Shown here one piece after another: positions 1 through 64,000 of a DNA stretch of 64,000 nt (position 1 is the first letter of the stretch; the number at the start of each line of letters is the position of its first letter). The stretch spans positions 1 to 64,000 of the forward strand of contig NZ_JAQZAL010000011.1 in the NCBI RefSeq assembly GCF_028737205.1, written 5' to 3'. The position numbers and the translations under genes were made by a program. Below the pieces are notes generated by a model. It did not search any database and was not told the origin of the DNA. It saw nothing but the letters and a program-made list of their open reading frames with translations. Source of the DNA: Actinomycetospora lutea. GTDB taxonomy: Bacteria > Actinomycetota > Actinomycetes > Mycobacteriales > Pseudonocardiaceae.

Positions 1-51
1 GCGCGACTGCCGAGGCGCCCCGCCCCCAACACCCGCTTCTTCAGCACTCTC

Positions 52-774
52 CTAGAGCGTCTGGCCCCCGTCGACGACGACGGTCTGCCCGGTCATCGCC
101 CGACTCTCGACGAGTCCGAGCACGGCGCGGGCGACGTCCTCGGGTGTGGTCTCGCGGTCGAGCAGGGCCTTGGCCGCGAGCTCGCGGCCACGCTCCTCGT
201 TGCCCGCCCACCAGCGGGTCAGGACGAGGCCGGGCGCGACCTCGTTGACCCGCACCGGCGCGAGCGCGCGGGCCAGCGAGCGCGTCAGCCCGTGCAGCGC
301 GGACTTGCTCACCGCGTACGGGAGCGACGAGCCGCTGCCGGTCAGCCCGGCGATCGACCCGATGTTGACGACGACCCCGTCCTGCGCGGCCCGCAGGTCG
401 TCGGCCGCGGCCCGGGCGCAGTACCAGGGCGCCATGAGGTTGACCGCGAGCAGCTGCTGCCAGACGTCGTCGGTGGCGCCGTCGAGGTCGTCGAGGGGCA
501 GCGGGATCGTGGCGCCGGCGTTGTTCACCAGCACCTCGACCGGCCCGAGCCGTGCCCGCACGTCGGCGACCATCGCGCGCACCGCCGCGTCGTCGGTGAC
601 GTCGGCCGCGACCGCGATCGCCCGGCCGCCCTCGGCCTCGATCTCGGCCACCGTCGCCGCGGCGTCGTCCGAGGAGCGGCGATAGGAGATCGCGACGTCG
701 TACCCCGCCCGGTGCAGCGCGAGGCTGCAGGCGCGCCCGATGCCGGTGCCGCCACCGGTGACCAGCGCCGTCAC
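52..774 (-). CDS. SDR family NAD(P)-dependent oxidoreductase
   Basis: A 240-residue classical short-chain dehydrogenase/reductase. The N-terminal Rossmann motif TGGGTGIG (residues 6-13), the NNAG motif near residue 85 and the catalytic Ser...YAVSK set near residues 140-157 are all visible. The end VDGG near the C-terminus is typical of 3-oxoacyl-ACP reductase-like SDRs. The substrate cannot be told from sequence. Its ATG overlaps the TGA of the upstream yqeY-like gene by four bases, so the two are probably co-transcribed and translationally coupled. Soluble cytoplasmic enzyme; family call firm, function open. Confidence 0.9.
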   Translation of the reverse strand: MTALVTGGGTGIGRACSLALHRAGYDVAISYRRSSDDAAATVAEIEAEGGRAIAVAADVTDDAAVRAMVADVRARLGPVEVLVNNAGATIPLPLDDLDGATDDVWQQLLAVNLMAPWYCARAAADDLRAAQDGVVVNIGSIAGLTGSGSSLPYAVSKSALHGLTRSLARALAPVRVNEVAPGLVLTRWWAGNEERGRELAAKALLDRETTPEDVARAVLGLVESRAMTGQTVVVDGGQTL

Positions 775-1226
775 GAGCTCAGCTGCCGCTTGACCTCGCC
801 CGACACGCGACGCCCGTCCGCGCGCCCCGCGACCTGCGGCTGCACCACCTTCATCACCTGGCCCATCTGCCTCGGTCCCTCGGCGCCGGTCTCGGTGATC
901 GCCGCGGCGACGAGCGCGCCGAGCTCCTCGTCGGAGAGCTGGGCGGGCAGGTAGTCGGTGAGCACGGCCTGCTCGGCGCGCTCCCGGTCGGCGAGTTCCG
1001 TGCGCCCCGCGCCGTCGAAGGCCTCGGCGGACTCGCGGCGCTTCTTCGACTCGCGCCCGATCACCGTGACGACCTCGTCGTCGGTGAGCTCGCGGTGGGA
1101 CTCCCCCGCGACCTCCTCGGTGTTGATCGCGGACAGCGTCATGCGCAGCGTCGCCACCCGCACCTCGTCGCGGGCCTTCATCGCGGTGGTGAGGTCGCTG
1201 CGCAGTCGCTCTTTCAGCTCGGCCAC
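771..1226 (-). CDS. GatB/YqeY domain protein
   Basis: A 151-residue protein of the YqeY family, which resembles the tRNA-binding tail domain of the GatB amidotransferase subunit. It opens with the characteristic MAELKERLRSDLTTAMKARD segment and continues with the RVATLRMTLSAI helix; length is normal for the family (about 150). The molecular role of stand-alone YqeY is not settled. GTG start. A TACGGT hexamer (minus strand, 1233-1238) lies six bases upstream with no Shine-Dalgarno, suggesting a leaderless message. It overlaps the following SDR gene. Confidence 0.92.
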   Translation of the reverse strand: MAELKERLRSDLTTAMKARDEVRVATLRMTLSAINTEEVAGESHRELTDDEVVTVIGRESKKRRESAEAFDGAGRTELADRERAEQAVLTDYLPAQLSDEELGALVAAAITETGAEGPRQMGQVMKVVQPQVAGRADGRRVSGEVKRQLSS

Positions 1227-1239
1227 GGTCCCACCGTAG

Positions 1240-1971
1240 TCACGTGACGCGACGCAGAATCGGTGTCGGCAGCACGCGCAGCACCCGGCCGAGCACCGCC
1301 CACGGCCAGGTCGGCACGTAGGCGACGGCGGGGGCCTTCTCGATCAGGTCGGCCATGGCCCGGGTGCCGGTCGCGGCGTCCACCGAGAACGGCCTGCTCA
1401 TGCCGCCGTTGAGCTCGGTGCGGATGTAGCCGGGCGCGAGCGTGGTGACCCGGATCGGGGTGTCGGCGACGTCGACCCGGATGCCCTCGGCGAGGTGCGA
1501 GAGCGCGGCCTTGGTCGCCGCGTAGGTGGTCTGCGCGCCCGGCAGCCCGCGGTCGGCGGCCACCGACGACACGACCACCAGGTGCCCCGCGTCCTGCGCC
1601 CGGAAGATCTCCATGGCGGCCTCGCACTGGGCCAGGGCGGCGACGAAGTTGGTCCGCGCCGTGGCGAGGTTGGCGTCGAACCGCCCGGTGCCGATCGGCG
1701 CGCCCTTGCCGACCCCGGCGTTGACGATCACGCGGTCGAGGCCGCCGAGCTCGTCGCGCAGCGCGCGCACCGTGGTGAACACGGCGTCGTGGTCGTCGAC
1801 GTCGAGCTCGGCGATCGCGACGCGCACGCCGGTGGGGGCGAGCTCGTCGCGCAGCGCCTCGAGGCGGTCGAGGCGCCGGGCGACCAGCGCGAGGTCGTGG
1901 CCGCGGCCGGCGAGCTCGCGGGCCATGCCCGCGCCCAGCCCGGCGCTCGCTCCGGTGATCAGTGTCCGCAC
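1240..1971 (-). CDS. SDR family oxidoreductase
   Basis: A 243-residue SDR with the cofactor motif TGASAGLG at residues 6-13, an NAG motif near residue 87 and catalytic Ser/YAATK near residues 137-154. The C-terminus lacks the VDGG tail of FabG-like enzymes and instead runs into a hydrophobic stretch (VPTWPWAVLGRVLRVLP), as in SDRs that act on lipid-like or membrane-bound substrates. GTG start. It lies 13 bases upstream of the yqeY-like gene on the same strand, so it could head that small operon. Substrate unknown. Confidence 0.88.
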   Translation of the reverse strand: MRTLITGASAGLGAGMARELAGRGHDLALVARRLDRLEALRDELAPTGVRVAIAELDVDDHDAVFTTVRALRDELGGLDRVIVNAGVGKGAPIGTGRFDANLATARTNFVAALAQCEAAMEIFRAQDAGHLVVVSSVAADRGLPGAQTTYAATKAALSHLAEGIRVDVADTPIRVTTLAPGYIRTELNGGMSRPFSVDAATGTRAMADLIEKAPAVAYVPTWPWAVLGRVLRVLPTPILRRVT

Positions 1972-1990
1972 GGGCGACGTACCTACCAGC

Positions 1991-2335
1991 TCAGGGGTGG
2001 GCGAGCACGTTCACCACGACGCCCTGCGGGGTGCGCACGAAGAACCGGCGCACGCCCCAGGGCTCGTCGGTGAGCGGGTGGACGATCTCGTAGCCGGCGG
2101 CGACCGCCTGCTCGTGCACCGCGTCGACGTCGTCGACCTCGACGCTGACCCGGCTGTCCTCGGGCGCCGTCGCGTCGCGGGAGATGAGCTGGACCTGGCT
2201 GGTCCCGCTGCGGTGGTTCACCACCCAGCCCATGTCCATCGGGGTCTCGAGCCCGAGCAGGCCGGTCCAGAACGGCGCGTCGGCGGCGGGGTCGTCGACG
2301 GCGAGGTTGGCGACGATGCGGCGTATCCCGGTCAT
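1991..2335 (-). CDS. VOC (glyoxalase/bleomycin resistance) family protein
   Basis: A compact 114-residue vicinal-oxygen-chelate protein. It begins MTGIRRIVANLAVDD and contains the usual second-half signature of the fold (FFVRTPQGVVVNVLAHP). A single protein of this size forms a dimer with sites between the betaalphabetabetabeta modules. The reading frame stays open upstream, but ATG 2335 is the first codon that matches family starts. It is divergent from the sigma-factor gene, with 87 bases between them. Substrate or binding partner cannot be predicted. Confidence 0.85.
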   Translation of the reverse strand: MTGIRRIVANLAVDDPAADAPFWTGLLGLETPMDMGWVVNHRSGTSQVQLISRDATAPEDSRVSVEVDDVDAVHEQAVAAGYEIVHPLTDEPWGVRRFFVRTPQGVVVNVLAHP

Positions 2336-2422
2336 GGCTCCAGCCTGGTCTCCCGCCGGCCGGCGGTCTTGCAGGAATCGGAGGCCCGCCACGGATGGCG
2401 CGGTTGTGGTGTTCTCCCCGAC

Positions 2423-2983
2423 GTGGCCGACGACGAGCAGCTGCGCACCGCGCTGGTCGAGGACCTCGACGCGGGGTTCGAGGCGGTGGTGCGCACCCAC
2501 GGGGACGTGGTGCACGCGGTGGCGCGGCGCACCGCCGACCGGCCGGCGGACGCGGAGGACCTCGCCGCCGAGGCGCTCCTGCGCGCCTACCGGGCCCTGC
2601 GCGGCTACGACGCGCGGCGCATCGGGCGGCTGGACCTGCGCCCCTGGCTGCTGACGATCCTGCTCAACACCGCCCGCAACGACCGCCGCGACGCCGCCCG
2701 CCGGCCCCGGACCGACGGCGCCGCCGACCCGCCCGACCGCCCCAGCCCCGTCCCCGGGCCCGACGAGCGCGCGGCGGCCACCGACCTGCGCGAGCGCCTC
2801 GCGGTGCTCGTCGCCGAGCTCCCGGTCGCGCAGCGCACCGCCGTGGTGCTGCGCCACGTCGTCGACCTGCCGGTGGCCGAGGTGGCCGCCGTGCTCGCGT
2901 GCAGCGAGGGGACCGCCCGGTCGCACGCCGCCCGCGGGCTCGCCGCCCTGCGGGCACGCCTGACTCCCGAGGAGACCTCATGA
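2423..2983 (+). CDS. ECF-type RNA polymerase sigma factor
   Basis: A sigma-70-like ECF factor of about 186 residues. Region 2 is seen as ADAEDLAAEALLRAYRAL followed by RPWLLTILLNTARNDRR (about residues 40-85). A proline-rich linker leads to region 4 with a helix-turn-helix (LPVAEVAAVLACSEGTARSH, about residues 147-166). GTG 2423 is preferred because region 2 begins soon after it. No anti-sigma gene follows. Instead the stop overlaps (ATGA) the start of a DNA-alkylation repair gene, suggesting that this sigma factor serves an alkylation or electrophile response. That role is inference. Confidence 0.85.
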   Translation: MADDEQLRTALVEDLDAGFEAVVRTHGDVVHAVARRTADRPADAEDLAAEALLRAYRALRGYDARRIGRLDLRPWLLTILLNTARNDRRDAARRPRTDGAADPPDRPSPVPGPDERAAATDLRERLAVLVAELPVAQRTAVVLRHVVDLPVAEVAAVLACSEGTARSHAARGLAALRARLTPEETS

Positions 2984-3720
2984 CCGACTCGCTGCTGGAA
3001 GACCTGCGCGACCTCGCCGGGCCCGCCCCCGCGACCCTCGCCGAGCGGGTCGTCGACGGCTGGGTGCAGGTGCCCGGCCCCCTCGGCGACGTGTACGCCG
3101 TGGTCGGCGCCCGCGGGGTGCGGCTGCTGCGCACCGCCGCCTACGCCGGCGAGCTGGGCACGTTCCTCGAGGACTACCGCACCCGCCACGGACGCCCCGT
3201 GCGCCCGGCCGCGCGCCCGCCCCGGGGCCTGCTGCCCGCCCTGCGCGGCACCGGCCCGGGACCGGCGCTCGACCTGGACGCGCTGACCCCGTTCGCCCGC
3301 GAGGTCCTCGCCGTCACCGCGCGCATCCCGTCCGGACAGACCCGGCCCTACGGCTGGGTGGCACGCGAGGCCGGGCACCCGAAGGCCGTGCGCGCGGTGG
3401 GCTCGGTGCTCGCCCGCAACCCGGTGCCGCTGCTCGTGCCCTGCCACCGCGTCGTGCGCGGCGACGGCGACCTCGGGCAGTACCTCTCGGGGCGCGCGGA
3501 CAAGGTGGCGCTGCTGGAGCGCGAGGGCGTGGAGCTCGACCGCCTGGCCGACCTCGCCGCGTCCGGCACCCGGCTGATCGGCAGCGACACCACGGGCGTC
3601 GTGTGCCTGCCGACCTGCCACCACGCGCGCCGGATCACCACGGCCCACCGCCACGGGTTCGCGAGCCTGGACCGCGCCCGCGCCGCCGGCTACCGCCCCT
3701 GCCGCGACTGCCGGCCCTGA
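2980..3720 (+). CDS. Methylated-DNA-cysteine methyltransferase with C-terminal Ada-type zinc domain
   Basis: A 246-residue suicide DNA-repair protein. Residues about 100-185 form the MGMT/Ogt domain with the acceptor motif PCHRVV (acceptor Cys155) that takes the alkyl group from O6-alkylguanine. Residues about 200-246 match the Ada N-terminal zinc domain, which accepts methyl groups from phosphotriesters. They include the TTG turn and four Cys in Ada spacing (C209-x3-C213 and C241-x2-C244). In classical Ada this domain is N-terminal and is followed by an AraC-type HTH; here it is C-terminal and no HTH is seen. The gene is translationally coupled to the ECF sigma factor. Confidence 0.9.
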   Translation: MTDSLLEDLRDLAGPAPATLAERVVDGWVQVPGPLGDVYAVVGARGVRLLRTAAYAGELGTFLEDYRTRHGRPVRPAARPPRGLLPALRGTGPGPALDLDALTPFAREVLAVTARIPSGQTRPYGWVAREAGHPKAVRAVGSVLARNPVPLLVPCHRVVRGDGDLGQYLSGRADKVALLEREGVELDRLADLAASGTRLIGSDTTGVVCLPTCHHARRITTAHRHGFASLDRARAAGYRPCRDCRP

Positions 3721-3740
3721 GCCGTGTGGGTGACGTGCGT

Positions 3741-3768
3741 GATCTTCGGTGCGATCGCCCAGAAGATC
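3741..3768. terminator. Candidate bidirectional terminator hairpin
   Basis: GATCTTC (3741-3747) pairs with GAAGATC (3762-3768) around a 14-base loop that itself holds GCGATCGC. It sits exactly between the converging ends of the MGMT gene and the following minus-strand SDR. There is no U tract, as is usual in high-GC actinobacteria. The stem is short, so confidence is modest. Confidence 0.4.
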
Positions 3769-3781
3769 GCGCACGGAGGGG

Positions 3782-4603
3782 TCAGCGCGCCGTGAACCCG
3801 GCGTCGACGGGCAGCGCCACGCCGGTGACGTAGCGGGCGCCGTCGGACACGAGCCACTCGACCGCCGCGGTGACGTCCGCGGCGTCGAGGAGGCCGACCG
3901 GCAGCAGGTTGCCGACGTCGGGCACCTCGCCGTCGGGCGGGTCGGTGAACAGGGCGGCGACGGCGTCGTTGAGCACCATCGTCGTCGCCACCCCGGACGG
4001 GTGCACCGAGTTGACGCGGATGCCGTGCGGCGCGAGCCAGTGCGCCCAGCCCCGCACGAGCCCGACGAGCGCGTGCTTGCTGGCGATGTAGCCGTCGAGC
4101 TGCCCGCTGCCGTCGCCCCCGCGGCCGGTGAGCCCCATCGACGAGCTGGTGACGACGACGGCGCCGCCCCGGCCCTGCGCGATCATGGTCGGCGCGGCGG
4201 CCTGCACCGTGTTCCAGACGCCGACCGTGTTGACGTCGAGCTGGTCGCGGAACGCCCGCGCGGCCGAGACGTGCGGCGACGCCATCCCGATCCCGGCGTT
4301 GGCCAGCACGATGTCGACGCCGCCGAGCTCGTCGATGCCCGCGGCGACCGCGTCGCCCAGCGCCGAGGCGTCCCGGACGTCGGCGACGTGGGCACTCACC
4401 CGCCCACCGCGCTCGCGGATCCCGGCGGCCGTCCCGGCGAGGTCGTCGGGACTCGCCATCGGGTACGCGACGCCCTCGTCCGGCGCGCACACGTCGATCG
4501 CGATGACGTCCGCGCCCTGCTCGGCGAGCCGCCACGCGTGGCTGCGGCCCTGTCCTCGGGCCGCGCCGGTGATCAGGGCGACCCGTCCGGTGTGTTCGGC
4601 CAT
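3782..4603 (-). CDS. SDR family oxidoreductase, mycofactocin-coupled type
   Basis: A 273-residue SDR with TGAARGQGRSHAWRLAEQGADVIAIDVC at the N-terminus, read here in pieces: TGAARGQG cofactor motif, RSHA, then IAIDVC. This pattern is characteristic of the SDR subfamily reported to work with mycofactocin and to hold a non-exchangeable NAD. LANAGIG and the catalytic S...YIASK follow, and the tail is LPVDAGFTAR. ATG 4603 has a TACGGT hexamer eight bases upstream on its strand and no Shine-Dalgarno, so it is likely leaderless. Typical substrates are alcohols; the actual one is unknown. Confidence 0.88.
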   Translation of the reverse strand: MAEHTGRVALITGAARGQGRSHAWRLAEQGADVIAIDVCAPDEGVAYPMASPDDLAGTAAGIRERGGRVSAHVADVRDASALGDAVAAGIDELGGVDIVLANAGIGMASPHVSAARAFRDQLDVNTVGVWNTVQAAAPTMIAQGRGGAVVVTSSSMGLTGRGGDGSGQLDGYIASKHALVGLVRGWAHWLAPHGIRVNSVHPSGVATTMVLNDAVAALFTDPPDGEVPDVGNLLPVGLLDAADVTAAVEWLVSDGARYVTGVALPVDAGFTAR

Positions 4604-4670
4604 GCCGCGGGACCGTACCGCAGTGGTCCTGATTTGCAACCACTCGGTACGGCACCGCGACCGTTCCCGG

Positions 4671-5462
4671 TCAGACCGGCGTCTTCTCCCCCGCCTCGAC
4701 CGGCACCGTGACCAGGTTGCCCGCCGGCGGCAGCGGGCAGGTCGCGAACGCCGTGAACGAGCAGGGCAGGTTCAGCGTGCGGTTCAGGTCGATCCGCACC
4801 GACCCGTCGTCGGCCGGGGCGTCGGTGCGCAGGACGCGCCCGCCGCCGTAGGTGCTGTGCCCCGAGGTCCCGTCCCGGAAGTGCAGCCGCAGCTCGGCAC
4901 CCTCGCCGCCCAGGGCGATGAGCTCCTGCTCCTCGCCGCCGAGCGTGAACGACACCGTGCCCACGGCGGTCGGGTGGAACCCGAGGCCGTCGACGACCGT
5001 GTCGACGTCGAGGCGCCGCGGCGCGTCCCAGGGGGTGAACCGGCCGGTGACGATCCACGCGGCGTCGACCGGGAAGGCGGGCACGCCGGCGAACCGCGCG
5101 AGGGTCGGACCCTGCGGGTCGCGGATGCGCAGCCCCAGGTGCTCCTCGCGGCGGATCACCTCGACCCGCCGCTGCCCCACGGCCACGAGGACGCCCGGCT
5201 TGCCGTCGACCGGCTCGACCCGGACGGTGCCGTCGACCGGCTCGCCGTCCACGGACACGCCGTCGCCGGCGGTCGCGGTGATCTCGACGGCTCCGCCGAC
5301 GGCCCGCCACGTGCCGGGCAGGTCCGCATACGTCCGTGCCTGCCCGTCGAGCCAATGCAGCCCGGTGAGGCTGAGCCACCCGTGCGGCGCGCGGAGCGTG
5401 TCCTCACGCTCCGCGTGCCACGCGGCCCAGGACCCGGCGAGGTCCTCCTCGACCGCCGTCAT
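4671..5462 (-). CDS. DUF1684 family protein
   Basis: A 263-residue protein of the DUF1684 family. Family signatures visible are [10 protein letters not shown] (about residues 28-37), a central FTPWDAPR motif, GLGFHP and the C-terminal run [21 protein letters not shown] with two conserved cysteines. No signal peptide or membrane segment is seen. Function is unknown. The ATG overlaps the stop of msrA by four bases, so the two are coupled. That association might hint at an oxidative or sulfur-related role, but this is only inference. Confidence 0.85.
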
Positions 5463-5977
5463 GCCGACGTCGTCTCCTCGCGCTTCGGCAGCACCCAGCC
5501 CGGGCGCACGAAGTGGCACGTGTAGCCCCAGGGCATCTTCTGCAGGTAGTCCTGGTGCTCCGGCTCGGCCTCCCAGAACTCGCTGGCCGGCTCCACCTCG
5601 GTCACCACCGGCCCGGGCCACAGGCCCGAGGCGTCGACGTCCGCGATCGTGTCGCGGGCGACGCGCTCCTGCTCGGGGCTCGTGTAGTAGATCGCCGACC
5701 GGTAGCTGCGGCCGATGTCGTTGCCCTGCCGGTTGCGCGTCGACGGGTCGTGGATCTGGAAGAAGAACTCCAGGATCTCGCGGTAGGAGATCGTCGAGTC
5801 GTCGAACACGACCTCCACGGCCTCGGCGTGGTCGCCGTGACGACGGTAGGTCGCGTTCGGGGTGTTCGGGTCGCCGGAGTAGCCGACCCGGGTCGAGAGG
5901 ATGCCGGGTCGCTGACGCAACAGCTCCTGGGCACCCCAGAAGCACCCACCGGCCAGGATCGCGGTCTGAGTGGCCAC
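5459..5977 (-). CDS. msrA: Peptide-methionine (S)-S-oxide reductase MsrA
   Basis: A 172-residue MsrA that reduces the S-epimer of methionine sulfoxide in proteins. The active-site motif GCFWG places the nucleophilic Cys at residue 12. Other family blocks are [34 protein letters not shown] and [17 protein letters not shown] 5977 is chosen because a strong Shine-Dalgarno (GAGGAGGGAAG) lies at the right distance upstream on the minus strand and the product then begins just before the active site, as in homologues. It forms a two-gene unit with the DUF1684 gene. Confidence 0.95.
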
Positions 5978-6086
5978 GGACTTCCCTCCTCGTTCTCGCC
6001 TGCAGGTGGCACAACGCATTCGGCAGGACGGCTGTTCCGCCCATCCGGGCCGGTGATGTGCCACTCGGGGTGACATGCTGCGCACC

Positions 6087-6554
6087 GTGAGCGAGCAGCG
6101 CATCGAGGTCACCCGATGGATCGCGGCCGAACCGGCGACCGTCTTCGACGTCCTGCGCGATCCCCACGGCCACGTCGCGATCGACAGCTCCGGGATGCTC
6201 ATGGACGCGGACGGCGAGCCCGTGGAGTCCGTCGGCGACCGGTTCACCGTGCGCATGGACCGCGAGGCGCTCGGCGACCGCCCCCTCGGGCGCTACGACG
6301 TCGACGTCGTCATCACCGTCTACGAGCCCGACATCGAGATCGCCTGGACCGTCGAGGGGCAGCTGCGCCCGTACATCGGCCACGTCTACGGCTACCGTCT
6401 CGAGCCCGTGGAGGACGGCACGCGGGTGACGTCCTACTACGACTGGTCGACGGTCCATCCCGAGTGGGCGGCCCGCGACATCTTCCCGGTGATCCACCCG
6501 CAGTCGCTCAGGGCGACCCTGGGGATCCTAGCCCGGGCGGTCCAGAAGGACTGA
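6087..6554 (+). CDS. SRPBCC (START-like) domain protein
   Basis: About 155 residues of the SRPBCC/polyketide-cyclase-like fold, a hydrophobic-cavity ligand binder. The start [20 protein letters not shown] followed by a conserved [12 protein letters not shown] is seen in a common actinobacterial subgroup of unknown function. ATG 6075 in the same frame is an alternative start, adding four residues; neither has a clear ribosome site. The 3' end overlaps the convergent 2'-5' RNA ligase-like gene by 47 bases. Confidence 0.82.
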
Positions 6555-7086
6555 CCCCGAGCGGCACCTCCGCCGCGACGTCCCAGGTCTCGGTCCGCAC
6601 CATCAGCGCGACGCGGTCCACGCGCACAGTCAGCGGCAGCCGCGGGGCGAGCGCGGCCTCGGCGGCCCGCAGCGCCGACGCGGACGCGGCGCGCCGGAGC
6701 CCGACCGTCAGGTGCGGGACGAGCTCGCGGTCCTCGGCGGGCAGCTCCGGGAACGCCGCACGGATCCGCCCCGCGATCTCCCGGAACGCGGCGACCGGCT
6801 CCGGGGCCAGCCAGAGCACCTTCTCGCCGAACCATCGCAGCGCGGCGAACGTGCACGGGAACGCGGGGACGGCGGCGACCGCGTCCCGCAGCGCGGCCAC
6901 GGTCCCGGCGGCGACCCGGCCGGGCGCGACGAACGGGCGCACGAGGGTGAGGTGCGCGCCGAGCCCGCGGCGGGCGGTGGGGTCGAGCTCGGCGCGGAAC
7001 GGGCCCACGAGCGGCTCGGCGTCCGGGACGAGCGCGGCGATCATCGTCCGGCGGGCGGCGGGGTCGACGGGCACATCGCCGAGCAT
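6508..7086 (-). CDS. 2'-5' RNA ligase / LigT-like phosphoesterase family protein
   Basis: About 192 residues of the 2H phosphoesterase superfamily. The two His-x-Thr motifs that define the fold are present: HLTLVRPF in the first half and HLTVGLRR in the second. Members hydrolyse 2',3'-cyclic phosphates or act on small RNA and nucleotide substrates. Starts at ATG 7086 or GTG 7074 are both possible. The last 15 residues (Gly/Pro/Ser rich) are read antisense to the 3' end of the SRPBCC gene and look non-conserved, so the overlap may be an extended tail. It is divergent from the LLM gene. Confidence 0.8.
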   Translation of the reverse strand: MLGDVPVDPAARRTMIAALVPDAEPLVGPFRAELDPTARRGLGAHLTLVRPFVAPGRVAAGTVAALRDAVAAVPAFPCTFAALRWFGEKVLWLAPEPVAAFREIAGRIRAAFPELPAEDRELVPHLTVGLRRAASASALRAAEAALAPRLPLTVRVDRVALMVRTETWDVAAEVPLGVSPSGPPGLGSPGSP

Positions 7087-7122
7087 GCCCGCCGACCGGC
7101 GCCGTCCCCTACGGTCGACCGC

Positions 7123-8103
7123 GTGCGCTGGTCGATCGCGATCCCCCAGTTCGGCGTCGGCACCTTCGACGCGGCCGGGGTGAAGGCCCACCTCGCGCGC
7201 GCCGAGGAACTGGGGTTCGACGGCGCCTGGACCATGGAGCTCACGGTCGGCAAGGCCCCGGTGCTGGCGCCGCTGGAGGTCCTCGCGTACGCGGCCGCGT
7301 GCACCGAGCGCCTGCGGCTCGGGGTCGGCGTGCTGATCGGCACCCTGCACGACCCGCTGCAGCTCGCGGCCGCGCTGACCACCGTCGACCGCCTGAGCCA
7401 CGGCCGGCTCGACGTCGGGATCGCGCCCGGCGGCGGCTCCCGGGACTTCGCGGCCTTCGGGGTCGAGCGCGAGACCTTCGTCGCGCGCTTCACCGAGGGG
7501 CTCGCGCTCATGCAGGCGGCCTGGTCCGACGCGCCGCGCATCAGCTTCGCGGGCCGGTTCCGGCAGTGCGAGGACCTGGCGATCGCGACGAAGCCCGTGC
7601 AGCGCCCGCACCCGCCGGTCTGGTTCGGGGGCAGCGCACCCCGGGCGCTGGCGCGCGCCGCGCGGCTCGGCGACGCGTTCCTGGGCGCGGGCTCGGTGAC
7701 CACCGCCGCGTTCGCGGACCAGGTCGTCGTGCTCCGTCGCGAGCTGGAGGAGCAGGGCCGCGATCTCGCGGGCTTCCCGCTCGCGAAGCGCGTCTACGTC
7801 CGCGTCGACGACGACCCCGCGCGGGCGCGCGAAGGAATGGTCGCGAGCCTGCACGGGCTCTACGGGCGCAAGCCCGGGATCGAGGACGTGCCGGTCACCG
7901 GCACCCCGCAGGAGGTGGCCCGGGGCCTCGCCGAGGTCCGCGACGCGGGCGCCGCGATGATCCTGCTCGATCCGCTGTGTGACGACGTCGGCGCCGACCG
8001 TGAGCAGCTCGAGCGCCTCGCCGCCGACGTCCTGCCGATGGTGGGTCAGCCCGGTTCGCGGAGTCGGACGGCGGGCCCGCCCGTGGCACGATCCACCGGG
8101 TGA
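7123..8103 (+). CDS. LLM class F420/flavin-dependent oxidoreductase
   Basis: A 326-residue luciferase-like TIM-barrel oxidoreductase. It begins RWSIAIPQFGVGTFD and carries LGFDGAW, a STVDRLSHGR-type turn (TTVDRLSHGRLDVGIAPGGG), and PVQRPHPPVWFGG, all typical of F420-dependent or FMN-dependent LLM enzymes. Substrate unknown. GTG 7123 has a TACGGT hexamer seven bases upstream (7110-7115) and is probably leaderless. The TGA overlaps the GTG of the next gene, an AraC regulator, so the pair is translationally coupled. Confidence 0.88.
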   Translation: MRWSIAIPQFGVGTFDAAGVKAHLARAEELGFDGAWTMELTVGKAPVLAPLEVLAYAAACTERLRLGVGVLIGTLHDPLQLAAALTTVDRLSHGRLDVGIAPGGGSRDFAAFGVERETFVARFTEGLALMQAAWSDAPRISFAGRFRQCEDLAIATKPVQRPHPPVWFGGSAPRALARAARLGDAFLGAGSVTTAAFADQVVVLRRELEEQGRDLAGFPLAKRVYVRVDDDPARAREGMVASLHGLYGRKPGIEDVPVTGTPQEVARGLAEVRDAGAAMILLDPLCDDVGADREQLERLAADVLPMVGQPGSRSRTAGPPVARSTG

Positions 8104-8549
8104 CCAGCCGTCCCTCCCGGGAGGAGCACCTGCGCGACCTCGCGCTGCTGCGCCGCGTCCGCGATCGGATCGACCGCGAGTACGCGCAGCCGCTCGACGT
8201 CGAGGCGCTCGCGCGCGGAGTCCACTGGTCGGCGGGCCACCTGAGCCGCGAGTTCCGGCGCGCCTACGGCGAGTCGCCCTACAGCTACCTCATGACCCGG
8301 CGCATCGAGCGGGCGATGGCGCTGCTGCGCCGCGGCGACATGAGCGTCACCGACGTCTGCTTCGCGGTCGGCTCGTCGTCGCTCGGGACGTTCAGCACGC
8401 GCTTCACCGAGCTGGTCGGGGTCTCCCCGAGCGTCTACCGCAAGCAGCAGGCCGGCCCGGGCCCGGGCATGCCCCCGTGCGTGGCCAAGCAGGTGACCCG
8501 ACCGATCAGGAATCGAGAAGCACCCGTCGCCGGACCGCCCCTAGCGTGA
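8100..8549 (+). CDS. AraC-type helix-turn-helix regulator (DNA-binding domain only)
   Basis: A 149-residue protein made almost entirely of the AraC/XylS double HTH. The first helix set is QPLDVEALARGVHWSAGHLSREFRRAYGES read in order, and the second is SVTDVCFAVGSSSLGTFSTRFTELVGVSPSVYRK. There is no ligand-binding domain. A small AraC protein immediately upstream of a VOC protein and a short UvrA is a recurring actinobacterial arrangement, so it may control those genes. GTG start overlapping the LLM stop. Confidence 0.9.
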   Translation: MTSRPSREEHLRDLALLRRVRDRIDREYAQPLDVEALARGVHWSAGHLSREFRRAYGESPYSYLMTRRIERAMALLRRGDMSVTDVCFAVGSSSLGTFSTRFTELVGVSPSVYRKQQAGPGPGMPPCVAKQVTRPIRNREAPVAGPPLA

Positions 8550-8555
8550 TCTCCC

Positions 8556-8975
8556 ATGGACCTCACGATTCACAACACCTTCCTCCCCCACAACGACAAC
8601 GACGCCTCCCTCGCGTTCTACCGCGACGTCCTCGGCTTCGAGGTGCGCAACGACGTCGAGTGGAACGGGCTGCACTGGCTCACCGTCGGGCCCGTCGACC
8701 AGCCCGGGACGTCGATCGTGCTGTACCCGCCGGCCGCCCAGCCCGGGATGACGGAGGAGGAGCGCCGGACCGTCGCCGAGATGATGGCCAAGGGCACGTA
8801 CGCGTCGATCAACCTCGCCACCAAGGACCTCGACGACACGTTCGGGCGGCTGCAGGCCGGCATGAGTCACGGGGCCGAGGTCGTCCAGGAACCGACCGAC
8901 CAGCCGTGGGGCATCCGCGATGCCGCCTTCCGCGACCCCGCAGGCAGCACCATCCGGATCTTCGAGGTGAAGTGA
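8556..8975 (+). CDS. VOC family protein
   Basis: A 139-residue vicinal-oxygen-chelate protein. It starts MDLTIHNTFLPHNDNDASL with the ASLAFYRDVLGFEV signature and ends DPAGSTIRIFEVK. It sits between the AraC gene and the short UvrA. Proteins of this fold can sequester or modify drugs, and a UvrA-type ATPase next door makes a resistance or toxicant response plausible, but this is inference. A TAGCGT hexamer at 8542-8547 lies eight bases before the ATG, suggesting its own leaderless promoter. Confidence 0.88.
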   Translation: MDLTIHNTFLPHNDNDASLAFYRDVLGFEVRNDVEWNGLHWLTVGPVDQPGTSIVLYPPAAQPGMTEEERRTVAEMMAKGTYASINLATKDLDDTFGRLQAGMSHGAEVVQEPTDQPWGIRDAAFRDPAGSTIRIFEVK

Positions 8976-9003
8976 AGCAGTCACGCGCAGGGACGGAGAC
9001 CCG

Positions 9004-11429
<2,426 letters not shown>

Positions 11430-11445
<16 letters not shown>

Positions 11446-12323
11446 GCCACCACCTGGGCGAGCACCAGGGCCAGCGGCGGCCACGTCTCGCGGCCCCGGC
11501 GGGTCACCGCGGACGCGCGCAGGCGGACCGCGGGGGCGGTCAGCGGGACGATCGCGATCCCGGGTGCCGTGGGGCGGTCGTGCGGGAGGAGGCCGACGCC
11601 GAGGCCGGCGAGGATGAGGTCCTCGACCAGGTCGAGGCTGTCGGCCTCGTGCGTCGTGCGCAGCGCGAAGCCCGCCATCGACGCGAGCGTGCGCAGGACC
11701 TGCTCGTCGGCGGGGTTGCGCGAGTTGCCGATCCAGGCGCAGTCGCGGAAGGCGGTGACGACGGCGAGGGAGTCGCCCGCGTCGTCGGGTACCTCGGCGG
11801 CGGGGACCGCGAGGCCCCAGGCGGTCGACCACAGCGGCGTCGCGGCGAGGTCGGGGTCGAGGGCGGCCGGGGCGAGGTCGTAGTCGTAGGTCAGGGCGAG
11901 GTCGATGCGGTCGGCGACGAGCATGGCGTGCGCCTCGGCCGGCTCGTACTCGCGGATCGTCAGGGCTACCCGGGGGTGCGTGCGGGCCATGGCGACGACC
12001 GTCGGCATGAGCGTGCGGCGGATCGCGCTGGCGAACCCCGCGACGCGCACGAGGCCGCGCGGCTCGGCGTCCGGGTCGAGATCGCGCTGCGCGGCCTCGA
12101 CCGCGGCCAGGATCGTGCGCCCGTGCTCGGCGAGCCGCTGACCCGCCGGGGTGAGGCGCGCCCGCCGCCCGTCCGGCTCGACCAGCGCGGCGCCGGCCTC
12201 GCGGGCGAGCGCGGCGATCTGCTGCGAGACCACCGAGGTGCTCGTGCCCATGAGCTCGGCGACCACCCGCATCGAGCCGTGCCGGTCGAACTCGACGAGG
12301 TAGGGCAGGCGCCGCGTGTCCAC
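11430..12323 (-). CDS. LysR family transcriptional regulator
   Basis: A 297-residue LysR regulator. The N-terminal winged helix reads LPYLVEFDRHGSMRVVAELM followed by TSTSVVSQQIAALAREAGAALV. The effector domain starts at about residue 90 (RGLVRVAGFASAIRRTLMP) and ends in a GLGVGLLP motif. It is divergently transcribed from an EamA-type exporter gene, the classic LysR/target arrangement, with a TCACGT-GG-ACGTGA inverted repeat in between. It probably controls the exporter. Confidence 0.9.
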
Positions 12324-12365
12324 CGGTACATCATCCGCGATCCACGGACGTTTCGTGAAGGAATC

Positions 12366-12379
12366 TCACGTGGACGTGA
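12366..12379. promoter_or_regulatory. Inverted repeat, candidate LysR operator
   Basis: TCACGT (12366-12371) and ACGTGA (12374-12379) form a perfect palindrome with a GG centre in the 83-base gap between the divergent LysR and EamA genes. Its position and symmetry fit a LysR-type binding site controlling both. No experiment supports this. Confidence 0.5.
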
Positions 12380-12406
12380 ACGATAGCGCGCTCTTCACTG
12401 GTCCCC

Positions 12407-13540
12407 GTGACCCCACGCCTGCTCCCCACCTCGGCCCGCAGCGGCGCCGCCATGGCCGTCGGCGCGATGTTCTGCGTGCAGCTCGGACTCGCCCTGTCGA
12501 CCGGGCTCTTCGCGGCCGTCGGACCGGCCGGCACGGCGTGCCTGCGACTGCTGTTCGCCGGCGCCCTGCTGCTCGTCCTCGTGCGTCCGCGCCCGTCGGC
12601 GTTCACCCGCTCGAGCCTGGCCGCCTGCGTCGCGCTGGGCACGGTCACCGCGGGGCTGACGATCCTGTTCACCGAGGCCATCGCCCGCATCCCGCTGGGC
12701 ACCGCGTCGGCGCTCGAGTTCCTCGGCCCGCTCGGGGTGGCGCTCGTCCGCGGCCGGGGGCGCGCCCGGGGCTGGGCGCTGCTCGCCGCGGTCGGCGTCG
12801 TCCTGCTGACCCACCCGTGGCAGTCGGGCCTCGACACCGCGGGCGTCGGCTTCGCCCTCGCCGCCGCAGCCTGCTGGGCCGGGTACATCCTGCTCACCCA
12901 GCGCGTCGGCGACCACGTCACCGGGCTCACCGGGCTCGCGGTCTCGATGCCGGTGGCCGGGCTGGTCGCCGCGGTCGTCGCCGGCCCGGGTCTGGTCGCT
13001 GACGCCGGGGGCGGCGCGCTCGACGCGTCGGTGCTGCTCACGGCGCTCGCGATCGCGCTGCTGATGCCCGTGGTGCCGTTCAGCCTGGAGCTGCTCGCGC
13101 TGCGCCGGCTGACCACCGCGGCGTTCGGCACGCTGATGTGCCTCGAGCCCGCCATCGCCCTCGCGATCGGCGCCGTGCTCCTCGCCCAGACGCCGTCGCT
13201 CGAGGCGGCCCTGGGCATCGCGGCGGTCGTCGCGGCGGGCATCGGCGCGGAGCGTTCCGGAGCCCGCGGCTCGGGCGGCGGCTCAGGCGTAAGAGGCGAC
13301 CAGTCCCACGACGACCCCCGCGAGGCCGACGACCGCCACGACCACGCCCCAGGAGAGGGCCGGACGGACGGCGCGGGTGCGCCGCGTCCCCCACATCACC
13401 ACGGCGGGCAGGAGCCCGAGCGCGGCGAGCCCGAGGAAGGGCACGGTCAGCGCGGCGCCGGTCGTGCCGCCCGGGATCGCCCGGTCGCGGTCCGCGTCGA
13501 GCTGCGCCCGGACGACGTCCCCGGCCGACGAGTCGGGTGA
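12407..13540 (+). CDS. EamA/DMT family transporter with anomalous C-terminal tail
   Basis: Residues 1-285 form a ten-helix EamA (DMT superfamily) exporter of the RhtA type: hydrophobic segments from [15 protein letters not shown] to the last [15 protein letters not shown], with [19 protein letters not shown] as the family block before the final helix. The reading frame then continues for about 90 hydrophilic His/Asp/Gly/Arg-rich residues that lie antisense to the next minus-strand gene. That tail is not expected for the family. In another frame there is a TAA at 13288-13290, so a one-base indel may have fused the tail. Likely exports an amino acid or drug. Confidence 0.8.
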
Positions 13541-13793
13541 GGCGTCGACGGCGACCGGGGGGCTCCCGTCGTCGGGCACGAACGCCGTCGCAGTCGTAGC
13601 GGCCCCGGCCGAGGTCCAGGCACTGCTCGACGGTGAGCGTGCCCGGCGTGCCGACCGCACCCGCCGCCAGCCGGACGTCGCCGATCCCGAGCGCCAGGGG
13701 CAGCACGGCGATCACCGCCCAGAGGACCACGAGGACGGTGCGGCCGACCGGACCGGGCTCCCGGGCCCGCCCGGGTCTCGGGGCGTACGTCAC
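13283..13793 (-). pseudogene. Frameshifted membrane protein gene
   Basis: Two overlapping minus-strand frames together make one sensible protein. The first part (from GTG 13793) has a membrane helix, TVLVVLWAVIAVLPLALGIG, then TLTVEQCLDLGRGRYDC. The second part, one base out of frame from about 13589, continues [18 protein letters not shown] and ends in two membrane helices ([20 protein letters not shown] and [20 protein letters not shown]). Each frame alone has only half of the pattern. One extra base (or two missing) near 13588-13592 would restore one reading frame of about 169 residues. Function unknown. It may be a real pseudogene or an assembly error. Confidence 0.65.
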
Positions 13794-13855
13794 GAACGTG
13801 CGGCGGTGAACGCGAGGTCCATGACCGTTTCCTACCGGACGCGGCCCGGCGGGGA

Positions 13856-14518
13856 TCAGTGCCGTCGATCGGGATCCGGTTCGAGGTCGGGCTCGGGCTC
13901 CGGGTCGGCGAAGCGACGCCAGGCGCGGTCCCAGGACCGCAGGCGGGCGCGGTCGAGGACGTGGCGCAGCCCCGCGAGCAGGACGAGCGAGAGCGTCAGG
14001 TCGGTGATCAGCAGGAACGCGGTGACCAGCGCTCCGTGCGCGCCCGGGGCCGTCGACGGCATCGGCGGGGGTGTCGGCCGGTCGGCGGCGTCCACCCAGA
14101 GCACTCGCCTCTCGCCGGGTGCCGTGCCCTCGGGCACGCGCGCGAGCCCCGTGCGCGGGAAACCGTCGGCGCCGAGCCAGCGCACCGGGGCCCGCACGAC
14201 GTCGGACGAGGGGTCGGAGGCCCCGTCCCCCACGGGCCGGGACGCGACGTCACCGCCCGCCGGCGGGTGCCGGGTCGGCCGCGGCAGCACCTCGGCGATC
14301 ACCGCGTGGCGCTCGTCCTGCTCGATCGCGGCCGTGGCGGCGAGCCGCGCAGTGACCTCTCCGCCGGCCGCCAGCGCGGCGGGCAGGAGCAGCAGCCCCG
14401 CGAGCAGCAGCACCCAGCGGGCCGCGACCTCGAGGCGGTCGCTCCCCCGCCGCAGCGTGGACCGCGGGGGCACGAACAGCCCGACCGCCCGGCGGGCCGC
14501 GCCCGTCCTCGCGCCCAT
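13856..14518 (-). CDS. Rv1733c-like transmembrane protein
   Basis: A 220-residue protein with a membrane helix near residues 34-52 (WVLLLAGLLLLPAALAAGG) and another near 163-182 (ALVTAFLLITDLTLSLVLLAGL) enclosing an extracellular loop of about 110 residues. The layout and the loop motif GERRVLWVDAADR resemble the actinobacterial Rv1733c family of unknown function. ATG 14518 has GAGGGGAGC just upstream. The C-terminus is acidic and repetitive (PEPEPDLEPDPD). Confidence 0.75.
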   Translation of the reverse strand: MGARTGAARRAVGLFVPPRSTLRRGSDRLEVAARWVLLLAGLLLLPAALAAGGEVTARLAATAAIEQDERHAVIAEVLPRPTRHPPAGGDVASRPVGDGASDPSSDVVRAPVRWLGADGFPRTGLARVPEGTAPGERRVLWVDAADRPTPPPMPSTAPGAHGALVTAFLLITDLTLSLVLLAGLRHVLDRARLRSWDRAWRRFADPEPEPDLEPDPDRRH

Positions 14519-14666
14519 GGTGCTCCCCTCGCTCCCGCTCCTGGGAGCCTGGGGACGGGCCGGACGGCGAGGCAGGGTCGACCGGCCCGCCGACCCCGGG
14601 ACCTCCGGCCCTGTGGCGCAGCGCGGCGGAACGGTCACACGAGGTCGTCGGCGAGATCATGGGGGC

Positions 14667-15041
14667 ATGAGCTTCTTCGTGCGGCCCGCGGGCGAGGGCG
14701 ACCGGTACGGGTTCGGGGGCGCGACCTTCACCGTGAAGGCGAGCGGGTCCGACACCGAGGGCCGGGTCGGGGTGATGGAGCAGACGGGACCGGCGGGACT
14801 GACCGTGCCCCCGCACACCCACGAGGGCGAGGACGAGATGTTCTACGTCCTCGAGGGCGAGCTGCGCGGCTTCTGCGGCGACGAGCGCTTCACGGCCTCG
14901 GCGGGCGACTTCATCTTCCTGCCCCGCGACGTGGAGCACGGCTTCGAGGTCGTCGGCGACGGCCCGGCCCGGGCGCTCACGATCTGCGGGCCGGCCCGCT
15001 TCGACGCCCTCGTCGTCGCGCATGGCACCCCGCTGACCTGA
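14667..15041 (+). CDS. Cupin domain protein
   Basis: A 124-residue single-domain cupin. Motif 1 is PPHTHEGEDEMFYVLEGELRG, with two His and a Glu as metal ligands. Motif 2 is AGDFIFLPRDVEHGFEVVG with the third His. It is similar to quercetinase-like or sensor cupins of unknown substrate. ATG 14667 is the first start that fits the fold. It ends seven bases before the convergent acyl-CoA ligase gene. Confidence 0.88.
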   Translation: MSFFVRPAGEGDRYGFGGATFTVKASGSDTEGRVGVMEQTGPAGLTVPPHTHEGEDEMFYVLEGELRGFCGDERFTASAGDFIFLPRDVEHGFEVVGDGPARALTICGPARFDALVVAHGTPLT

Positions 15042-15047
15042 CGCCGC

Positions 15048-16535
15048 TCACCGGGAGGCCCCGAGGACCTCGTCGCGCAGCGCGTTCTTGAGGATCTTGC
15101 CGATGGTGCTGCGGGGCAGCTCGTCGCGGACGACGACGGTCTCCGGGACCTTGAACCTCGACAGCCGCTCCGCGCACCACGCCACGAGCTCGGCGGGGTC
15201 CGCGCTCGCCCCGGGCCGCAGGACGACGTGGGCGACGATCGCCTCGTCGTGGACCGGGTCGGGCACCCCGTGGACGGCGCTCTCGAGCACGGCCGGGTGG
15301 GCGCCGAGCACCTGCTCGACCTCGCTCGCGGCGACGTTCTCGCCGGCCCGCTTCATCATGTCCTTGGCGCGGTCGACGAAGTACGCGCGCCCGATCTCGT
15401 CGAGACGCACCTGGTCGCCGGTGCGCAGCCAGCCGTCGTCGAACAGTGCCGCGGTCGCCTCCGGGCGCCCGTCGTAGCCCGGGGTCACGTCAACGCCCGG
15501 ACGCCCGCGGACCTGCAGCTCGCCGGGCTCGCCCTCCTCGCCGACCACCCGGACCTCCACGCCCGGCAGCGGCAGGCCGATCGAGTCCCAGCGGCGCCGG
15601 TCGTCGAGGGGGTTCACGAACGGCGGGACGACCGTCTCGGTCATGCCGTAGAGCTGCAGCAGCGGTGCGCCGAACCGCGTCTCGAACTCGTGGGCCTGGG
15701 CCGGCGCGAGGTTCTGGGCGAACAGCACCAGCCGCAGGTCGTTGTCCGCGTCGTCCGGCGAGGGCACCGAGCGCGCCAGCACCATGCGGATGGGCGCGGC
15801 GAAGAGGCTGGCCAGCGTCGGGCGGAGCTCCCGCGCCTGAGCCGGCCACGCCGTCGCGGAGAAGCGGGACGCGACCGCCACTGCACCCCCCGCCACCAGC
15901 GCGGACATCAAGCAGTAGTACTGGGCGTTGCCGTGGAAGAGCGGCAGCGTGACCAGCCAGCGGTCCGCGGCGGTCACGCCGAGGTGCTCGGCGACGAGCC
16001 GGCCGACCTGCCGGTAGTTGGCGTGCGTGACCTGCACGCCCTTCGGCGCGCTGGTGGTGCCGGAGGTGAACATGATCGCGGCGAGCTCGGGCGTCGCGGC
16101 GGCGGGCGGCGGCGTGCGGCCGCGCCGCCGGGCGACGAGCTCGCCGAGCCCGAGGACGGTGCGCTCGCCCGCGACCGCGCGCACCGTCGCGGCCAGCGGC
16201 TCGTCCACCACCGACAGGACGGCCCGCGAGTCGGTGAGCTGGTGGCCGACCTCGTCGGCGGTCGAGAGCGGGTTCACCGGCACCACGACGGCCCCGAGCC
16301 GCGCGCAGGCGAACCAGACGTCGAGGAACTCGGGCCGGTTGGGCGTCATGAGGTGCACCCGCGCGCCGGGCTCCACCCCGAGCTCCGCGAGCAGGCCGGC
16401 GGTCTCGTCGGCGCGCCGGACCTGCTCGGCGTAGGAGACGGTCTCGACCCCGGCGTCGCCGGCGAACACCAGGAACGGCGCCTCGGGCCGGTCGGCGGCC
16501 GTCCCGGCGAGGAGGTCGTGGACGCTGCTGCTCAC
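15048..16535 (-). CDS. Acyl-CoA synthetase / AMP-dependent ligase
   Basis: About 495 residues of the ANL superfamily, activating a carboxylate with ATP and CoA. The P-loop FTSGTTSAPKGV, the aromatic YGMTET motif, GWLRTGD and the C-terminal catalytic lysine motif PRSTIGKILKN are all present. GTG 16535 is preferred because GAGGA lies eight bases upstream; ATG 16562 is an in-frame alternative. It is the last gene of the minus-strand unit cyclase - ThDP enzyme - ligase, 41 bases after the ThDP gene. The substrate is probably the acid formed by that pathway. Confidence 0.9.
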   Translation of the reverse strand: MSSSVHDLLAGTAADRPEAPFLVFAGDAGVETVSYAEQVRRADETAGLLAELGVEPGARVHLMTPNRPEFLDVWFACARLGAVVVPVNPLSTADEVGHQLTDSRAVLSVVDEPLAATVRAVAGERTVLGLGELVARRRGRTPPPAAATPELAAIMFTSGTTSAPKGVQVTHANYRQVGRLVAEHLGVTAADRWLVTLPLFHGNAQYYCLMSALVAGGAVAVASRFSATAWPAQARELRPTLASLFAAPIRMVLARSVPSPDDADNDLRLVLFAQNLAPAQAHEFETRFGAPLLQLYGMTETVVPPFVNPLDDRRRWDSIGLPLPGVEVRVVGEEGEPGELQVRGRPGVDVTPGYDGRPEATAALFDDGWLRTGDQVRLDEIGRAYFVDRAKDMMKRAGENVAASEVEQVLGAHPAVLESAVHGVPDPVHDEAIVAHVVLRPGASADPAELVAWCAERLSRFKVPETVVVRDELPRSTIGKILKNALRDEVLGASR

Positions 16536-16576
16536 GGTTCCTCGACGTGTACTCGGGTACATGTTCGTCCCGGACC

Positions 16577-18190
16577 CTAGTGCCCCCGGAACGCCTCCGC
16601 CAGCCACCAGGACGGACCGTCGGAGGTGACCTTCGCGTCGAGGAGCAGCGGCCGGTCGCGCGGGCCGGCGAGCCATTCCCCCACGATCGCGAGATCGGCG
16701 CTCGACCGGACCACCGCCGCCGCGCACCCGTGGCCCGCGGCGATCGCGGCCAGGTCGGTGTCGGGGAAGCGCACCGTCGCGTGGTCGCCGCCGGCGAAGT
16801 GGTGGAACTCCGCGCCGTAGCCGGCGTCGTCGTAGACCACGATCACCATCCCGAGCCCGAGCCGCACCGCGGTCTCCAGCTCGCTGATCCCCATCAGGAA
16901 CCCGCCGTCCCCGCACGCGGCGACCGGCAGGCGGTCGGGACGGGCGAGCGCGGCGCCGATCCCGGTCGCGAGCCCCAGCCCGATCGACTGGAACGCCTGT
17001 GTGAAGCAGAAGCCGGCCTCGTCGGGGACGCGCAGGTAGGCCGCGGGGTAGCCCATGAAGTTGCCGGAGTCGACGGCGACGGTGCGCTCGGCGGGCAGCA
17101 GCTCGTCGAGGGCGGCGGAGAGCACGCGCGGATCGATGGCCGACGTCCCGGCGACCTCCTCCGGCACCTCGGGACCGTGCGTGCGCAGGCGCGCGACGAC
17201 CGCGTCGCTGCGGTACCCGGACGTCTTCCCGACCACCTCGAGCGCGTCCCGCGCCGTCGCCGCGACGTCGCCGAGCACGCCGAGCGCGATCGGGCGCTGC
17301 GCCCCGAGCGCCTCGGCGGTGTCGTCGACCTGCACGAGGGTCGCGCGCTCGGTGAGGACCCCGTGGCGTGTCGTCCACATCGTCAGCGACGCCCCCCACG
17401 CGACGATGACGTCGGCGTCGGTGATGAGCTCGGCCGCCAGGGCCGTCGAGAAGCCGCCGGAGATGCCCAGCGACCACGGCGAGCCGGTGAACAGGCCGTG
17501 GGCGACGGCGGAGGTCGCGAGCAGGGCGCCGCAGCGCTGCGCGAGCTCCTCGAGCTCGGCGCGGGCCCCGCGCGCCCCCCGGCCCGCGACGAACACCGGG
17601 CGCTGCGCCCCGTCGAGCAGGCGGGCGAGCTCCGCGACCGACGCCGGGTCCGGCCGCGGCGCCCGCCACATGGTCCGCGCGGGCGCCGGGGCGTCGACCG
17701 CCGGCGCCGCCTGGACGTCGAGGGGCAGGTTGAGCACCACGGTCCGGCGCTGGTCGCGGCAGATGCCGTAGGCGCGCACGACGTCCGCGGCCGCCGACGC
17801 CGGCGAGTGCACGCGCTCGGGCACCGCGCCGACCGACCGCGCCAGACCGTCCTGGTCGACCCGGAAGTTCGAGCGGACCGCGCTGCCGGCCGTCTCCGCG
17901 GCCAGCACGAGCAGCGGGGTCCGCGACTTCGCGGCCTCGGTGACGCCGGTCAGCGCGTTGGTCAGGCCGCACCCCTGGTGCAGGGTCACGACGGCCACCT
18001 CGCCGGAGGTGCGCGCGTACGCATCGGCCACCACCGCCGCCCCGCCCTCGTGGCGGGCCGCCGCCCACGGGACGCCGGCGTCGCGCAGCGCGTTCGTCAC
18101 GTGGAAGTTGCCGCTGCCGACCACCCCGAACGCGTGCCCCACGCCCAGCCCGGCGAGCAGCGTCCCGACCTGCTCCGCGACGGTCGCCAT
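16577..18190 (-). CDS. Thiamine-diphosphate-dependent enzyme (benzoylformate decarboxylase/acetolactate synthase-like)
   Basis: A 537-residue three-domain ThDP enzyme. The N-terminal PYR domain has the catalytic Glu in ARHEGGAAVVADAYAR. The central domain is Rossmann-like, and the PP domain has CGDGGFLMGISELETAV followed by YDDAGYG, the GDG...ND-type cofactor motif. Such proteins decarboxylate 2-oxo acids. The ATG overlaps the stop of the cyclase gene (ATGA). With a cyclase-type hydrolase upstream and a CoA ligase downstream, a role on an arylglyoxylate such as isatinate is conceivable; this is inference. Confidence 0.88.
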   Translation of the reverse strand: MATVAEQVGTLLAGLGVGHAFGVVGSGNFHVTNALRDAGVPWAAARHEGGAAVVADAYARTSGEVAVVTLHQGCGLTNALTGVTEAAKSRTPLLVLAAETAGSAVRSNFRVDQDGLARSVGAVPERVHSPASAAADVVRAYGICRDQRRTVVLNLPLDVQAAPAVDAPAPARTMWRAPRPDPASVAELARLLDGAQRPVFVAGRGARGARAELEELAQRCGALLATSAVAHGLFTGSPWSLGISGGFSTALAAELITDADVIVAWGASLTMWTTRHGVLTERATLVQVDDTAEALGAQRPIALGVLGDVAATARDALEVVGKTSGYRSDAVVARLRTHGPEVPEEVAGTSAIDPRVLSAALDELLPAERTVAVDSGNFMGYPAAYLRVPDEAGFCFTQAFQSIGLGLATGIGAALARPDRLPVAACGDGGFLMGISELETAVRLGLGMVIVVYDDAGYGAEFHHFAGGDHATVRFPDTDLAAIAAGHGCAAAVVRSSADLAIVGEWLAGPRDRPLLLDAKVTSDGPSWWLAEAFRGH

Positions 18191-18963
18191 CAGTGCTCGA
18201 TCAGCGCGAGCGCCCGCGTCGGCGATCCCGAGCCGCCCACGATCGGCAGCGGGCTGACCAGCAGCACCGCGCCGCGGGTGGGCAGGCGCCCGAGGTTGCG
18301 CAGGCTCGTGAGACCCCACTTGTTCGCGCCCATGAGGAAGTGGTGGCACGAGAACGGCGGGTCGAACCCGCCCGCCCCGCCGGCGTCGGTGCCGACGGTC
18401 TCCACCCCGAACCCGGTCAGCGGCGAGGACTGGGCGATCCACCGGGCGCACTCCGCCGACACCCCTGGCGTGTGCGGGCCCGCCTCGTCGGCGTTCATGA
18501 ACTCCTCCTGCGTGGCCCCGTGGGCCTCCCACCCGGTGCGGTAGAGCAGCCACCCGCCGTCGGGCAGCGGCCCGTGCTCGGCCTCCCAGGCCTCGATGTG
18601 GCTGACCTCGAGCAGGAAGTCGGGGTCGACGGCGACGTCGGCCGTCTTGTCGATCACCACGGCCGGCGCGACGAGCGTCGCCATCGGCGCCTGGGAGACG
18701 TCGAGGCCGTCGCGGCCGGTGACCCAGTGGTTCGGGGCGTCGAGGTGGGTGCCGGTGTGCTCGCCGGTGTGGATGTCGTTCCAGTACCAGGCCGGACCGC
18801 GGTCGTCGTAGCGCGAGAGCTCCTCGAGCCGGAAGCGCGAGGTGTTGGCGAACGGCGCGGGCAGCTCCAGGATCGGCGTCGACTCCTGCAACGGCGTGGT
18901 CAGATCGACGACCTCGACGGCGCCGGAGCGCAGCGCGTCGGTGAGGGCGGCGAGCACGGACAT
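18190..18963 (-). CDS. Cyclase family metal-dependent hydrolase
   Basis: A 257-residue member of the cyclase/kynurenine-formamidase superfamily, which includes isatin hydrolase. The metal-binding signature HTGEHTGTHLDAPNHW is at about residues 66-81, and other conserved blocks are LYRTGWEAH and GVETVGTDAG. ATG 18963 follows AGGAG at a good distance. First gene of a three-gene minus-strand unit, divergent from an LLM monooxygenase across a promoter region containing a perfect palindrome. Confidence 0.88.
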   Translation of the reverse strand: MSVLAALTDALRSGAVEVVDLTTPLQESTPILELPAPFANTSRFRLEELSRYDDRGPAWYWNDIHTGEHTGTHLDAPNHWVTGRDGLDVSQAPMATLVAPAVVIDKTADVAVDPDFLLEVSHIEAWEAEHGPLPDGGWLLYRTGWEAHGATQEEFMNADEAGPHTPGVSAECARWIAQSSPLTGFGVETVGTDAGGAGGFDPPFSCHHFLMGANKWGLTSLRNLGRLPTRGAVLLVSPLPIVGGSGSPTRALALIEH

Positions 18964-19000
18964 GGTCGTCTCCTGGGGGTCGCGGGGTCTGCCGGGCAGC

Positions 19001-19018
19001 ATGACCGTCCACGGTCAT
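19001..19018. promoter_or_regulatory. Perfect 18-bp palindrome, candidate operator
   Basis: ATGACCGT (19001-19008), CC, ACGGTCAT (19011-19018) is a perfect 8+2+8 inverted repeat lying in the 72-base gap between the divergent cyclase and LLM genes. It ends 17 bases before the LLM start. This is the expected place for a repressor of both units. No regulator gene is adjacent, so the protein that binds is unknown. Confidence 0.65.
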
Positions 19019-19035
19019 CTCGGGAAAGGACGACC

Positions 19036-20136
19036 ATGCCCCTCGAGCGTTCCGACGGCGACTTCCTGCTGGGCCTCTTCTCCCCCAACTGCTCCTCCGG
19101 GCTCGCGGTCACCGCGGTGCCCGAGCGCTGGTCGGGCAGCTGGGAGGACAACCTCGCGCTCGCCGTGCTCGCCGACGACGTCGGCGTCGACTTCCTCCTG
19201 CCGATCGCGCGGTTCATCGGCTACGGCGGCGAGACCAACTTCCACGAGAGCGTGCTGGAGCCGATCCCCTGGGCGGCGGGGCTGCTCGCCCGCACCCGGC
19301 GCATCCACGTGTTCTCCACCGTGCACACCGCCTTCAACCACCCGGTCGTCAGCGCGAAGCAGCTCGCCACGGTCGACCGGATCGGCGGCGGGCGCGCCGG
19401 GATCAACATCGTCGCCGGGTGGAACAAGCCCGAGTACGACGCGTTCGGCGTCGAGCTGCCGACCGACCACGACGCCCGCTACGCCCGCGCGCAGGAGTGG
19501 TTCGAGGTCGTCCGGGAGCTGTGGACGACGCCGGGACGCTTCGACCACGACGGCGAGTTCTTCGCGCTGCACGGCCTCGAGGGCGAGCCGAAGCCGGTGC
19601 ACGGGACGCTGCCGATCCTCAATGCGGGCTCGTCGGGCCAGGGCCGCGACTTCGCCGCCCGCAACGCCGACTTCGCGTTCACCGTGGTCGCCGGCCCGGA
19701 GGACGGCGCCGACGTGGTCGCGGCGGTGACGACGGCGGCCCGCGAGCGGTACCGCCGGGAGATGGGCGTGCTCACCCTCGGCCACGTCGTCTGCCGGCCG
19801 ACCCACGCCGAGGCGCGGGACGCGCTGCACCACTACGCCGAGGAGGGCGCCGACTGGGCCGCGGTCGACAACCTCATGGCCCTGCAGGGCCTGCACGCCC
19901 AGTCGTTCACGCCCGAGATGCTCGCGACGTTCCGGTCCCGGTTCGCCGCCGGCCACGGCAGCGTGCCGCTGGTCGGCACGCCGGACGAGGTCGCGGACGA
20001 GATCGCGCGCTACGCGCGGGCCGGGTTCGCGGGGATGACCCTGGCGTTCCTCGACTACACCGCCGAGCTGCCCTACCTCGCACAGGAGGTGCTCCCGCGC
20101 CTGGAACGGCTCGGGGTGCGCCGGCCGCGGGACTGA
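19036..20136 (+). CDS. LLM class flavin-dependent monooxygenase
   Basis: A 366-residue bacterial luciferase-like enzyme of the group that includes alkanesulfonate monooxygenase SsuD and pyrimidine oxygenase RutA. Visible blocks are FLLPIARFIGYGGETNFHES, TVHTAFNHPVVSAKQLATVD, INIVAGWN and ILNAGSSGQGRDFAARNADF. ATG 19036 follows GGGAAAGGA. It probably uses reduced FMN to oxygenate or cleave a ring or C-S/C-N bond. The product may then be handled by the divergent cyclase, decarboxylase and CoA ligase genes. Confidence 0.88.
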   Translation: MPLERSDGDFLLGLFSPNCSSGLAVTAVPERWSGSWEDNLALAVLADDVGVDFLLPIARFIGYGGETNFHESVLEPIPWAAGLLARTRRIHVFSTVHTAFNHPVVSAKQLATVDRIGGGRAGINIVAGWNKPEYDAFGVELPTDHDARYARAQEWFEVVRELWTTPGRFDHDGEFFALHGLEGEPKPVHGTLPILNAGSSGQGRDFAARNADFAFTVVAGPEDGADVVAAVTTAARERYRREMGVLTLGHVVCRPTHAEARDALHHYAEEGADWAAVDNLMALQGLHAQSFTPEMLATFRSRFAAGHGSVPLVGTPDEVADEIARYARAGFAGMTLAFLDYTAELPYLAQEVLPRLERLGVRRPRD

Positions 20137-20235
20137 TCGTCGGCCGGGGTCGTCCCGGTCCGTCGCGGACCACAGGATGAGCCCGCCGAGCCGTAGGAGG
20201 AGGTCGCTGTGTACCGCCGTCGTTGAGCCGCCGTC

Positions 20236-20283
20236 GTGCCGCCGGGGCAGGTCTCGCGCAAGCGGGTCGAGCGGCTCATGCGC
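20236..20283 (+). pseudogene. Possible IS3-family transposase remnant
   Basis: The frame reads PPGQVSRKRVERLMR. The core VSRKRVERLMR resembles the HTH-like segment near the start of IS3-family OrfB transposases. A stop lies just upstream in frame and the resemblance ends within a few residues downstream, so at most a scrap survives. Short matches can arise by chance; treat as tentative. Confidence 0.25.
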
Positions 20284-20332
20284 GTCGACCCGGGGAGTGA
20301 TCTCCGTGCCACCGTTGCCGACACCCGGTCCC

Positions 20333-20367
20333 GAGCGCTCGCCCTCGCGGGACGAGGGCGAGCGCTC
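20333..20367. terminator. Perfect 15-bp stem hairpin
   Basis: GAGCGCTCGCCCTCG (20333-20347) pairs perfectly with CGAGGGCGAGCGCTC (20353-20367) across a five-base loop. It lies about 200 bases beyond the LLM monooxygenase stop, with no gene on top of it. It is strong enough to terminate transcription although no U tract follows. Confidence 0.6.
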
Positions 20368-20781
20368 AGGCGCTCGGGTCGACGGGGTACCAAGCGTGCA
20401 CCGAACGCCGCGATCGCGGTCTCGGCCCCGGCCGCTGCTGATCTGCGGGCGGAGCAAACCTACGGCGCTTCCGTGAGCACCGGTGACGCCGCGTGGGTTC
20501 CCGCACACGAGCACGGGCGTCACTCGGGGGCCGGCGTCTTCTCCTCCGACGGCGGCGTGGCCGACCGAAGCCCGCGACGGATAGGTACAGACCTTTCGAT
20601 CTCTGGACAACCGCCGAGCGGAGCAACCGCGACGACCTGGCTGTCATTCAGACCGGAACCAGTCCGTCCGGTCGCCGCGCCCGGGCAGTCGGCCCTCCAT
20701 CCACCCCTCCCACTGAAGTTGCCTGACGCGCAGTTCGCCTCGTGTACGACGCCGCGCCGCCGCTGATGCTCCGGGCCGCCT

Positions 20782-21405
20782 CTACCTCGACGATCGAGAG
20801 TGCGCGGTGGGCTCCCGCCACATCCGGTACAGCGGGGGGCCGTCTGCGGGCGCGATCTCGCTGATGAATGCGAAGCCGTGGCGCTCGTAGAGCCGGCAGT
20901 TGTGGAGGCTGGTGGCCTCCGTATACGCGGGCACGCCCTCGCGGTCGCAGCGCTGCAGCACCGGCGCGAGCAGCACCGATCCGATGCCCCGGCCCTGGTG
21001 CTCGGGCAGGACGGCGGCCCACTGCAGGTAGTAGTGCGGGTCGGAGGGGTGGTGCTCGGCCAGGGTGGTGACGATCTCGATGACGCGGGGGAGGTCGGTC
21101 TCGGCGACGATCTCCTCCATGCGGACGCCAAACGCCTCCTCGTCCTCGATGCCCAGCGGGTTCGACGGCGGCCCCCACACCACCGTGCCGGTGGTGTCCG
21201 CGTCGACGTAGACCAGGTCGTGGACGAGGAAGGTCTCGACGAACAGGTCGAAGAACGGGGGCAGGGTGGCGCGCCGGCGGTCGGCGTCGGGGATCCACCA
21301 GGTGAAGACGGGGTCTTCCTGGAACGCGCGGGCGAGGACGTCGCCGAGGCCGCTGGTCTCGGGGGTCGCCGTGCGGATCCGCGGGGTGCTGATGGTGGTC
21401 ATCAT
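20782..21405 (-). CDS. GNAT family N-acetyltransferase (copy 1 of duplicated module)
   Basis: A 207-residue acetyltransferase. The acetyl-CoA pocket motif is QGRGIGSVLL (about residues 133-142), and RLYERHGFAFISEI is the C-terminal GNAT block. The N-terminal part contains DVLARAFQEDPVFTWWIPD. It is clearly paralogous to the gene at 24617-25249: same length, same DPVF..W and F(F/V)DL segments, same MWREP ending. Divergent from a broken AfsR-like gene; the shared upstream region carries three CCTGAC repeats. Related proteins acetylate aminoglycosides, amino acids or toxins; substrate unknown. Confidence 0.88.
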   Translation of the reverse strand: MMTTISTPRIRTATPETSGLGDVLARAFQEDPVFTWWIPDADRRRATLPPFFDLFVETFLVHDLVYVDADTTGTVVWGPPSNPLGIEDEEAFGVRMEEIVAETDLPRVIEIVTTLAEHHPSDPHYYLQWAAVLPEHQGRGIGSVLLAPVLQRCDREGVPAYTEATSLHNCRLYERHGFAFISEIAPADGPPLYRMWREPTAHSRSSR

Positions 21406-21467
21406 GGTGCCTCTCTGCGACGGGGCCAGCTCCTTCCGGCCCGGACGACGACCAGGTTCCGGGTGCT

Positions 21468-21495
21468 CCTGACCGCGCCCTGACGAGTCCCTGAC
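21468..21495 (+). promoter_or_regulatory. Three direct repeats with 11-bp period (SARP-type operator)
   Basis: CCTGAC occurs at 21468-21473, 21479-21484 and 21490-21495, exactly 11 bp apart. SARP/AfsR proteins (DnrI, ActII-ORF4, AfsR) bind heptamer direct repeats on one face of the helix with this spacing. The site lies in the gap between the GNAT gene and the AfsR-like pseudogene, so it probably served both. Confidence 0.65.
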
Positions 21496-21551
21496 AGCTT
21501 CCGGTGCGTGCCAGACTCCGAACCAGGACGAAACGACCAGGACGTCAGCCG

Positions 21552-24484
21552 ATGCTGTTCCGCGTGCTCGGCCCGCTCGAGGTTTCCGGCGGGCAGGCGA
21601 CGGTCCCGCCAGGTGCGGGACCGCGAGCGCCGCTGACCGCGTTGCTCCTGCAGCCGAACTCGGTCGTGCCCACACACCGGCTGGCCGAGGCCGTCTGGGG
21701 CGCCGACCCGCCCGATCCGATGGACCACGCGTTGCAGCAGGTCGTGGCCCGGGTCCGCCGGGCCCTGGGGCCAGCGGGGCGCGCGGTCGTCACCCACCCG
21801 CCCGGCTACCTGCTGGTGGTCGACGCGACGTCGATCGACGCGTCGTGCTTCGAGGCGCAATACCGCACCGCGATGGCCTGCTCGGCGACGGACCCCGCGG
21901 CGGCGGCCGCCCTGCTGGGCGAAGCGCTGGCGTGGTGGCGCGGTCCCGCCTACGCCGAGTTCGCCGACGGCTTCGCACGGCCCGCGGCGACACACCTCGA
22001 GGAGCTGCGGCTGTCCGCCCGGGAGGAGCGGGCCGGCCTGCTCCTCGCCGCGGGCGCGACGACGGAGGCCATCGCCCATGCCAGCGACCTCGCAGCGGAG
22101 CACCCCCTGCGCGAACGGCCCGTCGAGGTGCTCATGCGCGGCCTGCACACCGCGGGCCGGACCGCGGACGCCCTCGGCGCCTACCGCGCCCACCGCGGGC
22201 ACGTCGCCTCCGAGCTCGGGATCGATCCGACGGCGGCGCTGCGCGACCTCGAGGCGCGCATCCTGCGCGACGACCCCGAGCCGCCGCGGCAACGCTCGGT
22301 CGGTCCGCCGACCCCGACGACGGCGGCCTCGCCGCCGGAACCGGCTCTGCCCTGGCGCCCCTCGGCGCTGAGCGGGCGCGCGGACGAGCTGCGGATGATC
22401 ACGGAGGCGGTGACGACCCGGCGGCTGGTGACGATCGTCGGGCCGGGCGGGGTCGGCAAGACCCGCCTCGCGCTCGAGGTCGCGCACCGCCTGGCCGAGC
22501 GCGGCACGGTCTGGTGGGCCGACCTGACCGCTGTCACCCCGCAGCGGCTGGTCGACGCCGTCGCCGACGCGACCTGGTCGGAGCTCCCGCCGACTGACCA
22601 CGGTCCGAGGGCGCTGTGCGCCGCGCTGCGCCACCGGCGCGGAGTGCTGTTCCTGGACAACGCCGAGCACCTGCTCGACCCGCTCGCCGAGCTCGTGGAG
22701 CGCGTCCTCGTGTCAGCGCCCGGTGTCGTGGTGCTCGCGACGAGCCGGGAACGACTTGCGCTCGACGCCGAGAGCGTCCGGGTCTCGCGCCCCTACCGCT
22801 GCCGGGCGACGCGGACCGGTCCAACCCCGCGGTCCGCCTGTTCCTCGAACGCGCCCCGGACCTGGACGCCGACACGCTCTCCGAAACGCAGGTCGCGCTC
22901 GTTGCCGAGCTGTGCCGGCGGCTCGACGGGCTGCCGCTGGCGATCGAGCTGGGCGCGGCGCGGGCCCGGACCCTGGGACTGGACGGCCTCGCCGGACGGC
23001 TGCGTGAGCGGCTCGACCTCCTCGCCGGGGGACGCCGAACCGGAGCCGCGCGCCACCGTACGCTGCGCGCCGTCGTGGACTGGTCCCATGAGCAGCTCAC
23101 CCCCGAGGACGCGCGGCTGTTCCGCCGGTTGGCGGTGTTCCCGGGCGCGTTCTCCCTCGAGCAGGTCGAGGCCGTCGGCGTGGACGGGCCAACGCCATCG
23201 GCCGCGGTCACCGGCGCCGTCGCCGGCGTCGCCCGCCTGGTGGAGCAGTCCCTGGTCCAGGCCGGCGACGGGCGGTTCTGGCTCCTCGAGACACTGCGAA
23301 CCTATGCGCAGGAAAGGCTTGCCGCCGCGGGGGAAGATCGGGACATCCGCGGGGGCACGCTCACGACACGGCCGCTCGGCTCGCCGCGCTCGCCCGCGCG
23401 ATGTGGACCCCCGCCGAGCCGGCGGCCGTCGCGGCGACGGACCAGCTGATCGCCGACCTGCAGGCCGCCTGGGACCACGCCGTCGAGCACGACCGAGCCC
23501 TCGCCGTCCGGCTGGCCGGGGACGTCTACGACTACGCGTACGGCCGCCAGCGCCTCGACCTGCTGGCGTGGGGACTCCACGTCGCCGCGTGGGACGTCGC
23601 CCACCCACGCCGACCGCGCGCCCTGGCCGCGGCCAGCGCCGCGGCATGGGCGGCCGGCCGGCTGGCCGAGGCCGACGAGCACGCGGCGGCCGGAGTCGCC
23701 GCCCGCCGAGCCGGACCCGCCCGCGGGCGCTCGCGCCCTCACTCAGCGCGGCAACGTCGCCATGTTCCAGGGCCGCATCCAGGACGCGCTCGACTACTTC
23801 CGTGCGGGCGGCGAGCTGCACCGCGCGGCCGGAGAGGAGGGCCGCGCCCTCGCCGACGAGGTCTCGGTGGCCCAGACCCTGGTCTACGCCGGCCGCGCCG
23901 CCGAAGCGCGGGAACTCCTGAACGGCATTCTCGCCCGGAGCTCGCGCGCCACGAGCCCGAGCCTGCTGTCCTGGTCGCACTACATCCTCGGGGAGGCGTT
24001 CACCGACACCGACGTCGAGCGCGCACTCGCCGCGTACACGACCGCCATCGCGCACGCCGGCGAGGCCGACTGCCGCCTGTTCGAGACCCTCGCCCGAGGG
24101 TCCTCGGTCGCCCTGGCGTGCCGCAGCGGCGCGCCGGCGGCGACGCTCGACCGGTTCGACCGGTTGTTCGCGCAGCAGGACCAGGTCGGCAACGAACTCG
24201 TCGAGCTCTGGCTGTTGCGGTTCCTCGTCGTGCTCCTCGAACGGCTCGACGCCGTCGACGACGCGATGGTGCTGGCTGGAGCGCTCCTGACCGTGCAGGA
24301 CCGGTACCCGAGCTTCGGGCCCTACGCCTCCCCGGTCGAGTCGGCTGTAGAGCGCCTCCGGGCACGGCATGGCGCAGCAGCGACCGACGAGGCGCTGCGC
24401 CGAGGTGCCCGCCTCACCCCGAGGGACACCGTCGCACACGCTCGCCGCGCCATCCGCGCCGCGCGCAGCGCCATCCCGCACTGA
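21552..24484 (+). pseudogene. AfsR-like SARP/ATPase/TPR regulator, broken by three frameshifts
   Basis: The nucleotide stretch encodes, in three frames, a protein colinear with the intact paralogue at 25380-28448. Frame 1 (ATG 21552) gives the OmpR-type winged helix and BTAD, then Walker A GPGGVGKT and FLDNAEHLLD. The frame breaks near 22783 (one base missing) and resumes with NPAVRLFLERAPDLDAD to LLETLRTYAQERL. It breaks again at a G run (23351-23355), resuming as DTAARLAALARAMWTPAEP. It breaks a third time near 23715-23730, resuming as RGNVAMFQGRIQDAL and running to the TGA at 24484. Only the N-terminal SARP part plus part of the ATPase could be made. Decay after duplication is the simplest reading. 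Confidence 0.82.
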
Positions 24485-24576
24485 CTCCGGGCCCTGCACC
24501 GCGACGACAGCACGCATCGGCGACCGATAAGGCTGGAACGGCGGGAAGTGCTCATTCCGATCACTTCGCGACCGGG

Positions 24577-24610
24577 CCGGGACGGGTGGCGTGACCGTCA
24601 CCCGCCCCGG
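24577..24610. terminator. Convergent terminator hairpin
   Basis: CCGGGACGGGTG (24577-24588) pairs with CACCCGCCCCGG (24599-24610), one mismatch in twelve, with a ten-base loop. It lies between the end of the AfsR-like pseudogene and the end of the second GNAT gene, where a bidirectional terminator is expected. Confidence 0.6.
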
Positions 24611-24616
24611 TCCGGG

Positions 24617-25249
24617 TCACCGAGCCGGCTCTCGCCACATTGCCCAGAGCGACGGACCGCCGGCGACCGCGAGCTCGCCGGTCACTCGGAACCCGTGGCG
24701 CTCGTAGAGCCGGAGATTCTCCCGGCTGGTGGCCTCCAGGTAGGTCGGCACTCCGTCGCGGTCTCCCCGATCCAGTACGGCGCGCAGCATCGCGCTCCCG
24801 TGCCCTCGGCCCTGCTGGTCGGGCACGACGCCCAGGAGCCACAGGTAGTCGTGGTCAGTGTGGTGGGGGTGGTTCTCGTCGAGCAGGGCGATGACGTCCT
24901 CCCAGCGACTGGCGTCCGGGCCGGCGAGCTCCGCGCAACGGCTGACGAACCGCTGTCCGGCGGTCTCGTCCATCGGCTCCACGCCGGCCGGTGACCAGAG
25001 GGCCCCGCCGGCGACGCCGCCGTTGTCGTCCTCGCCGACGCACCAGATGTCGTCGTGAGGACGGAAGATGTCGACGGCGAGGTCGAAGAATGTCGGGAGA
25101 ATGCGTCGTCGCTGGTCCTCGTCCGGGGTCAGCCATCCGAACACCGGGTCGGCGTGGAACGCGGCTGCCAAAGCGGTCGCGACCGCCGTGTGGTCGCGGG
25201 GGCGGGCCTTCCGGGCGGTCGTGTCAACGGTCGTGGTCGTCGTGCTCAT
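24617..25249 (-). CDS. GNAT family N-acetyltransferase (copy 2 of duplicated module)
   Basis: A 210-residue acetyltransferase paralogous to the gene at 20782-21405. The acetyl-CoA motif is QGRGHGSAML, followed by YLEATSRENLRLYERHGF. The N-terminal part has ALAAAFHADPVFGWLTPDE, and the protein ends LWAMWREPAR. ATG 25249 has a strong Shine-Dalgarno (AGGAGAAGGAC). It is divergent from the intact AfsR-like gene, and the intergenic region has 11-bp-phased CTGAC repeats. It may be the direct target of that regulator. Substrate unknown. Confidence 0.9.
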   Translation of the reverse strand: MSTTTTTVDTTARKARPRDHTAVATALAAAFHADPVFGWLTPDEDQRRRILPTFFDLAVDIFRPHDDIWCVGEDDNGGVAGGALWSPAGVEPMDETAGQRFVSRCAELAGPDASRWEDVIALLDENHPHHTDHDYLWLLGVVPDQQGRGHGSAMLRAVLDRGDRDGVPTYLEATSRENLRLYERHGFRVTGELAVAGGPSLWAMWREPAR

Positions 25250-25311
25250 GTCCTTCTCCTCACGGGTTGTGACCCCCGGTGTGGGTGGTCGAGGAAAGGT
25301 TGAGCCGGCCG

Positions 25312-25339
25312 CCTGACCGTGGAGTGCCGTTCCGCTGAC
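25312..25339 (+). promoter_or_regulatory. Phased CTGAC repeats, SARP-type operator (copy 2)
   Basis: CCTGAC at 25312-25317 and GCTGAC at 25334-25339 are spaced 22 bp apart, two turns of the helix. The middle position, 25323-25328, has the degenerate AGTGCC. The layout matches the three-repeat array in the first copy of the module, so the phasing survived divergence of the surrounding bases. Likely binding site for the AfsR-like regulator. Confidence 0.55.
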
Positions 25340-25379
25340 ACCGTCTGTCGTGCGACCCTCGGATCCGGAGGAACCGGCC

Positions 25380-28300
25380 ATGCAGTTCCGCGTGCTGGGC
25401 CCGTTGGAGGTCCTCACCGAGGCCGGCCCCGTCGTGCCCGGGGGACCGCGCTCCCGGGCGTTGCTCACGGCGTTGCTGCTCACTCCGGGTGAGCTCGTGT
25501 CCACCGCTCGACTGGTGGAGGCAGTCTGGGGGGACGCAGAGCCGGCCGACCCGGACAACGCGGTGCACCGGGTGGTCTCCCGGCTTCGGCGGGTGCTGGG
25601 CCCGGGTGCGGCGTCGGTGGTGACCCGACCACCGGGCTATCTGCTGCATGTCGACCGACGCGACATCGACGCGGAGGCCTTCGCCGAGGAGGTACGGGGT
25701 GCGGCGGCCCGGCTCGCCTCCGACCCGCACGGTGCGCTCGCCGTGCTCGACACGGCACTGATCCGGTGGCGGGGACCGGCGTACGGCGAGTTCGCCGACA
25801 GCTTCGCTCGCGCGGCGGCGACCCGGCTCGAGGACCTGAGGATCGTGGCGCGTGAGCACCACGTCGAGGCGCTGCTGCGCTCCGGGGCGGCGGCGACCGC
25901 AGCGGCGACCGCGACCGATCTCATCGCCGAGCACCCGCTTCGCGAACGGCCGGTCGAGCTGGCGGTCCGCGCGCTGGTCGGCGACGGTCGTGTGCCCGAG
26001 GCGCTGTCGGCGTATCGGCGGTACCGCGACCACGTCCGCGACGAGCTGGGGCTCGACCCGTCACCGGCGCTGCGCCACCTGCATGCAGGTGTCCTCCGCG
26101 CCGAGCTCCCGGACATCGCGCCCACCCGGGGGCCGGCCGCCGTGCCCGCTCCACGCCCGGCACCTGAGCGGTCCATCCCGAGCGTCGGCGTCCCGGTCCC
26201 TGCCCGTACCGGGCCCCGCCTCCCGCCCCGGCCGCCGACCGCACTTCTCGGCCGGGACGACGTGCTCACCCACCTCGGGGACGTCCTCACGGCGCGATCG
26301 CTCGTGACCATCGTCGGTCCGGGCGGTGTCGGCAAGACGCGCGTGGCCCTGGAGCTGGCGCACCGGGCGTCGGCGGCGGGTCGAGCGGTGTGGTGGGTCG
26401 ATCTGGTCCCGGTCACCGAGGGCCGGCTCCTCGAGGCGGTCGCCACGGCAACGGGGGTGGAGCTCGGTGATGAGGACCCTGCCGAGGACCTCGCCCACGC
26501 TCTTGCCGCGCACCGCGGCGTGCTCGTCGTCGACAACGCCGAGCACCTGCTCGATGCGCTCGCCGCTCTGGTGGAGCGGGTCCTGATCCAGCAGCGCGGG
26601 CTGACGGTGCTCGCGACGAGCCGGGAGCGCCTGGGTGTGGACGAGGAGGCGGTGCAGGCGCTGCCTCCCCTCCTCGTGCCGACCGATGCCGACGAGGCGA
26701 ACCCTGCGGTCCGGCTGTTCCTGGACCGGATGCCGACCAGGACCAGCGGCGCCCTCGACGCCGAGCAGATCGGCCTCGTTGCCCGGGTGTGCCGGGAGCT
26801 CGACGGCCTACCCCTCGCGATCGAGCTCGGTGCCGCCCGCGCGGACGCGCTCGGCCTCCCGTTGCTCCTCGAACGCCTCGGCGACCGGCTCGACCTGCTC
26901 GCCGGCGGCCGCCGGACCGCCGGGCAACGCCACCGCACCCTGCGCGCGGTGGTCGAGTGGTCCCACCAGCTGCTCACCGCCGAGGAGGCTGCGCTCTTCG
27001 CCCGCCTGGCGATCTTTCCCGGCTCCTTCGGGCTGGACCAGGTCGAGACGGTCTGCGCCGACGACCGGCTCCCCGAGCCGATGATCGCGCCGTTGCTGGC
27101 GCGGCTCGTCGAACAGTCCTTGGTCCGGCGGGTGCGAAACCGGTTCGGCCTCCTCGAGACCCTCCGCCTGCACGCCGGCGAGCGCCTCGAGGCAACGGGG
27201 GAGCACCGTCGGTGGGCGAGCCGGCATGCGCGCGACACCGCCCACCGGCTCGAGATACATGTGGCGGTGCTGTGGAGCGCGGACGAGCCCGGCGCGGTGC
27301 GCGCTCTGACCGAGCTGCTCGACGACTTGCACGCCGCCTGGTCCCACGCGTGCGGGCAGGACCGTCGACTCGCCGTCCGGATGGCGGCCGACATCCACGA
27401 CTTCGCCTACGGACGTCAGCGCCTCGACCTGCTGCGTTGGGGACTCGTCGTGGCGGAGTGGGAGGGCGACCCTGCCGGGGCCGGCATCTCGGACGCGGCC
27501 CCCGACGATCTGGCCCGCGCGTTGGCCACGGCGGCCACGGTGGCCTGGTCCTCGGGTCGACGGGACGAGGCCGCGACGCTCGCGGCACGCGCGATCGAGC
27601 GGGCCGGCGGACCGTCGGCGCCCGCGGCGATGCAGGCTCGCCGGGTGGACGCGCATCTCGCGATGTTCAGCGGCCGCGCGGCCGAGGCAGCGGCGAGCTA
27701 CCGCGAGCTCGCCACGTCGTCCCACGCTGCCGGAGACGACGTCCGAGCCATGGTCTTCGAGCTCTGCCGTGCCCAGGCACTGTGCTACGAGGGCCGGACC
27801 GACGAGGCCGCCGCTGTCATCGAGCGTCTCCGCGACACCGTGAGCGCGACCCACCACCCGACGACGCTTGCCTGGGCGGCGACCGTGGAGGGCATCGTGC
27901 TGGAGGGCACCGACCCGGACCGTGCGTTGGAGCGCTACGCGGCCGCCATCGAGCACGGCGCCGTTGCCGACTGCCGACTCTTCGTCACCCTCGCCCGGTC
28001 GGCGTCCGCGGCCCTGAGAGCCCGGACGACCCGTTCCACGGCCGCTCTGCCCGAGCTCGCCGACGCCCTCGACGCCTGGGCGCAGCTCAACAACGAGTTC
28101 ATGCAGTGGTGGGTCCTGACCCACGTCGTCGCCGTACTCGCCGACGTCGGACGCGCCCGCGAGGCAGCGGCCCTCGGCGTCCTGGTCGCTGGGGCCGGGG
28201 ACCGTCGGCCCCATGTCGGCGCCGAGGAGCGACGACTGAGCACTGTGATGGACCCAGCCGCCATGAGGCCGGACGCGGCGACAGCGTCAGCCGCGCGCGC

Positions 28301-28448
28301 CTCCGCGCTCACCGAGGCGGTGGCGCTCGCTCGGCGGGCACTCGAGAGCATCGGGGACGAGAGACGACGCGGAGGGCACAGCTCGGTCTCCTCGCCGGCA
28401 CCGCGAGTCGATGCCCCGTTCTCGACCTCGGACCGGGGCCGATCTTGA
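25380..28448 (+). CDS. AfsR/SARP family regulator with NB-ARC-type ATPase and TPR region
   Basis: A 1022-residue large SARP. Residues 1-95 are the OmpR-type winged helix (MQFRVLGPLEV ... VVTRPPGYLLHVD). Residues 97-240 are the BTAD helical domain (LAVLDTALIRWRGPAYGEFAD). Residues 285-560 are the ATPase, with Walker A GPGGVGKT (313-320), Walker B VLVVDNAEHL (381-390) and LATSRERL. The remainder is TPR-like helices. ATG 25380 follows GGAGGAA. It is expected to activate transcription by binding phased direct repeats, and such repeats lie directly upstream. The last 40 residues are low complexity. Third codon positions look less GC-rich than in neighbouring genes, hinting at transfer. Confidence 0.9.
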   Translation: MQFRVLGPLEVLTEAGPVVPGGPRSRALLTALLLTPGELVSTARLVEAVWGDAEPADPDNAVHRVVSRLRRVLGPGAASVVTRPPGYLLHVDRRDIDAEAFAEEVRGAAARLASDPHGALAVLDTALIRWRGPAYGEFADSFARAAATRLEDLRIVAREHHVEALLRSGAAATAAATATDLIAEHPLRERPVELAVRALVGDGRVPEALSAYRRYRDHVRDELGLDPSPALRHLHAGVLRAELPDIAPTRGPAAVPAPRPAPERSIPSVGVPVPARTGPRLPPRPPTALLGRDDVLTHLGDVLTARSLVTIVGPGGVGKTRVALELAHRASAAGRAVWWVDLVPVTEGRLLEAVATATGVELGDEDPAEDLAHALAAHRGVLVVDNAEHLLDALAALVERVLIQQRGLTVLATSRERLGVDEEAVQALPPLLVPTDADEANPAVRLFLDRMPTRTSGALDAEQIGLVARVCRELDGLPLAIELGAARADALGLPLLLERLGDRLDLLAGGRRTAGQRHRTLRAVVEWSHQLLTAEEAALFARLAIFPGSFGLDQVETVCADDRLPEPMIAPLLARLVEQSLVRRVRNRFGLLETLRLHAGERLEATGEHRRWASRHARDTAHRLEIHVAVLWSADEPGAVRALTELLDDLHAAWSHACGQDRRLAVRMAADIHDFAYGRQRLDLLRWGLVVAEWEGDPAGAGISDAAPDDLARALATAATVAWSSGRRDEAATLAARAIERAGGPSAPAAMQARRVDAHLAMFSGRAAEAAASYRELATSSHAAGDDVRAMVFELCRAQALCYEGRTDEAAAVIERLRDTVSATHHPTTLAWAATVEGIVLEGTDPDRALERYAAAIEHGAVADCRLFVTLARSASAALRARTTRSTAALPELADALDAWAQLNNEFMQWWVLTHVVAVLADVGRAREAAALGVLVAGAGDRRPHVGAEERRLSTVMDPAAMRPDAATASAARASALTEAVALARRALESIGDERRRGGHSSVSSPAPRVDAPFSTSDRGRS

Positions 28449-28495
28449 CGCGGACGTGGGTACCCGCGCACGGCCGGCGGGTCAGCTCGACGGTC

Positions 28496-28971
28496 ATGCG
28501 CGACACCGACCAGGACCTCACCTCGGTGGTCGTGGTGCGCGCCGACGCGCCAACGCGCTCGATGGCCGGCCTGGCCGGCGGGACGGTCGCGCTGGGCGCC
28601 GTCGACTCCCCGCAGGCCGCGCTGATCCCGCTGTCGTTCCTGCGGGGCGAGGGGCTCGCCGACCTGACCGTGCGCCGCTTCGACGTCGGCGTCGGCGTCG
28701 GCCTGCACGGCGACCACATCGGTGGCGAGCGGGACGCCGCGAAGGCGCTGGTCGCGGCGCGAGGTGGACGCCGCCTGCATGATCGACGGCAACCACCTGC
28801 TGTTCGGGCAGGAGGGGACCCGGTGCCCGCCGACGTCGAGGCCGCGGTCGGGCAGGTGATGACCTGCACAGAGCCATGGACGACGGCCGGCGTCAGCGTC
28901 TCGCGCGGCTGGGGTTCCCGCCCGACGAGGCCGCCGAGCTCTCGGCCCTGCACACCCGCAACGTCATGTGA
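28496..28971 (+). pseudogene. Decayed PhnD-like ABC substrate-binding protein fragment
   Basis: From ATG 28496 the frame encodes SVVVVRADAPTRSMAGLAGG, then VALGAVDSPQAALIPLSFLRG and GDHIGGERDAAKALVA, a pattern seen in phosphate/phosphonate-type (PhnD-like) binding proteins. The expected next block GEVDAACMIDGNHLLFGQEG is present but in another frame from about 28761. A third frame gives the closing segment RLARLGFPPDEAAELSALHT ending at TGA 28971. No single frame is intact, and there is no N-terminal lobe or signal peptide. It looks like the wrecked remainder of a gene truncated on its 5' side by the accessory module. Confidence 0.55.
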
Positions 28972-28985
28972 CGCAACCGGTCGCG

Positions 28986-29507
28986 TCAGCCCGCCGGCGC
29001 CTCGAGGGCCTCCGCGGCGGCGGGGTCGAGGCCGTCCTGGAGGCGCCGCAGCAGCGACTCGAACTGCTCGGCGTCCGCCCCGAGCAGGTCGCGGAACTGC
29101 CCGCGCACGTCGGCGGTGACCTCGTCCCACTCGGCCAGCGCCCGGCGCCCGCGCGCGGACACGACGATGAGCACGCGGCGCCGGTCCTCCAGGTCGCGGC
29201 GGCGCAGCACGAGGTTCGCCGACACCATGCGGTCGACGAGCTTGCTGAGCTTGGGCGCCAGGAGCAGCACGTGGTCGGCGACGACGTTCATCGGACAACC
29301 GCCACGCTCGGCGAGCAGACGTAGGATCCGCCACTGGTCCAGACTGGAACCGCAGCCCCGCAGCGCCTCCTCCAGGCGCGCGGTGAGGGTGCGCTCGACG
29401 AGCGACAGGAGCCGGAGCGACTCCTCCCCGTCCCCGGTGGACCCTCCGGCAGTGGCTGGCACGGCGCCGATGGTAGCCAGGTCGCCGGTCCCGGCGGGCA
29501 CGAGCAC
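28986..29507 (-). CDS. MarR family transcriptional regulator
   Basis: A winged-helix regulator of about 173 residues. The MarR core is LRLLSLVERTLTARLEEALR, then SLDQWRILRLLAERGG and the recognition region PMNVVADHVLLLAPKLSKLVD with wing DLEDRRRVLIVVSARGR. GTG 29507 is chosen because GGAGG stands ten bases upstream on the minus strand; GTG 29462 is closer to the conserved start. It is divergent from the amide-sensor gene and probably controls the formamidase cluster. Confidence 0.85.
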   Translation of the reverse strand: MLVPAGTGDLATIGAVPATAGGSTGDGEESLRLLSLVERTLTARLEEALRGCGSSLDQWRILRLLAERGGCPMNVVADHVLLLAPKLSKLVDRMVSANLVLRRRDLEDRRRVLIVVSARGRRALAEWDEVTADVRGQFRDLLGADAEQFESLLRRLQDGLDPAAAEALEAPAG

Positions 29508-29599
29508 GGCCAGGTTGCCTCCACAAGCCCTACCGGACGCGAGCCAACTCGTACGATCGGAGTAGCTCCGCACCGGGGCGTGCTCGCTAGCGTCGAGCA

Positions 29600-30697
29600 A
29601 TGGCCGAGTCGCTGGTTCCCCGCCCGGGAACGACGCGCACCCCCGGCGGACGCGACGTCCTGGACATGGCCCTCGTCGTCCCGCTGCAGGGGCCGGCCGG
29701 CATCTTCGGCCCCTCCTGCGAGAGCTGCGCGACGCTCGCGATGCAGGAGATCAACGCCGACGGCGGGGTGCTCGGGCGCGAGCTGAACCTGGTGCCGGTC
29801 GACGGCGGCCGCAGCCCCGCCGAGGTGGCCATCGAGGTGGACGCGCTGGTCAGCGCCGGTGCGGTGCAGGCCGTCACCGGGTGGCACATCTCCGCGGTCC
29901 GCGAGGCGGTCGCGCCGCGCATCCGCGGGCGCGTCCCCTACGCGTACACGGCGCTCTACGAGGGCGGCGAGCACCGGCCCGGCGTGTTCCTGACCGGCGA
30001 GACGCCCGACCTCCAGCTCGGCCCGACCCTCGACTGGTTCGCGCGCACCGCGGGCGTGCGGCGCTGGACGATCGTCGGCGACGACTACGTCTGGCCGCGC
30101 CGGTCGGCCGCCACCGCGGCGCGCTACCTGCGGCGCATGGGCGGGACGGTCTGCGACGAGATGTTCGTGCCGCTGGGGACGTCGGACTTCTCCTCGGTCC
30201 TGCGCCGCGTCGAGGCCAGCGGCTGCGAGGCCGTGCTGATGCTGCTCATCGGCGACGACGCCGTCGCGTTCAACCGCGCCTTCGCCGCGTCCGGGCTCGA
30301 CCGCGACATCCTGCGCTTCAGCTCGCTGATCGAGGAGAACGTCCTGCTCGCCTCCGGGTCGGAGAGCACGCGCGGTCTGATGACGTCGGCGGGCTACTTC
30401 GAGGACCTCGCGACGAGCTCCGGGCTCGAGTTCGCGGCCACCTACTTCCGCGAGTTCGGCGACGAGGCGCCGGTGCTCAACAGCCTCGGCGAGTCCTGCT
30501 ACGAGGGCGTCCGGCTGCTCACCGAGCTGATGCGCCGCGCCGGCTCCATGGACGTGCCGGCGATGATGTCGGTGGCCGACGGGCTGGCGTACGAGAGCCC
30601 ACGGGGCACCGTCGAGCTGCGCGACCGCCATCTGCACCAGCAGGTCTTCCTGGCCGTCGCGGACGGGCTGACCTGGGACGTCGTCCAGCAGCTGTGA
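29600..30697 (+). CDS. AmiC/UrtA-like amide-binding protein without signal peptide
   Basis: A 365-residue type I periplasmic-binding-protein fold (Leu/Ile/Val- and amide-binding group). Blocks include VVPLQGPAGIFGPSCESCATL, EINADGGVLGREL, VGDDYVWPRRSAATAARYL, PLGTSDFSSVLRRVEASG and GYFEDL. The N-terminus MAESLVPRPGTTRTPGG has no hydrophobic signal, so it should be cytoplasmic like Pseudomonas AmiC, which senses short-chain amides. It lies upstream of FmdB, AmiS and formamidase genes. ATG 29600 has a TAGCGT hexamer only six bases upstream (29588-29593), suggesting leaderless transcription. Regulatory role is inferred. Confidence 0.85.
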   Translation: MAESLVPRPGTTRTPGGRDVLDMALVVPLQGPAGIFGPSCESCATLAMQEINADGGVLGRELNLVPVDGGRSPAEVAIEVDALVSAGAVQAVTGWHISAVREAVAPRIRGRVPYAYTALYEGGEHRPGVFLTGETPDLQLGPTLDWFARTAGVRRWTIVGDDYVWPRRSAATAARYLRRMGGTVCDEMFVPLGTSDFSSVLRRVEASGCEAVLMLLIGDDAVAFNRAFAASGLDRDILRFSSLIEENVLLASGSESTRGLMTSAGYFEDLATSSGLEFAATYFREFGDEAPVLNSLGESCYEGVRLLTELMRRAGSMDVPAMMSVADGLAYESPRGTVELRDRHLHQQVFLAVADGLTWDVVQQL

Positions 30698-30734
30698 CCG
30701 TGAGTCGTCGGCGCGCGACCGCCCGCGACGGCCG

Positions 30735-30764
30735 TTGACACCCTCGTCGCGCGCTGGCTAACTT
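30735..30764 (+). promoter_or_regulatory. Sigma70-type promoter of the fmdB-amiS-fmdA unit
   Basis: TTGACA (30735-30740) is a perfect -35 and TAACTT (30759-30764) a good -10, with 18 bases between. An AT-richer leader follows (near 30770-30800), unusual in this GC-rich window. It lies 68 bases before the FmdB-like gene and would drive the downstream amide genes separately from the sensor gene. Confidence 0.6.
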
Positions 30765-30831
30765 TCCGGGGAAAACATTTCGCGATTGCCATATCTCCTC
30801 GGCGACACCACGGCGAAGGGAATCCACCCGC

Positions 30832-31116
30832 ATGCCCCTGTACGCGTACCGGTGCGACGAGGACGGCCCCGTCGAGGTCATGCGACCCATGGGCGCCGCC
30901 CCGCCGACGGTGTCCTGCCCGGCCTGCGGCGCCGACGCCACCCGCGTGATCACCGCTCCCCGCCTGCGCGGCGACGGCGCCCGCATCGCGGCCATCGACC
31001 GTGCCGAGGCCTCCCGCACCGAGCCGACCGTGGTGTCCGCGCCGCCGCCCCGGGCCGTCGGTCCGCGCCCGGCGCCGCGCCTCGATCCGCGGACCGCGGC
31101 CCTGCCCCGGCCCTAG
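30832..31116 (+). CDS. fmdB: FmdB-type zinc-ribbon protein
   Basis: A 94-residue protein of the FmdB/CxxC zinc-ribbon family, starting MPLYAYRCDEDGPVEVM with the second cysteine pair in CPACGADATRVIT. The remaining 45 residues are proline/arginine-rich and probably disordered. FmdB-type proteins are found beside amidase/formamidase genes and are proposed to regulate or assist them; the mechanism is not established. ATG 30832 is preceded by AAGGGAAT. It sits between the amide sensor and AmiS genes. Confidence 0.88.
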   Translation: MPLYAYRCDEDGPVEVMRPMGAAPPTVSCPACGADATRVITAPRLRGDGARIAAIDRAEASRTEPTVVSAPPPRAVGPRPAPRLDPRTAALPRP

Positions 31117-31199
31117 ACCGACTCCCTCTCCCCCGCCCGCACGGTCGCCGACGACCGCGCGGGTGCTCCGACCTGCCCTCTTCCAGGAAGGGAACTGCC

Positions 31200-31235
31200 A
31201 TGCCGCATCTCCGAGGGGCGCCGCCCCGTGGCTAG
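31200..31235 (+). CDS. Eleven-codon leader ORF overlapping amiS start
   Basis: ATG 31200 has the best ribosome site of the area (GGAAGGGAACTGCC) and opens an 11-codon frame (MPHLRGAPPRG) that ends at TAG 31233-31235. The stop overlaps the amiS start region: the GTG at 31228 lies inside the leader's last codons. amiS has no good Shine-Dalgarno of its own, so translation of the leader could couple or attenuate amiS. Whether the peptide is made is unknown. Confidence 0.4.
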   Translation: MPHLRGAPPRG

Positions 31236-31863
31236 CGTCGGCCTGCTCTTCGTGGGCGCCGTGCTCTTCATCAACGGCGTCATGTTGCTGGGGTGGATCG
31301 ACGCCCGGTCCGCCGCACCGATGAACTTCTTCGTCGGCGGACTGCAGATCATCACGCCGCTGTACCTGATCTTCACCGCGGGCGGCGACGCCGACGTCAT
31401 CCTCGCGGCGTCCGGCCTGTTCCTGTTCTCGTTCACCTATCTCTACGTCGCGGTGAACCTGACCTGGGACCTGGACGGCACCGGGCTCGGCTACTTCTGC
31501 CTGTTCGTGGCCATCACCGCGGTGGTGTTCTCGGCGCTGAACTTCACCCGCTTCGCCGACCCGGCCTTCGGCGTCATCTGGCTGTACTGGGCGTTCCTCT
31601 GGTCCCTGTTCTTCGTGCTCCTGGGACGCAAGCGCGACGGGATCGGGCGCTACACGGGAGCGGTGTGCGCCATCCAGGGCTGGGTCACCGCCTGGATCCC
31701 CGCGTTCCTGCTGCTCACCGGCGTCTACACGGAGATCGGCGTCCCGCTCGCGATCGGGCTCGCGATCTTCGGCGTGGTCGTCTTCGCGGCCCTGATCCCG
31801 TGGGCGCGCCGCTCGCGGGCCCCCGCGACGCCCGCCCCCGCCGGCGAGCACGCCGTCGCCTGA
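31228..31863 (+). CDS. amiS: AmiS/UreI family amide channel
   Basis: A 211-residue inner-membrane protein with six or seven helices and the family start GLLFVGAVLFINGVMLLGWI. Further blocks are FFVGGLQIITPLYLIFTAGG, FSFTYLYVAVNL, ALNFTRFADPAFGVIWLYW and AIQGWVTAWIPAFLLLTG. AmiS/UreI proteins form hexameric channels for short amides or urea. Its position directly before formamidase means that it should admit formamide-like substrates. GTG start at 31228 without its own ribosome site; see the leader ORF. Confidence 0.93.
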   Translation: MASVGLLFVGAVLFINGVMLLGWIDARSAAPMNFFVGGLQIITPLYLIFTAGGDADVILAASGLFLFSFTYLYVAVNLTWDLDGTGLGYFCLFVAITAVVFSALNFTRFADPAFGVIWLYWAFLWSLFFVLLGRKRDGIGRYTGAVCAIQGWVTAWIPAFLLLTGVYTEIGVPLAIGLAIFGVVVFAALIPWARRSRAPATPAPAGEHAVA

Positions 31864-31895
31864 CCCGTCCCGAACCCCTCACGAGGAGAGAAACG

Positions 31896-33149
31896 ATGCC
31901 GAAGAAGATCTTCCCGCTCGACAGCAACAAGAAGTTCACCGACCAGGAGATCGTCGGCCACAACCGCTGGCACCCCGACGTCCCCGCCCAGGTGCACGTC
32001 AAGCCCGGCGACGTGTTCCGCGTCGACTGCCGGGAGTGGTTCGACGGCGCGATCCACAACGACGACTCCGCCGACGACATCCTCAACGCGCCGCTCAACA
32101 GCGTCCACGTGCTCTCCGGCCCGATCGCCGTCGAGGGCGCCCAGCCCGGCGACCTGCTCATCGTCGACATCCTCGACGTCGGCCCGATCCCGCAGGAGGA
32201 CTCCGGGCCGCTGGCCGGACAGGGCTGGGGCTACACCGGCGTCTTCGCGAAGCGCAACGGCGGCGGCTTCCTCACCGACCAGTTCCCCGACGCCTACAAG
32301 GTGATCTGGGACTTCCGCGGCGGGCAGGCCACGTCGCGCCACATCCCCGGGGTCTCCTTCACCGGCATCGTGCACCCCGGCCTCATGGGCACCGCGCCGT
32401 CGCACGACCTGCTGCGCAAGTGGAACGCCCGCGAGCAGGCGCTGATCGACACCAACCCGACGGCCGTGCCGCCGCTCGCCCTGCCGCCCCAGCCCGACTC
32501 GGCGATCCTGGGCTCGCTGTCCGGCGACGACTTCGAGCGCGCCCGCAACGAGGCCGCCCGCACCGCGCCGCCGCGCGAGAACGGCGGCAACCAGGACATC
32601 AAGAACTTCACCAAGGGCAGCCGCGTCTTCTACCCGGTGTTCGTCGACGGCGCGAACCTCTCCATGGGCGACCTGCACTTCTCCCAGGGCGACGGCGAGA
32701 TCACGTTCTGCGGCGCCATCGAGATGGGCGGGTTCATGGACCTGCACGTCGATCTGATCAAGGGCGGCATGCAGACCTACGGCGTGTCCGAGAACGCGAT
32801 CTTCATCCCGGGCAACACCGACCCGCAGTACAGCGAGTGGATCGCCTTCTCGGGGACGTCGGTGACCCTCGACGGCGAGCAGCGCTACCTCGACTCCCAC
32901 CTGTCCTACCAGCGGGCCTGCCTGCACGCGATCGACTACCTGACGACGTTCGGCTGGTCCGACATCCAGGCCTACATGATCCTGGGCGCCGCCCCGATCG
33001 AGGGCCGCCTCTCCGGTGTCGTCGACATCCCGAACTCGTGCTCGACGGTCTACCTCCCGACCGGGATCTTCGACATCGACGTCAAGCCCGGGAAGAACGG
33101 GCCGGCGCGGATCGACCCCGGGATGGGGGTCCCGAAGGCCGACGCCTGA
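31896..33149 (+). CDS. fmdA: Formamidase
   Basis: A 417-residue acetamidase/formamidase family enzyme (FmdA), hydrolysing formamide to formate and ammonia in the cytoplasm. Length and blocks match the family: FPLDSNKKFTDQEIVGHNRW near the N-terminus, DDILNAPLNSVHVLSGPI, GWGYTGVFAKRNGGGFLTD, MGDLHFSQGDGEITFCGAIE and PTGIFDIDVKPG. ATG 31896 follows GAGGAGAGAAACG. Last gene of the amide cluster; a strong hairpin follows 15 bases after the stop. Confidence 0.95.
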   Translation: MPKKIFPLDSNKKFTDQEIVGHNRWHPDVPAQVHVKPGDVFRVDCREWFDGAIHNDDSADDILNAPLNSVHVLSGPIAVEGAQPGDLLIVDILDVGPIPQEDSGPLAGQGWGYTGVFAKRNGGGFLTDQFPDAYKVIWDFRGGQATSRHIPGVSFTGIVHPGLMGTAPSHDLLRKWNAREQALIDTNPTAVPPLALPPQPDSAILGSLSGDDFERARNEAARTAPPRENGGNQDIKNFTKGSRVFYPVFVDGANLSMGDLHFSQGDGEITFCGAIEMGGFMDLHVDLIKGGMQTYGVSENAIFIPGNTDPQYSEWIAFSGTSVTLDGEQRYLDSHLSYQRACLHAIDYLTTFGWSDIQAYMILGAAPIEGRLSGVVDIPNSCSTVYLPTGIFDIDVKPGKNGPARIDPGMGVPKADA

Positions 33150-33163
33150 CCTCTCCCGACGAT

Positions 33164-33206
33164 CCGGGCGGGCGGGCCACGCGCAGCGCGCGGTCCGTCC
33201 GCCCGG
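33164..33206. terminator. Terminator hairpin after fmdA
   Basis: CCGGGCGGGCGGGCC (33164-33178) pairs with GGTCCGTCCGCCCGG (33192-33206). Thirteen pairs are Watson-Crick and two are G-U, and the 13-base loop can fold further (GCGC/GCGC). Its position just after the formamidase stop makes it the likely end of the amide operon. Confidence 0.65.
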
Positions 33207-33240
33207 TCACATCGCCGGTCACATCGCCGGTCACATCGCC
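33205..33240. repeat. Tandem repeat, 3 x 12 bp
   Basis: Three perfect head-to-tail copies of GGTCACATCGCC (33205-33216, 33217-33228, 33229-33240) in the gap between fmdA and the DivIVA-like gene, starting at the foot of the terminator stem. Perfect identity suggests recent slippage expansion. It may also be a regulatory site array upstream of the next gene. Confidence 0.85.
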
Positions 33241-33356
33241 TGGCGCGTCGTGGCCCGACCGTGACCCGGCGCAGCGCCGAACGGCCCTACCTCCGGCTCC
33301 CGGGCAGGACAAGACTCGGTCCCGGACACCGCGGCGGCGCATCGAGGGAGGGGCAC

Positions 33357-34361
33357 ATGACGCGGGGGGAGAACGGCGCGGCCGGAGAACAGGGCGCCCC
33401 GAGCCGGGGCGAGCGGCGGATCCCGTGGTGGGGCGTCGGCTTCGACGTCGTGCGCCGCGGCTACGACCGCGTGCAGGTGGAGGAGGCGCTCGACCGGGCG
33501 CAGGCCGACCTCGAGGTGATGACCGCCGACCGGGACGCCATGGTGCGGGCCGAGGAGCAGGTGCGCGCCGAGCTGCGCACGACGCAGGCCGACGTCGACC
33601 GGCTCGTGAGCGCGCCGCTCGCCGTCGACGGGCTCTCGGCCCGGCTGCAGCACCTGCTGCGGCTCGCCCAGGAGGAGGCCACGGCGATCCGGGCGACCGC
33701 GGCCGACGACGCCGGCGCGGTCGCCGAGCGGGCGCGCGGCCGGGCCCACGCGACCGTGGCCGACGCCGAGGAGCGCGCCGCCGCGCTCCTCGACGAGGCG
33801 GCGAGCCGGGCGCACGCGCGCCTCGAGGAGGCCGCCGAGCGGGCCGCGGCCATCGTGCTCGGCGCCCAGAAGGAGGCCCGGGCGATGCGGATCGAGGCCG
33901 AGCGCGCCCGCGACGAACACGACCGCCACCGCGTGGAGTCCGACGCCGAGCAGCGCGACCTGGTCGAGCGCACGCGCGCCGAGATCGAGCGGCGCGAGCA
34001 GGAGTCGGCCGCCGACCGTCGCCGGCTCGACGAGGAGGCCGCGGACGCCCGCCGGCGCCGGACCGAACAGGTCGAGGCGGCGCTGGCCGCGCGGCAGGAC
34101 GAGGTGTCCGCGGCCCTGGCCGACGCCGAGGAGCGCCGTCGCGCCGCCGAGGAACGCGCCCGCACCGTCACCTCCGAGGCCGAGGCCCGGCGCGACGCGG
34201 CCGCCCGCGCGGTGGCCGAGCTCGAGGAACGCCGGCACCGGACGCTGATCCAGCTCGGCGAGCTGCGCCGGACCCTCGACCTCCCGGCCGTGGGTGAGCT
34301 CGCCGGACCGGTGCTCGTCGGCACGAACGGCGAGGCCCCGCACGACACCGGGGCGGCGTAG
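33357..34361 (+). CDS. DivIVA/Wag31-like coiled-coil protein
   Basis: A 334-residue protein. The N-terminal segment WGVGFDVVRRGYDRVQVEEALDRAQ resembles the membrane-anchoring DivIVA motif (F..V.RGYD..EV). From residue about 45 to 310 it is almost continuous coiled coil, very rich in Ala, Glu and Arg (AEERAAALLDEAASRA, EAERARDEHDRHRVESDAEQ). DivIVA-like proteins organise polar growth and septation. This is longer and more charged than Wag31, so it is probably a paralogue. ATG 33357 follows GAGGGAGGGGC. No operon link to fmdA is likely because of the terminator. Confidence 0.75.
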   Translation: MTRGENGAAGEQGAPSRGERRIPWWGVGFDVVRRGYDRVQVEEALDRAQADLEVMTADRDAMVRAEEQVRAELRTTQADVDRLVSAPLAVDGLSARLQHLLRLAQEEATAIRATAADDAGAVAERARGRAHATVADAEERAAALLDEAASRAHARLEEAAERAAAIVLGAQKEARAMRIEAERARDEHDRHRVESDAEQRDLVERTRAEIERREQESAADRRRLDEEAADARRRRTEQVEAALAARQDEVSAALADAEERRRAAEERARTVTSEAEARRDAAARAVAELEERRHRTLIQLGELRRTLDLPAVGELAGPVLVGTNGEAPHDTGAA

Positions 34362-34366
34362 GGCCC

Positions 34367-34750
34367 GTGGCACCCACCGCCGCCGACGCCGCCCGCCTCC
34401 GGGGGGAGAACGTCCGGGTCCCGCGCGCGGAGTTCCTGGCGGTCTGGGACGCGGCGGGCCGGCGCGAGGCGGACGGCTACACCGAGGCCGTGGCGCAGAC
34501 CTGCCGGTGGCTGGCCGCGGTCCCGATGCGCACGGCGCTCTGCGGCGGGCAGGCGCGGTCGCCGGTGACGCTGCGGGCGTGCGTCGCGCAGCCGGCGACG
34601 ATCGAGGCCGAGTGGCGGGCCGCGCAGGACCGCGACCGGTTCCTCCCCGACCTCGCGGCGCGTCCGGGCTGGTGCGAGGGCGTCCGGGCGACGCTGGCGT
34701 GGGCCTGGGACCGGTCGGGCCCGCCGCCCCTGGAGGTCGCGCCGGGCTGA
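34367..34750 (+). CDS. Hypothetical protein
   Basis: A 127-residue protein I do not recognise. It starts GTG, five bases after the DivIVA-like stop, so it is probably co-transcribed and translated with it. Notable features are GENVRVPRAEFLAVWDAAGRR, two cysteines near TCRWLAAVPMRTALCGG, and tryptophans toward the end (EWRAAQDRD, GWCEGVRATLAWAWD). Composition is soluble. No membrane segment or known motif is seen. Confidence 0.6.
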   Translation: MAPTAADAARLRGENVRVPRAEFLAVWDAAGRREADGYTEAVAQTCRWLAAVPMRTALCGGQARSPVTLRACVAQPATIEAEWRAAQDRDRFLPDLAARPGWCEGVRATLAWAWDRSGPPPLEVAPG

Positions 34751-34756
34751 GCGCCG

Positions 34757-35185
34757 TCAGCGCACCGCCGGGTCGATCGCGACCGGCTCGCGGTGCGCCT
34801 CGTGGTGGTTGGCGTTCCGCGGCGTGGCGAGGACGGCGCGCGTGCGTTCGTCGAGGTCGGCCTCGGACAGCAGCCCGTTGCCGGCGAGGACCGTCTCCAG
34901 CGCGGTCAACCAGTGCTCGTAGTAGCTCCACGGCGCGGTCGCCTCGTCGGCACCGTCGGCCTCCCACTGCCGGATGGACGCGATGAGCGAGAGCTGGAAC
35001 TCCGACCACTCGTACTGGCCCGCGTGATACGCCGCGACCGCGAGGGCGAAGGCGCGCAACTCCCACGGCTCGCGGAACGAGGCCTGACCGTCGCCGCCCG
35101 GTGTGCCCGCGATCAGCGACTCGACGCGCCGGCGGGCCTCGCCCAGCTCGGTCTCGTCCCGGACGGGCGAGGCGGGCGAGCTCAC
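34757..35185 (-). CDS. Nitrile hydratase accessory protein
   Basis: A 142-residue protein matching the accessory/activator family of nitrile hydratases (homologous to the N-terminal part of the beta subunit). Blocks are FREPWELRAFALAVAAYHAG, WSEFQLSLIASIRQWE, SYYEHWLTALETVLAGNGLL and a His-rich tail ANHHEAHREPVAIDPA. These proteins help load cobalt into the alpha subunit. The GTG start overlaps the stop of a truncated alpha-subunit gene. With the rest of the locus deleted it is probably an orphan without a promoter of its own. Confidence 0.82.
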   Translation of the reverse strand: MSSPASPVRDETELGEARRRVESLIAGTPGGDGQASFREPWELRAFALAVAAYHAGQYEWSEFQLSLIASIRQWEADGADEATAPWSYYEHWLTALETVLAGNGLLSEADLDERTRAVLATPRNANHHEAHREPVAIDPAVR

Positions 35186-35409
35186 GCGGGCGCCTTCGTC
35201 GCCCCGACCCCGATCATCGAGTCGCGGGTCACCAGCGCGGCGAGCTCGTCCTCGGACAGGCGGTCGCTGCCGGCGGGGCGCTGCGGGAGCACCCAGTAGC
35301 GCAGCTCCGAGCTGGAGTCCCACACGCGGATCTCCACCGACTCGGGCACGTCGTAGCCGAACTCCTCGCGCAGCACCTTCCGCGGCGCCCGCACGAGGCT
35401 CGCCCGGTA
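35182..35409 (-). pseudogene. Nitrile hydratase alpha subunit, C-terminal remnant
   Basis: Only the last 75 or so residues remain: YRASLVRAPRKVLREEFGYD, VPESVEIRVWDSSSELRYWV, LPQRPAGSDRLSEDELAALV and TRDSMIGVG. These match the C-terminal third of NHase/SCNase alpha subunits. The metal-binding CxxCSC motif and everything before it are missing; upstream of Tyr at 35407-35409 the similarity stops abruptly. The only ATG in frame (35394) would give a 70-residue stub. The stop overlaps the accessory gene (GTGA), the normal operon junction. Confidence 0.8.
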
Positions 35410-35411
35410 CT

Positions 35412-35465
35412 GCTCACGAGCTGGTGCACGACGCGCGGCACTTCCTCGGCTTCCCCTGCCACTGA
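35412..35465 (+). pseudogene. CbtB cobalt transporter subunit, C-terminal remnant
   Basis: The plus strand reads AHELVHDARHFLGFPCH and then TGA. This is the diagnostic His-rich end of CbtB, the small subunit associated with the CbtA cobalt transporter. Nothing of the preceding membrane helix is present. The remnant starts two bases from the point where the alpha-subunit similarity ends on the other strand, so the two 5'-truncated genes are joined back to back. Confidence 0.7.
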
Positions 35466-35485
35466 CGCGGCACCCCGGGCCCGGC

Positions 35486-37045
35486 TCACGGCGCGTCGAG
35501 GTCGAGCAGGTACTTCTTGATCTCCGCCTTGAGCACCTTGCCGACCTTGGAGCGCGGCAGGTCCTCCCAGATCTCCACCTGCTTGGGCGTCTTCACGCTG
35601 CCGAGGCGCGCCTTGACGAACGCCGTGAGCTCGGCGGGGTCCAGCGAGGTGCCGGGGCGCAGCGTGAGCACGGCGGTCAGCCGCTCGCCCCACTTGTCGT
35701 CGGGCAGCCCGATCACCGCGCTGTCGGCCACGGCGGGGTGCGCCATGAGCGCCTGCTCGACCTCGGTCGAGTAGACGTTGAACCCGCCGGTGATGACCAT
35801 GTCCTTGGCGCGGTCGACGATGTAGAGGAAGCGGTCCTCGTCGAGGTAGCCGATGTCGCCGGTGTGGTGCCAGCCGTACCGCGACGCCTCCGCCGTGGCC
35901 GCCGCGTCGTCCAGGTAGCCCCGCATCACCAGCGAACCGCGGACGACGATCTCCCCGCGCTCGCCGGGCGGGAGCAGCCGGCCGTCCTCGGACATGATCG
36001 CGACCGTGACCAGCGGCGAGGGCCTCCCGGCCGACGAGAGCCGGGTGCGGGCGATCGACCCGTCGGGCTCGAAGTGGTCGACGGGCGCCATCGTCGAGAT
36101 CATCATCGGCGCCTCGGTCTGCCCGAAGAGCTGGGCCATCACCGGCCCGATTCTCGTCAGCGCCTCCTCGAGCCGGGCCACCGACATCGGCGCGGCCCCG
36201 TACCAGAAGCACTGCAGCGAGGACAGGTCGCGCTCGGGCAGCGAGGGGTGGTCGAGCACCATGTAGATCAGCGTCGGGGGCAGGAACGTGTGGGTGACGC
36301 GGTGGCGCTCGACGTGGTCGAGGAACCCGCCGACGTCGGGCGCGCGCATGATCACGATCTCGCCTCCCCGGCACAGCACCGGGAAGCACAGCACCCCGGC
36401 GGCGTGGGTGAGCGGGGCCAGCGCCAGGTAGGTCGGCGGCGCGCCGCGCTCGGGCCACGGGTAGCTCATCAGCGTCAGCGCGGTCATCGACTCGATGGTC
36501 GTGCCCGTGAGCATCACGCCCTTCGGCCTCCCGGTCGTCCCGCCGGTGCCGACGACCAGGGCGAGGTCGTCGCCGCTGTCGCGGTCGACCGGCTCGGGAC
36601 CCCCGGCCGCCAGGAAGTCCCCGAGACGGCGCGCCCCGGGGACGTCGCCGTCCAGACAGACCAGCGTGCGCAGACGTGGGAGGTCACCGCGGATCGTGTC
36701 CACGAGGGGCGCGAACGAGGCCTGGAAGAAGAGCACCGAGCAGCCGAACAGGTCGAGCAGCTCGCGGTTCTCCGCCGCCTCGTTGCGCGGGTTGACCGGG
36801 CACCACACCGCCCCGGCGCGGCTGATCCCGAAGACGCAGGTGAACGCGGTGGGGTCGTTGGCCGAGAGGATCGCGATCCTGTCGCCGGGGGCGGTGCCGT
36901 CGGCCACCAGGGCCGCGGCGATGCGGCCGCTGAGGTGCTGGACCTCGGCGTAGGTCGCGGTCTCGCCCTCGCAGACCAGGCAGGGGGCGCCGGGGTCGAG
37001 CGACGCCCCCTTGTCCAGGTGGTCGACCAGGCGCATCCCGGTCAC
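35486..37045 (-). CDS. Acyl-CoA synthetase / AMP-binding ligase
   Basis: About 519 residues of the ANL superfamily. The P-loop is GTGGTTGRPKGVM, followed by FGQTEAPMM, YGWHHTGDIGYLDED, DRAKDMVITGGFNVY and the catalytic lysine region PRSKVGKVLKAEIKK. GTG 37045 overlaps the TGA of the upstream SDR gene; ATG 37036 is an alternative three codons in. It forms an operon with that SDR, divergent from a TetR gene, as in fatty-acid or steroid/terpenoid catabolic units. Substrate unknown. Confidence 0.9.
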   Translation of the reverse strand: MTGMRLVDHLDKGASLDPGAPCLVCEGETATYAEVQHLSGRIAAALVADGTAPGDRIAILSANDPTAFTCVFGISRAGAVWCPVNPRNEAAENRELLDLFGCSVLFFQASFAPLVDTIRGDLPRLRTLVCLDGDVPGARRLGDFLAAGGPEPVDRDSGDDLALVVGTGGTTGRPKGVMLTGTTIESMTALTLMSYPWPERGAPPTYLALAPLTHAAGVLCFPVLCRGGEIVIMRAPDVGGFLDHVERHRVTHTFLPPTLIYMVLDHPSLPERDLSSLQCFWYGAAPMSVARLEEALTRIGPVMAQLFGQTEAPMMISTMAPVDHFEPDGSIARTRLSSAGRPSPLVTVAIMSEDGRLLPPGERGEIVVRGSLVMRGYLDDAAATAEASRYGWHHTGDIGYLDEDRFLYIVDRAKDMVITGGFNVYSTEVEQALMAHPAVADSAVIGLPDDKWGERLTAVLTLRPGTSLDPAELTAFVKARLGSVKTPKQVEIWEDLPRSKVGKVLKAEIKKYLLDLDAP

Positions 37046-37845
37046 ATGCCCATGCCGCCGTCGACCGGCAGGCCGGCGCCGTTGACGAACCGGGAGGCGT
37101 CCGAGGCCAGGAACACCACGGCGTCGGCGATGTCGGAGACCTCGCCGAGGCGCCCCGAGGGCGTCAGCTCGACGACGGCGCCGACGGCGGCGTCCGGGCT
37201 CTCGAAGAGCCCCAGGCCCGCCGTCTCGACGGCCAGCTTCTGGCCCATCGCGGTGGGCACCAGGCCCGGGTAGACACAGTTGACCCGCACGCCGTAACCG
37301 AGCTTGCCGGACTCCATCGCCGCGACCCGGGTGAGGCGGTCGACGCCGGACTTGGTGGCCGAGTAGCCGCCGATCGACGGGAACGCGATGGTGGCGGCGA
37401 CCGAGGCGACGTTGATGATCGCGCCGCCCTGCCCGGCCGGGCCGCCCGGGCGCATCGCGCGGAAGGCGTGCTTGATGCCCAGCATCGTGCCCAGCAGGTT
37501 GACCTCGAGCATGCGGCGCACGTCGTCGGGCTCGGTGTCGGCCAGCAGCTGGGTGACCTCGAGCCCGGCGTTGTTGATCACCACGTCGAGCCCGCCGAGC
37601 TCGCCGACGGTCTGCGCGACCGCCGACTCCCACTGCGCGTCGTCGGTGACGTCGAGCGCGACGAACCGGGCGGTGTGGCCGTCGGCGGCCAGCGCGGCCG
37701 CGGCCTTCTCCCCCACGTCCTCCGCGACGTCGGCCAGCATCACCGCCGCCCCCGCACCGGTCAGCGCCCGGGCCATGCCCTCGCCGAGGCCCTGGGCCCC
37801 GCCCGTGATCAGCACCCGGCGGCCCGTCAGGTCGAACGCGCTCAT
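37042..37845 (-). CDS. SDR family oxidoreductase
   Basis: A 267-residue SDR with TGGAQGLG near residue 14, NNAG near residue 92, catalytic Ser and YSATK near 143-161, and the FabG-like end GLPVDGGMGM. ATG 37845 has GGGGAG upstream; a second in-frame ATG lies four codons earlier. It is the first gene of an operon with the acyl-CoA ligase and faces the TetR gene across a region with repeated operator-like sites. Probably a hydroxyacyl-CoA or alcohol dehydrogenase in the same pathway. Confidence 0.9.
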   Translation of the reverse strand: MSAFDLTGRRVLITGGAQGLGEGMARALTGAGAAVMLADVAEDVGEKAAAALAADGHTARFVALDVTDDAQWESAVAQTVGELGGLDVVINNAGLEVTQLLADTEPDDVRRMLEVNLLGTMLGIKHAFRAMRPGGPAGQGGAIINVASVAATIAFPSIGGYSATKSGVDRLTRVAAMESGKLGYGVRVNCVYPGLVPTAMGQKLAVETAGLGLFESPDAAVGAVVELTPSGRLGEVSDIADAVVFLASDASRFVNGAGLPVDGGMGM

Positions 37846-37861
37846 GGGACTCCCCACATCG

Positions 37862-37889
37862 TCGTGTCGGTGGTGTCGTGTCGGTGGTG
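37862..37889. repeat. Tandem duplication, 2 x 14 bp
   Basis: TCGTGTCGGTGGTG is present twice in direct succession (37862-37875 and 37876-37889), 17 bases upstream of the SDR start on its strand. The copies are identical, so the duplication is recent or maintained. It lies between the SDR start and the TetR operator array and would alter the 5' leader of the SDR/ligase operon. Confidence 0.8.
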
Positions 37890-37914
37890 TGGATCACACG
37901 CTAGGGAGGGCGCC

Positions 37915-37971
37915 GAACGACCGTCAAGGACGTCTTCGGACGACCGTCCAACGAAAGCTGGACGAGCGTCC
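37915..37971. promoter_or_regulatory. Three-site operator array for the adjacent TetR
   Basis: GAACGACCGTCA (37915-37926), GGACGACCGTCC (37938-37949) and GGACGAGCGTCC (37960-37971) are versions of the palindrome GGACG-NN-CGTCC, spaced 23 and 22 bp apart, about two helical turns. They lie between the divergent SDR/ligase operon and the TetR gene. Cooperative binding on one face of the DNA and autoregulation are likely. Confidence 0.7.
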
Positions 37972-38023
37972 GACACCGCGCGTTAGGCTGCCCGGGACGT
38001 GCTCCGCCCCGGGAGGACCCACC

Positions 38024-38644
38024 GTGACCAGCACCGACGCCGGCGACCGGCTCGCGCGACGGCGGGTGGACAAGTTCGAGGAGCGCCGCCGCGCGCTCGC
38101 CGACGCCGCGCTGCAGACCCTCGCCGAGCGCGGGTACGCGCGGACGAGCCTGCGGGACATCGCCCAGTGCTCCGGCTCCAGCCTGGGCGTCCTGCACTAC
38201 TACTTCCGCGACAAGGTCGAGCTGATCACCTACTGCGTGCGCCGCTACAAGGCGCAGTGCGTCGAGCGCTACGACGCGATCGCCGCGCACGCCACCGACG
38301 CCGAGGCGCTGCTGCACGACGCCGGCGAGGGACTCGCCGCCACGCTCGAGCAGGACGCGCTGCTGCACCGGCTCTGGTACGACCTGCGGTCCCAGGCGCT
38401 GTTCGAGGAGTCGTTCCGGCTCGACGTCGCCGACATCGACGCGAGCCTCGAGCGCATGATCTGGCGGATCGTCACCGCGTCGGCGGAGCTCGCCGGCCGC
38501 GCGCCCCGCTGCACCAGCGGCCTCGCCTACGCCGCCTTCGACGGGCTGTTCCAGCAGAGCCTGCTGCGCCACCTCTCCGGCGACGCCGATGCCCTCGACG
38601 ACCTGCGGGCCGGCACGCGGGCGCTGCTCACGCGCCTGGTCTGA
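38024..38644 (+). CDS. TetR family transcriptional regulator
   Basis: A 206-residue TetR regulator. The DNA-binding domain is ALADAALQTLAERGYARTSL followed by RDIAQCSGSSLGVLHYYFRD, and the ligand-binding domain follows with no recognisable signature. GTG 38024 has GGGAGGACCC upstream. It faces the SDR/acyl-CoA ligase operon, with a three-site palindromic array in between, and probably represses both directions until a pathway intermediate such as an acyl-CoA binds. Confidence 0.9.
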   Translation: MTSTDAGDRLARRRVDKFEERRRALADAALQTLAERGYARTSLRDIAQCSGSSLGVLHYYFRDKVELITYCVRRYKAQCVERYDAIAAHATDAEALLHDAGEGLAATLEQDALLHRLWYDLRSQALFEESFRLDVADIDASLERMIWRIVTASAELAGRAPRCTSGLAYAAFDGLFQQSLLRHLSGDADALDDLRAGTRALLTRLV

Positions 38645-38743
38645 CGGGTCGGCACCCCCCGCTGCGGGGGCACACCCGATCGCCGCGGCGGCCCCGCCCG
38701 CCCAGGCTCGGGGCCGACACACCGGACCGGAGAGGACGCCGCG

Positions 38744-39394
38744 ATGCTGGACCAGGACCTGGCGCGCGAGCTCGACGCGTGGCTCACGGCACACCCCGCC
38801 GACGGTCTCGCCCTCGCCCGCCTCGTGACCCGCCGGATCCGCCGGGCCGGCCGTCACGACCTGCCGACCCCGATCCTCGAGGCGCTCGCCGCGATCGCCG
38901 CGCGCCACCGCGGGCGGGACCCGTACCTCGACGACTACCTCGACGCCGTGCTCACCCCGCACGAGCTCGCGCTGCCCCTGCTCGGGCGCGTCGGCGACGG
39001 GGCCGGGCTCGACCCCGAGCACCTCGCGGCGCTGCTGCTCGCCGACGTCGTCCGCCACGAGCGCCGGCACCCCGACCCCGTCGACCCCGCCGCGGGCCGT
39101 CGGCGCGCGCGGCGGGCGGCGCGCTTCGTGTGGACGGTCGACCTCTCCCTCGACGCCGACGAGGCACCTCCGGACGTGCCCGCCCTCGCCTGGCTCGAGC
39201 ACACCGTGCTGCCCACCTCCGCGCGCCGCGACGAGCACCTCGTCGTGCGCGCCCGGCAGGCGCAGCACCTCGTCGCCGCGCGGCCGCCGCTGGTGGACCT
39301 GCTCCACCACCTCGCGGGCGGGGCGGCCGTCACCGATCTCGCCGCGCACCGCGCGCGGCGCTCCGCCCGGGCCCGCGCGGACGTCGCGGCCTGA
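38744..39394 (+). CDS. Hypothetical protein
   Basis: A 216-residue soluble protein I do not recognise. It opens MLDQDLARELDAWLTAHPAD and contains LVTRRIRRAGRHDLPTPILE, HRGRDPYLDDYLDAVL, LAALLLADVVRHERRH and PALAWLEHTVLPTSARRDEH. Predicted mostly helical, rich in Ala, Arg, Leu and His. ATG 38744 is preceded by GGAGAGGACGCC, a good ribosome site, which supports it as a real gene. It is convergent with the histidine kinase gene, ten bases away. Confidence 0.7.
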   Translation: MLDQDLARELDAWLTAHPADGLALARLVTRRIRRAGRHDLPTPILEALAAIAARHRGRDPYLDDYLDAVLTPHELALPLLGRVGDGAGLDPEHLAALLLADVVRHERRHPDPVDPAAGRRRARRAARFVWTVDLSLDADEAPPDVPALAWLEHTVLPTSARRDEHLVVRARQAQHLVAARPPLVDLLHHLAGGAAVTDLAAHRARRSARARADVAA

Positions 39395-39403
39395 TCCCCG
39401 CGC

Positions 39404-40771
39404 TCAGGCCCGCGCCCGTGCCCGCTCGCCCCCGCCGCGGCGCGGGCGCGGGGCCGAGGGGCGGGCGAGGGGCACCCGGGCCACCGCCGACGTCCCGCGC
39501 CCGGGCCCGCTGACGAGCTCGAGGCGGCCGCCGCGGTCGGCGAGCACGCCCCGGACCAGCAGGAGCCCGACGTGCCCCGCCGCGGGCGGGGCGTGGGCGT
39601 CGAACCCGTCGCCGTCGTCGGTGACGCGCAGCGCGACCCGGCCGCCGGGCTCCACCGCGACCGAGACCTCGATGCTCGACGCCCCGGCGTGGCGGACCGC
39701 GTTGCGCATCAGCTCGTGGGCCACGCGGTAGAGCGTGAGCTCGAGGTCGTCGGGCAGGGGGCCGTCGAGCGAGGTCTCGACGCGGATGGTCCCCGAGGTC
39801 GGCGACGACAGACGCTCCGCGAGCCCCTCCAGGGCCCCGGCGAGCCCACCCGGCGCGACGCTCGGCGGGACGAGGTCGTCCAGCAGGCCCCGGAGCTGCC
39901 GCATCTCGTCGGTGAGGAGGGCATGGGCCTCGCCCAGCACGGAGGCGGAGGCCGCCGAGCGCAGCCCGCCCTCGTCCCGGACGACCTCGAGGAGCAGGCC
40001 GACGCCGGCGAGGTCCGGGAGCACGCCGTCGTGGAGGCGCTGGGCGATCTCCCGGCGGGCGGTCTCGGCGGCCGCCAGCGCGTAGTCGCGGGCCGCCCGC
40101 TGCTCGGCCCGGGCGCGCTCGGAGCGTCGCGCCAGCGAGACCGACACCGGCAGCGTCGCGACCGCGAGCAGCAGCAGACCCGCCGCCGCCACCGCCGCGA
40201 CGGGCACCGCGGTGGTGCGCACGGCGGCGGCCTCGTCGACCCGGATGTAGAGCTCGAGCCAGGTCTCCGCGCCCCGCGCGTCGCGGAAGGTCGAGAAGAC
40301 CTCGAGCAGCGTGCTCGAGTGCGCGAACTCGTAGCGGTGCTCCGGGTCGTCGGGGACCTCCTGCACGAGCGATCCCCCGGTGCCGAGCGGCCCCATCGCC
40401 GCCGGGTCGTAGCGCGTGGTCTCCCCCTCGACCCGCGGCTCGTCGGAGTACACGATGCGGGCGACGCCGTCGCGCGGCGACCAGATCTTGACCCGCGACA
40501 TCATCCCGCCGGCGAGGAACGGGCCGACGGCCGCGTCGAGCTCCCGGCGCGTGTCCTCGTCGACGGGGGCCGAGAGGTCGTGCCGCGACACCGCGACGCC
40601 GACGGCCCTCCCGACCTGGCGGGCGGTGTTCTCGGCGGTCCGGTGGGCGTCCTGGCGGGCGAAGAGGGCGACGCCGGAGGTGATCGACACGACGGCGACC
40701 AGCACCACGACGACCGTGACCACGCCGTGGCGCAGCAGCGCCCGCCGCAGCTCCCTGCCCTCGGCCGGCAC
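39404..40771 (-). CDS. Sensor histidine kinase (NarL/LiaS-type)
   Basis: A 455-residue membrane sensor kinase. Helices near residues 15-38 and 188-213 bracket an extracellular domain of about 150 residues. The HisKA_3 box is REIAQRLHDGVLPDLAGVG with the phospho-acceptor His247. The HATPase domain shows LYRVAHELMRNAVRHAGAS, VTDDGDGFD and a G-rich end. GTG start three bases after the stop of the response-regulator gene, so they form one unit. The signal is unknown. An IdeR-like box upstream of the unit suggests iron control. Confidence 0.9.
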   Translation of the reverse strand: MPAEGRELRRALLRHGVVTVVVVLVAVVSITSGVALFARQDAHRTAENTARQVGRAVGVAVSRHDLSAPVDEDTRRELDAAVGPFLAGGMMSRVKIWSPRDGVARIVYSDEPRVEGETTRYDPAAMGPLGTGGSLVQEVPDDPEHRYEFAHSSTLLEVFSTFRDARGAETWLELYIRVDEAAAVRTTAVPVAAVAAAGLLLLAVATLPVSVSLARRSERARAEQRAARDYALAAAETARREIAQRLHDGVLPDLAGVGLLLEVVRDEGGLRSAASASVLGEAHALLTDEMRQLRGLLDDLVPPSVAPGGLAGALEGLAERLSSPTSGTIRVETSLDGPLPDDLELTLYRVAHELMRNAVRHAGASSIEVSVAVEPGGRVALRVTDDGDGFDAHAPPAAGHVGLLLVRGVLADRGGRLELVSGPGRGTSAVARVPLARPSAPRPRRGGGERARARA

Positions 40772-40774
40772 GGC

Positions 40775-41428
40775 TCAGTACCGCGAGCCGACGCTGATGA
40801 GCCCCCGACGGTGCGCGGCGACGACCGCCTCGAGCTGGCTGTGGGCGTCCAGCTTGGCCATCAGGGTCTTGACGTGCCCGCGCACGGTGTGCAGCGAGAG
40901 CTTCAGCTCGGTGGCGATGCGCGCGGGCTCGCGACCCTGCCCCAGCAGGCGCAGCACGTCGCACTCCCGCGGCGTCAGCTCGACCCGTCCGGGCGGGACC
41001 GCCGCGTCGACCACCGGGGCGGCGGGCACCGGGGCGCGGAGCGCGGCGAGGACGCGGTCGAGCGTGCCCTCCTTCGCCAGGAAGGCCGCCGCGCCGGCCG
41101 CGACCGCGCGCTCGGCGAGATCGCAGCGCGCGTGGGCCGTGAGGACGATCGTGCGGGTCGCGGGGCGGAGCTCCCGGAGCGCGGCCACCACGTCGAGCCC
41201 CGACCCGTCGGGGAGGTCGAGGTCGACGATCGCGGCGTCGAGCGCGGTGCGCCGGGCGTGCGCGAGGGCCTCGCCGACCGAGTGCGCGACCACCACCGCG
41301 GCGACGTCGCGCTGGCGCTCCAGGCTGGCGCGCAGGGCGTCGGTGAAGACGCGGTGGTCGTCGACGACGAGCACCACCGTCGCGGGCGCGGCGGAGCCGT
41401 CGACGGCGACCGGGTCCGCGCTGCTCAC
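40775..41428 (-). CDS. LuxR/NarL-type response regulator
   Basis: A 217-residue response regulator. The receiver has the acidic pair DD at residues 23-24, phospho-acceptor Asp69 (AAIVDLDLPDGSG) and a conserved Thr in VLTAHA. The C-terminal LuxR HTH is LTPRECDVLRLLGQGREPAR, then ELKLSLHTVRGHVKTLMAKL. GTG 41428 has TAGGAT six bases upstream (minus strand, 41435-41440) and looks leaderless. Partner of the downstream histidine kinase. Confidence 0.93.
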   Translation of the reverse strand: MSSADPVAVDGSAAPATVVLVVDDHRVFTDALRASLERQRDVAAVVVAHSVGEALAHARRTALDAAIVDLDLPDGSGLDVVAALRELRPATRTIVLTAHARCDLAERAVAAGAAAFLAKEGTLDRVLAALRAPVPAAPVVDAAVPPGRVELTPRECDVLRLLGQGREPARIATELKLSLHTVRGHVKTLMAKLDAHSQLEAVVAAHRRGLISVGSRY

Positions 41429-41461
41429 CCCCTCATCCTAGGGAGAGGGGACCGCCGTTCC

Positions 41462-41480
41462 GAAGGGTAGGCTCACCTCC
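41462..41480. promoter_or_regulatory. IdeR/DtxR-like iron box upstream of the two-component genes
   Basis: The 19-mer at 41462-41480 matches 13 of 19 positions of the IdeR/DtxR consensus TTAGGTTAGGCTAACCTAA, including the central TAGGCT and ACCT. It lies 34-52 bases upstream of the response-regulator start, over the expected -35 of its TAGGAT promoter, and just beyond the end of the iron-importer operon. Repression by iron-loaded IdeR is plausible. Confidence 0.5.
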
Positions 41481-41492
41481 GCCCGGCGGGGC

Positions 41493-42554
41493 TCACGCGT
41501 CGTAGGCGGTGACCGCGCCGCGCACCGTCACGGTGACGTCGTCCCCGGGCGCGACGGCCGCGTCGCCCGGCAGCCGGGCGGTGACGATCTCGGTCCCGGG
41601 CGCCGCGTCCCCGAGGTCCAGCTCGACGGACGCGTCCGGCCCGCGGAAGTCCCGCGAGCGCACCCGCGCGCGGACACCCCCGTCGCCCGCCCCGACGACG
41701 ATCTGTTCCGGGCGCACGAGCACCCGCACCGGCCCGGCGGCGCCCCGGCGCCCCTGCCGATCGGGCCGCACCGCGAGCACGCCGAGGGCGCAGGACACCG
41801 AGCCCGCGCCGTCCCGACGCCCGTCGAGCAGCACGGCGTCGCCGACGAGGGCGCCCACTCCCGGGTCGACGGGGTCGCGGTAGATCGCACCGGGGGCGTC
41901 GATCTGCGCGACGACCCCGTCGCGCATCACCGCGACCTGGTCGGCGAGCGCGAGCGCCTCGCCCCGATCGTGGGTGACGAGCAGCGCGGTCGCGCCGGCG
42001 GCGGCGAGCGCCTTGACCACCGCGCGCTGGGTGTCGGCGCGCAGACCAGCGTCGAGCGAGGAGAACGGCTCGTCGAGCAGGACGACCGCGGGCTCGGGGG
42101 CGAGCGCCCGGGCGAGGGCCACCCGCTGCTGCTGGCCGCCGGAGAGCTCGTGCGGATGGCGCCGGGCCAGGGACGGTTCGAGGTCGACGCCCTCGAGGAG
42201 CGCGGCGACCCGGGCGCCACCGCGACGACGCTCGCGCCACGGCAGGCCGAACAGGACGTTGGCGGCGACGGTGAGGTGCGGGAAGAGCGAGCCCTCCTGG
42301 GTGAGGTAGCCGATGCCGCGCCGCTCGGGCGGGAGCGCCCGGTCCGGGCCCGCGACCGGGCGCCCGTGCAGCGTCACCGTGCCCGCGTCGAGACGCTCGA
42401 AGCCCGCGACGATGCGCAGGAGGGTCGTCTTCCCGCAGCCGGACCGGCCGAGCACCGCCGTCAGCGTGCCCGCGGGGGCGGTGAGCGAGACGCCGCGCAG
42501 CACGGGGGTCGCGCCGAAGGCCTTCGCGACCCCGTCGACCACCACGCCCGTCAC
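41493..42554 (-). CDS. ABC transporter ATP-binding protein (Fe(III) importer)
   Basis: A 353-residue ABC ATPase. Walker A is GRSGCGKTT, the signature LSGGQQQRVALARAL, Walker B VVLLDEPFSSLD and the H-loop VTHD. A C-terminal TOBE-like regulatory domain spans about residues 240-353 (RVLVRPEQIVV). Size and layout match FbpC/CysA-like importers. GTG overlaps the stop of the permease gene (GTGA). Last gene of the binding protein - permease - ATPase operon. Confidence 0.92.
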   Translation of the reverse strand: MTGVVVDGVAKAFGATPVLRGVSLTAPAGTLTAVLGRSGCGKTTLLRIVAGFERLDAGTVTLHGRPVAGPDRALPPERRGIGYLTQEGSLFPHLTVAANVLFGLPWRERRRGGARVAALLEGVDLEPSLARRHPHELSGGQQQRVALARALAPEPAVVLLDEPFSSLDAGLRADTQRAVVKALAAAGATALLVTHDRGEALALADQVAVMRDGVVAQIDAPGAIYRDPVDPGVGALVGDAVLLDGRRDGAGSVSCALGVLAVRPDRQGRRGAAGPVRVLVRPEQIVVGAGDGGVRARVRSRDFRGPDASVELDLGDAAPGTEIVTARLPGDAAVAPGDDVTVTVRGAVTAYDA

Positions 42555-44071
42555 GGGCCGGCCCCGGCGTGCACCTGGCGGGTCAGCAGGAACGCCGCGG
42601 GCACCGAGATGACGATCATCGTGAGTGCGTACGGGGCCGCCGCGCCGTAGGAGACGGCGGCCGCCGGGCCCCAGAACTCCGTCGCGAGCGTCGCCGTGCC
42701 GGTCGGGGCCAGCAGCAGCGTCGCGGTGAGCTCGGTGGAGACGGCGAGGAACACCAGGGCCGCGCCCGCGCCCGCGCCGCGCGCGAGCAGCGGAACGGTG
42801 ACCCGGGCCAGCACGGCGCCGGGCCGCGACCCGAGCCCGTGCGCGGCCTCTTCGAGCTCCGGGGGCACCCGCAGCAGCGCGGCGCGGAGGTTCACCAGCG
42901 CCAGCGGCATGAACAGGATCGCGTAGGCCGTGATGAGCAGCGGCGTGGTCTGGTAGAGCCCGGGCACGACCCGGATCGCCACGATCACGAGCGCCAGCGC
43001 GACCACGATCCCGGGCAGCGCGTTGCCGAGATGGGTGGTGCGCTCGACCAGCCGCGAGAACCGGCCGGGCCGGCGGATCGCGAGCCACGCGACGGGCAGC
43101 GTCAACGCCGTCGTCACCGCCGCGGCGACCAGGCCGAGCCCGATCGAGGTGGCCGTCGCGATCGCGAGCGCCGCCGGGTCGATCGTGGTGGAGCTCCCGG
43201 TGATCATCCAGCGCGCGACGCTCACCAGCGGCACCCCGAGCGCGGCGGCCACGAGCAGGCCCACGGCGACCAGCGCGGGCGCCCGCGCCGCGCCGAGGGA
43301 CGTCCGGGCCCGGCGCCGGGCCGCGCCGGCGCCGACCCGCGCCTGGCGCGCCCGCCCCGCCAGCGCGACGTCCGCGGTCAGCAGGACCAGGCACAGCACG
43401 ACCAGGACGCTCGCGAGCATGGCGGCGGCCGGCCCGGCGAAGGTCGATTGAAACTGGTCGTAGATCGCGGTGGTGAAGGTCGGGTAGCGCAGCAGGGCCA
43501 GCGCCCCGAACTCGGCGAGCAGGTGCAGCCCGACGAGCAGCGCTCCGCCGACGATCGCCGGGCGCAGGGCGGGCAGGACGACGCGCACCGCCGCCGCGCG
43601 GGGCGAGAGGCCGAGCGCGCGGGCGACGTCCTCGTGGTCGCGGTCCGACCCGCGCAGCACGGCGGCCACCGGGAGGTGCACGAACGGGAAGTACGACATC
43701 GTCGTCACGACGAGCGCCCCCACGAAGCCGTCCGCCCCGGGCAGGACCGAGACCCAGGCGTAGCTGTTGACGAACGCGGGGATCGCCAGCGGCGCGGCGA
43801 ACAGGGCGCCCCACACCGGTGCCCCGGGCAGGTCGGTGCGCTCGGTGATCCACGCCGTCGCCGTGCCCAGGACGATGCACGCCGACGAGGTCGCGAGGAC
43901 GAGCACCGTGGTGTTCACCAGGAGCTCGCCGACCCGCGGGCGCCACACGAGGTCGATCGCCGCGGCCGGCCCGACCACGACCACCGAGACGACGACGTAG
44001 CCGACCGGGACGAGCGCGAGGAGCGCGGCCAGCGACGCGACGACCACGCGCAGCGGGGCCGCCGCCGTCAC
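42551..44071 (-). CDS. ABC transporter permease (FbpB-type, double domain)
   Basis: A 506-residue inner-membrane protein with about twelve helices and two fused permease domains, each carrying the EAA-type loop: EDVARALGLSPRAAAVRVVLPALRP in the first half and EEAAHGLGSRPGAVLARVTVPLL in the second, quoted here as segment labels. This duplicated layout is typical of Fe(III) importers. GTG overlaps the stop of the binding-protein gene. The domains probably form the whole channel as a single chain. Confidence 0.92.
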   Translation of the reverse strand: MTAAAPLRVVVASLAALLALVPVGYVVVSVVVVGPAAAIDLVWRPRVGELLVNTTVLVLATSSACIVLGTATAWITERTDLPGAPVWGALFAAPLAIPAFVNSYAWVSVLPGADGFVGALVVTTMSYFPFVHLPVAAVLRGSDRDHEDVARALGLSPRAAAVRVVLPALRPAIVGGALLVGLHLLAEFGALALLRYPTFTTAIYDQFQSTFAGPAAAMLASVLVVLCLVLLTADVALAGRARQARVGAGAARRRARTSLGAARAPALVAVGLLVAAALGVPLVSVARWMITGSSTTIDPAALAIATATSIGLGLVAAAVTTALTLPVAWLAIRRPGRFSRLVERTTHLGNALPGIVVALALVIVAIRVVPGLYQTTPLLITAYAILFMPLALVNLRAALLRVPPELEEAAHGLGSRPGAVLARVTVPLLARGAGAGAALVFLAVSTELTATLLLAPTGTATLATEFWGPAAAVSYGAAAPYALTMIVISVPAAFLLTRQVHAGAGP

Positions 44072-45099
44072 AAGAGGCCGGCCTGCTGCATCATCCCGAC
44101 GATCTTCGGACCGTTGAGGGTGCTGAGGTCGACGGGCGGCGGACGCAGCTCGGAGAACGGCTTGAGCGCCGGGTTGGCCGGGACCCCGGCGCCGACGGTG
44201 TACTCGAGGTTCTCCGACCGGGCGAGCACCTGCTGTCCGGGGACGCCGGCGAGGAACGCGAGGAGCTGCTGCGCCTCGGCGGGACGGCTGCTCGAGGCGA
44301 GGACACCGCCGCCGGACACCGACAGGAACCCGCCGGCGTCGCCGTTGGTGTAGAACTTCAGCTCGGTGTTGGCGCTGTTCGCGCCCGCCTCGGCGCGGTC
44401 CTGGTACCAGTAGTAGTGGTAGATGATCCCGGCCGGGACCTCCCCGCGGTTCACGGCCTGCATCGTCGCGGTGTTGCTCTGGTAGACGCGCCCGTTGGCC
44501 TTCAGCCCCGCCAGCCACTGCTGGGTCGCGGCGTCCCCGTTGAGGGCGTTCACCGCCGAGACGATGGCCTGGAAGTCCGCGCCGCCGGGCGGGAACGCGA
44601 CCCGGCCCTGCCACTCGGGCCGGGCGAAGTCGAGGATCGAGTCGGGCAGCTGGCCCTCGGGCAGGAGGGCCGGGTTGTAGACCACGACGGTCGTCCGCGC
44701 CGCGATGCCCACCCAGTCACCCCGGGTGGAGGAGTACTGCGGCGGTACCTGGGCGCGGGTGGCGCCGTCGACGGGCGCGAAGAGGTTCGCGCCGGACACC
44801 AGCGACATCGCCGGGCTGTTCTCGGTGAGGAACACGTCGGCGGGCGAGGCGGCGCCCTCGGCCACGAGCTGGTTGCCGAGCTCGAAGTCTCCGCCGTCGC
44901 GGATCTGCACCGGGATGCCGGTCTGCCGGGTGAACTCGTCGACCCACAGGCGCCCGAGGGCCTCGTGCTGGGCGTTGTACAGCGTCAACGTCCGGTCCTC
45001 CGGCCCGGGCGCCCCACCACAGGCGGCCAGCAGGACGGTGCTCGCGAGGACGGCCAGCACCATCCGGACGAACCAGACACCTTGCCCCGGCACGGGCAT
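44068..45099 (-). CDS. Iron(III) ABC transporter substrate-binding lipoprotein
   Basis: A 343-residue binding protein of the FbpA/FutA family. The signal peptide ends in the lipobox LAAC with Cys27. Mature blocks include LTLYNAQHEALGRLWVDEF, FLTENSPAMS and IIYHYYWYQDRAE, with the tyrosines that ligate ferric iron in this family. ATG 45099 follows CGAGGAG. First gene of the importer operon. An inverted repeat with iron-box-like half sites lies upstream at 45140-45159. Confidence 0.92.
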   Translation of the reverse strand: MPVPGQGVWFVRMVLAVLASTVLLAACGGAPGPEDRTLTLYNAQHEALGRLWVDEFTRQTGIPVQIRDGGDFELGNQLVAEGAASPADVFLTENSPAMSLVSGANLFAPVDGATRAQVPPQYSSTRGDWVGIAARTTVVVYNPALLPEGQLPDSILDFARPEWQGRVAFPPGGADFQAIVSAVNALNGDAATQQWLAGLKANGRVYQSNTATMQAVNRGEVPAGIIYHYYWYQDRAEAGANSANTELKFYTNGDAGGFLSVSGGGVLASSSRPAEAQQLLAFLAGVPGQQVLARSENLEYTVGAGVPANPALKPFSELRPPPVDLSTLNGPKIVGMMQQAGLL

Positions 45100-45139
45100 C
45101 CACCACTCCTCGGGATCGACGGGATGCACGCCCCGTCAC

Positions 45140-45159
45140 AGGTCAGGCGCGCCTTACCT
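45140..45159. promoter_or_regulatory. Inverted repeat upstream of the iron importer
   Basis: AGGTCAGG (45140-45147) and CCTTACCT (45152-45159) form an inverted repeat with one mismatch and a CGCG centre. The half sites resemble those of IdeR/DtxR boxes (AGGTTAG/CTAACCT) but the spacing is wider than in the canonical 19-mer. It lies about 41-60 bases upstream of the binding-protein start, a suitable place for iron repression. Confidence 0.45.
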
Positions 45160-45308
45160 CACGAGACCGTCTCCGTGGGCCGTCCTCCACCCCCAAAATT
45201 GGCCGTATGCAGCGGTTCCTCGCCTGCCACCTTGTGGTGACGTTCGGCCGAAGGGGTGCAGATCAGCACAGCCTCGGCTAACACGGCCGCCAGGGTGATG
45301 GGAGAACG

Positions 45309-46121
45309 GTGGACCTCTTCGTCTTCTCGACGTCGGGCGGCGAGGTGGCCCGCCTGGTGGCGGCCGGCGTGACCGGTGTCGTGATCGACTGGGAGCGGCG
45401 GGGGAAGGCCCGGCGCCAGGCCGGCGAGGACACCCAGATCAACGCCAACACCGCCCGCGACCTGGACGCGGTCCGGCGGGCCACGGCCGCGACCGTCGTC
45501 TGCCGGATCAACCCGGTGGGCCGGTGGACCGCCCGCGAGGTCGATCGTGCGGTCGCGCTCGGTGCCGACGAGCTCCTCGTACCCATGCTGCGCCGCCCCG
45601 CGGAGCTCGATCGCGTGCTGACGCTGGTCGGCGGCCGCTGCGGGGTCGCCGCGATGATCGAGACCCAGGACGCGGTGGAGGCCGTCGACGCCCTCGTGCG
45701 CCGTCCGCTCTCCCGCGTCTACATCGGCCTCAACGACCTGCGCATCGACCGCGCGGCCCGGACCGGGGTCCCCGCGGGACTCTTCGTCCCGATGGTCGAC
45801 GGCACCGTGGCGCACGTGCGCGACCGCGTCGCCGCGGCCGGTCACGCCTGCGGCGTCGCCGGGCTGACACGCCCCGACGCCGGGCACCCGGTCCCCAGCG
45901 CGCTGCTCGCCGCCGAGATGGAACGCCTCGGGATCGACTTCACGTTCCTGCGGCGCTCGTTCCGTGCCGACACCGCCGACCGCGACCCCGCCGCGGAGAT
46001 CCCGCGCATCCACGCCGCCGCGGCCCTCGCCGGTGCCCGCGACGACCGGGCACGGGCCGCCGACCGCGAGGCGTTCGTCCACGCGGTCACCGCGCCGGTC
46101 CCCGCGCCCGTCCTCGTCTGA
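45309..46121 (+). CDS. HpcH/HpaI aldolase-like protein
   Basis: A 270-residue protein of the HpcH/HpaI/citrate-lyase beta superfamily (metal-dependent class II aldolases of the phosphoenolpyruvate-binding barrel). Blocks visible are GVTGVVIDWERRGK at the first strand, VVCRINPVG, DELLVPMLRRPAEL, MIETQDAVEAVDAL and VYIGLNDLRIDR. It probably cleaves or condenses a 2-oxo acid, perhaps a sugar acid, given its neighbours. GTG 45309 follows GGGAGAACG. Ten bases separate it from the NAD-dependent epimerase gene. Confidence 0.85.
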   Translation: MDLFVFSTSGGEVARLVAAGVTGVVIDWERRGKARRQAGEDTQINANTARDLDAVRRATAATVVCRINPVGRWTAREVDRAVALGADELLVPMLRRPAELDRVLTLVGGRCGVAAMIETQDAVEAVDALVRRPLSRVYIGLNDLRIDRAARTGVPAGLFVPMVDGTVAHVRDRVAAAGHACGVAGLTRPDAGHPVPSALLAAEMERLGIDFTFLRRSFRADTADRDPAAEIPRIHAAAALAGARDDRARAADREAFVHAVTAPVPAPVLV

Positions 46122-46131
46122 CGGCGCCGGG

Positions 46132-46983
46132 GTGCACGCGCTCGTCACCGGCGCCGGCGGATTCGTCGGACGTCACCTCGTCGCCCGCCTGCGCGCGGAC
46201 GGCTGGTCGGTCACGGCGCTGACCCGGGCGCGGGTCGACCTCGCCGACCCCGTCGCCGCGGCCGCCGCGGTGCGCGCCGCCGACCCCGACGTCGTGTTCA
46301 GCCTGGCCGCCGCGCGCGACCGTCGGGACCCGGCGGCGCGCGCGGCGTCCACGGCGGTCAACACCAGCCCGTGGCTGGTCGACGCCCTCGGTCCCCGCTG
46401 CCGGGCGGTGGTGCGGCTCGGGTCGTCCACCGAGTACGCGGCGAGCGACCGCCCGCTCACCGAGGACGGCCCGCTGAGCACGCAGAGCTTCTTCGGCGCC
46501 ACGAAGGCGGCGGGTTCGCTGCTGCTGCTCGCCGCCGCGGCGCAGCGGGGGGTGCGCGCGACCGTGCTGCGGGCCTTCCAGGTCTACGGGCCCGGCGACC
46601 ACCCGACCCGGTTCGTGCCCGTCGTGCTCGCCGCCGCCGCGACCGGTGACCGGGTGCCGCTCACCGCGCCCGGGATGCGGCGGGACTGGGTCTGGGTCGG
46701 CGACGTCGTCGAGGCCTGCGTGCGCGCGGCGCTCGCCGACGACCTCGCCCCCGGCACCGTGCTGAACCTGGGCACCGGGGTGCAGACGGCGAACGAGGAG
46801 CTCGTCGCCCTCGCCGAGCGTGCGACCGGGCGGACCGTCGCCGTCGACGTCGGTGCCCACCCCGGCCGCGACTGGGACACGGGGCACTGGGTCGCCGACC
46901 CCTCCCGTGCGCGGGAGCTGCTCGACTGGAAGCCGACCGTCGACCTGCCCGACGGCTTGCGGCGGGCCTGGTGTGCCCGGTGA
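46132..46983 (+). CDS. NAD-dependent epimerase/dehydratase (extended SDR)
   Basis: A 283-residue nucleotide-sugar epimerase/dehydratase. TGAGGFVG near residue 6 binds NAD; RLGSSTEYAAS contains the catalytic Ser/Thr region, though the usual YxxxK Tyr is replaced (SFFGATKAAG, Phe in place of Tyr). LRAFQVYGPGD and LNLGTGVQTANEEL are typical of sugar-modifying members. The YxxxK substitution needs a check, as it could mean altered activity. The stop overlaps the start of the glycosyltransferase gene. Likely makes a modified NDP-sugar for the next enzymes. Confidence 0.85.
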   Translation: MHALVTGAGGFVGRHLVARLRADGWSVTALTRARVDLADPVAAAAAVRAADPDVVFSLAAARDRRDPAARAASTAVNTSPWLVDALGPRCRAVVRLGSSTEYAASDRPLTEDGPLSTQSFFGATKAAGSLLLLAAAAQRGVRATVLRAFQVYGPGDHPTRFVPVVLAAAATGDRVPLTAPGMRRDWVWVGDVVEACVRAALADDLAPGTVLNLGTGVQTANEELVALAERATGRTVAVDVGAHPGRDWDTGHWVADPSRARELLDWKPTVDLPDGLRRAWCAR

Positions 46984-47678
46984 CCGTCGCCGTCGTGGTC
47001 CCCGTGCACCGCAACGGCGCGACGCTCGAGGAGCTGGTGCGCCGCATCGCCGGCGCGCTCGCCGGGCGGCCGTGGCGGGTGCGGCTGGTCGTCGACGCCT
47101 GCCCGGAGGGCAGCGGGCATGTGGCGCGGGCCCTCGCCGCCCGGGATCGCCGGGTCGCGGTCACCGAGCTCGCGGTCAACGTCGGCCAGCACGCCGCGCT
47201 GCGCCGCGGGCTCGCCGACGAGCCCGGGGCCTGCGCCTGGGTGTGCCTCGACGCCGACCTCCAGGACCCTCCGGAGGCGCTGCCCGCGCTGGTCGACCGC
47301 CTCGACGAGCACGACGTCGTGTTCGCCGGGCGGCGCGGGGCCTACGAGTCGGCGGGCCGGCACCTCACCGGCCGCGGGCACCGTCTGCTCGTCGCCGCGC
47401 TCACCGGGCTGCCGGCCGACGCCGGGGCGTTCCTCGCCCTCGGGCCGCGGGGGCGGGCGGCCGTCCTCTCCCCCGCCGGCGCGGCGGCGCCCAGCGTGGT
47501 CGTCGCGCTCGGCCCGCGGACCCGAGCCGGCGCGGGCCTGCGGGTCACCTCGCGTTCGGTCGCCCGCGCGACCCGGCCCGTCGGGACCTCGGCGTGGTCG
47601 TCGCGCGCCCGCCTGCGGCAGTCGGTGCGGGCGCTGCACTGGTGCACCGTCGCGCGCGCTCAGCGCACCCAGCGTTGA
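46980..47678 (+). CDS. Glycosyltransferase family 2
   Basis: A 232-residue GT-A fold glycosyltransferase. The N-terminal VAVVVPVHRNGATLEELVRR and the nucleotide-binding WVCLDADLQDPPEALP (DAD motif as the DxD metal site) mark it as a GT2 of the DPM/GtrB-like type. It lacks the C-terminal membrane helices of GtrB. The GTG at 46980 overlaps the epimerase stop; an earlier GTG at 46971 is possible. It likely transfers a sugar to a lipid carrier for envelope polysaccharide. Confidence 0.85.
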   Translation: MTVAVVVPVHRNGATLEELVRRIAGALAGRPWRVRLVVDACPEGSGHVARALAARDRRVAVTELAVNVGQHAALRRGLADEPGACAWVCLDADLQDPPEALPALVDRLDEHDVVFAGRRGAYESAGRHLTGRGHRLLVAALTGLPADAGAFLALGPRGRAAVLSPAGAAAPSVVVALGPRTRAGAGLRVTSRSVARATRPVGTSAWSSRARLRQSVRALHWCTVARAQRTQR

Positions 47679-49120
47679 ACGACCAGCGAGGTCCAGGTCG
47701 CGCGCAGGAACCACTGCCCCTCGACCCGCCGCCCGGAGCCCGCGAGCAGGACGTCGCCGTCGACCGGCCCGGTCTCCCCGTGGATGATCCGGACCCGGAC
47801 GTACCAGACGACCGCCGCGTCCGGCGCCGCGTGGATCGGTGGGACGCGCAGGTCCGGGGCCATCTGCGGGTGGCGCGTGCGGACGTAGTGCTCCAGCGCC
47901 AGCGCGGATTGGCGGTCGCCGGCCATGACGACGTCGCCGGGGCGGTGGGCCGCCGCGATCATGGCCGCGACCTCGTCCGAGCGCTCGCGCGGCGGCGCCC
48001 ACAGCAGCCCGACCGAGGCGACCAGCGAGGTCACGAGGAGCACCGCGCTCAGCACGACCGCCGGCCCCCACCGCAGGACCCGCACGCGCCACGGCCAGCA
48101 CGCGACGCCGGCCGCGGTGAGCACGCCGAGGCCCAGCAGCGCCGGCAGGACGTAGCGCGGCTCGTAGACCGCCCGGAACTCGGTCTCGGCGATCAGCAGC
48201 GCGAGCACGGGCAGCGCGAGCCAGCCCGTCACGACGACCAGCAGCCGGGTCGGCGCGCGCCAGACCCCGAGCGCCGCCGCGACCGTCACCACCGCGGCGA
48301 GCACGACGTCCTTGCCCGACCAGCGCCAGGCCGCGAACAGCGGCAGGCGCCCGGCGGTGTCGTAGAGCAGGGCGGCGTTGCGGTCGGCGACGGTCGCGAG
48401 GTTCAGCGCGACGAGCCCGAGCGTCGGGACGGCCGCGACCGCGGCGACGAGCGCGAGCCACATCGCGCGCCGCGGGGCGAGCACCATGCCGGCGACGGTC
48501 AGGCCGGCCACGGGCAGGAGCGCGTACCAGTGCGCGAGCCCGGCGCCGGCCGCGCAGAGCCCGAAGACGAGCAGCCCCCACCGGGCGCGGTCCAGCCAGC
48601 GCGCGAGGCCGTACGCCGTCCCCGCGGTCATCAGCAGGGCGAGCCCGTACGAGCGGGCCTCGACGCTCCACTCGAGGACCAGGGGGTTCAGTGCGGTGAC
48701 CAGCCCCGCGACCAGCCCGACCCGCCGGTCGTCCGCGAGGCGCGCCACGGCCGCGGCCAGGACGCCCGCCGCGGCCGCCCCGCACACCAGCGCGAGGACC
48801 CGCAGCGCGAGGTCGTTGTCCGTGCCCGGGAGGAGCAGCACGACGTGCGCCACGACGTACCACGGCAGGTTGTAGGAGGGCGGGATGTCGCGCAGGTACC
48901 AGGTGGTCCCGCGGCCCTCCCACGCCGCGCGGAGGATCTCGGCGAGGGGCAGGCGCGCCACCTCGGTCGAGAAGAGCTCGTCGTACCAGAGCCCGGTGCC
49001 GCGGGTGAGGACCACGGCTCCCAGCACGAGGGCGACGAGGGGCGGGACGAGCGCCACCACGGCCGGCGACGGCACCGGGCGCCGCGTCGGCGTGCCGGTC
49101 GCCGCACGGCCGTCGTCCAC
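47660..49120 (-). CDS. GT-C type membrane glycosyltransferase
   Basis: A 486-residue polytopic membrane protein with about ten helices. The first extracytoplasmic loop has the catalytic acid in GLWYDELFSTEVARLPL (YDE, as in PMT/ArnT/GT39-like enzymes). Later blocks are LEWSVEARSYGLALLM, LAHWYALLPVAG and RAVYEPRYVLPALLGLGVL. The family uses polyprenyl-phosphate sugars as donors. GTG 49120 is near the divergent GtrA-like gene; the 3' end overlaps the GT2 gene by 19 bases. Part of an envelope glycan locus. Confidence 0.85.
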   Translation of the reverse strand: MDDGRAATGTPTRRPVPSPAVVALVPPLVALVLGAVVLTRGTGLWYDELFSTEVARLPLAEILRAAWEGRGTTWYLRDIPPSYNLPWYVVAHVVLLLPGTDNDLALRVLALVCGAAAAGVLAAAVARLADDRRVGLVAGLVTALNPLVLEWSVEARSYGLALLMTAGTAYGLARWLDRARWGLLVFGLCAAGAGLAHWYALLPVAGLTVAGMVLAPRRAMWLALVAAVAAVPTLGLVALNLATVADRNAALLYDTAGRLPLFAAWRWSGKDVVLAAVVTVAAALGVWRAPTRLLVVVTGWLALPVLALLIAETEFRAVYEPRYVLPALLGLGVLTAAGVACWPWRVRVLRWGPAVVLSAVLLVTSLVASVGLLWAPPRERSDEVAAMIAAAHRPGDVVMAGDRQSALALEHYVRTRHPQMAPDLRVPPIHAAPDAAVVWYVRVRIIHGETGPVDGDVLLAGSGRRVEGQWFLRATWTSLVVQRWVR

Positions 49121-49126
49121 GGCGCG

Positions 49127-49540
49127 ATCCTCCCAGGTGGGCGGCCCGGTGCCCGCGGACTCCTCGCCCTCGGCGCGCGGTATCTCGGCGCCGGCCTCGT
49201 CGTCCTGCCGCTGAGCCTCGCGCTGCACCTCGGGCTCGTGCACGCGGGCGTCGACGTCCACCTCGCCCGCGTGCTGAGCTTCGTCGCCGGCACCGCGGTG
49301 ATCTCGGTGCTCCACCGGCGCTGGACGTTCCGCTCGTCCGGGGTGCGCGGGGCCGCGGCGTGGATGGCGGCGCTCTCCGCGGTCACCGTCGTCGTCGTCC
49401 TGCTCGGTCACGGGCTCGCGCTGGCCGCGCTCCCGTCCGTGGTGCCCGACGGATGGGTCGTCCCGGCCGCGTGGGTCGCGTCGCAGGGGCTCGGGACCAC
49501 GGTCACGTTCCTCGTCCTGCGCGGCGCCGTGCTGCGCTGA
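49127..49540 (+). CDS. GtrA-like small membrane protein, start unresolved
   Basis: About 135 residues with four membrane helices: ALGARYLGAGLVVLPLSLAL, ARVLSFVAGTAVISVLHRRW, AALSAVTVVVVLLGHGLALA and ASQGLGTTVTFLVLRGAVLR. HRRWTF in the second helix region is typical of GtrA proteins, which move lipid-linked sugars across the membrane. In this frame no ATG, GTG or TTG exists near the expected N-terminus; the given start is approximate. A GTG at 49137 is in the wrong frame. A short indel or a rare start codon must be invoked. It is divergent from the GT-C gene. Confidence 0.65.
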   Translation: MLPGGRPGARGLLALGARYLGAGLVVLPLSLALHLGLVHAGVDVHLARVLSFVAGTAVISVLHRRWTFRSSGVRGAAAWMAALSAVTVVVVLLGHGLALAALPSVVPDGWVVPAAWVASQGLGTTVTFLVLRGAVLR

Positions 49541-49578
49541 GCCCGTCGTCGCGGCGTGATCCCGGGTACGGTCCCGGC

Positions 49579-50124
49579 GTGCCCGAGGCGGTCGGTGGTT
49601 GGACGATCTTCGGCGAGCGCTCGGCCTACGAGAGCCCCTGGGTCCGGGTCCGGCTGGTCGACGTCGAGGCGCCCGAGGGGACGCGCTTCGACTACCACGT
49701 CGTCGAGCTCTCGCGGATCGCGGTGGCGCTGGTCGTCGAGGGCGACCGGGTCCTCGTGCTGTGGAAGTACCGGTTCCCCGCGGGCCAGTGGGGCTACGAG
49801 CTGCCCGGCGGCATCGTCGACGACGGTGAGGCACCCGGGACGGCCGCGGCCCGCGAGACCGCCGAGGAGACCGGCTGGCACGTGCGCGGGGAGCCCGAGC
49901 ACCTGCTGTCGATCGAGCCGCTGCCCGGCCAGGTCCGTGCCCGCGTCGACATCTACCTGTGGCGCGGCGCCGAGCACGTCGGGGACCCGACCGACCCCGC
50001 GGAGGACGGGACGGTCGCGTGGGTCGACGTCGCACGGATCCCGGAGCTGGTGGCGCGCGGGGAGATCCTCGGCGCCGCGTCGGCGACCGCGCTCATGTAC
50101 CTCTACGGCCGACCGACCCCGTGA
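49579..50124 (+). CDS. NUDIX hydrolase
   Basis: A 181-residue NUDIX protein, similar to ADP-ribose pyrophosphatases. The Nudix box is GGIVDDGEAPGTAAARETAEETGW (residues about 76-99), with all required Gly, Glu and Arg positions. It is preceded by LWKYRFPAGQWGYELPGG. GTG 49579 has TACGGT six bases upstream (49567-49572) and no Shine-Dalgarno, so it is probably leaderless. It hydrolyses a nucleoside diphosphate linked to another moiety. Confidence 0.92.
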   Translation: MPEAVGGWTIFGERSAYESPWVRVRLVDVEAPEGTRFDYHVVELSRIAVALVVEGDRVLVLWKYRFPAGQWGYELPGGIVDDGEAPGTAAARETAEETGWHVRGEPEHLLSIEPLPGQVRARVDIYLWRGAEHVGDPTDPAEDGTVAWVDVARIPELVARGEILGAASATALMYLYGRPTP

Positions 50125-50155
50125 CCCGGTCCTCGCCGACCCGGTCCCAGCCGGT

Positions 50156-50986
50156 TCAGTCCTTGCCCAGCAGCGTCGCGGCGTGGTCGGGCACCGCGCG
50201 GGCGACCTCGCGGGGCGGGCGGACGTAGCCGTCGCCCGGCGGGCGGACCGGGATCTCCAGGGCCGGCAGCTCGATCGGCGACCACGGGACCGTGTCCAGC
50301 AGGTGGGCGATCATGTTGAGTCGCGAGCGGCGCTTGTCCTCGGACTCGACGATGGTCCAGGGCGCGATCTCGGTGTCGGTGGCGGCGAGCATGTCGTCCT
50401 TGGCCTTGGAGTACTCGTCCCAGCGACTGATCGACTCCAGGTCCATGGGCGAGAGCTTCCAGCGCTTGAGCGGGTTCTCCAGGCGCTCGCGGAAGCGGCG
50501 TTCCTGCTCGTCGGGGCTGACCGAGAACCAGTACTTGCGCAGCATGATGCCGTCCTCGATGAGCATGTCCTCGAAGGTCGGGCACTGGCGCAGGAAGCGG
50601 TCGTACTCCTGGGGCGTGCAGAAGTCCATGACGCGCTCGACGCCGGCACGGTTGTACCAGGAGCGGTCGAGCAGCACGATCTCGCCGGCCGCCGGCAGGT
50701 GCGGGACGTAGCGCTGGAAGTACCACTGCGTGCGCTCGCGCTCGGTCGGCGCGGGCAGGGCGACGATGCGCGCGACGCGGGGGTTGAGGTTCTCCACGAC
50801 CCGCTGGATGGCGCCGCCCTTCCCGGCGGCGTCACGACCCTCGAAGATCACGACGAGGCGCGCGCCGGTCGCCTTGACCCACTCCTGCATCTGCACCAGC
50901 TCGCCCTGCAGGCGCAGCAGCTCGGCCTCGTACAGCTTCTTGGGGAAGCGCTTGGGCTTCTTCCGCTTCACCTCGGACGTCGTCAT
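50156..50986 (-). CDS. ppk2: Polyphosphate kinase 2 family protein
   Basis: A 276-residue PPK2. Walker A is FEGRDAAGKGGAI, followed by PTERERTQWYFQRYVPHLPA, Walker B-like EIVLLDRSWYNRAGVERVM and the lid segment FSVSPDEQERRFRERLENP. These enzymes use polyphosphate to phosphorylate nucleotides. The N-terminus is basic (KRKKPKRFPKKL). ATG 50986 follows AGGGGGT. It stands alone, divergent from a small membrane-protein gene. Confidence 0.93.
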   Translation of the reverse strand: MTTSEVKRKKPKRFPKKLYEAELLRLQGELVQMQEWVKATGARLVVIFEGRDAAGKGGAIQRVVENLNPRVARIVALPAPTERERTQWYFQRYVPHLPAAGEIVLLDRSWYNRAGVERVMDFCTPQEYDRFLRQCPTFEDMLIEDGIMLRKYWFSVSPDEQERRFRERLENPLKRWKLSPMDLESISRWDEYSKAKDDMLAATDTEIAPWTIVESEDKRRSRLNMIAHLLDTVPWSPIELPALEIPVRPPGDGYVRPPREVARAVPDHAATLLGKD

Positions 50987-51055
50987 CGCCGTGACCCCCT
51001 GTTCTCGGACACCGCATACTCGGTCCTCCTCCACTTCCCTGGCTAGGAGTTCCTC

Positions 51056-51490
51056 GTGACCGAGGCGGGTCCCACGCATCCTCCGAGCGCCCCGCGCGAC
51101 GACCCGCGCGACGACCACCGTGACGACCACCGTGACGACACGGGCGACGACCCCGGCGAGAACCGGTGGCGCTACGGGCTCTACGCCGTGCTCGGCGGCA
51201 CGGTGCTCATCGCGCTGATCGCGGTCGTGGCGATCCTGCGCTACCCGGTGGCGGCCGACGCCGCGACGGCGACCGCGCCGTTCGTCGCCGCGATCGGCGC
51301 GATCACGGGCGCGTACTTCGGCATCCAGGCCGGCTCGGCGAACCAGGCCCGCACCCACGACGCGTTCGTCGACGCGAGCCACCGCGCGGAGCGGTGGGCC
51401 GCGCTCGCGGACCCGTCCATGGCGGCCCAGATGATCGGCGTGCCGGACCCGGCGCCCACCTCGCCCGTCAACGCCGACGGCAGGAAGTAG
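51056..51490 (+). CDS. Small membrane protein with Asp/Arg repeat N-terminus
   Basis: A 144-residue protein. Residues 13-35 are a low-complexity acidic/basic run (PRDDPRDDHRDDHRDD), followed by helices near 40-62 (YGLYAVLGGTVLIALIAVVAIL) and 72-92 (TAPFVAAIGAITGAYFGIQA). The second helix pair resembles small holin-like or stress membrane proteins, but I do not recognise a family. GTG 51056 has AGGAG upstream. It is separated from the next gene by a strong hairpin. Confidence 0.75.
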   Translation: MTEAGPTHPPSAPRDDPRDDHRDDHRDDTGDDPGENRWRYGLYAVLGGTVLIALIAVVAILRYPVAADAATATAPFVAAIGAITGAYFGIQAGSANQARTHDAFVDASHRAERWAALADPSMAAQMIGVPDPAPTSPVNADGRK

Positions 51491-51666
51491 TTCCGCGGTT
51501 CGTGGTCCCGGGTCCTGGTCGCCGCCCCTACCGTTCTCCTCGACCGCCCGACCGGTCCCTGGCTCTCGGATCGGTCGGTCGGTCGGCTCTCCGGAGCCGT
51601 CCGTGCCACCGCACCGCACGGCGAGACGCGGCGGGGCACGGCGACACGGAGGCACGCGCGGAAGCG

Positions 51667-51698
51667 ACGAGGGGCGTCCCCGAGGGGGCGCCCCTCGT
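51667..51698. terminator. Strong convergent terminator hairpin
   Basis: ACGAGGGGCG (51667-51676) pairs perfectly with CGCCCCTCGT (51689-51698), and inner CCC/GGG pairs extend the stem. It is followed by TTCG. It lies between the end of the small membrane-protein gene and the end of the convergent TetR gene, six bases before the latter. Confidence 0.65.
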
Positions 51699-51703
51699 TC
51701 GCG

Positions 51704-52438
51704 TCAGGGCTCGGTGTCCACGCCGTGGATCACGGGGCCGTCGACGTCCTGGGGACCGACCCCGTCGGGTCGCTGCCGCTGCCGCCAGGGTCGCGCCGTC
51801 CACCGCCGCGACCAGTCCGGTGTCGCGATGAGCGGGAGGAACCCGGCCCAGAACTCGTCCACGAGATCCCGGAGGGGCGTGACACCGCTCCAGCCCTCGG
51901 ACACCGTCGCCCGGCCGGCGAAGCCGGCGACGACCTCGCCGGCCACCCAGCCCGGGTCGGCCTCGGGACGGAGCAGGCCCTCGGCCTGCGCCTCGACGAG
52001 CAGCTCCTCGGCCTGGTCGCGCCACCAGGTCGTGACCTCGGCCAGGGTCGGCGAGACGACCACGCCGTCCCGCAGCACGCGCCCGGCGCCGCGCACGATC
52101 GGGTCGTCGAGGCGGACGATCACGGCGTCGGTCAGGAGCACGAGCGCCTCCAGACCGTCGGCGGCGACCCGGCGGACCTCGGGCAGGACCAGGTCCCACG
52201 ACGCGCTCATCTCCGCGACGAGGGCCTCGGCGACGGCCTGCTTGGACGCGAAGTGGAAGTAGAGCGCGCCCTTGGTCGGGACGCCGTTGCCCAGGAGGTC
52301 GTTCAGCGCCGTGCCGTGGAAGCCCCGCGCCGCGAAGCGCTCCCCCGCCGCGGCGAGCAGGGCACGCCGCGTGGCACGCGACCGCGCCTGCTGGGGCACC
52401 CGCGCGCCGTCGGTCGCGGGCTCGGCGTCGCTCACCAC
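51704..52438 (-). CDS. TetR regulator, ScbR/gamma-butyrolactone-receptor-like
   Basis: A TetR regulator of about 244 residues. The HTH region is LLAAAGERFAARGFHGTALN, then GVPTKGALYFHFASKQAVAEAL. The phrase TKGALYFHF is characteristic of ScbR/ArpA-type gamma-butyrolactone receptors, but many simple TetRs share it. GTG 52438 is favoured because AGGGGGG lies seven bases upstream; the frame is open further up. Between it and the divergent GntR gene is a CGTACC-GCTG-GGTACG palindrome. Autoregulation likely; ligand unknown. Confidence 0.82.
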   Translation of the reverse strand: MVSDAEPATDGARVPQQARSRATRRALLAAAGERFAARGFHGTALNDLLGNGVPTKGALYFHFASKQAVAEALVAEMSASWDLVLPEVRRVAADGLEALVLLTDAVIVRLDDPIVRGAGRVLRDGVVVSPTLAEVTTWWRDQAEELLVEAQAEGLLRPEADPGWVAGEVVAGFAGRATVSEGWSGVTPLRDLVDEFWAGFLPLIATPDWSRRWTARPWRQRQRPDGVGPQDVDGPVIHGVDTEP

Positions 52439-52563
52439 CGCGCCACCCCCCTCACCGCCGGTCGCCCCGGACACCGCAGTGTGGTGCCGGACGTCGCGGC
52501 GTGCAGCCGCTGGACGAACGACGCACCGGGTGGCCGACGAGCGGAACACGCCTTCTCCGGAAG

Positions 52564-52579
52564 CGTACCGCTGGGTACG
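52564..52579. promoter_or_regulatory. Palindrome between TetR and GntR genes
   Basis: CGTACC (52564-52569) and GGTACG (52574-52579) form a perfect inverted repeat with a GCTG centre, 126 bases upstream of the TetR start and 178 bases before the GntR start. It fits a TetR-family operator. It could control the GntR/NodA-like unit or the TetR gene or both. Confidence 0.5.
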
Positions 52580-52757
52580 ATTCTTGTGCGGACCTCAGGG
52601 AGTCGGGGTCCTGTTCCGCGAGCGGGAGGCGGCGTCGCCGGAGAGGGGGCCGGCGACGCTGCCTGCCTGTGCCCGCGTCACCACCGACCGTCCTCGCGCC
52701 CTCTGCGGGCGAGGAAATGTAGGGTCAATCCCGAGGGTCCGGTGGAGGGAGCCGCGG

Positions 52758-53546
52758 GTGGGGTCGAGGTTGGACCGGGCGAGCGCCGCCCCCCTGTGGT
52801 CGCAGCTGCAGGACGACCTGCGAGCCCGGATCCGGCGCGGGGAGTTCGCGCAGGCGTTCCCCGGCGAGCTGGCCCTGGTCGAGGAGTACGCCGTCAGCCG
52901 CAACACGGTCCGGCAGGCCCTCGCCCAGCTGCGGGCCGCCGGCGTGGTCACCGCCGAGCGCGGCCGCCCGCCCCGGGTGGCCGACCGGCACGCGCGCCCC
53001 GAGATCACGCAACCGGTCGGCGCCCCGTCCACCCTCTTCGACGCCGTCGAGAGCACCGGGCGCACGCAGACCAGCGTGGTCCGCGCGCTCGAGCGCACCG
53101 TCGACGGCGTCGTCGCCGTCCGCCTCGGGCTCGAGGAGTCCACGCCCCTGCTGCACCTGGAGCGGCTGCGGTTCGCCGACGACGAGCCCCTGGCGTGGGA
53201 CCGCGCCTGGCTCCCCTTCGACGCCGCGGCCGGGCTGCTGGACGCCGACCTCGCCCGCACCGCGCTCTACGACGAGCTCGCCCGGCACACCGGGCTGCGG
53301 GTCGACAGCGGGCACGAGCGCATCCGCGTCGCCCTGGCCGACCCCGTCCGCGCCCGCCTGCTCGGCATCGGCACCGGGGACCCCGTCTTCCGCATCGAGC
53401 GGGTCGGTCACCAGGACGGCGTCCCCGTCGAGTGGCGCCAGACCGTCGTGCGCGGCGACCGGTTCAGCCTCACCGCCGCCTTCGGGCCGCGGCAGCCCTG
53501 GCAGCTCGCCCCCGAGACCACCGACCGTGCCCCGGTCCCGGCGTGA
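52758..53546 (+). CDS. GntR family regulator with UTRA domain (HutC subfamily)
   Basis: A 262-residue regulator. The winged helix is PLWSQLQDDLRARIRRGEFA, then LALVEEYAVSRNTVRQALAQ LRAAGVV (two pieces). The UTRA ligand domain begins about residue 90 and holds LERLRFADDEPLAWDRAWLP and FRIERVGHQDGVPVEWRQTV. GTG 52758 follows GGAGGGAG. It is directly upstream (16 bases) of the NodA-like acyltransferase gene, so the two are likely one transcript. Its ligand may relate to that enzyme's product or substrate. Confidence 0.9.
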   Translation: MGSRLDRASAAPLWSQLQDDLRARIRRGEFAQAFPGELALVEEYAVSRNTVRQALAQLRAAGVVTAERGRPPRVADRHARPEITQPVGAPSTLFDAVESTGRTQTSVVRALERTVDGVVAVRLGLEESTPLLHLERLRFADDEPLAWDRAWLPFDAAAGLLDADLARTALYDELARHTGLRVDSGHERIRVALADPVRARLLGIGTGDPVFRIERVGHQDGVPVEWRQTVVRGDRFSLTAAFGPRQPWQLAPETTDRAPVPA

Positions 53547-53562
53547 CCCCGGGAGGCCGCCG

Positions 53563-54150
53563 ATGAGGACCGCGCTGCTCCCCCGCGACGGCCGGTCCGA
53601 CGGGTCCCCGACGACGTGGTCGTGCCGGTGGGAGACCGCCCTCGCACCGCGCGAGCACGACGCGCTCGCCGCCCTGCTCGCCCGCAGCTACGCCACGACC
53701 GCGTTCGCCCGCGGCCGCAGCTGGGCCGGGGCACGCCCCGAGCTGCGGGTTCTCGGTCACCGGGACGGCGAGCTCGTCGCCCACGCCGCGGTGATCCGCC
53801 GCTTCCTGCGCGCCCCCGACGAGGACACCTCGGTGCTCGTCGGCGACGTCGGCCTGGTCGCGGTGCACCCCGGGCGCCAGGGCGGGGGCCTCGGCGGCGC
53901 CCTGATGCGCTCGGTGGCCTCGACGCTGGACCGGCTCGGCCTGCCGTTCGGGTTCCTGACCTGCGACCCCGAGGTCCGGGCGTTCTACGAACGCTGCGGG
54001 TGGACCCCGCTGCTCGAGCACCCCGTGCGATCGATCCGCGTCGACCAGGATCTCGAGGACCACCGCCGTCACGGCATGCTCCTGCCCGTCGCGCGGCCGG
54101 CCACCGAGTGGCCCGCAGGGCGCGTCGAGCGCAACGGTCAGGAGATCTGA
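53563..54150 (+). CDS. NodA-like N-acyltransferase
   Basis: A 195-residue protein resembling rhizobial NodA, the acyltransferase that adds a fatty acyl chain to the free amine of chitooligosaccharide (196 residues in rhizobia). The hallmark SWAGARPELR at residues 53-62 is present. Further NodA-like segments are AHAAVIRRFLR (73-83), VGDVGLVAVHPGRQGGGLGG (93-112), GLPFGFLT (126-133) and the ending EWPAGRVERNGQEI (182-195), matching NodA's EWPAG..IDRNG. The region around 93-115 is the GNAT-type acyl-CoA/ACP site. No nodB or nodC is nearby. ATG 53563 follows GGGAGG. Confidence 0.82.
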   Translation: MRTALLPRDGRSDGSPTTWSCRWETALAPREHDALAALLARSYATTAFARGRSWAGARPELRVLGHRDGELVAHAAVIRRFLRAPDEDTSVLVGDVGLVAVHPGRQGGGLGGALMRSVASTLDRLGLPFGFLTCDPEVRAFYERCGWTPLLEHPVRSIRVDQDLEDHRRHGMLLPVARPATEWPAGRVERNGQEI

Positions 54151-54273
54151 GGCCGGCCGGCGGCGCGACCGCCGGGGGGTGGTCTGCGCAGCCACGGATC
54201 GGCAGGCCGTGGCTGTCCTCCCGGTGCTCGGTGAGTGTCGACCGCAGTCGCCCACCGATCCGAGGAGCGCTCC

Positions 54274-55299
54274 GTGACGAACGATCCCGCCCCGGCCGCC
54301 GTGCCCCGCACCACCGACATCACCGTCCCCGACATCACCGTCCCCGACCTCGCCGGCCGGCGCGCCGTCGTCACCGGCGCCAGCGACGGCGTCGGGCTCG
54401 GCCTCGCCCGCCGGCTCGCCGCCGCCGGCGCGGAGGTCGTCCTGCCCGTCCGCAACCCGCGCAAGGGCGAGGCCGCGATCGCGGCGATCCGCGAGCAGAC
54501 CCCCGACGCCGACGCGTCGCTGCGCGAGCTCGACCTCTCGTCGCTGGCGTCCGTCGCCGCCCTCGGCGCCGCCCTGCGCGAGGAGGGCCGGCCGATCCAC
54601 CTCCTGGTCAACAACGCCGGCGTCATGACCCCGCCCGACCGGCAGACCACCGCCGACGGGTTCGAGCTGCAGTTCGGCACCAACCACCTCGGCCACGTCG
54701 CGCTCGTCGCCCACCTGATGCCCCTGCTACAGGCCGGCCGCGGCCGCGTGACCTCGCAGATCAGCGTGGCCGCGCGCCGCGGCGCCGTCCACTGGGACGA
54801 CCTGCACTGGCAGGGCTCCTACGAAGGCACGCGCGCCTACGCCCAGTCCAAGATCGCGTTCGGGCTCTTCGCGCTCGAGCTCGACCGGCGCAGCCGGGCC
54901 GGCGGCTGGGGCATCACCAGCAACCTGTCCCACCCCGGTGTCGTCCCCACCAACCTGCTCGCCGCGCGCCCGGAGGTCGGCCGCGCGCAGGACATGCCCC
55001 GGATCAGGCTCATCCGGGCCCTGTCCCGCTGGGGTCTGCTCGGCACCGTCGAGACCGCGCTGCTGCCCGCCCTCCACGCCGCGGTCTCGCCCGACGCCCG
55101 CGGCGGCCGTCTCTACGGCCCGGACGGGTTCGGCAACCTCCGCGGCGCCCCCGCCGAGCAGCGGCTCTACCGCCCGCTGCGCAGCACCGAGGACGCCGAG
55201 CGGATCTGGGACGTCTCGGTGCGGCTGGCGGGGGTGTCCTTCCCCCGGGACCGGACCGTCGCCCCGGATACGCCGCCAGGTGTCCGACGGGCCGGATGA
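54274..55299 (+). CDS. SDR family oxidoreductase, retinol-dehydrogenase-like
   Basis: A 341-residue [11 protein letters not shown] near residue 39 and NNAGVMTPP near 115 bind cofactor, and YAQSK near 195 holds the catalytic Tyr/Lys. The usual Ser is in [13 protein letters not shown]. The early motif [11 protein letters not shown] is an internal duplication of five codons. GTG 54274 has GAGGAG upstream. The length and the [11 protein letters not shown] motif match the retinol dehydrogenase/WW-domain-oxidoreductase-like group. Substrate unknown. Confidence 0.87.
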
Positions 55300-55431
55300 C
55301 CGACGCGCAGGAGGCCCGCTCCGTGCGTCAGCGTTCGATCATCCGCATCTGGGCTTCGATGTGGTACCCGCCCACGGCCGGGGGTGTTCGTCGAGGCGGC
55401 GCAACTGCTCGGGGCCGCAGCGTCGTCGACC

Positions 55432-56022
55432 TCAGGCCAGGAGCGTGCCCGGCGCCGGCCGGTAGGGCGCGAAGAAGTCGTTGGCGCTCGCCCCGGCCAG
55501 CGTCATCACCAGCGCCGGCACCGCCACGCCGTCGATCTGCTCGCGGATGATGTCGGCGTGCCCCGCGTGGCGGGCCCACTCCTCGAGCAGGTGCACGAGG
55601 TGGTGGCGGGTACGGATCGGCCGGGCGTCGAGGATCCCGTGCCACGGGGCGGGCGGCGCCGTGGCGTCCCCCGCCGGATCGGTCGCGGCGACGGTCGCCA
55701 GCAGCTCGGTCCGGAGCCGGTCGAACTCCTCGATGGTCCCGGCCACCGTCTCGTCCTCGCGCACGGCGAAGCTGTCGGCGAACGCGGCGAACGCCGCCTC
55801 GTCGATCGTCTGCTCGACGGTGCCGCGCAGCCGCTGCAGCGCCCCGCGCATGCCGTGGGCGGCGTGCTTGATGATGCCCCCGACCGACAGCGCACTGCGG
55901 CAGGGCGTCTCGCGCGCCTGCTCCTCGGTCAGGCCCAGCGCGGCGGCGCGGATGGCCGCGAGCTGCTCGTCGAGGTAGTGGACGAGGCCGGTGACCTCGT
56001 CGTGCTGAGCGGGTGCGTACAT
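55432..56022 (-). CDS. DinB-like / DUF664 family protein
   Basis: A 196-residue four-helix bundle of the DinB superfamily, DUF664 branch, often thought to be mycothiol-dependent or metal-binding. Blocks are LDEQLAAIRAAALGLTEEQA, GGIIKHAAHGMRGAL (His) and HHLVHLLEEWARHAGHADII (two further His), giving the His triad. ATG 56022 has GGAGG upstream. It ends a run of minus-strand genes after the SDR of the transketolase operon but may be independent (81 bases gap). Confidence 0.87.
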   Translation of the reverse strand: MYAPAQHDEVTGLVHYLDEQLAAIRAAALGLTEEQARETPCRSALSVGGIIKHAAHGMRGALQRLRGTVEQTIDEAAFAAFADSFAVREDETVAGTIEEFDRLRTELLATVAATDPAGDATAPPAPWHGILDARPIRTRHHLVHLLEEWARHAGHADIIREQIDGVAVPALVMTLAGASANDFFAPYRPAPGTLLA

Positions 56023-56103
56023 CGCGCGGCCTCCGGGCTCCCTCGTGATCGTGTGGAGACGATCCTGCCGACCGGGGCGGACAGGTCGTGTCCGCCTCCG
56101 CGC

Positions 56104-56865
56104 TCAGTGGATGTGCGACCCGCCGTTGACGTCGTAGGTGGCGCCGGTGACGTAGCCGGTCTCCTCCCGGCACAGGTAGGTGATGAGGTCCGCGACGTCC
56201 TCGACGCGACCGTTGCGCCCGACGGGGATGCCGGCGAGCAGTGCGGCCTTGCGTTCGCCCTCGAGCGCGCCGCCGGTGATGTCCGTGTCGATGAGACCCG
56301 GCGCGACGCTGTTGACGGTCACCCCGGACGGGCCGAGCTCGCGGGCCAGGGCCCGGGCGAACCCCAGCTGGGCGGCCTTGGCGGCCGAGTAGGCGACACC
56401 GCCGAAGACGCCGCCGCCGCGCTCGGCCGACACCGAGGACAGGAACACGATGCGCCCGAAGCCGCGCTCGGCCATGCCGGGAGCGAGCCGGCGGGTGACG
56501 TGGTACGCGCCGCGGACGTTGACGGCGAACACGCGCTCCCACTCGGCGTCGCTGACCTCGAGGAACGGCACCGGCGAGGTGATGCCGGCGTTGTTGACCA
56601 CGGCGCCGACCGGGGGCAGCGCCTCGGTGACGGTGGCCAGCGCGGTGTCGACCGAGGCGTCGTCGGTGACGTCGCAGGCGGCGCCGAGGGCGGCGACACC
56701 GTGGGCGGCGGCCACCTCGTCGGCGGTCTCCTTGGCGCCGGCCTCGTCGAGGTCGAGCACGGCGACGTTCCACCCGGCGGCGGCGAGGGCGTGGGCGGTG
56801 GCGCGGCCGATGCCGCGGCGGGAACCGGCGCCGGTGACGACGGCGGTCATGGCGGAGATGGGCAC
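56104..56865 (-). CDS. SDR family oxidoreductase (3-oxoacyl-ACP reductase-like)
   Basis: A 253-residue SDR with TGAGSRRGIG at the cofactor site, NNAGITSPVPFLEVSD, catalytic Ser and YSAAK near residues 145-163, and a NGGSHIH tail. GTG 56865 follows GGGAG. It is the last gene of the operon MFS - transketolase N - transketolase C - SDR and probably oxidises or reduces a polyol, sugar or sugar-derived ketone within that pathway. Confidence 0.9.
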   Translation of the reverse strand: MPISAMTAVVTGAGSRRGIGRATAHALAAAGWNVAVLDLDEAGAKETADEVAAAHGVAALGAACDVTDDASVDTALATVTEALPPVGAVVNNAGITSPVPFLEVSDAEWERVFAVNVRGAYHVTRRLAPGMAERGFGRIVFLSSVSAERGGGVFGGVAYSAAKAAQLGFARALARELGPSGVTVNSVAPGLIDTDITGGALEGERKAALLAGIPVGRNGRVEDVADLITYLCREETGYVTGATYDVNGGSHIH

Positions 56866-56890
56866 GGAGGTCTCCCGGGGATCAGGGCGG

Positions 56891-57925
56891 TCAGGCGGAC
56901 GCGGGTGCGGGGTCGGCGGGCCAGGGCGCGCGGTCGTCGAGCTCCGCCTTGACGCGGGCGACGACGGCGTCGGTGGACAGGCCGTAGCGGTCGTGCAGGG
57001 TCGGCAGGGCGCCGGCGGCGAGGAACTCGTCGGGCAGCGCGATCTGCCCGAACCGCGTGGCGACGCCGGCGAGGGCGAGCGAGGTGGCGACGGCCTCCCC
57101 GAGCCCGCCGACCACGGTGTGGTTCTCGCAGGTCAGGACGAGCCGGTCGGAGCGGGCGGCGCGGACGATCGCCTCGCGGTCGAGCGGCTTGATCGTCGGC
57201 ACGTGCAGGACGGCGACGTCGACGTGGTCGGCCTCGAGGCGGGCGGCGGCCTGCAGCGCCCGCATCGTCATGAGGCCGGTGGAGATGAGCAGGACGTCGC
57301 GCCCGGTCCGCAGCTCGGCGGCCCTGCCGAGCTCGAAGCGGTAGTCGTACTCGTCGAGGACGGTGGGCACCGATCCGCGCAGCAGGCGCAGGTAGGTCGG
57401 CCCGTCGTGGTCGGCGAGCGCCGGCACGGCCTGCTCGATGTCCACCGAGTCGCAGGGGTCGACGATCGTGAGGTTCGGGCAGCCGCGCAGGATCGCGAGG
57501 TCCTCGGTGGCCTGGTGGCTGGGGCCGTAGCCGGTGGTCAGACCGGGCAGCCCGCCGACCACGTTGACGTTGAGCCCGGGCTCGGCGATGTCGAGGGCGA
57601 GGAAGTCGTAGGCGCGACGCGTGGCGAACACCGAGTACGTCGACGCGAACGGCACCAGCCCGACCTCGGCCATCCCGGCCGCGGCGCCGAGCAGGACCTG
57701 CTCGGCCATGCCCATCTGGAAGAAGCGCTCCGGGTGGGCCTCGCGGAAGACGTGCATGTCGGTGTACTTGGCGAGGTCGGCCGAGAGCCCGACGATCTCG
57801 GGACGCTCCTGCGCGAGGGCAGCCAGCGCGTGGCCGAACGGTGCGGGGGTCGTGCGCTGGTCGGCGTCGGCGAACGACGCGATCATCGCCGAGGTCGTGA
57901 GCTTCTTGGGCGCGGCGGTGGTCAT
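56891..57925 (-). CDS. Transketolase, C-terminal subunit
   Basis: A 344-residue subunit with the pyrimidine-binding domain (DLAKYTDMHVFREAHPERFF, MGMAEQVLLGAAAGMAEVGL with the catalytic Glu) and the transketolase C-terminal domain (GRDVLLISTGLMTMRALQAA). ATG overlaps the stop of the N-terminal subunit gene. Split transketolases of this kind serve specialised pathways such as branched-sugar (apulose) or sulfosugar metabolism; which one is unknown here. Confidence 0.92.
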   Translation of the reverse strand: MTTAAPKKLTTSAMIASFADADQRTTPAPFGHALAALAQERPEIVGLSADLAKYTDMHVFREAHPERFFQMGMAEQVLLGAAAGMAEVGLVPFASTYSVFATRRAYDFLALDIAEPGLNVNVVGGLPGLTTGYGPSHQATEDLAILRGCPNLTIVDPCDSVDIEQAVPALADHDGPTYLRLLRGSVPTVLDEYDYRFELGRAAELRTGRDVLLISTGLMTMRALQAAARLEADHVDVAVLHVPTIKPLDREAIVRAARSDRLVLTCENHTVVGGLGEAVATSLALAGVATRFGQIALPDEFLAAGALPTLHDRYGLSTDAVVARVKAELDDRAPWPADPAPASA

Positions 57926-58854
57926 CGGTCGTGTCCTTCCTGGATGGTCGAGCTCCGCTCCCCGATCGGCGTGCTCGTCCTGAGGTCTCCCGTCAGGAGC
58001 TGGTCACGGGCGATCTGCCACTCGTGCTCCTCGACGCGCAGGAAGTGCGCCTTCTCGCGCGTCTCGAGCATCGGCACGCCGCGCCCGGGGCGGGTGTCGC
58101 AGAGCAGGACCGACGGTCCGGTGGGGTCGGCGGTGAGCTCGTCGAGGGCGTCGACGAGGGCGGCGACGTCGTTGCCGTCGACCCGGCGCACGGCCCAGCC
58201 GAAGGCGCGCCACTTGTCCTCGAGCGGGTCGATGCGCAGCACACCCGCGGTGGGCCCGTCGGCCTGCAGGCCGTTGACGTCGACGACGGCGAGCACGTTC
58301 GCGAGCCCGTGGTGGGCGCAGGACATCGCGGCCTCCCAGGTGGAGCCCTCGTCGAGCTCGCCGTCCGACAGGAGGTCGACGATCCGGGCGGAACTGCCGA
58401 GATGGCGCAGGCCCAGCGCCATCCCGGTGGCGACGCCCAGCCCGTGGCCCAGCGAGCCGCCGGAGATCTCCATGCCGGGGGTGTAGGACGCCATTGCCGA
58501 CATCGGCAGGCGGGAGTCGTCGGAGCCGTAGGTCTCGAGCTCCTCGGTCGGGATGATGCCGGCCTCGGCGAACGCGGCGTAGGCGGCGATCGCGTAGTGG
58601 CCGATGGAGAGCAGGAAGCGGTCGCGGTCGGGCCACTCGGGGTCGTGCGGGCGGAGGCGCAGCGTGTCGCCGAACAGGACGGCGAGCACGTCGGCGACGC
58701 CGAGCGCCTGGCCGATGTAGCCCTGGCCCTGGACCTCGCCCATGTCGAGGGCGTGGCGGCGGATGCGGTAGGCCGCGTCGCGCAGGCGGGCCACGCGCTC
58801 GGTGGGGGTCGCGGCGGCGCCGGTGGTGACCGGGGCGGTGGTCGTGGAGGTCAT
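57922..58854 (-). CDS. Transketolase, N-terminal subunit
   Basis: A 310-residue ThDP pyrophosphate-binding subunit. Motifs: GHYAIAAYAAFAEAG, GSLGHGLGVATGMALGLRHL and the ThDP motif LLSDGELDEGSTWEAAMSCA ending VDVNGLQADG (GDG..N type with SDGE). ATG 58854 follows GGAGACACGAC. It pairs with the downstream C-terminal subunit to form the full enzyme. The operon's permease and SDR suggest import and conversion of a sugar-like compound. Confidence 0.92.
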   Translation of the reverse strand: MTSTTTAPVTTGAAATPTERVARLRDAAYRIRRHALDMGEVQGQGYIGQALGVADVLAVLFGDTLRLRPHDPEWPDRDRFLLSIGHYAIAAYAAFAEAGIIPTEELETYGSDDSRLPMSAMASYTPGMEISGGSLGHGLGVATGMALGLRHLGSSARIVDLLSDGELDEGSTWEAAMSCAHHGLANVLAVVDVNGLQADGPTAGVLRIDPLEDKWRAFGWAVRRVDGNDVAALVDALDELTADPTGPSVLLCDTRPGRGVPMLETREKAHFLRVEEHEWQIARDQLLTGDLRTSTPIGERSSTIQEGHDR

Positions 58855-58879
58855 GTCGTGTCTCCGGATCGGTCGGGGG

Positions 58880-60265
58880 TCAGGAGGCGGTGACCGGGCT
58901 GGCCGGGGCCCGCGGCGCGTCGGTGCGCGCGAGCTCGTCGACGGCGGCCTTCTCCGCAGGGCCCCAGGTCTCGCGGGTGAGCAGGGTGGCGGCCACGCCG
59001 CACACGCCGTAGAAGGTGATCAGCAGCGCCGGGCCGATCCAGCCGAAGCCCGCGAACAGGGCGGTCGCGATCAGCGGGGTGAAGCCGGAGACGACCGCGG
59101 AGAGCTGGTAGGCCAGCGAGGCGCCGGTGGTGCGGGTCCGGGCGGCGAACAGCTCGGAGAACCAGGCGCCCTGCACGCCGGCGAGCATGTTCTGGCAGAC
59201 CGCGTAGCTGACGACGAACGCCGCGACGATCGCCAGCGCGGTCCCGGTGTTGACGAGCAGGAAGAGCGGCACGCCCCAGAGCGCGGTGATCGCGGTGCCC
59301 ACCAGGTACACCGGGCGGCGGCCCACGCGGTCGGTCAGCGAGCCCCAGAAGACGGTGGCGGCGATGCCGATCGCCGCGGCGATCATGGTCGCGGTCAGCG
59401 TCGTCGTGCGGTCGGAGATGTCCTCCGAGGTCAGGTAGGACACGACGAAGGTGATGGTGACCGCGTAGCCGGCGGTCTCGGTCATGCGCAGGAAGAAGGC
59501 CCGCAGGATGTTGCGCCAGTCGTCGCGCACGACCTCGAGCAGCGGGTTCTTCGAGACCTCCCCCTCGGACTTGAGCTCCTCGAACTCCGGGGACTCCTCG
59601 ACCTTGAGCCGGATGACGATCCCGACGGCGATCAGCACCGCGGACAGCAGGAACGGCACGCGCCACGCCCACTGGTCGCCGAGCGGGACGCTGACGAGGA
59701 ACGCGACGTTCGCCAGCAGCAGGCCGACCGGGAAGCCGGCCTGCGTGATGCCGGTGTAGAGACCCCGTCTGCGCCAGGGCGCGTGTTCGAACGTCATGAG
59801 GATGGCGCCGCCCCACTCGGCGCCGAAGGCGAGACCCTGCACCACGCGGACGACCACCAGCAGGACCCCGGCCCAGACGCCGACCTGCTGATAGGTGGGC
59901 AGCAGGCCGATCAGGACGGTCGCGATGCCCATGAGCAGCAGCGAGCCGACGAGGACGGGCTTGCGGCCGATGCGATCGCCCAGGTAGCCGCCGATGATCC
60001 CGCCGAGCGGGCGGACCGCGAAGCCGACCCCGAGCGTGGCGAACGAGAGCAGGGTCCCGGAGAGCGGGTCGTCGGCCGGGAAGAAGACGGTGTTGAAGTA
60101 CAGGGCCGCGGCGACCCCGAACCCGATGAAGTCGTAGGTCTCGATGGTCGCCCCGATCGACGACCCGATGGCGACCCGCTTGCGGGCCGGGGTGCCCTCC
60201 ACGGGGTGGCGCGTGCTCTCGGCAGCCGGGCCGGCGTCGGCCGGTGCCCCGTTCCGTTCGGTCAT
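58880..60265 (-). CDS. MFS transporter, metabolite:H+ symporter (MHS) family
   Basis: A 461-residue twelve-helix permease of the MHS group (shikimate/alpha-ketoglutarate/proline-betaine transporters). The family start IGSSIGATIETYDFIGFGVA and the loop YLGDRIGRKPVLVGSLL are clear; RVVQGLAFGAEWGGAILMTF is the helix-5 motif. ATG 60265 follows GGAGATCACC. First gene of the transketolase operon; the GntR-type operator array lies 58-139 bases upstream. It probably imports the pathway's substrate. Confidence 0.92.
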   Translation of the reverse strand: MTERNGAPADAGPAAESTRHPVEGTPARKRVAIGSSIGATIETYDFIGFGVAAALYFNTVFFPADDPLSGTLLSFATLGVGFAVRPLGGIIGGYLGDRIGRKPVLVGSLLLMGIATVLIGLLPTYQQVGVWAGVLLVVVRVVQGLAFGAEWGGAILMTFEHAPWRRRGLYTGITQAGFPVGLLLANVAFLVSVPLGDQWAWRVPFLLSAVLIAVGIVIRLKVEESPEFEELKSEGEVSKNPLLEVVRDDWRNILRAFFLRMTETAGYAVTITFVVSYLTSEDISDRTTTLTATMIAAAIGIAATVFWGSLTDRVGRRPVYLVGTAITALWGVPLFLLVNTGTALAIVAAFVVSYAVCQNMLAGVQGAWFSELFAARTRTTGASLAYQLSAVVSGFTPLIATALFAGFGWIGPALLITFYGVCGVAATLLTRETWGPAEKAAVDELARTDAPRAPASPVTAS

Positions 60266-60322
60266 GGTGATCTCCGCTGATCGTGGGGACTCGACGGGGG
60301 GTGGCTGCCGCGCGTCGGCCAA

Positions 60323-60358
60323 CCCCAACAGTCGACTGTTAACAGTCAGCTGTTGGGG
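60323..60358. promoter_or_regulatory. Nested palindromic operator, GntR/FCD target
   Basis: AACAGTCGACTGTT (60327-60340) is a perfect 14-bp palindrome, directly followed by AACAGTCAGCTGTT (60341-60354), a near-perfect one. The 36 bases from CCCC to GGGG are themselves palindromic around 60340/60341 apart from two bases. A third site AACAGTCGAC lies at 60391-60400, and TGTCGACA occurs at 61214-61221 upstream of the GntR gene. This is the expected target of the adjacent GntR regulator. Confidence 0.75.
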
Positions 60359-60496
60359 GAAGATGGTGGAGCCGAGCGAGTCCCTCTGTCAACAGTCGAC
60401 GAGGACGGATTCCAGGGGTCCTGACCTGGGCCGATCACCCGGAGCGAGGGCAGAGATCGTCAGGAGGCCGCCGTGGCGGTCCTCGGCGGCGTCGCC

Positions 60497-61156
60497 TCAG
60501 CCCGCGTCGTCGGCGGCCGCGAAGTGGTCCGCCGCGGCCGCCATGTGCCCCTCGACCACGGACAACGCCGTGGCGAGCTCGCCGCTCTCGATCGCGTCGA
60601 TGATCGGTGCGTGCCGGTCGCCTGCCATCATCACCGGCGAGTTCTCGGCGTCGCCGTTCATGATCGTCACCCGGATGCGGCCCTCGAGCGCGCGCCAGGC
60701 CTCGACGAGCATAGAGTTCTGCGACAGCCGGCACAGCAGCAGGTGGAAGCCGAGGTCGGCCTCGACGCGCTCGGCGAAGTCACCGCGCCCGAGCCCGCCC
60801 AGGGCGGCGCGCAGCGTGTCCACGGCCTGCTGGCGCCGCGGCGAGCTGATGATCTCCGAGACCGCGAGTCCCTCGAGCGCGGCGCGGACCTTGAACAGCT
60901 CGCGCACCTCGGTGGCGGACAAGCGGTTGACCCGCAGCATCCCCCGGTTGCCGGCGGTGACCAGGCCTTCCTGCTGGAGGTGGCGCAGCGCCTCGCGCAC
61001 GGTCCCCCGGCTGACGCCGAGGTGGGTGGCGAGCTCGACCTCGCCGAGGTGATCGCCCGGTCGGTAGCGCCCCGCGGTGATGGCCGCCCGCAGCGCCGCC
61101 AGCGACCGCTCGCGCAGCGTGCTGCGGTCCAGGCTCTCCAACGGCTCGATGCTCAC
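60497..61156 (-). CDS. GntR family regulator, FCD (FadR-like) domain
   Basis: A 219-residue regulator. The winged helix is LRERSLAALRAAITAGRYRPGD, then HLGEVELATHLGVSRGTVRE ALRHLQQEG (two pieces). The FCD ligand domain contains LFKVRAALEGLAVSEI, DLGFHLLLCRLSQN and the C-terminal EGHMAAAADHF with metal-binding His. GTG 61156 has GGGAGG upstream. It lies upstream of, and on the same strand as, the MFS/transketolase operon; repeated AACAGTCGAC-type palindromes in the gap suggest that it represses that operon. TGTCGACA 58 bases upstream of its own start suggests autoregulation. Confidence 0.92.
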   Translation of the reverse strand: MSIEPLESLDRSTLRERSLAALRAAITAGRYRPGDHLGEVELATHLGVSRGTVREALRHLQQEGLVTAGNRGMLRVNRLSATEVRELFKVRAALEGLAVSEIISSPRRQQAVDTLRAALGGLGRGDFAERVEADLGFHLLLCRLSQNSMLVEAWRALEGRIRVTIMNGDAENSPVMMAGDRHAPIIDAIESGELATALSVVEGHMAAAADHFAAADDAG

Positions 61157-61244
61157 GCGGCACCTCCCTCGACAGCGCCATCGTAGCCGCGGTGCCGACA
61201 GCAGAGTGATGACTGTCGACACCGGCGTGGCGACGCTCCGGGTC

Positions 61245-62063
61245 TCAGACCGACCGGCCCTCGCCGTCGCACGGCACCGGCACCGGCACCGTCTCGCCCG
61301 GCAGCGCGGCGATCCGGCGCTGCACGTCGATCATCGCCGTCGGCTCGGTGCGGGCGGGCCCGCTGTAGGGGCGGTCGAGGTCGTGCACCACGAGCAGCGT
61401 GAGGCCGAAGACCACCGTCGTGCCGGCGAGGACGGCCACCTGCACGCCCGTCCGCACCCCGGGGTGCACCAGGGCGGCGAGCCCGCCGATCATCACCGCC
61501 ATCGAGAGCAGCAGGACCACCCAGACCACCGTGGGCACGCTGGGACGACCGTCCTCGAAGCGCTGGATGCGGGTCCGGATGCGCTCGCTGTTGTCGGCGA
61601 GGATCGCGCCGACCGCCGTCGCGTTGCGGGGGTCGACGGCGGCCCGGGCCAGCGCGGCGGTGACCTGGTCGGCGGCCGCGTCGGCCACCGGCGACGGCGC
61701 GCCCCCGGCCTGGGCCCGCCAGTCGGGTCCGACGACCGAGCGGGTGTAGCACGTCAGCCGCCCGAGCACCTCGGCCCGCGCCGGCGGGGTCAGCAGCGTC
61801 GCGCCCTCGGCCATCGACAGCACGGCGCCCGCCTCGGTCGCCGCCTGCTCCCCCGCGTCGTCGAACGAGCTGTAGACCGACACCACCACGAACGCGAGGA
61901 CGAGCGCCGCGAGGGTCCGCGCCGGCACGACCAGCTCGCTGATCGTCACGCCCTCCGCCCGCGCGAGCGGGTGGTCGTGGGAGCGCGTCCCGAAGACCTG
62001 CCGCCGGGTGAGGAAGCCGACCACGGCGGCCGCCGACAGGACGACGACCACGATCACCACCAC
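61245..62063 (-). CDS. DUF4239 (bestrophin-like) membrane protein
   Basis: A 272-residue protein with four or so helices: residues 1-18, about 45-66 (PARTLAALVLAFVVVSVYSS), 176-197 (TVVWVVLLLSMAVMIGGLAA) and 205-225. A soluble helical stretch lies between the second and third. The pattern and the EAGAVLSMAEGATLLTPPAR segment match DUF4239, a family distantly like bestrophin channels but uncharacterised. GTG 62063 has TAGCGT six bases upstream (minus strand, 62070-62075), leaderless-like. Confidence 0.82.
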   Translation of the reverse strand: MVVIVVVVLSAAAVVGFLTRRQVFGTRSHDHPLARAEGVTISELVVPARTLAALVLAFVVVSVYSSFDDAGEQAATEAGAVLSMAEGATLLTPPARAEVLGRLTCYTRSVVGPDWRAQAGGAPSPVADAAADQVTAALARAAVDPRNATAVGAILADNSERIRTRIQRFEDGRPSVPTVVWVVLLLSMAVMIGGLAALVHPGVRTGVQVAVLAGTTVVFGLTLLVVHDLDRPYSGPARTEPTAMIDVQRRIAALPGETVPVPVPCDGEGRSV

Positions 62064-62154
62064 GGCGCGACGCTACCCGGCGGAGCGAGGTGCGCCGTCG
62101 GCAGCGCGGACGGACGACGCGTGCACAGGTGTCGACCCGTGGTAGCTTCCGCGC

Positions 62155-62505
62155 GTGGAGGCGAACGAGAACCTGGCGTTCGACGCGCTCTCCGACCGCG
62201 TCCGTCGCCGGATCCTCGCCGCCCTCGGCGAGGAGGGGGAGCTGAGCGCGAGCGAGATCGCCGCGCGCATCGACTCCGTCGGCCGGACGTCGGTGTCGAG
62301 CCACCTGCGCGTGCTGCGCACCTCCGGGGTGGTCGTCGAGCGGCGCTCCGGGCGCAACCGGTTCTACTCGCTCGATCTCGACGGTACGGTCCGGGACGCC
62401 TTCGTCTACCTCCAGTCGATCCTGCGCGAGGCGACGACCTCGATCGACACCACCGACGCCCCGGAGCGGCACGACGCCGACCGCGGCGACCGTGGAGTCG
62501 GCTGA
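62155..62505 (+). CDS. ArsR family transcriptional regulator
   Basis: A 116-residue ArsR/SmtB winged-helix protein: FDALSDRVRRRILAALGEEG, ELSASEIAARIDS, TSVSSHLRVLRTSGVVVERR and SGRNRFYSLD. No cysteine or His cluster for metal binding is visible, so it is of the metal-independent kind often paired with SRPBCC proteins. GTG 62155 has TAGCTT six bases upstream (62143-62148), leaderless. It is followed after 18 bases by a gene whose N-terminus is SRPBCC-like, the usual partner. Confidence 0.9.
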   Translation: MEANENLAFDALSDRVRRRILAALGEEGELSASEIAARIDSVGRTSVSSHLRVLRTSGVVVERRSGRNRFYSLDLDGTVRDAFVYLQSILREATTSIDTTDAPERHDADRGDRGVG

Positions 62506-62523
62506 CGCACCCCCGGGGCCGCG

Positions 62524-63963
62524 ATGACCAGCACCACCGTTGCCGCGGAGCGCACCGTTTACCTCGACCGCCACGAGGTGTTCGCCCGCTTCGGCAGCTC
62601 CGAGGGCTCGGGGTGGCTGTTCGGCGCGCGGTGCGACCGTGTCGCCGAGGGCGCCGCGGTGAGCATGCGGCTGCCCGCGGCCGACGGCGCCGGCGACGGC
62701 CTGGAGATCCTCGGACGCTTCTCGCGCGTCGTGCCCGGCTCGCTGCTCGTCGTGGAGCACACGCAGCCGTGGCCGGGACGGCTGTGCGTGCGGTTCGGCT
62801 CGGCCGGCGTCGGACGGACGCGGGTGCGGGTCCGGGCCACCGTGCCGCCGGCGGGCGTGCAGTGGCTGCTGCACCGCCGCGGCGTGCCGCTGCCCGAACC
62901 GCCGGACGACGGCTCGGTCCGCGTCGGGGCGATCACCACCATGTCCGGCACCGGCGCGATCTACTCCGGCTCCGCCGAGGCCATGGCCGCGCTGGCGGTC
63001 GACGAGGTCAACGCCGACGGCGGCGTCGCCGGCCGGCGCCTCTCCCTGCTGACCGCCGACGACGGCACCGACGCCGAGCAGGCCGCCTTCGAGGCCCGCC
63101 GGATGGTCCGTCTGGGCTGCCGGGCCCTGTTCGTCAACACCACCTCGGCGAGCTTCGACGCGGTCCGCGCGGCCGTGGAGCGTACCGGCGTGCTGCTCGT
63201 GCACTCCGTCATCAACGAGGGCGGCGGCGGCTCGCCCACCGTCCTGCGCCTCGGCGAACGCCCTCGCGACCAGCTCGAGGCCCTGGTCGGTCCGACGATG
63301 CGCGCGACGGGTGGCCGACGGTGGTTCCTCGTCGGGCAGGACTACGTGTGGTCCCACGGCGCGCACCGCGACGCCCGCCGTGTGATCGACGCCGCGGGCG
63401 GACGGGTGGTCGGCGAGAAGCTGACCCCGCTGGGCACCACCGACTTCGACGCCATCGTCGAGGCGATCCCCCGGGCGGGCGCCGACCTCCTCCTCAGCTC
63501 GCTCGTCGGGGCCGACGAGGTGGCCTTCGAGCGCGCCGGCGTCCGGGCCGGGCTGCGCGACACGACGCGGACGGTGTCGCTCGTGCTCGACGAGGCGACG
63601 CTCGCGCACATGGGCGAGCACGCCGCCGAGGGCCTGCGGACGGCGCTGAGCTACTTCCAGGACGGCCCGGCCGCGGGCAACGCCGAGCTGCTCGCCCGCT
63701 ACACGGACGCGCGCGGCGCCTGGGCGCCGCCCGTCACCGCGCTCTCGGAGACCGTCTACGAGGCCATCCACCAGTACGCCCGCGTGCTGCACCGCGACCC
63801 CGACGCGTCGGCGGCGGCGCACGTCGCGGCGTGGCGCCGGCGACCCTCCCCGCGGCACGACGTCGTCGGGGACCGGGACCTGCTGGCTCCCCCGCTGTAC
63901 ACCGCCGAGGCCTCGCGCGCCTCCCTGGTCATCGACGGCGTCATCGCCCCGCCGTCGGCCTAG
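62524..63963 (+). CDS. Fusion of SRPBCC-like domain with periplasmic-binding-protein fold, cytoplasmic
   Basis: A 479-residue protein of unusual architecture. Residues 1-125 look like an SRPBCC/AHSA1 domain (YLDRHEVFARFGSSEGSGWL ... SLLVVEHTQPWPGR). Residues 131-479 are a type I binding-protein fold: VRVGAITTMSGTGAIYSGSA, EVNADGGVAGRRLSLLTADD, VGQDYVWSHGAHRDARRVID, PLGTTDFDAIVEAIPRAGAD. The second part is paralogous to the AmiC-like protein at 29600-30697. There is no signal peptide, so it is expected in the cytoplasm as a ligand sensor. The gene follows an ArsR regulator; it may relay a ligand signal to it. Confidence 0.8.
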   Translation: MTSTTVAAERTVYLDRHEVFARFGSSEGSGWLFGARCDRVAEGAAVSMRLPAADGAGDGLEILGRFSRVVPGSLLVVEHTQPWPGRLCVRFGSAGVGRTRVRVRATVPPAGVQWLLHRRGVPLPEPPDDGSVRVGAITTMSGTGAIYSGSAEAMAALAVDEVNADGGVAGRRLSLLTADDGTDAEQAAFEARRMVRLGCRALFVNTTSASFDAVRAAVERTGVLLVHSVINEGGGGSPTVLRLGERPRDQLEALVGPTMRATGGRRWFLVGQDYVWSHGAHRDARRVIDAAGGRVVGEKLTPLGTTDFDAIVEAIPRAGADLLLSSLVGADEVAFERAGVRAGLRDTTRTVSLVLDEATLAHMGEHAAEGLRTALSYFQDGPAAGNAELLARYTDARGAWAPPVTALSETVYEAIHQYARVLHRDPDASAAAHVAAWRRRPSPRHDVVGDRDLLAPPLYTAEASRASLVIDGVIAPPSA

Positions 63964-64000
63964 ATCACGCCCGACCTCGGCGGGAAGCAGGGTCACGGCC

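Follow-up and report, generated by a model that had tools for sequence, protein, structure and literature searches.

Nitrile hydratase is the enzyme used for acrylamide production, and the closest described relatives of the gene pair analysed here sit beside its genes. In strain J1, genetic work from 1996 reportedly identified NhlD as a repressor that is antagonised by NhlC together with an amide. The two genes of the J1 cluster that correspond to our pair are nhlD and nhlC. In the L-type NhlC/NhlD arrangement of Rhodococcus, as read from plasmid pNit of R. rhodochrous BAA-870, an ArsR-type gene is followed by a fused SRPBCC/AmiC-like gene and then by the nitrile hydratase cluster, in the order arsR-fusion-nthB-nthA-accessory-Ni/Co transporter-amidase. 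The NhhC/NhhD-type systems of the H-type nitrile hydratase clusters in R. pyridinivorans pRJH2 and Rhodococcus sp. M8 also have an AmiC-like sensor beside nitrile hydratase, but this sensor (361 aa in pRJH2) lacks the SRPBCC part and its nearest regulator is MarR. AmiC of Pseudomonas aeruginosa likewise lacks an SRPBCC part, and its target is AmiR, an RNA-binding antiterminator, rather than ArsR. Separate ArsR and SRPBCC gene pairs place the same two folds side by side, whereas the protein described here joins the SRPBCC part to one more domain, of the amide-binding type.

A passage of PMC11573777 traces amide and urea induction of nitrile hydratase to Komeda et al. 1996, and one in PMC7105576 still calls urea activation of the H-type enzyme unclear. 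In the open-access literature searched, we found no text that brought nitrile hydratase together with SRPBCC, and none that combined it with nhlC, nhlD or nhhD. The preliminary description of this DNA knew of no described system with this layout. That claim did not survive, as the same pair heads nitrile hydratase clusters, including the one on BAA-870 pNit, in the NhlD/NhlC position. The layout is already known. What seems to be unpublished, as far as the open-access texts searched show, is that the sensor begins with an SRPBCC domain, that regulator and enzyme genes share an operator, and that fused and unfused sensors differ in having ArsR or MarR as neighbour.

The window, a 64,000-nucleotide stretch of the Actinomycetospora lutea genome, contains an ArsR-family gene followed, after 18 bases, by a single long frame, with coordinates exactly as first given (Table 1). 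The ArsR product matched HTH_20 (E 5e-11) and HTH_5 (E 2e-6) in Pfam and scored 66.5 bits against the NCBIfam ArsR/SmtB model (cut-off 55), and the family models thereby place it among the ArsR/SmtB winged helix proteins. It was 51% identical to its BAA-870 pNit counterpart, and the fusion was 43% identical to the gene 5' of nthB on the same plasmid. A CxC metal site was found in none of the 26 fusion-linked ArsR homologues, 19 of which, including that of the window, were free of cysteine. A metal-sensing ArsR was ruled out for lack of CxC. The pair shares with NhlC/NhlD both an ArsR gene beside an AmiC-like sensor and a linkage to nitrile hydratase, the latter seen in relatives and in the window only as remnants. 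This likeness was drawn from the BAA-870 sequence, and the remnant state of the enzyme genes sets the window pair apart from NhlC/NhlD.

Table 1. Positions of the regulator pair, its domains, the candidate operator and the nitrile hydratase gene traces.
Feature	Position	Strand	Details
ArsR-family gene, NhlD counterpart	62155..62505	+	116 aa, GTG start, no cysteine
Fusion gene, NhlC counterpart	62524..63963	+	479 aa; SRPBCC-fold N-domain and AmiC/urea-binding-like C-domain
SRPBCC-fold N-domain	62524..62883	+	Residues 1-120; predicted model, Foldseek, VIA
Type I binding-protein C-domain	62914..63831	+	Residues 131-436; PF13458 (Peripla_BP_6) E 1.6e-62
Presumed ArsR operator, weak GTCR-N8-YGAC copy	62117..62140	+	About 26 bases before arsR
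Decayed nthB start	63972..64000, on to C9:64206 past the window	+	Then joined to amidase 3' end
nthA 3' remnant, other cluster type	35194..35412	-	PF02979 positions 115-184, E 5e-28
Nitrile hydratase accessory (activator) gene	34775..35089	-	After the nthA remnant; 48% to BAA-870 accessory protein, 92% to L096

Residues 1-126 of the window protein gave no Pfam or NCBIfam sequence match. Polyketide_cyc2 was matched at E 0.015 by one of the 13 fusion members tested for the N-domain, and an N-domain profile found no solved structure by sequence. With no match to the Pfam clan above its cut-off, membership is assigned by fold only. Modelled alone from nine orthologues (pLDDT 78, pTM 0.71), the N-domain showed a strand and then a helix, followed by several strands in succession and, at the end, a short helix, which is the SRPBCC order; the domain spans ~120 residues in the model, and its last helix only 10. 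Foldseek against the PDB gave a best E of 2.1e-5, and the 50 matches listed were AHSA1/START/Bet v 1/PYL-type or structural-genomics entries, all of which, judging by their titles, we take to have the SRPBCC fold. VIA returned Z up to 9.5 (rmsd 3.2 over 114 residues), a Z near 8 alone not being decisive. The predicted structure thus has the helix-grip fold of START, Bet v 1 and AHSA1, and on this model the N-domain is an SRPBCC fold and its fusion with a binding-protein fold is real. In this, the model, Foldseek and VIA bear out the earlier reading of residues 1-125. The most conserved positions of the domain were W31, G43, V46, G64, P82, W83, G85 and W114.

The C-domain matched 8tg1 at E 2e-32 and AmiC (1pea) at E 7e-20, and the best five Foldseek matches listed were to 8tg1 and AmiC. 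It shares both fold and sequence kinship with AmiC. By hand-counted alignment, AmiC S85 and Y150 correspond to S208 and Y274 of the fusion, and both positions were invariant in 13 of 13 fusions. In AmiC, S85 and Y150 are residues of the ligand pocket. The domain is thus a type I binding fold that keeps two AmiC-like pocket positions. Because the adjoining partner is ArsR rather than an AmiR (ANTAR antiterminator) protein, we did not file the pair as AmiC/AmiR. Inspected by eye, the start of the protein had nothing resembling a signal peptide, as the preliminary description had said, and the frame opens straight into the first SRPBCC strand. The domain matches and the N-domain model agree with a single protein, probably cytoplasmic, that carries both folds and is encoded beside ArsR. 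A model of the full-length fusion was less sure (pLDDT 70, pTM 0.58, with residues 355-386 and 441-479 below 50) than that of the N-domain, so the relative placing of the two domains in it is tentative.

The fusion recurs well beyond this genome. It was stop-free in eight relatives taken from genome contigs (48-79% identity), and the N-domain occurred in 13 of 18 Actinomycetospora genomes, our own included, each time within a frame that stays open for 485 codons or more. Two genes joined by a frame error, the alternative raised at the outset, can be ruled out, because the fusion recurs in relatives without stops. One-frame fusions were found in Actinomycetospora, Pseudonocardia and Geodermatophilus, in other genomes from the order, and on plasmids from Rhodococcus and Paenarthrobacter. 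Across the order, 11 of 296 genomes had the N-domain (two as weak standalone matches, one as a broken copy in G231), as did three of 396 genomes of the phylum (our own, one further fusion and one weak match). A free-standing N-domain was also considered and ruled out: the two weak standalone matches in the genomes searched (E 1.3e-6 and 5.4e-6) were ordinary Polyketide_cyc2 proteins. Against A. termitidis, dN/dS was 0.32 for the N-domain and 0.20 for the C-domain (NG86, crude at this GC). The G231 copy (locus L062) is broken by a frame change or stop and has no ArsR; all that is left in its vicinity is part of an accessory-like gene, so the system has decayed there too.

A search for the same fusion beside ArsR genes elsewhere, proposed at the start, found ArsR adjoining the fusion, with both genes on one strand, in 26 of 27 loci left after removing redundancy; in one of the 26 (L014) it lies downstream of the fusion. 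Near the fusion we also found nthA (20/27), nthB (22/27, counting the window remnant and one contig edge) and amidase (24/27, counting the window remnant). ArsR, nthA, nthB and amidase were each found in none of the 19 unfused control loci, which had been hand-picked near the top of the unfused matches, short contigs excluded. The 27 loci were counted without those from the same contigs (L009-L012, L015 and L016, equal to L103, L097, L093, L101, L095 and L099), the shorter cuts L021-L028 of L055-L062, L017, which matches the C-domain only, and H1-H4, taken as near relatives of H5. PMC6941271 describes, on the BAA-870 plasmid, a cluster of a low-molecular-weight cobalt nitrile hydratase, two amidases and regulatory elements. 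Two loci, L104 and L051, had the fusion, ArsR and strong operator sites, but the surrounding 7-9 kb or so contained neither nitrile hydratase nor amidase, so other targets of such pairs exist. In L051, a transporter annotated as an iron ABC permease comes after the fusion.

A palindrome, GTCR-N8-YGAC, was present upstream of arsR and of amidase/nthB in most loci. At the enzyme promoters its right half is often TTGAC, as in a -35 box. Upstream of arsR, the strict pattern occurred in 11 of 25 loci (resampled sequence: mean 0.74, maximum 5 in 1000), and in the stretch after the fusion in 12 of 25 (1.19, maximum 6); L014 and L062 were set aside for these counts, and L062 alone for the 26 loci of the matrix. 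Because the palindrome was first spotted by eye across all loci, the genus included, the hold-out extended to the matrix but did not cover the motif. This matrix was built from 14 non-genus sites and run over 13 genus loci, each about 11-20 kb long. In 12 of these (the window being the exception) a site upstream of amidase/nthB outscored the best of 19 controls, and in eight a site upstream of arsR did so; an arsR-upstream site ranked first to third in every one of the 13. The reverse test was weak: with only eight training sites and a best control of 19.9, it placed two and four of 13 above the best control. No site scoring at least 15 was found in 378 kb of control loci, and L060 and L061 had no palindrome site upstream of arsR. 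In the window, the site before arsR was the best in 20 kb, but its score of 9.0 was exceeded by the highest-scoring of the 19 controls (13.9). Since this score is within the control range, the case for the site comes from its position and from the same site in relatives.

The regulator beside the sensor appears to depend on the front domain. In a small, hand-picked sample, SRPBCC-fused sensors adjoined ArsR and unfused ones MarR: all eight unfused AmiC-like genes considered (seven plasmid genes chosen by hand from 40 matches listed, and the window copy) lay beside MarR. Two H-type nitrile hydratase clusters also have an ArsR gene beyond the accessory gene, which we take to be the cobalt-linked CblA. 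CblA is named as a downstream repressor in a passage of PMC11573777. The partner split suggests that the SRPBCC domain is the part that couples the sensor to ArsR, by docking. More tentatively, it could be a transferable ArsR-docking module: by acquiring it, an amide sensor would have switched its repressor partner from the MarR to the ArsR type. Were this so, separate ArsR and SRPBCC pairs might use the SRPBCC protein as an anti-repressor or co-factor, beyond the roles of enzyme or carrier.

The enzyme genes that this pair would be expected to serve are reduced to traces in our genome, a point absent from the preliminary description. The nthB remnant was 89% identical in DNA to nthB of A. termitidis, and its residues 16-84 were 70% identical to BAA-870; read by eye, it lacked a start codon where one would correspond, and its frame shifts. 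The operator-bearing stretch that separates fusion and nthB in G692 (L102) is absent. With the adjacent enzyme genes reduced to remnants, the pair is an orphan here and can only regulate itself or other targets. We dropped the idea that one nitrile hydratase operon had been divided by an inversion, with parts at 35 kb and 64 kb, since the remnants at the two places most resemble different cluster types, and a weak nthA-like match at 36428-36553 was put down to chance inside an AMP-ligase-like frame. Nitrile hydratase alpha family matches occurred at least once in 18 of 18 genus genomes, and our own has three further complete nthA genes (C62:61194, C46:31729 and C25:5400), none of them beside a fusion relative or a good operator site. 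Across the genome, the operator pattern occurred at 12 sites, hardly above the nine of a reversed control, and the most operator-like match fronts what looks by eye like rRNA. Targets elsewhere in the genome were dropped as a proposal, as the pattern stayed near the reversed control and no good score lay near the other nitrile hydratases.

What is directly seen are the domains, their conservation, the linkage, the placement of the palindrome in relatives and the remnants. From these, we consider it quite likely that the genes form an NhlD/NhlC-type amide-response pair, orphaned here, in which ArsR represses and the amide-loaded fusion relieves this through its SRPBCC domain. We infer the ligand, the repression, its relief and the SRPBCC docking as follows. 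ArsR (NhlD) would sit at the palindrome in its own promoter and in the amidase/nitrile hydratase promoter, repressing both. The AmiC-like cleft of the cytoplasmic fusion (NhlC) would take up an amide, which is what nitrile hydratase produces, and the loaded sensor would then pull ArsR off the DNA, most likely through SRPBCC contact. In this genome, the adjacent enzyme operon and its promoter and operator have decayed to remnants, which leaves the pair orphaned. The preliminary description had likewise proposed a sensor that may control ArsR, with AmiC as the precedent, and the results support a protein that works like AmiC and probably acts on ArsR. Counting against this reading, PMC6941271 reports the BAA-870 nitrile hydratase as constitutive although the pair is present. 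The sensor domain assignment, the candidate operator and the partner split together make the L-type circuit directly testable in vitro, and they hint at what SRPBCC proteins might do when their genes adjoin arsR.

A different role for the front domain, in keeping with the preliminary description, would make the protein a two-input sensor, whose SRPBCC part binds a second ligand (a bulky nitrile, an aromatic amide or an acyl compound) so that both inputs set ArsR. SRPBCC folds often bind hydrophobic ligands, and both domains are conserved and under constraint. However, the domain is short with a last helix of 10 residues, its conserved positions are not known to line a cavity, and docking alone accounts for the ArsR/MarR split, which leaves this version unlikely in our judgement. 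Several records instead annotate the protein as an ABC-transporter substrate-binding protein, a name in keeping with its Peripla_BP_6 match. Against this stand the start with nothing signal-like by eye, the SRPBCC domain in front and the near-constant same-strand ArsR (26/27), and we regard a transport role as highly improbable.

Within the amide-response reading, it is possible, if somewhat doubtful, that the pair is a relic on its way out of this genome after the loss of its operon. The nthB/amidase remnants adjoin it, the own-genome operator search barely exceeded its control (12 vs. nine), and G231 already has a broken fusion without ArsR. Moreover, when the window and A. termitidis were each compared with the same third sequence, the window gave the slightly larger C-domain dN/dS in four of four cases. 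Still, both frames are open, and dN tells against decay: that of the C-domain was higher in one, equal in one and lower in two of the four comparisons, and that of the N-domain was lower in all four. The three complete nthA genes also remain in the genome, though no site stands out beside them.

The window contains a second amide-response cluster at 28986-33149, consisting of MarR, an unfused AmiC-like sensor, an AmiS/UreI transporter and an FmdA/AmdA acetamidase/formamidase. Its MarR gene (28986-29600) directly meets the sensor gene (29600-30697), whose product was 47% identical to the pRJH2 sensor of H-type nitrile hydratase. Beyond the fusion, on the minus strand of L018 (6313-7259, C9 about 64312-65258), frames resembling a broken NADH dehydrogenase-type gene were visible by eye.
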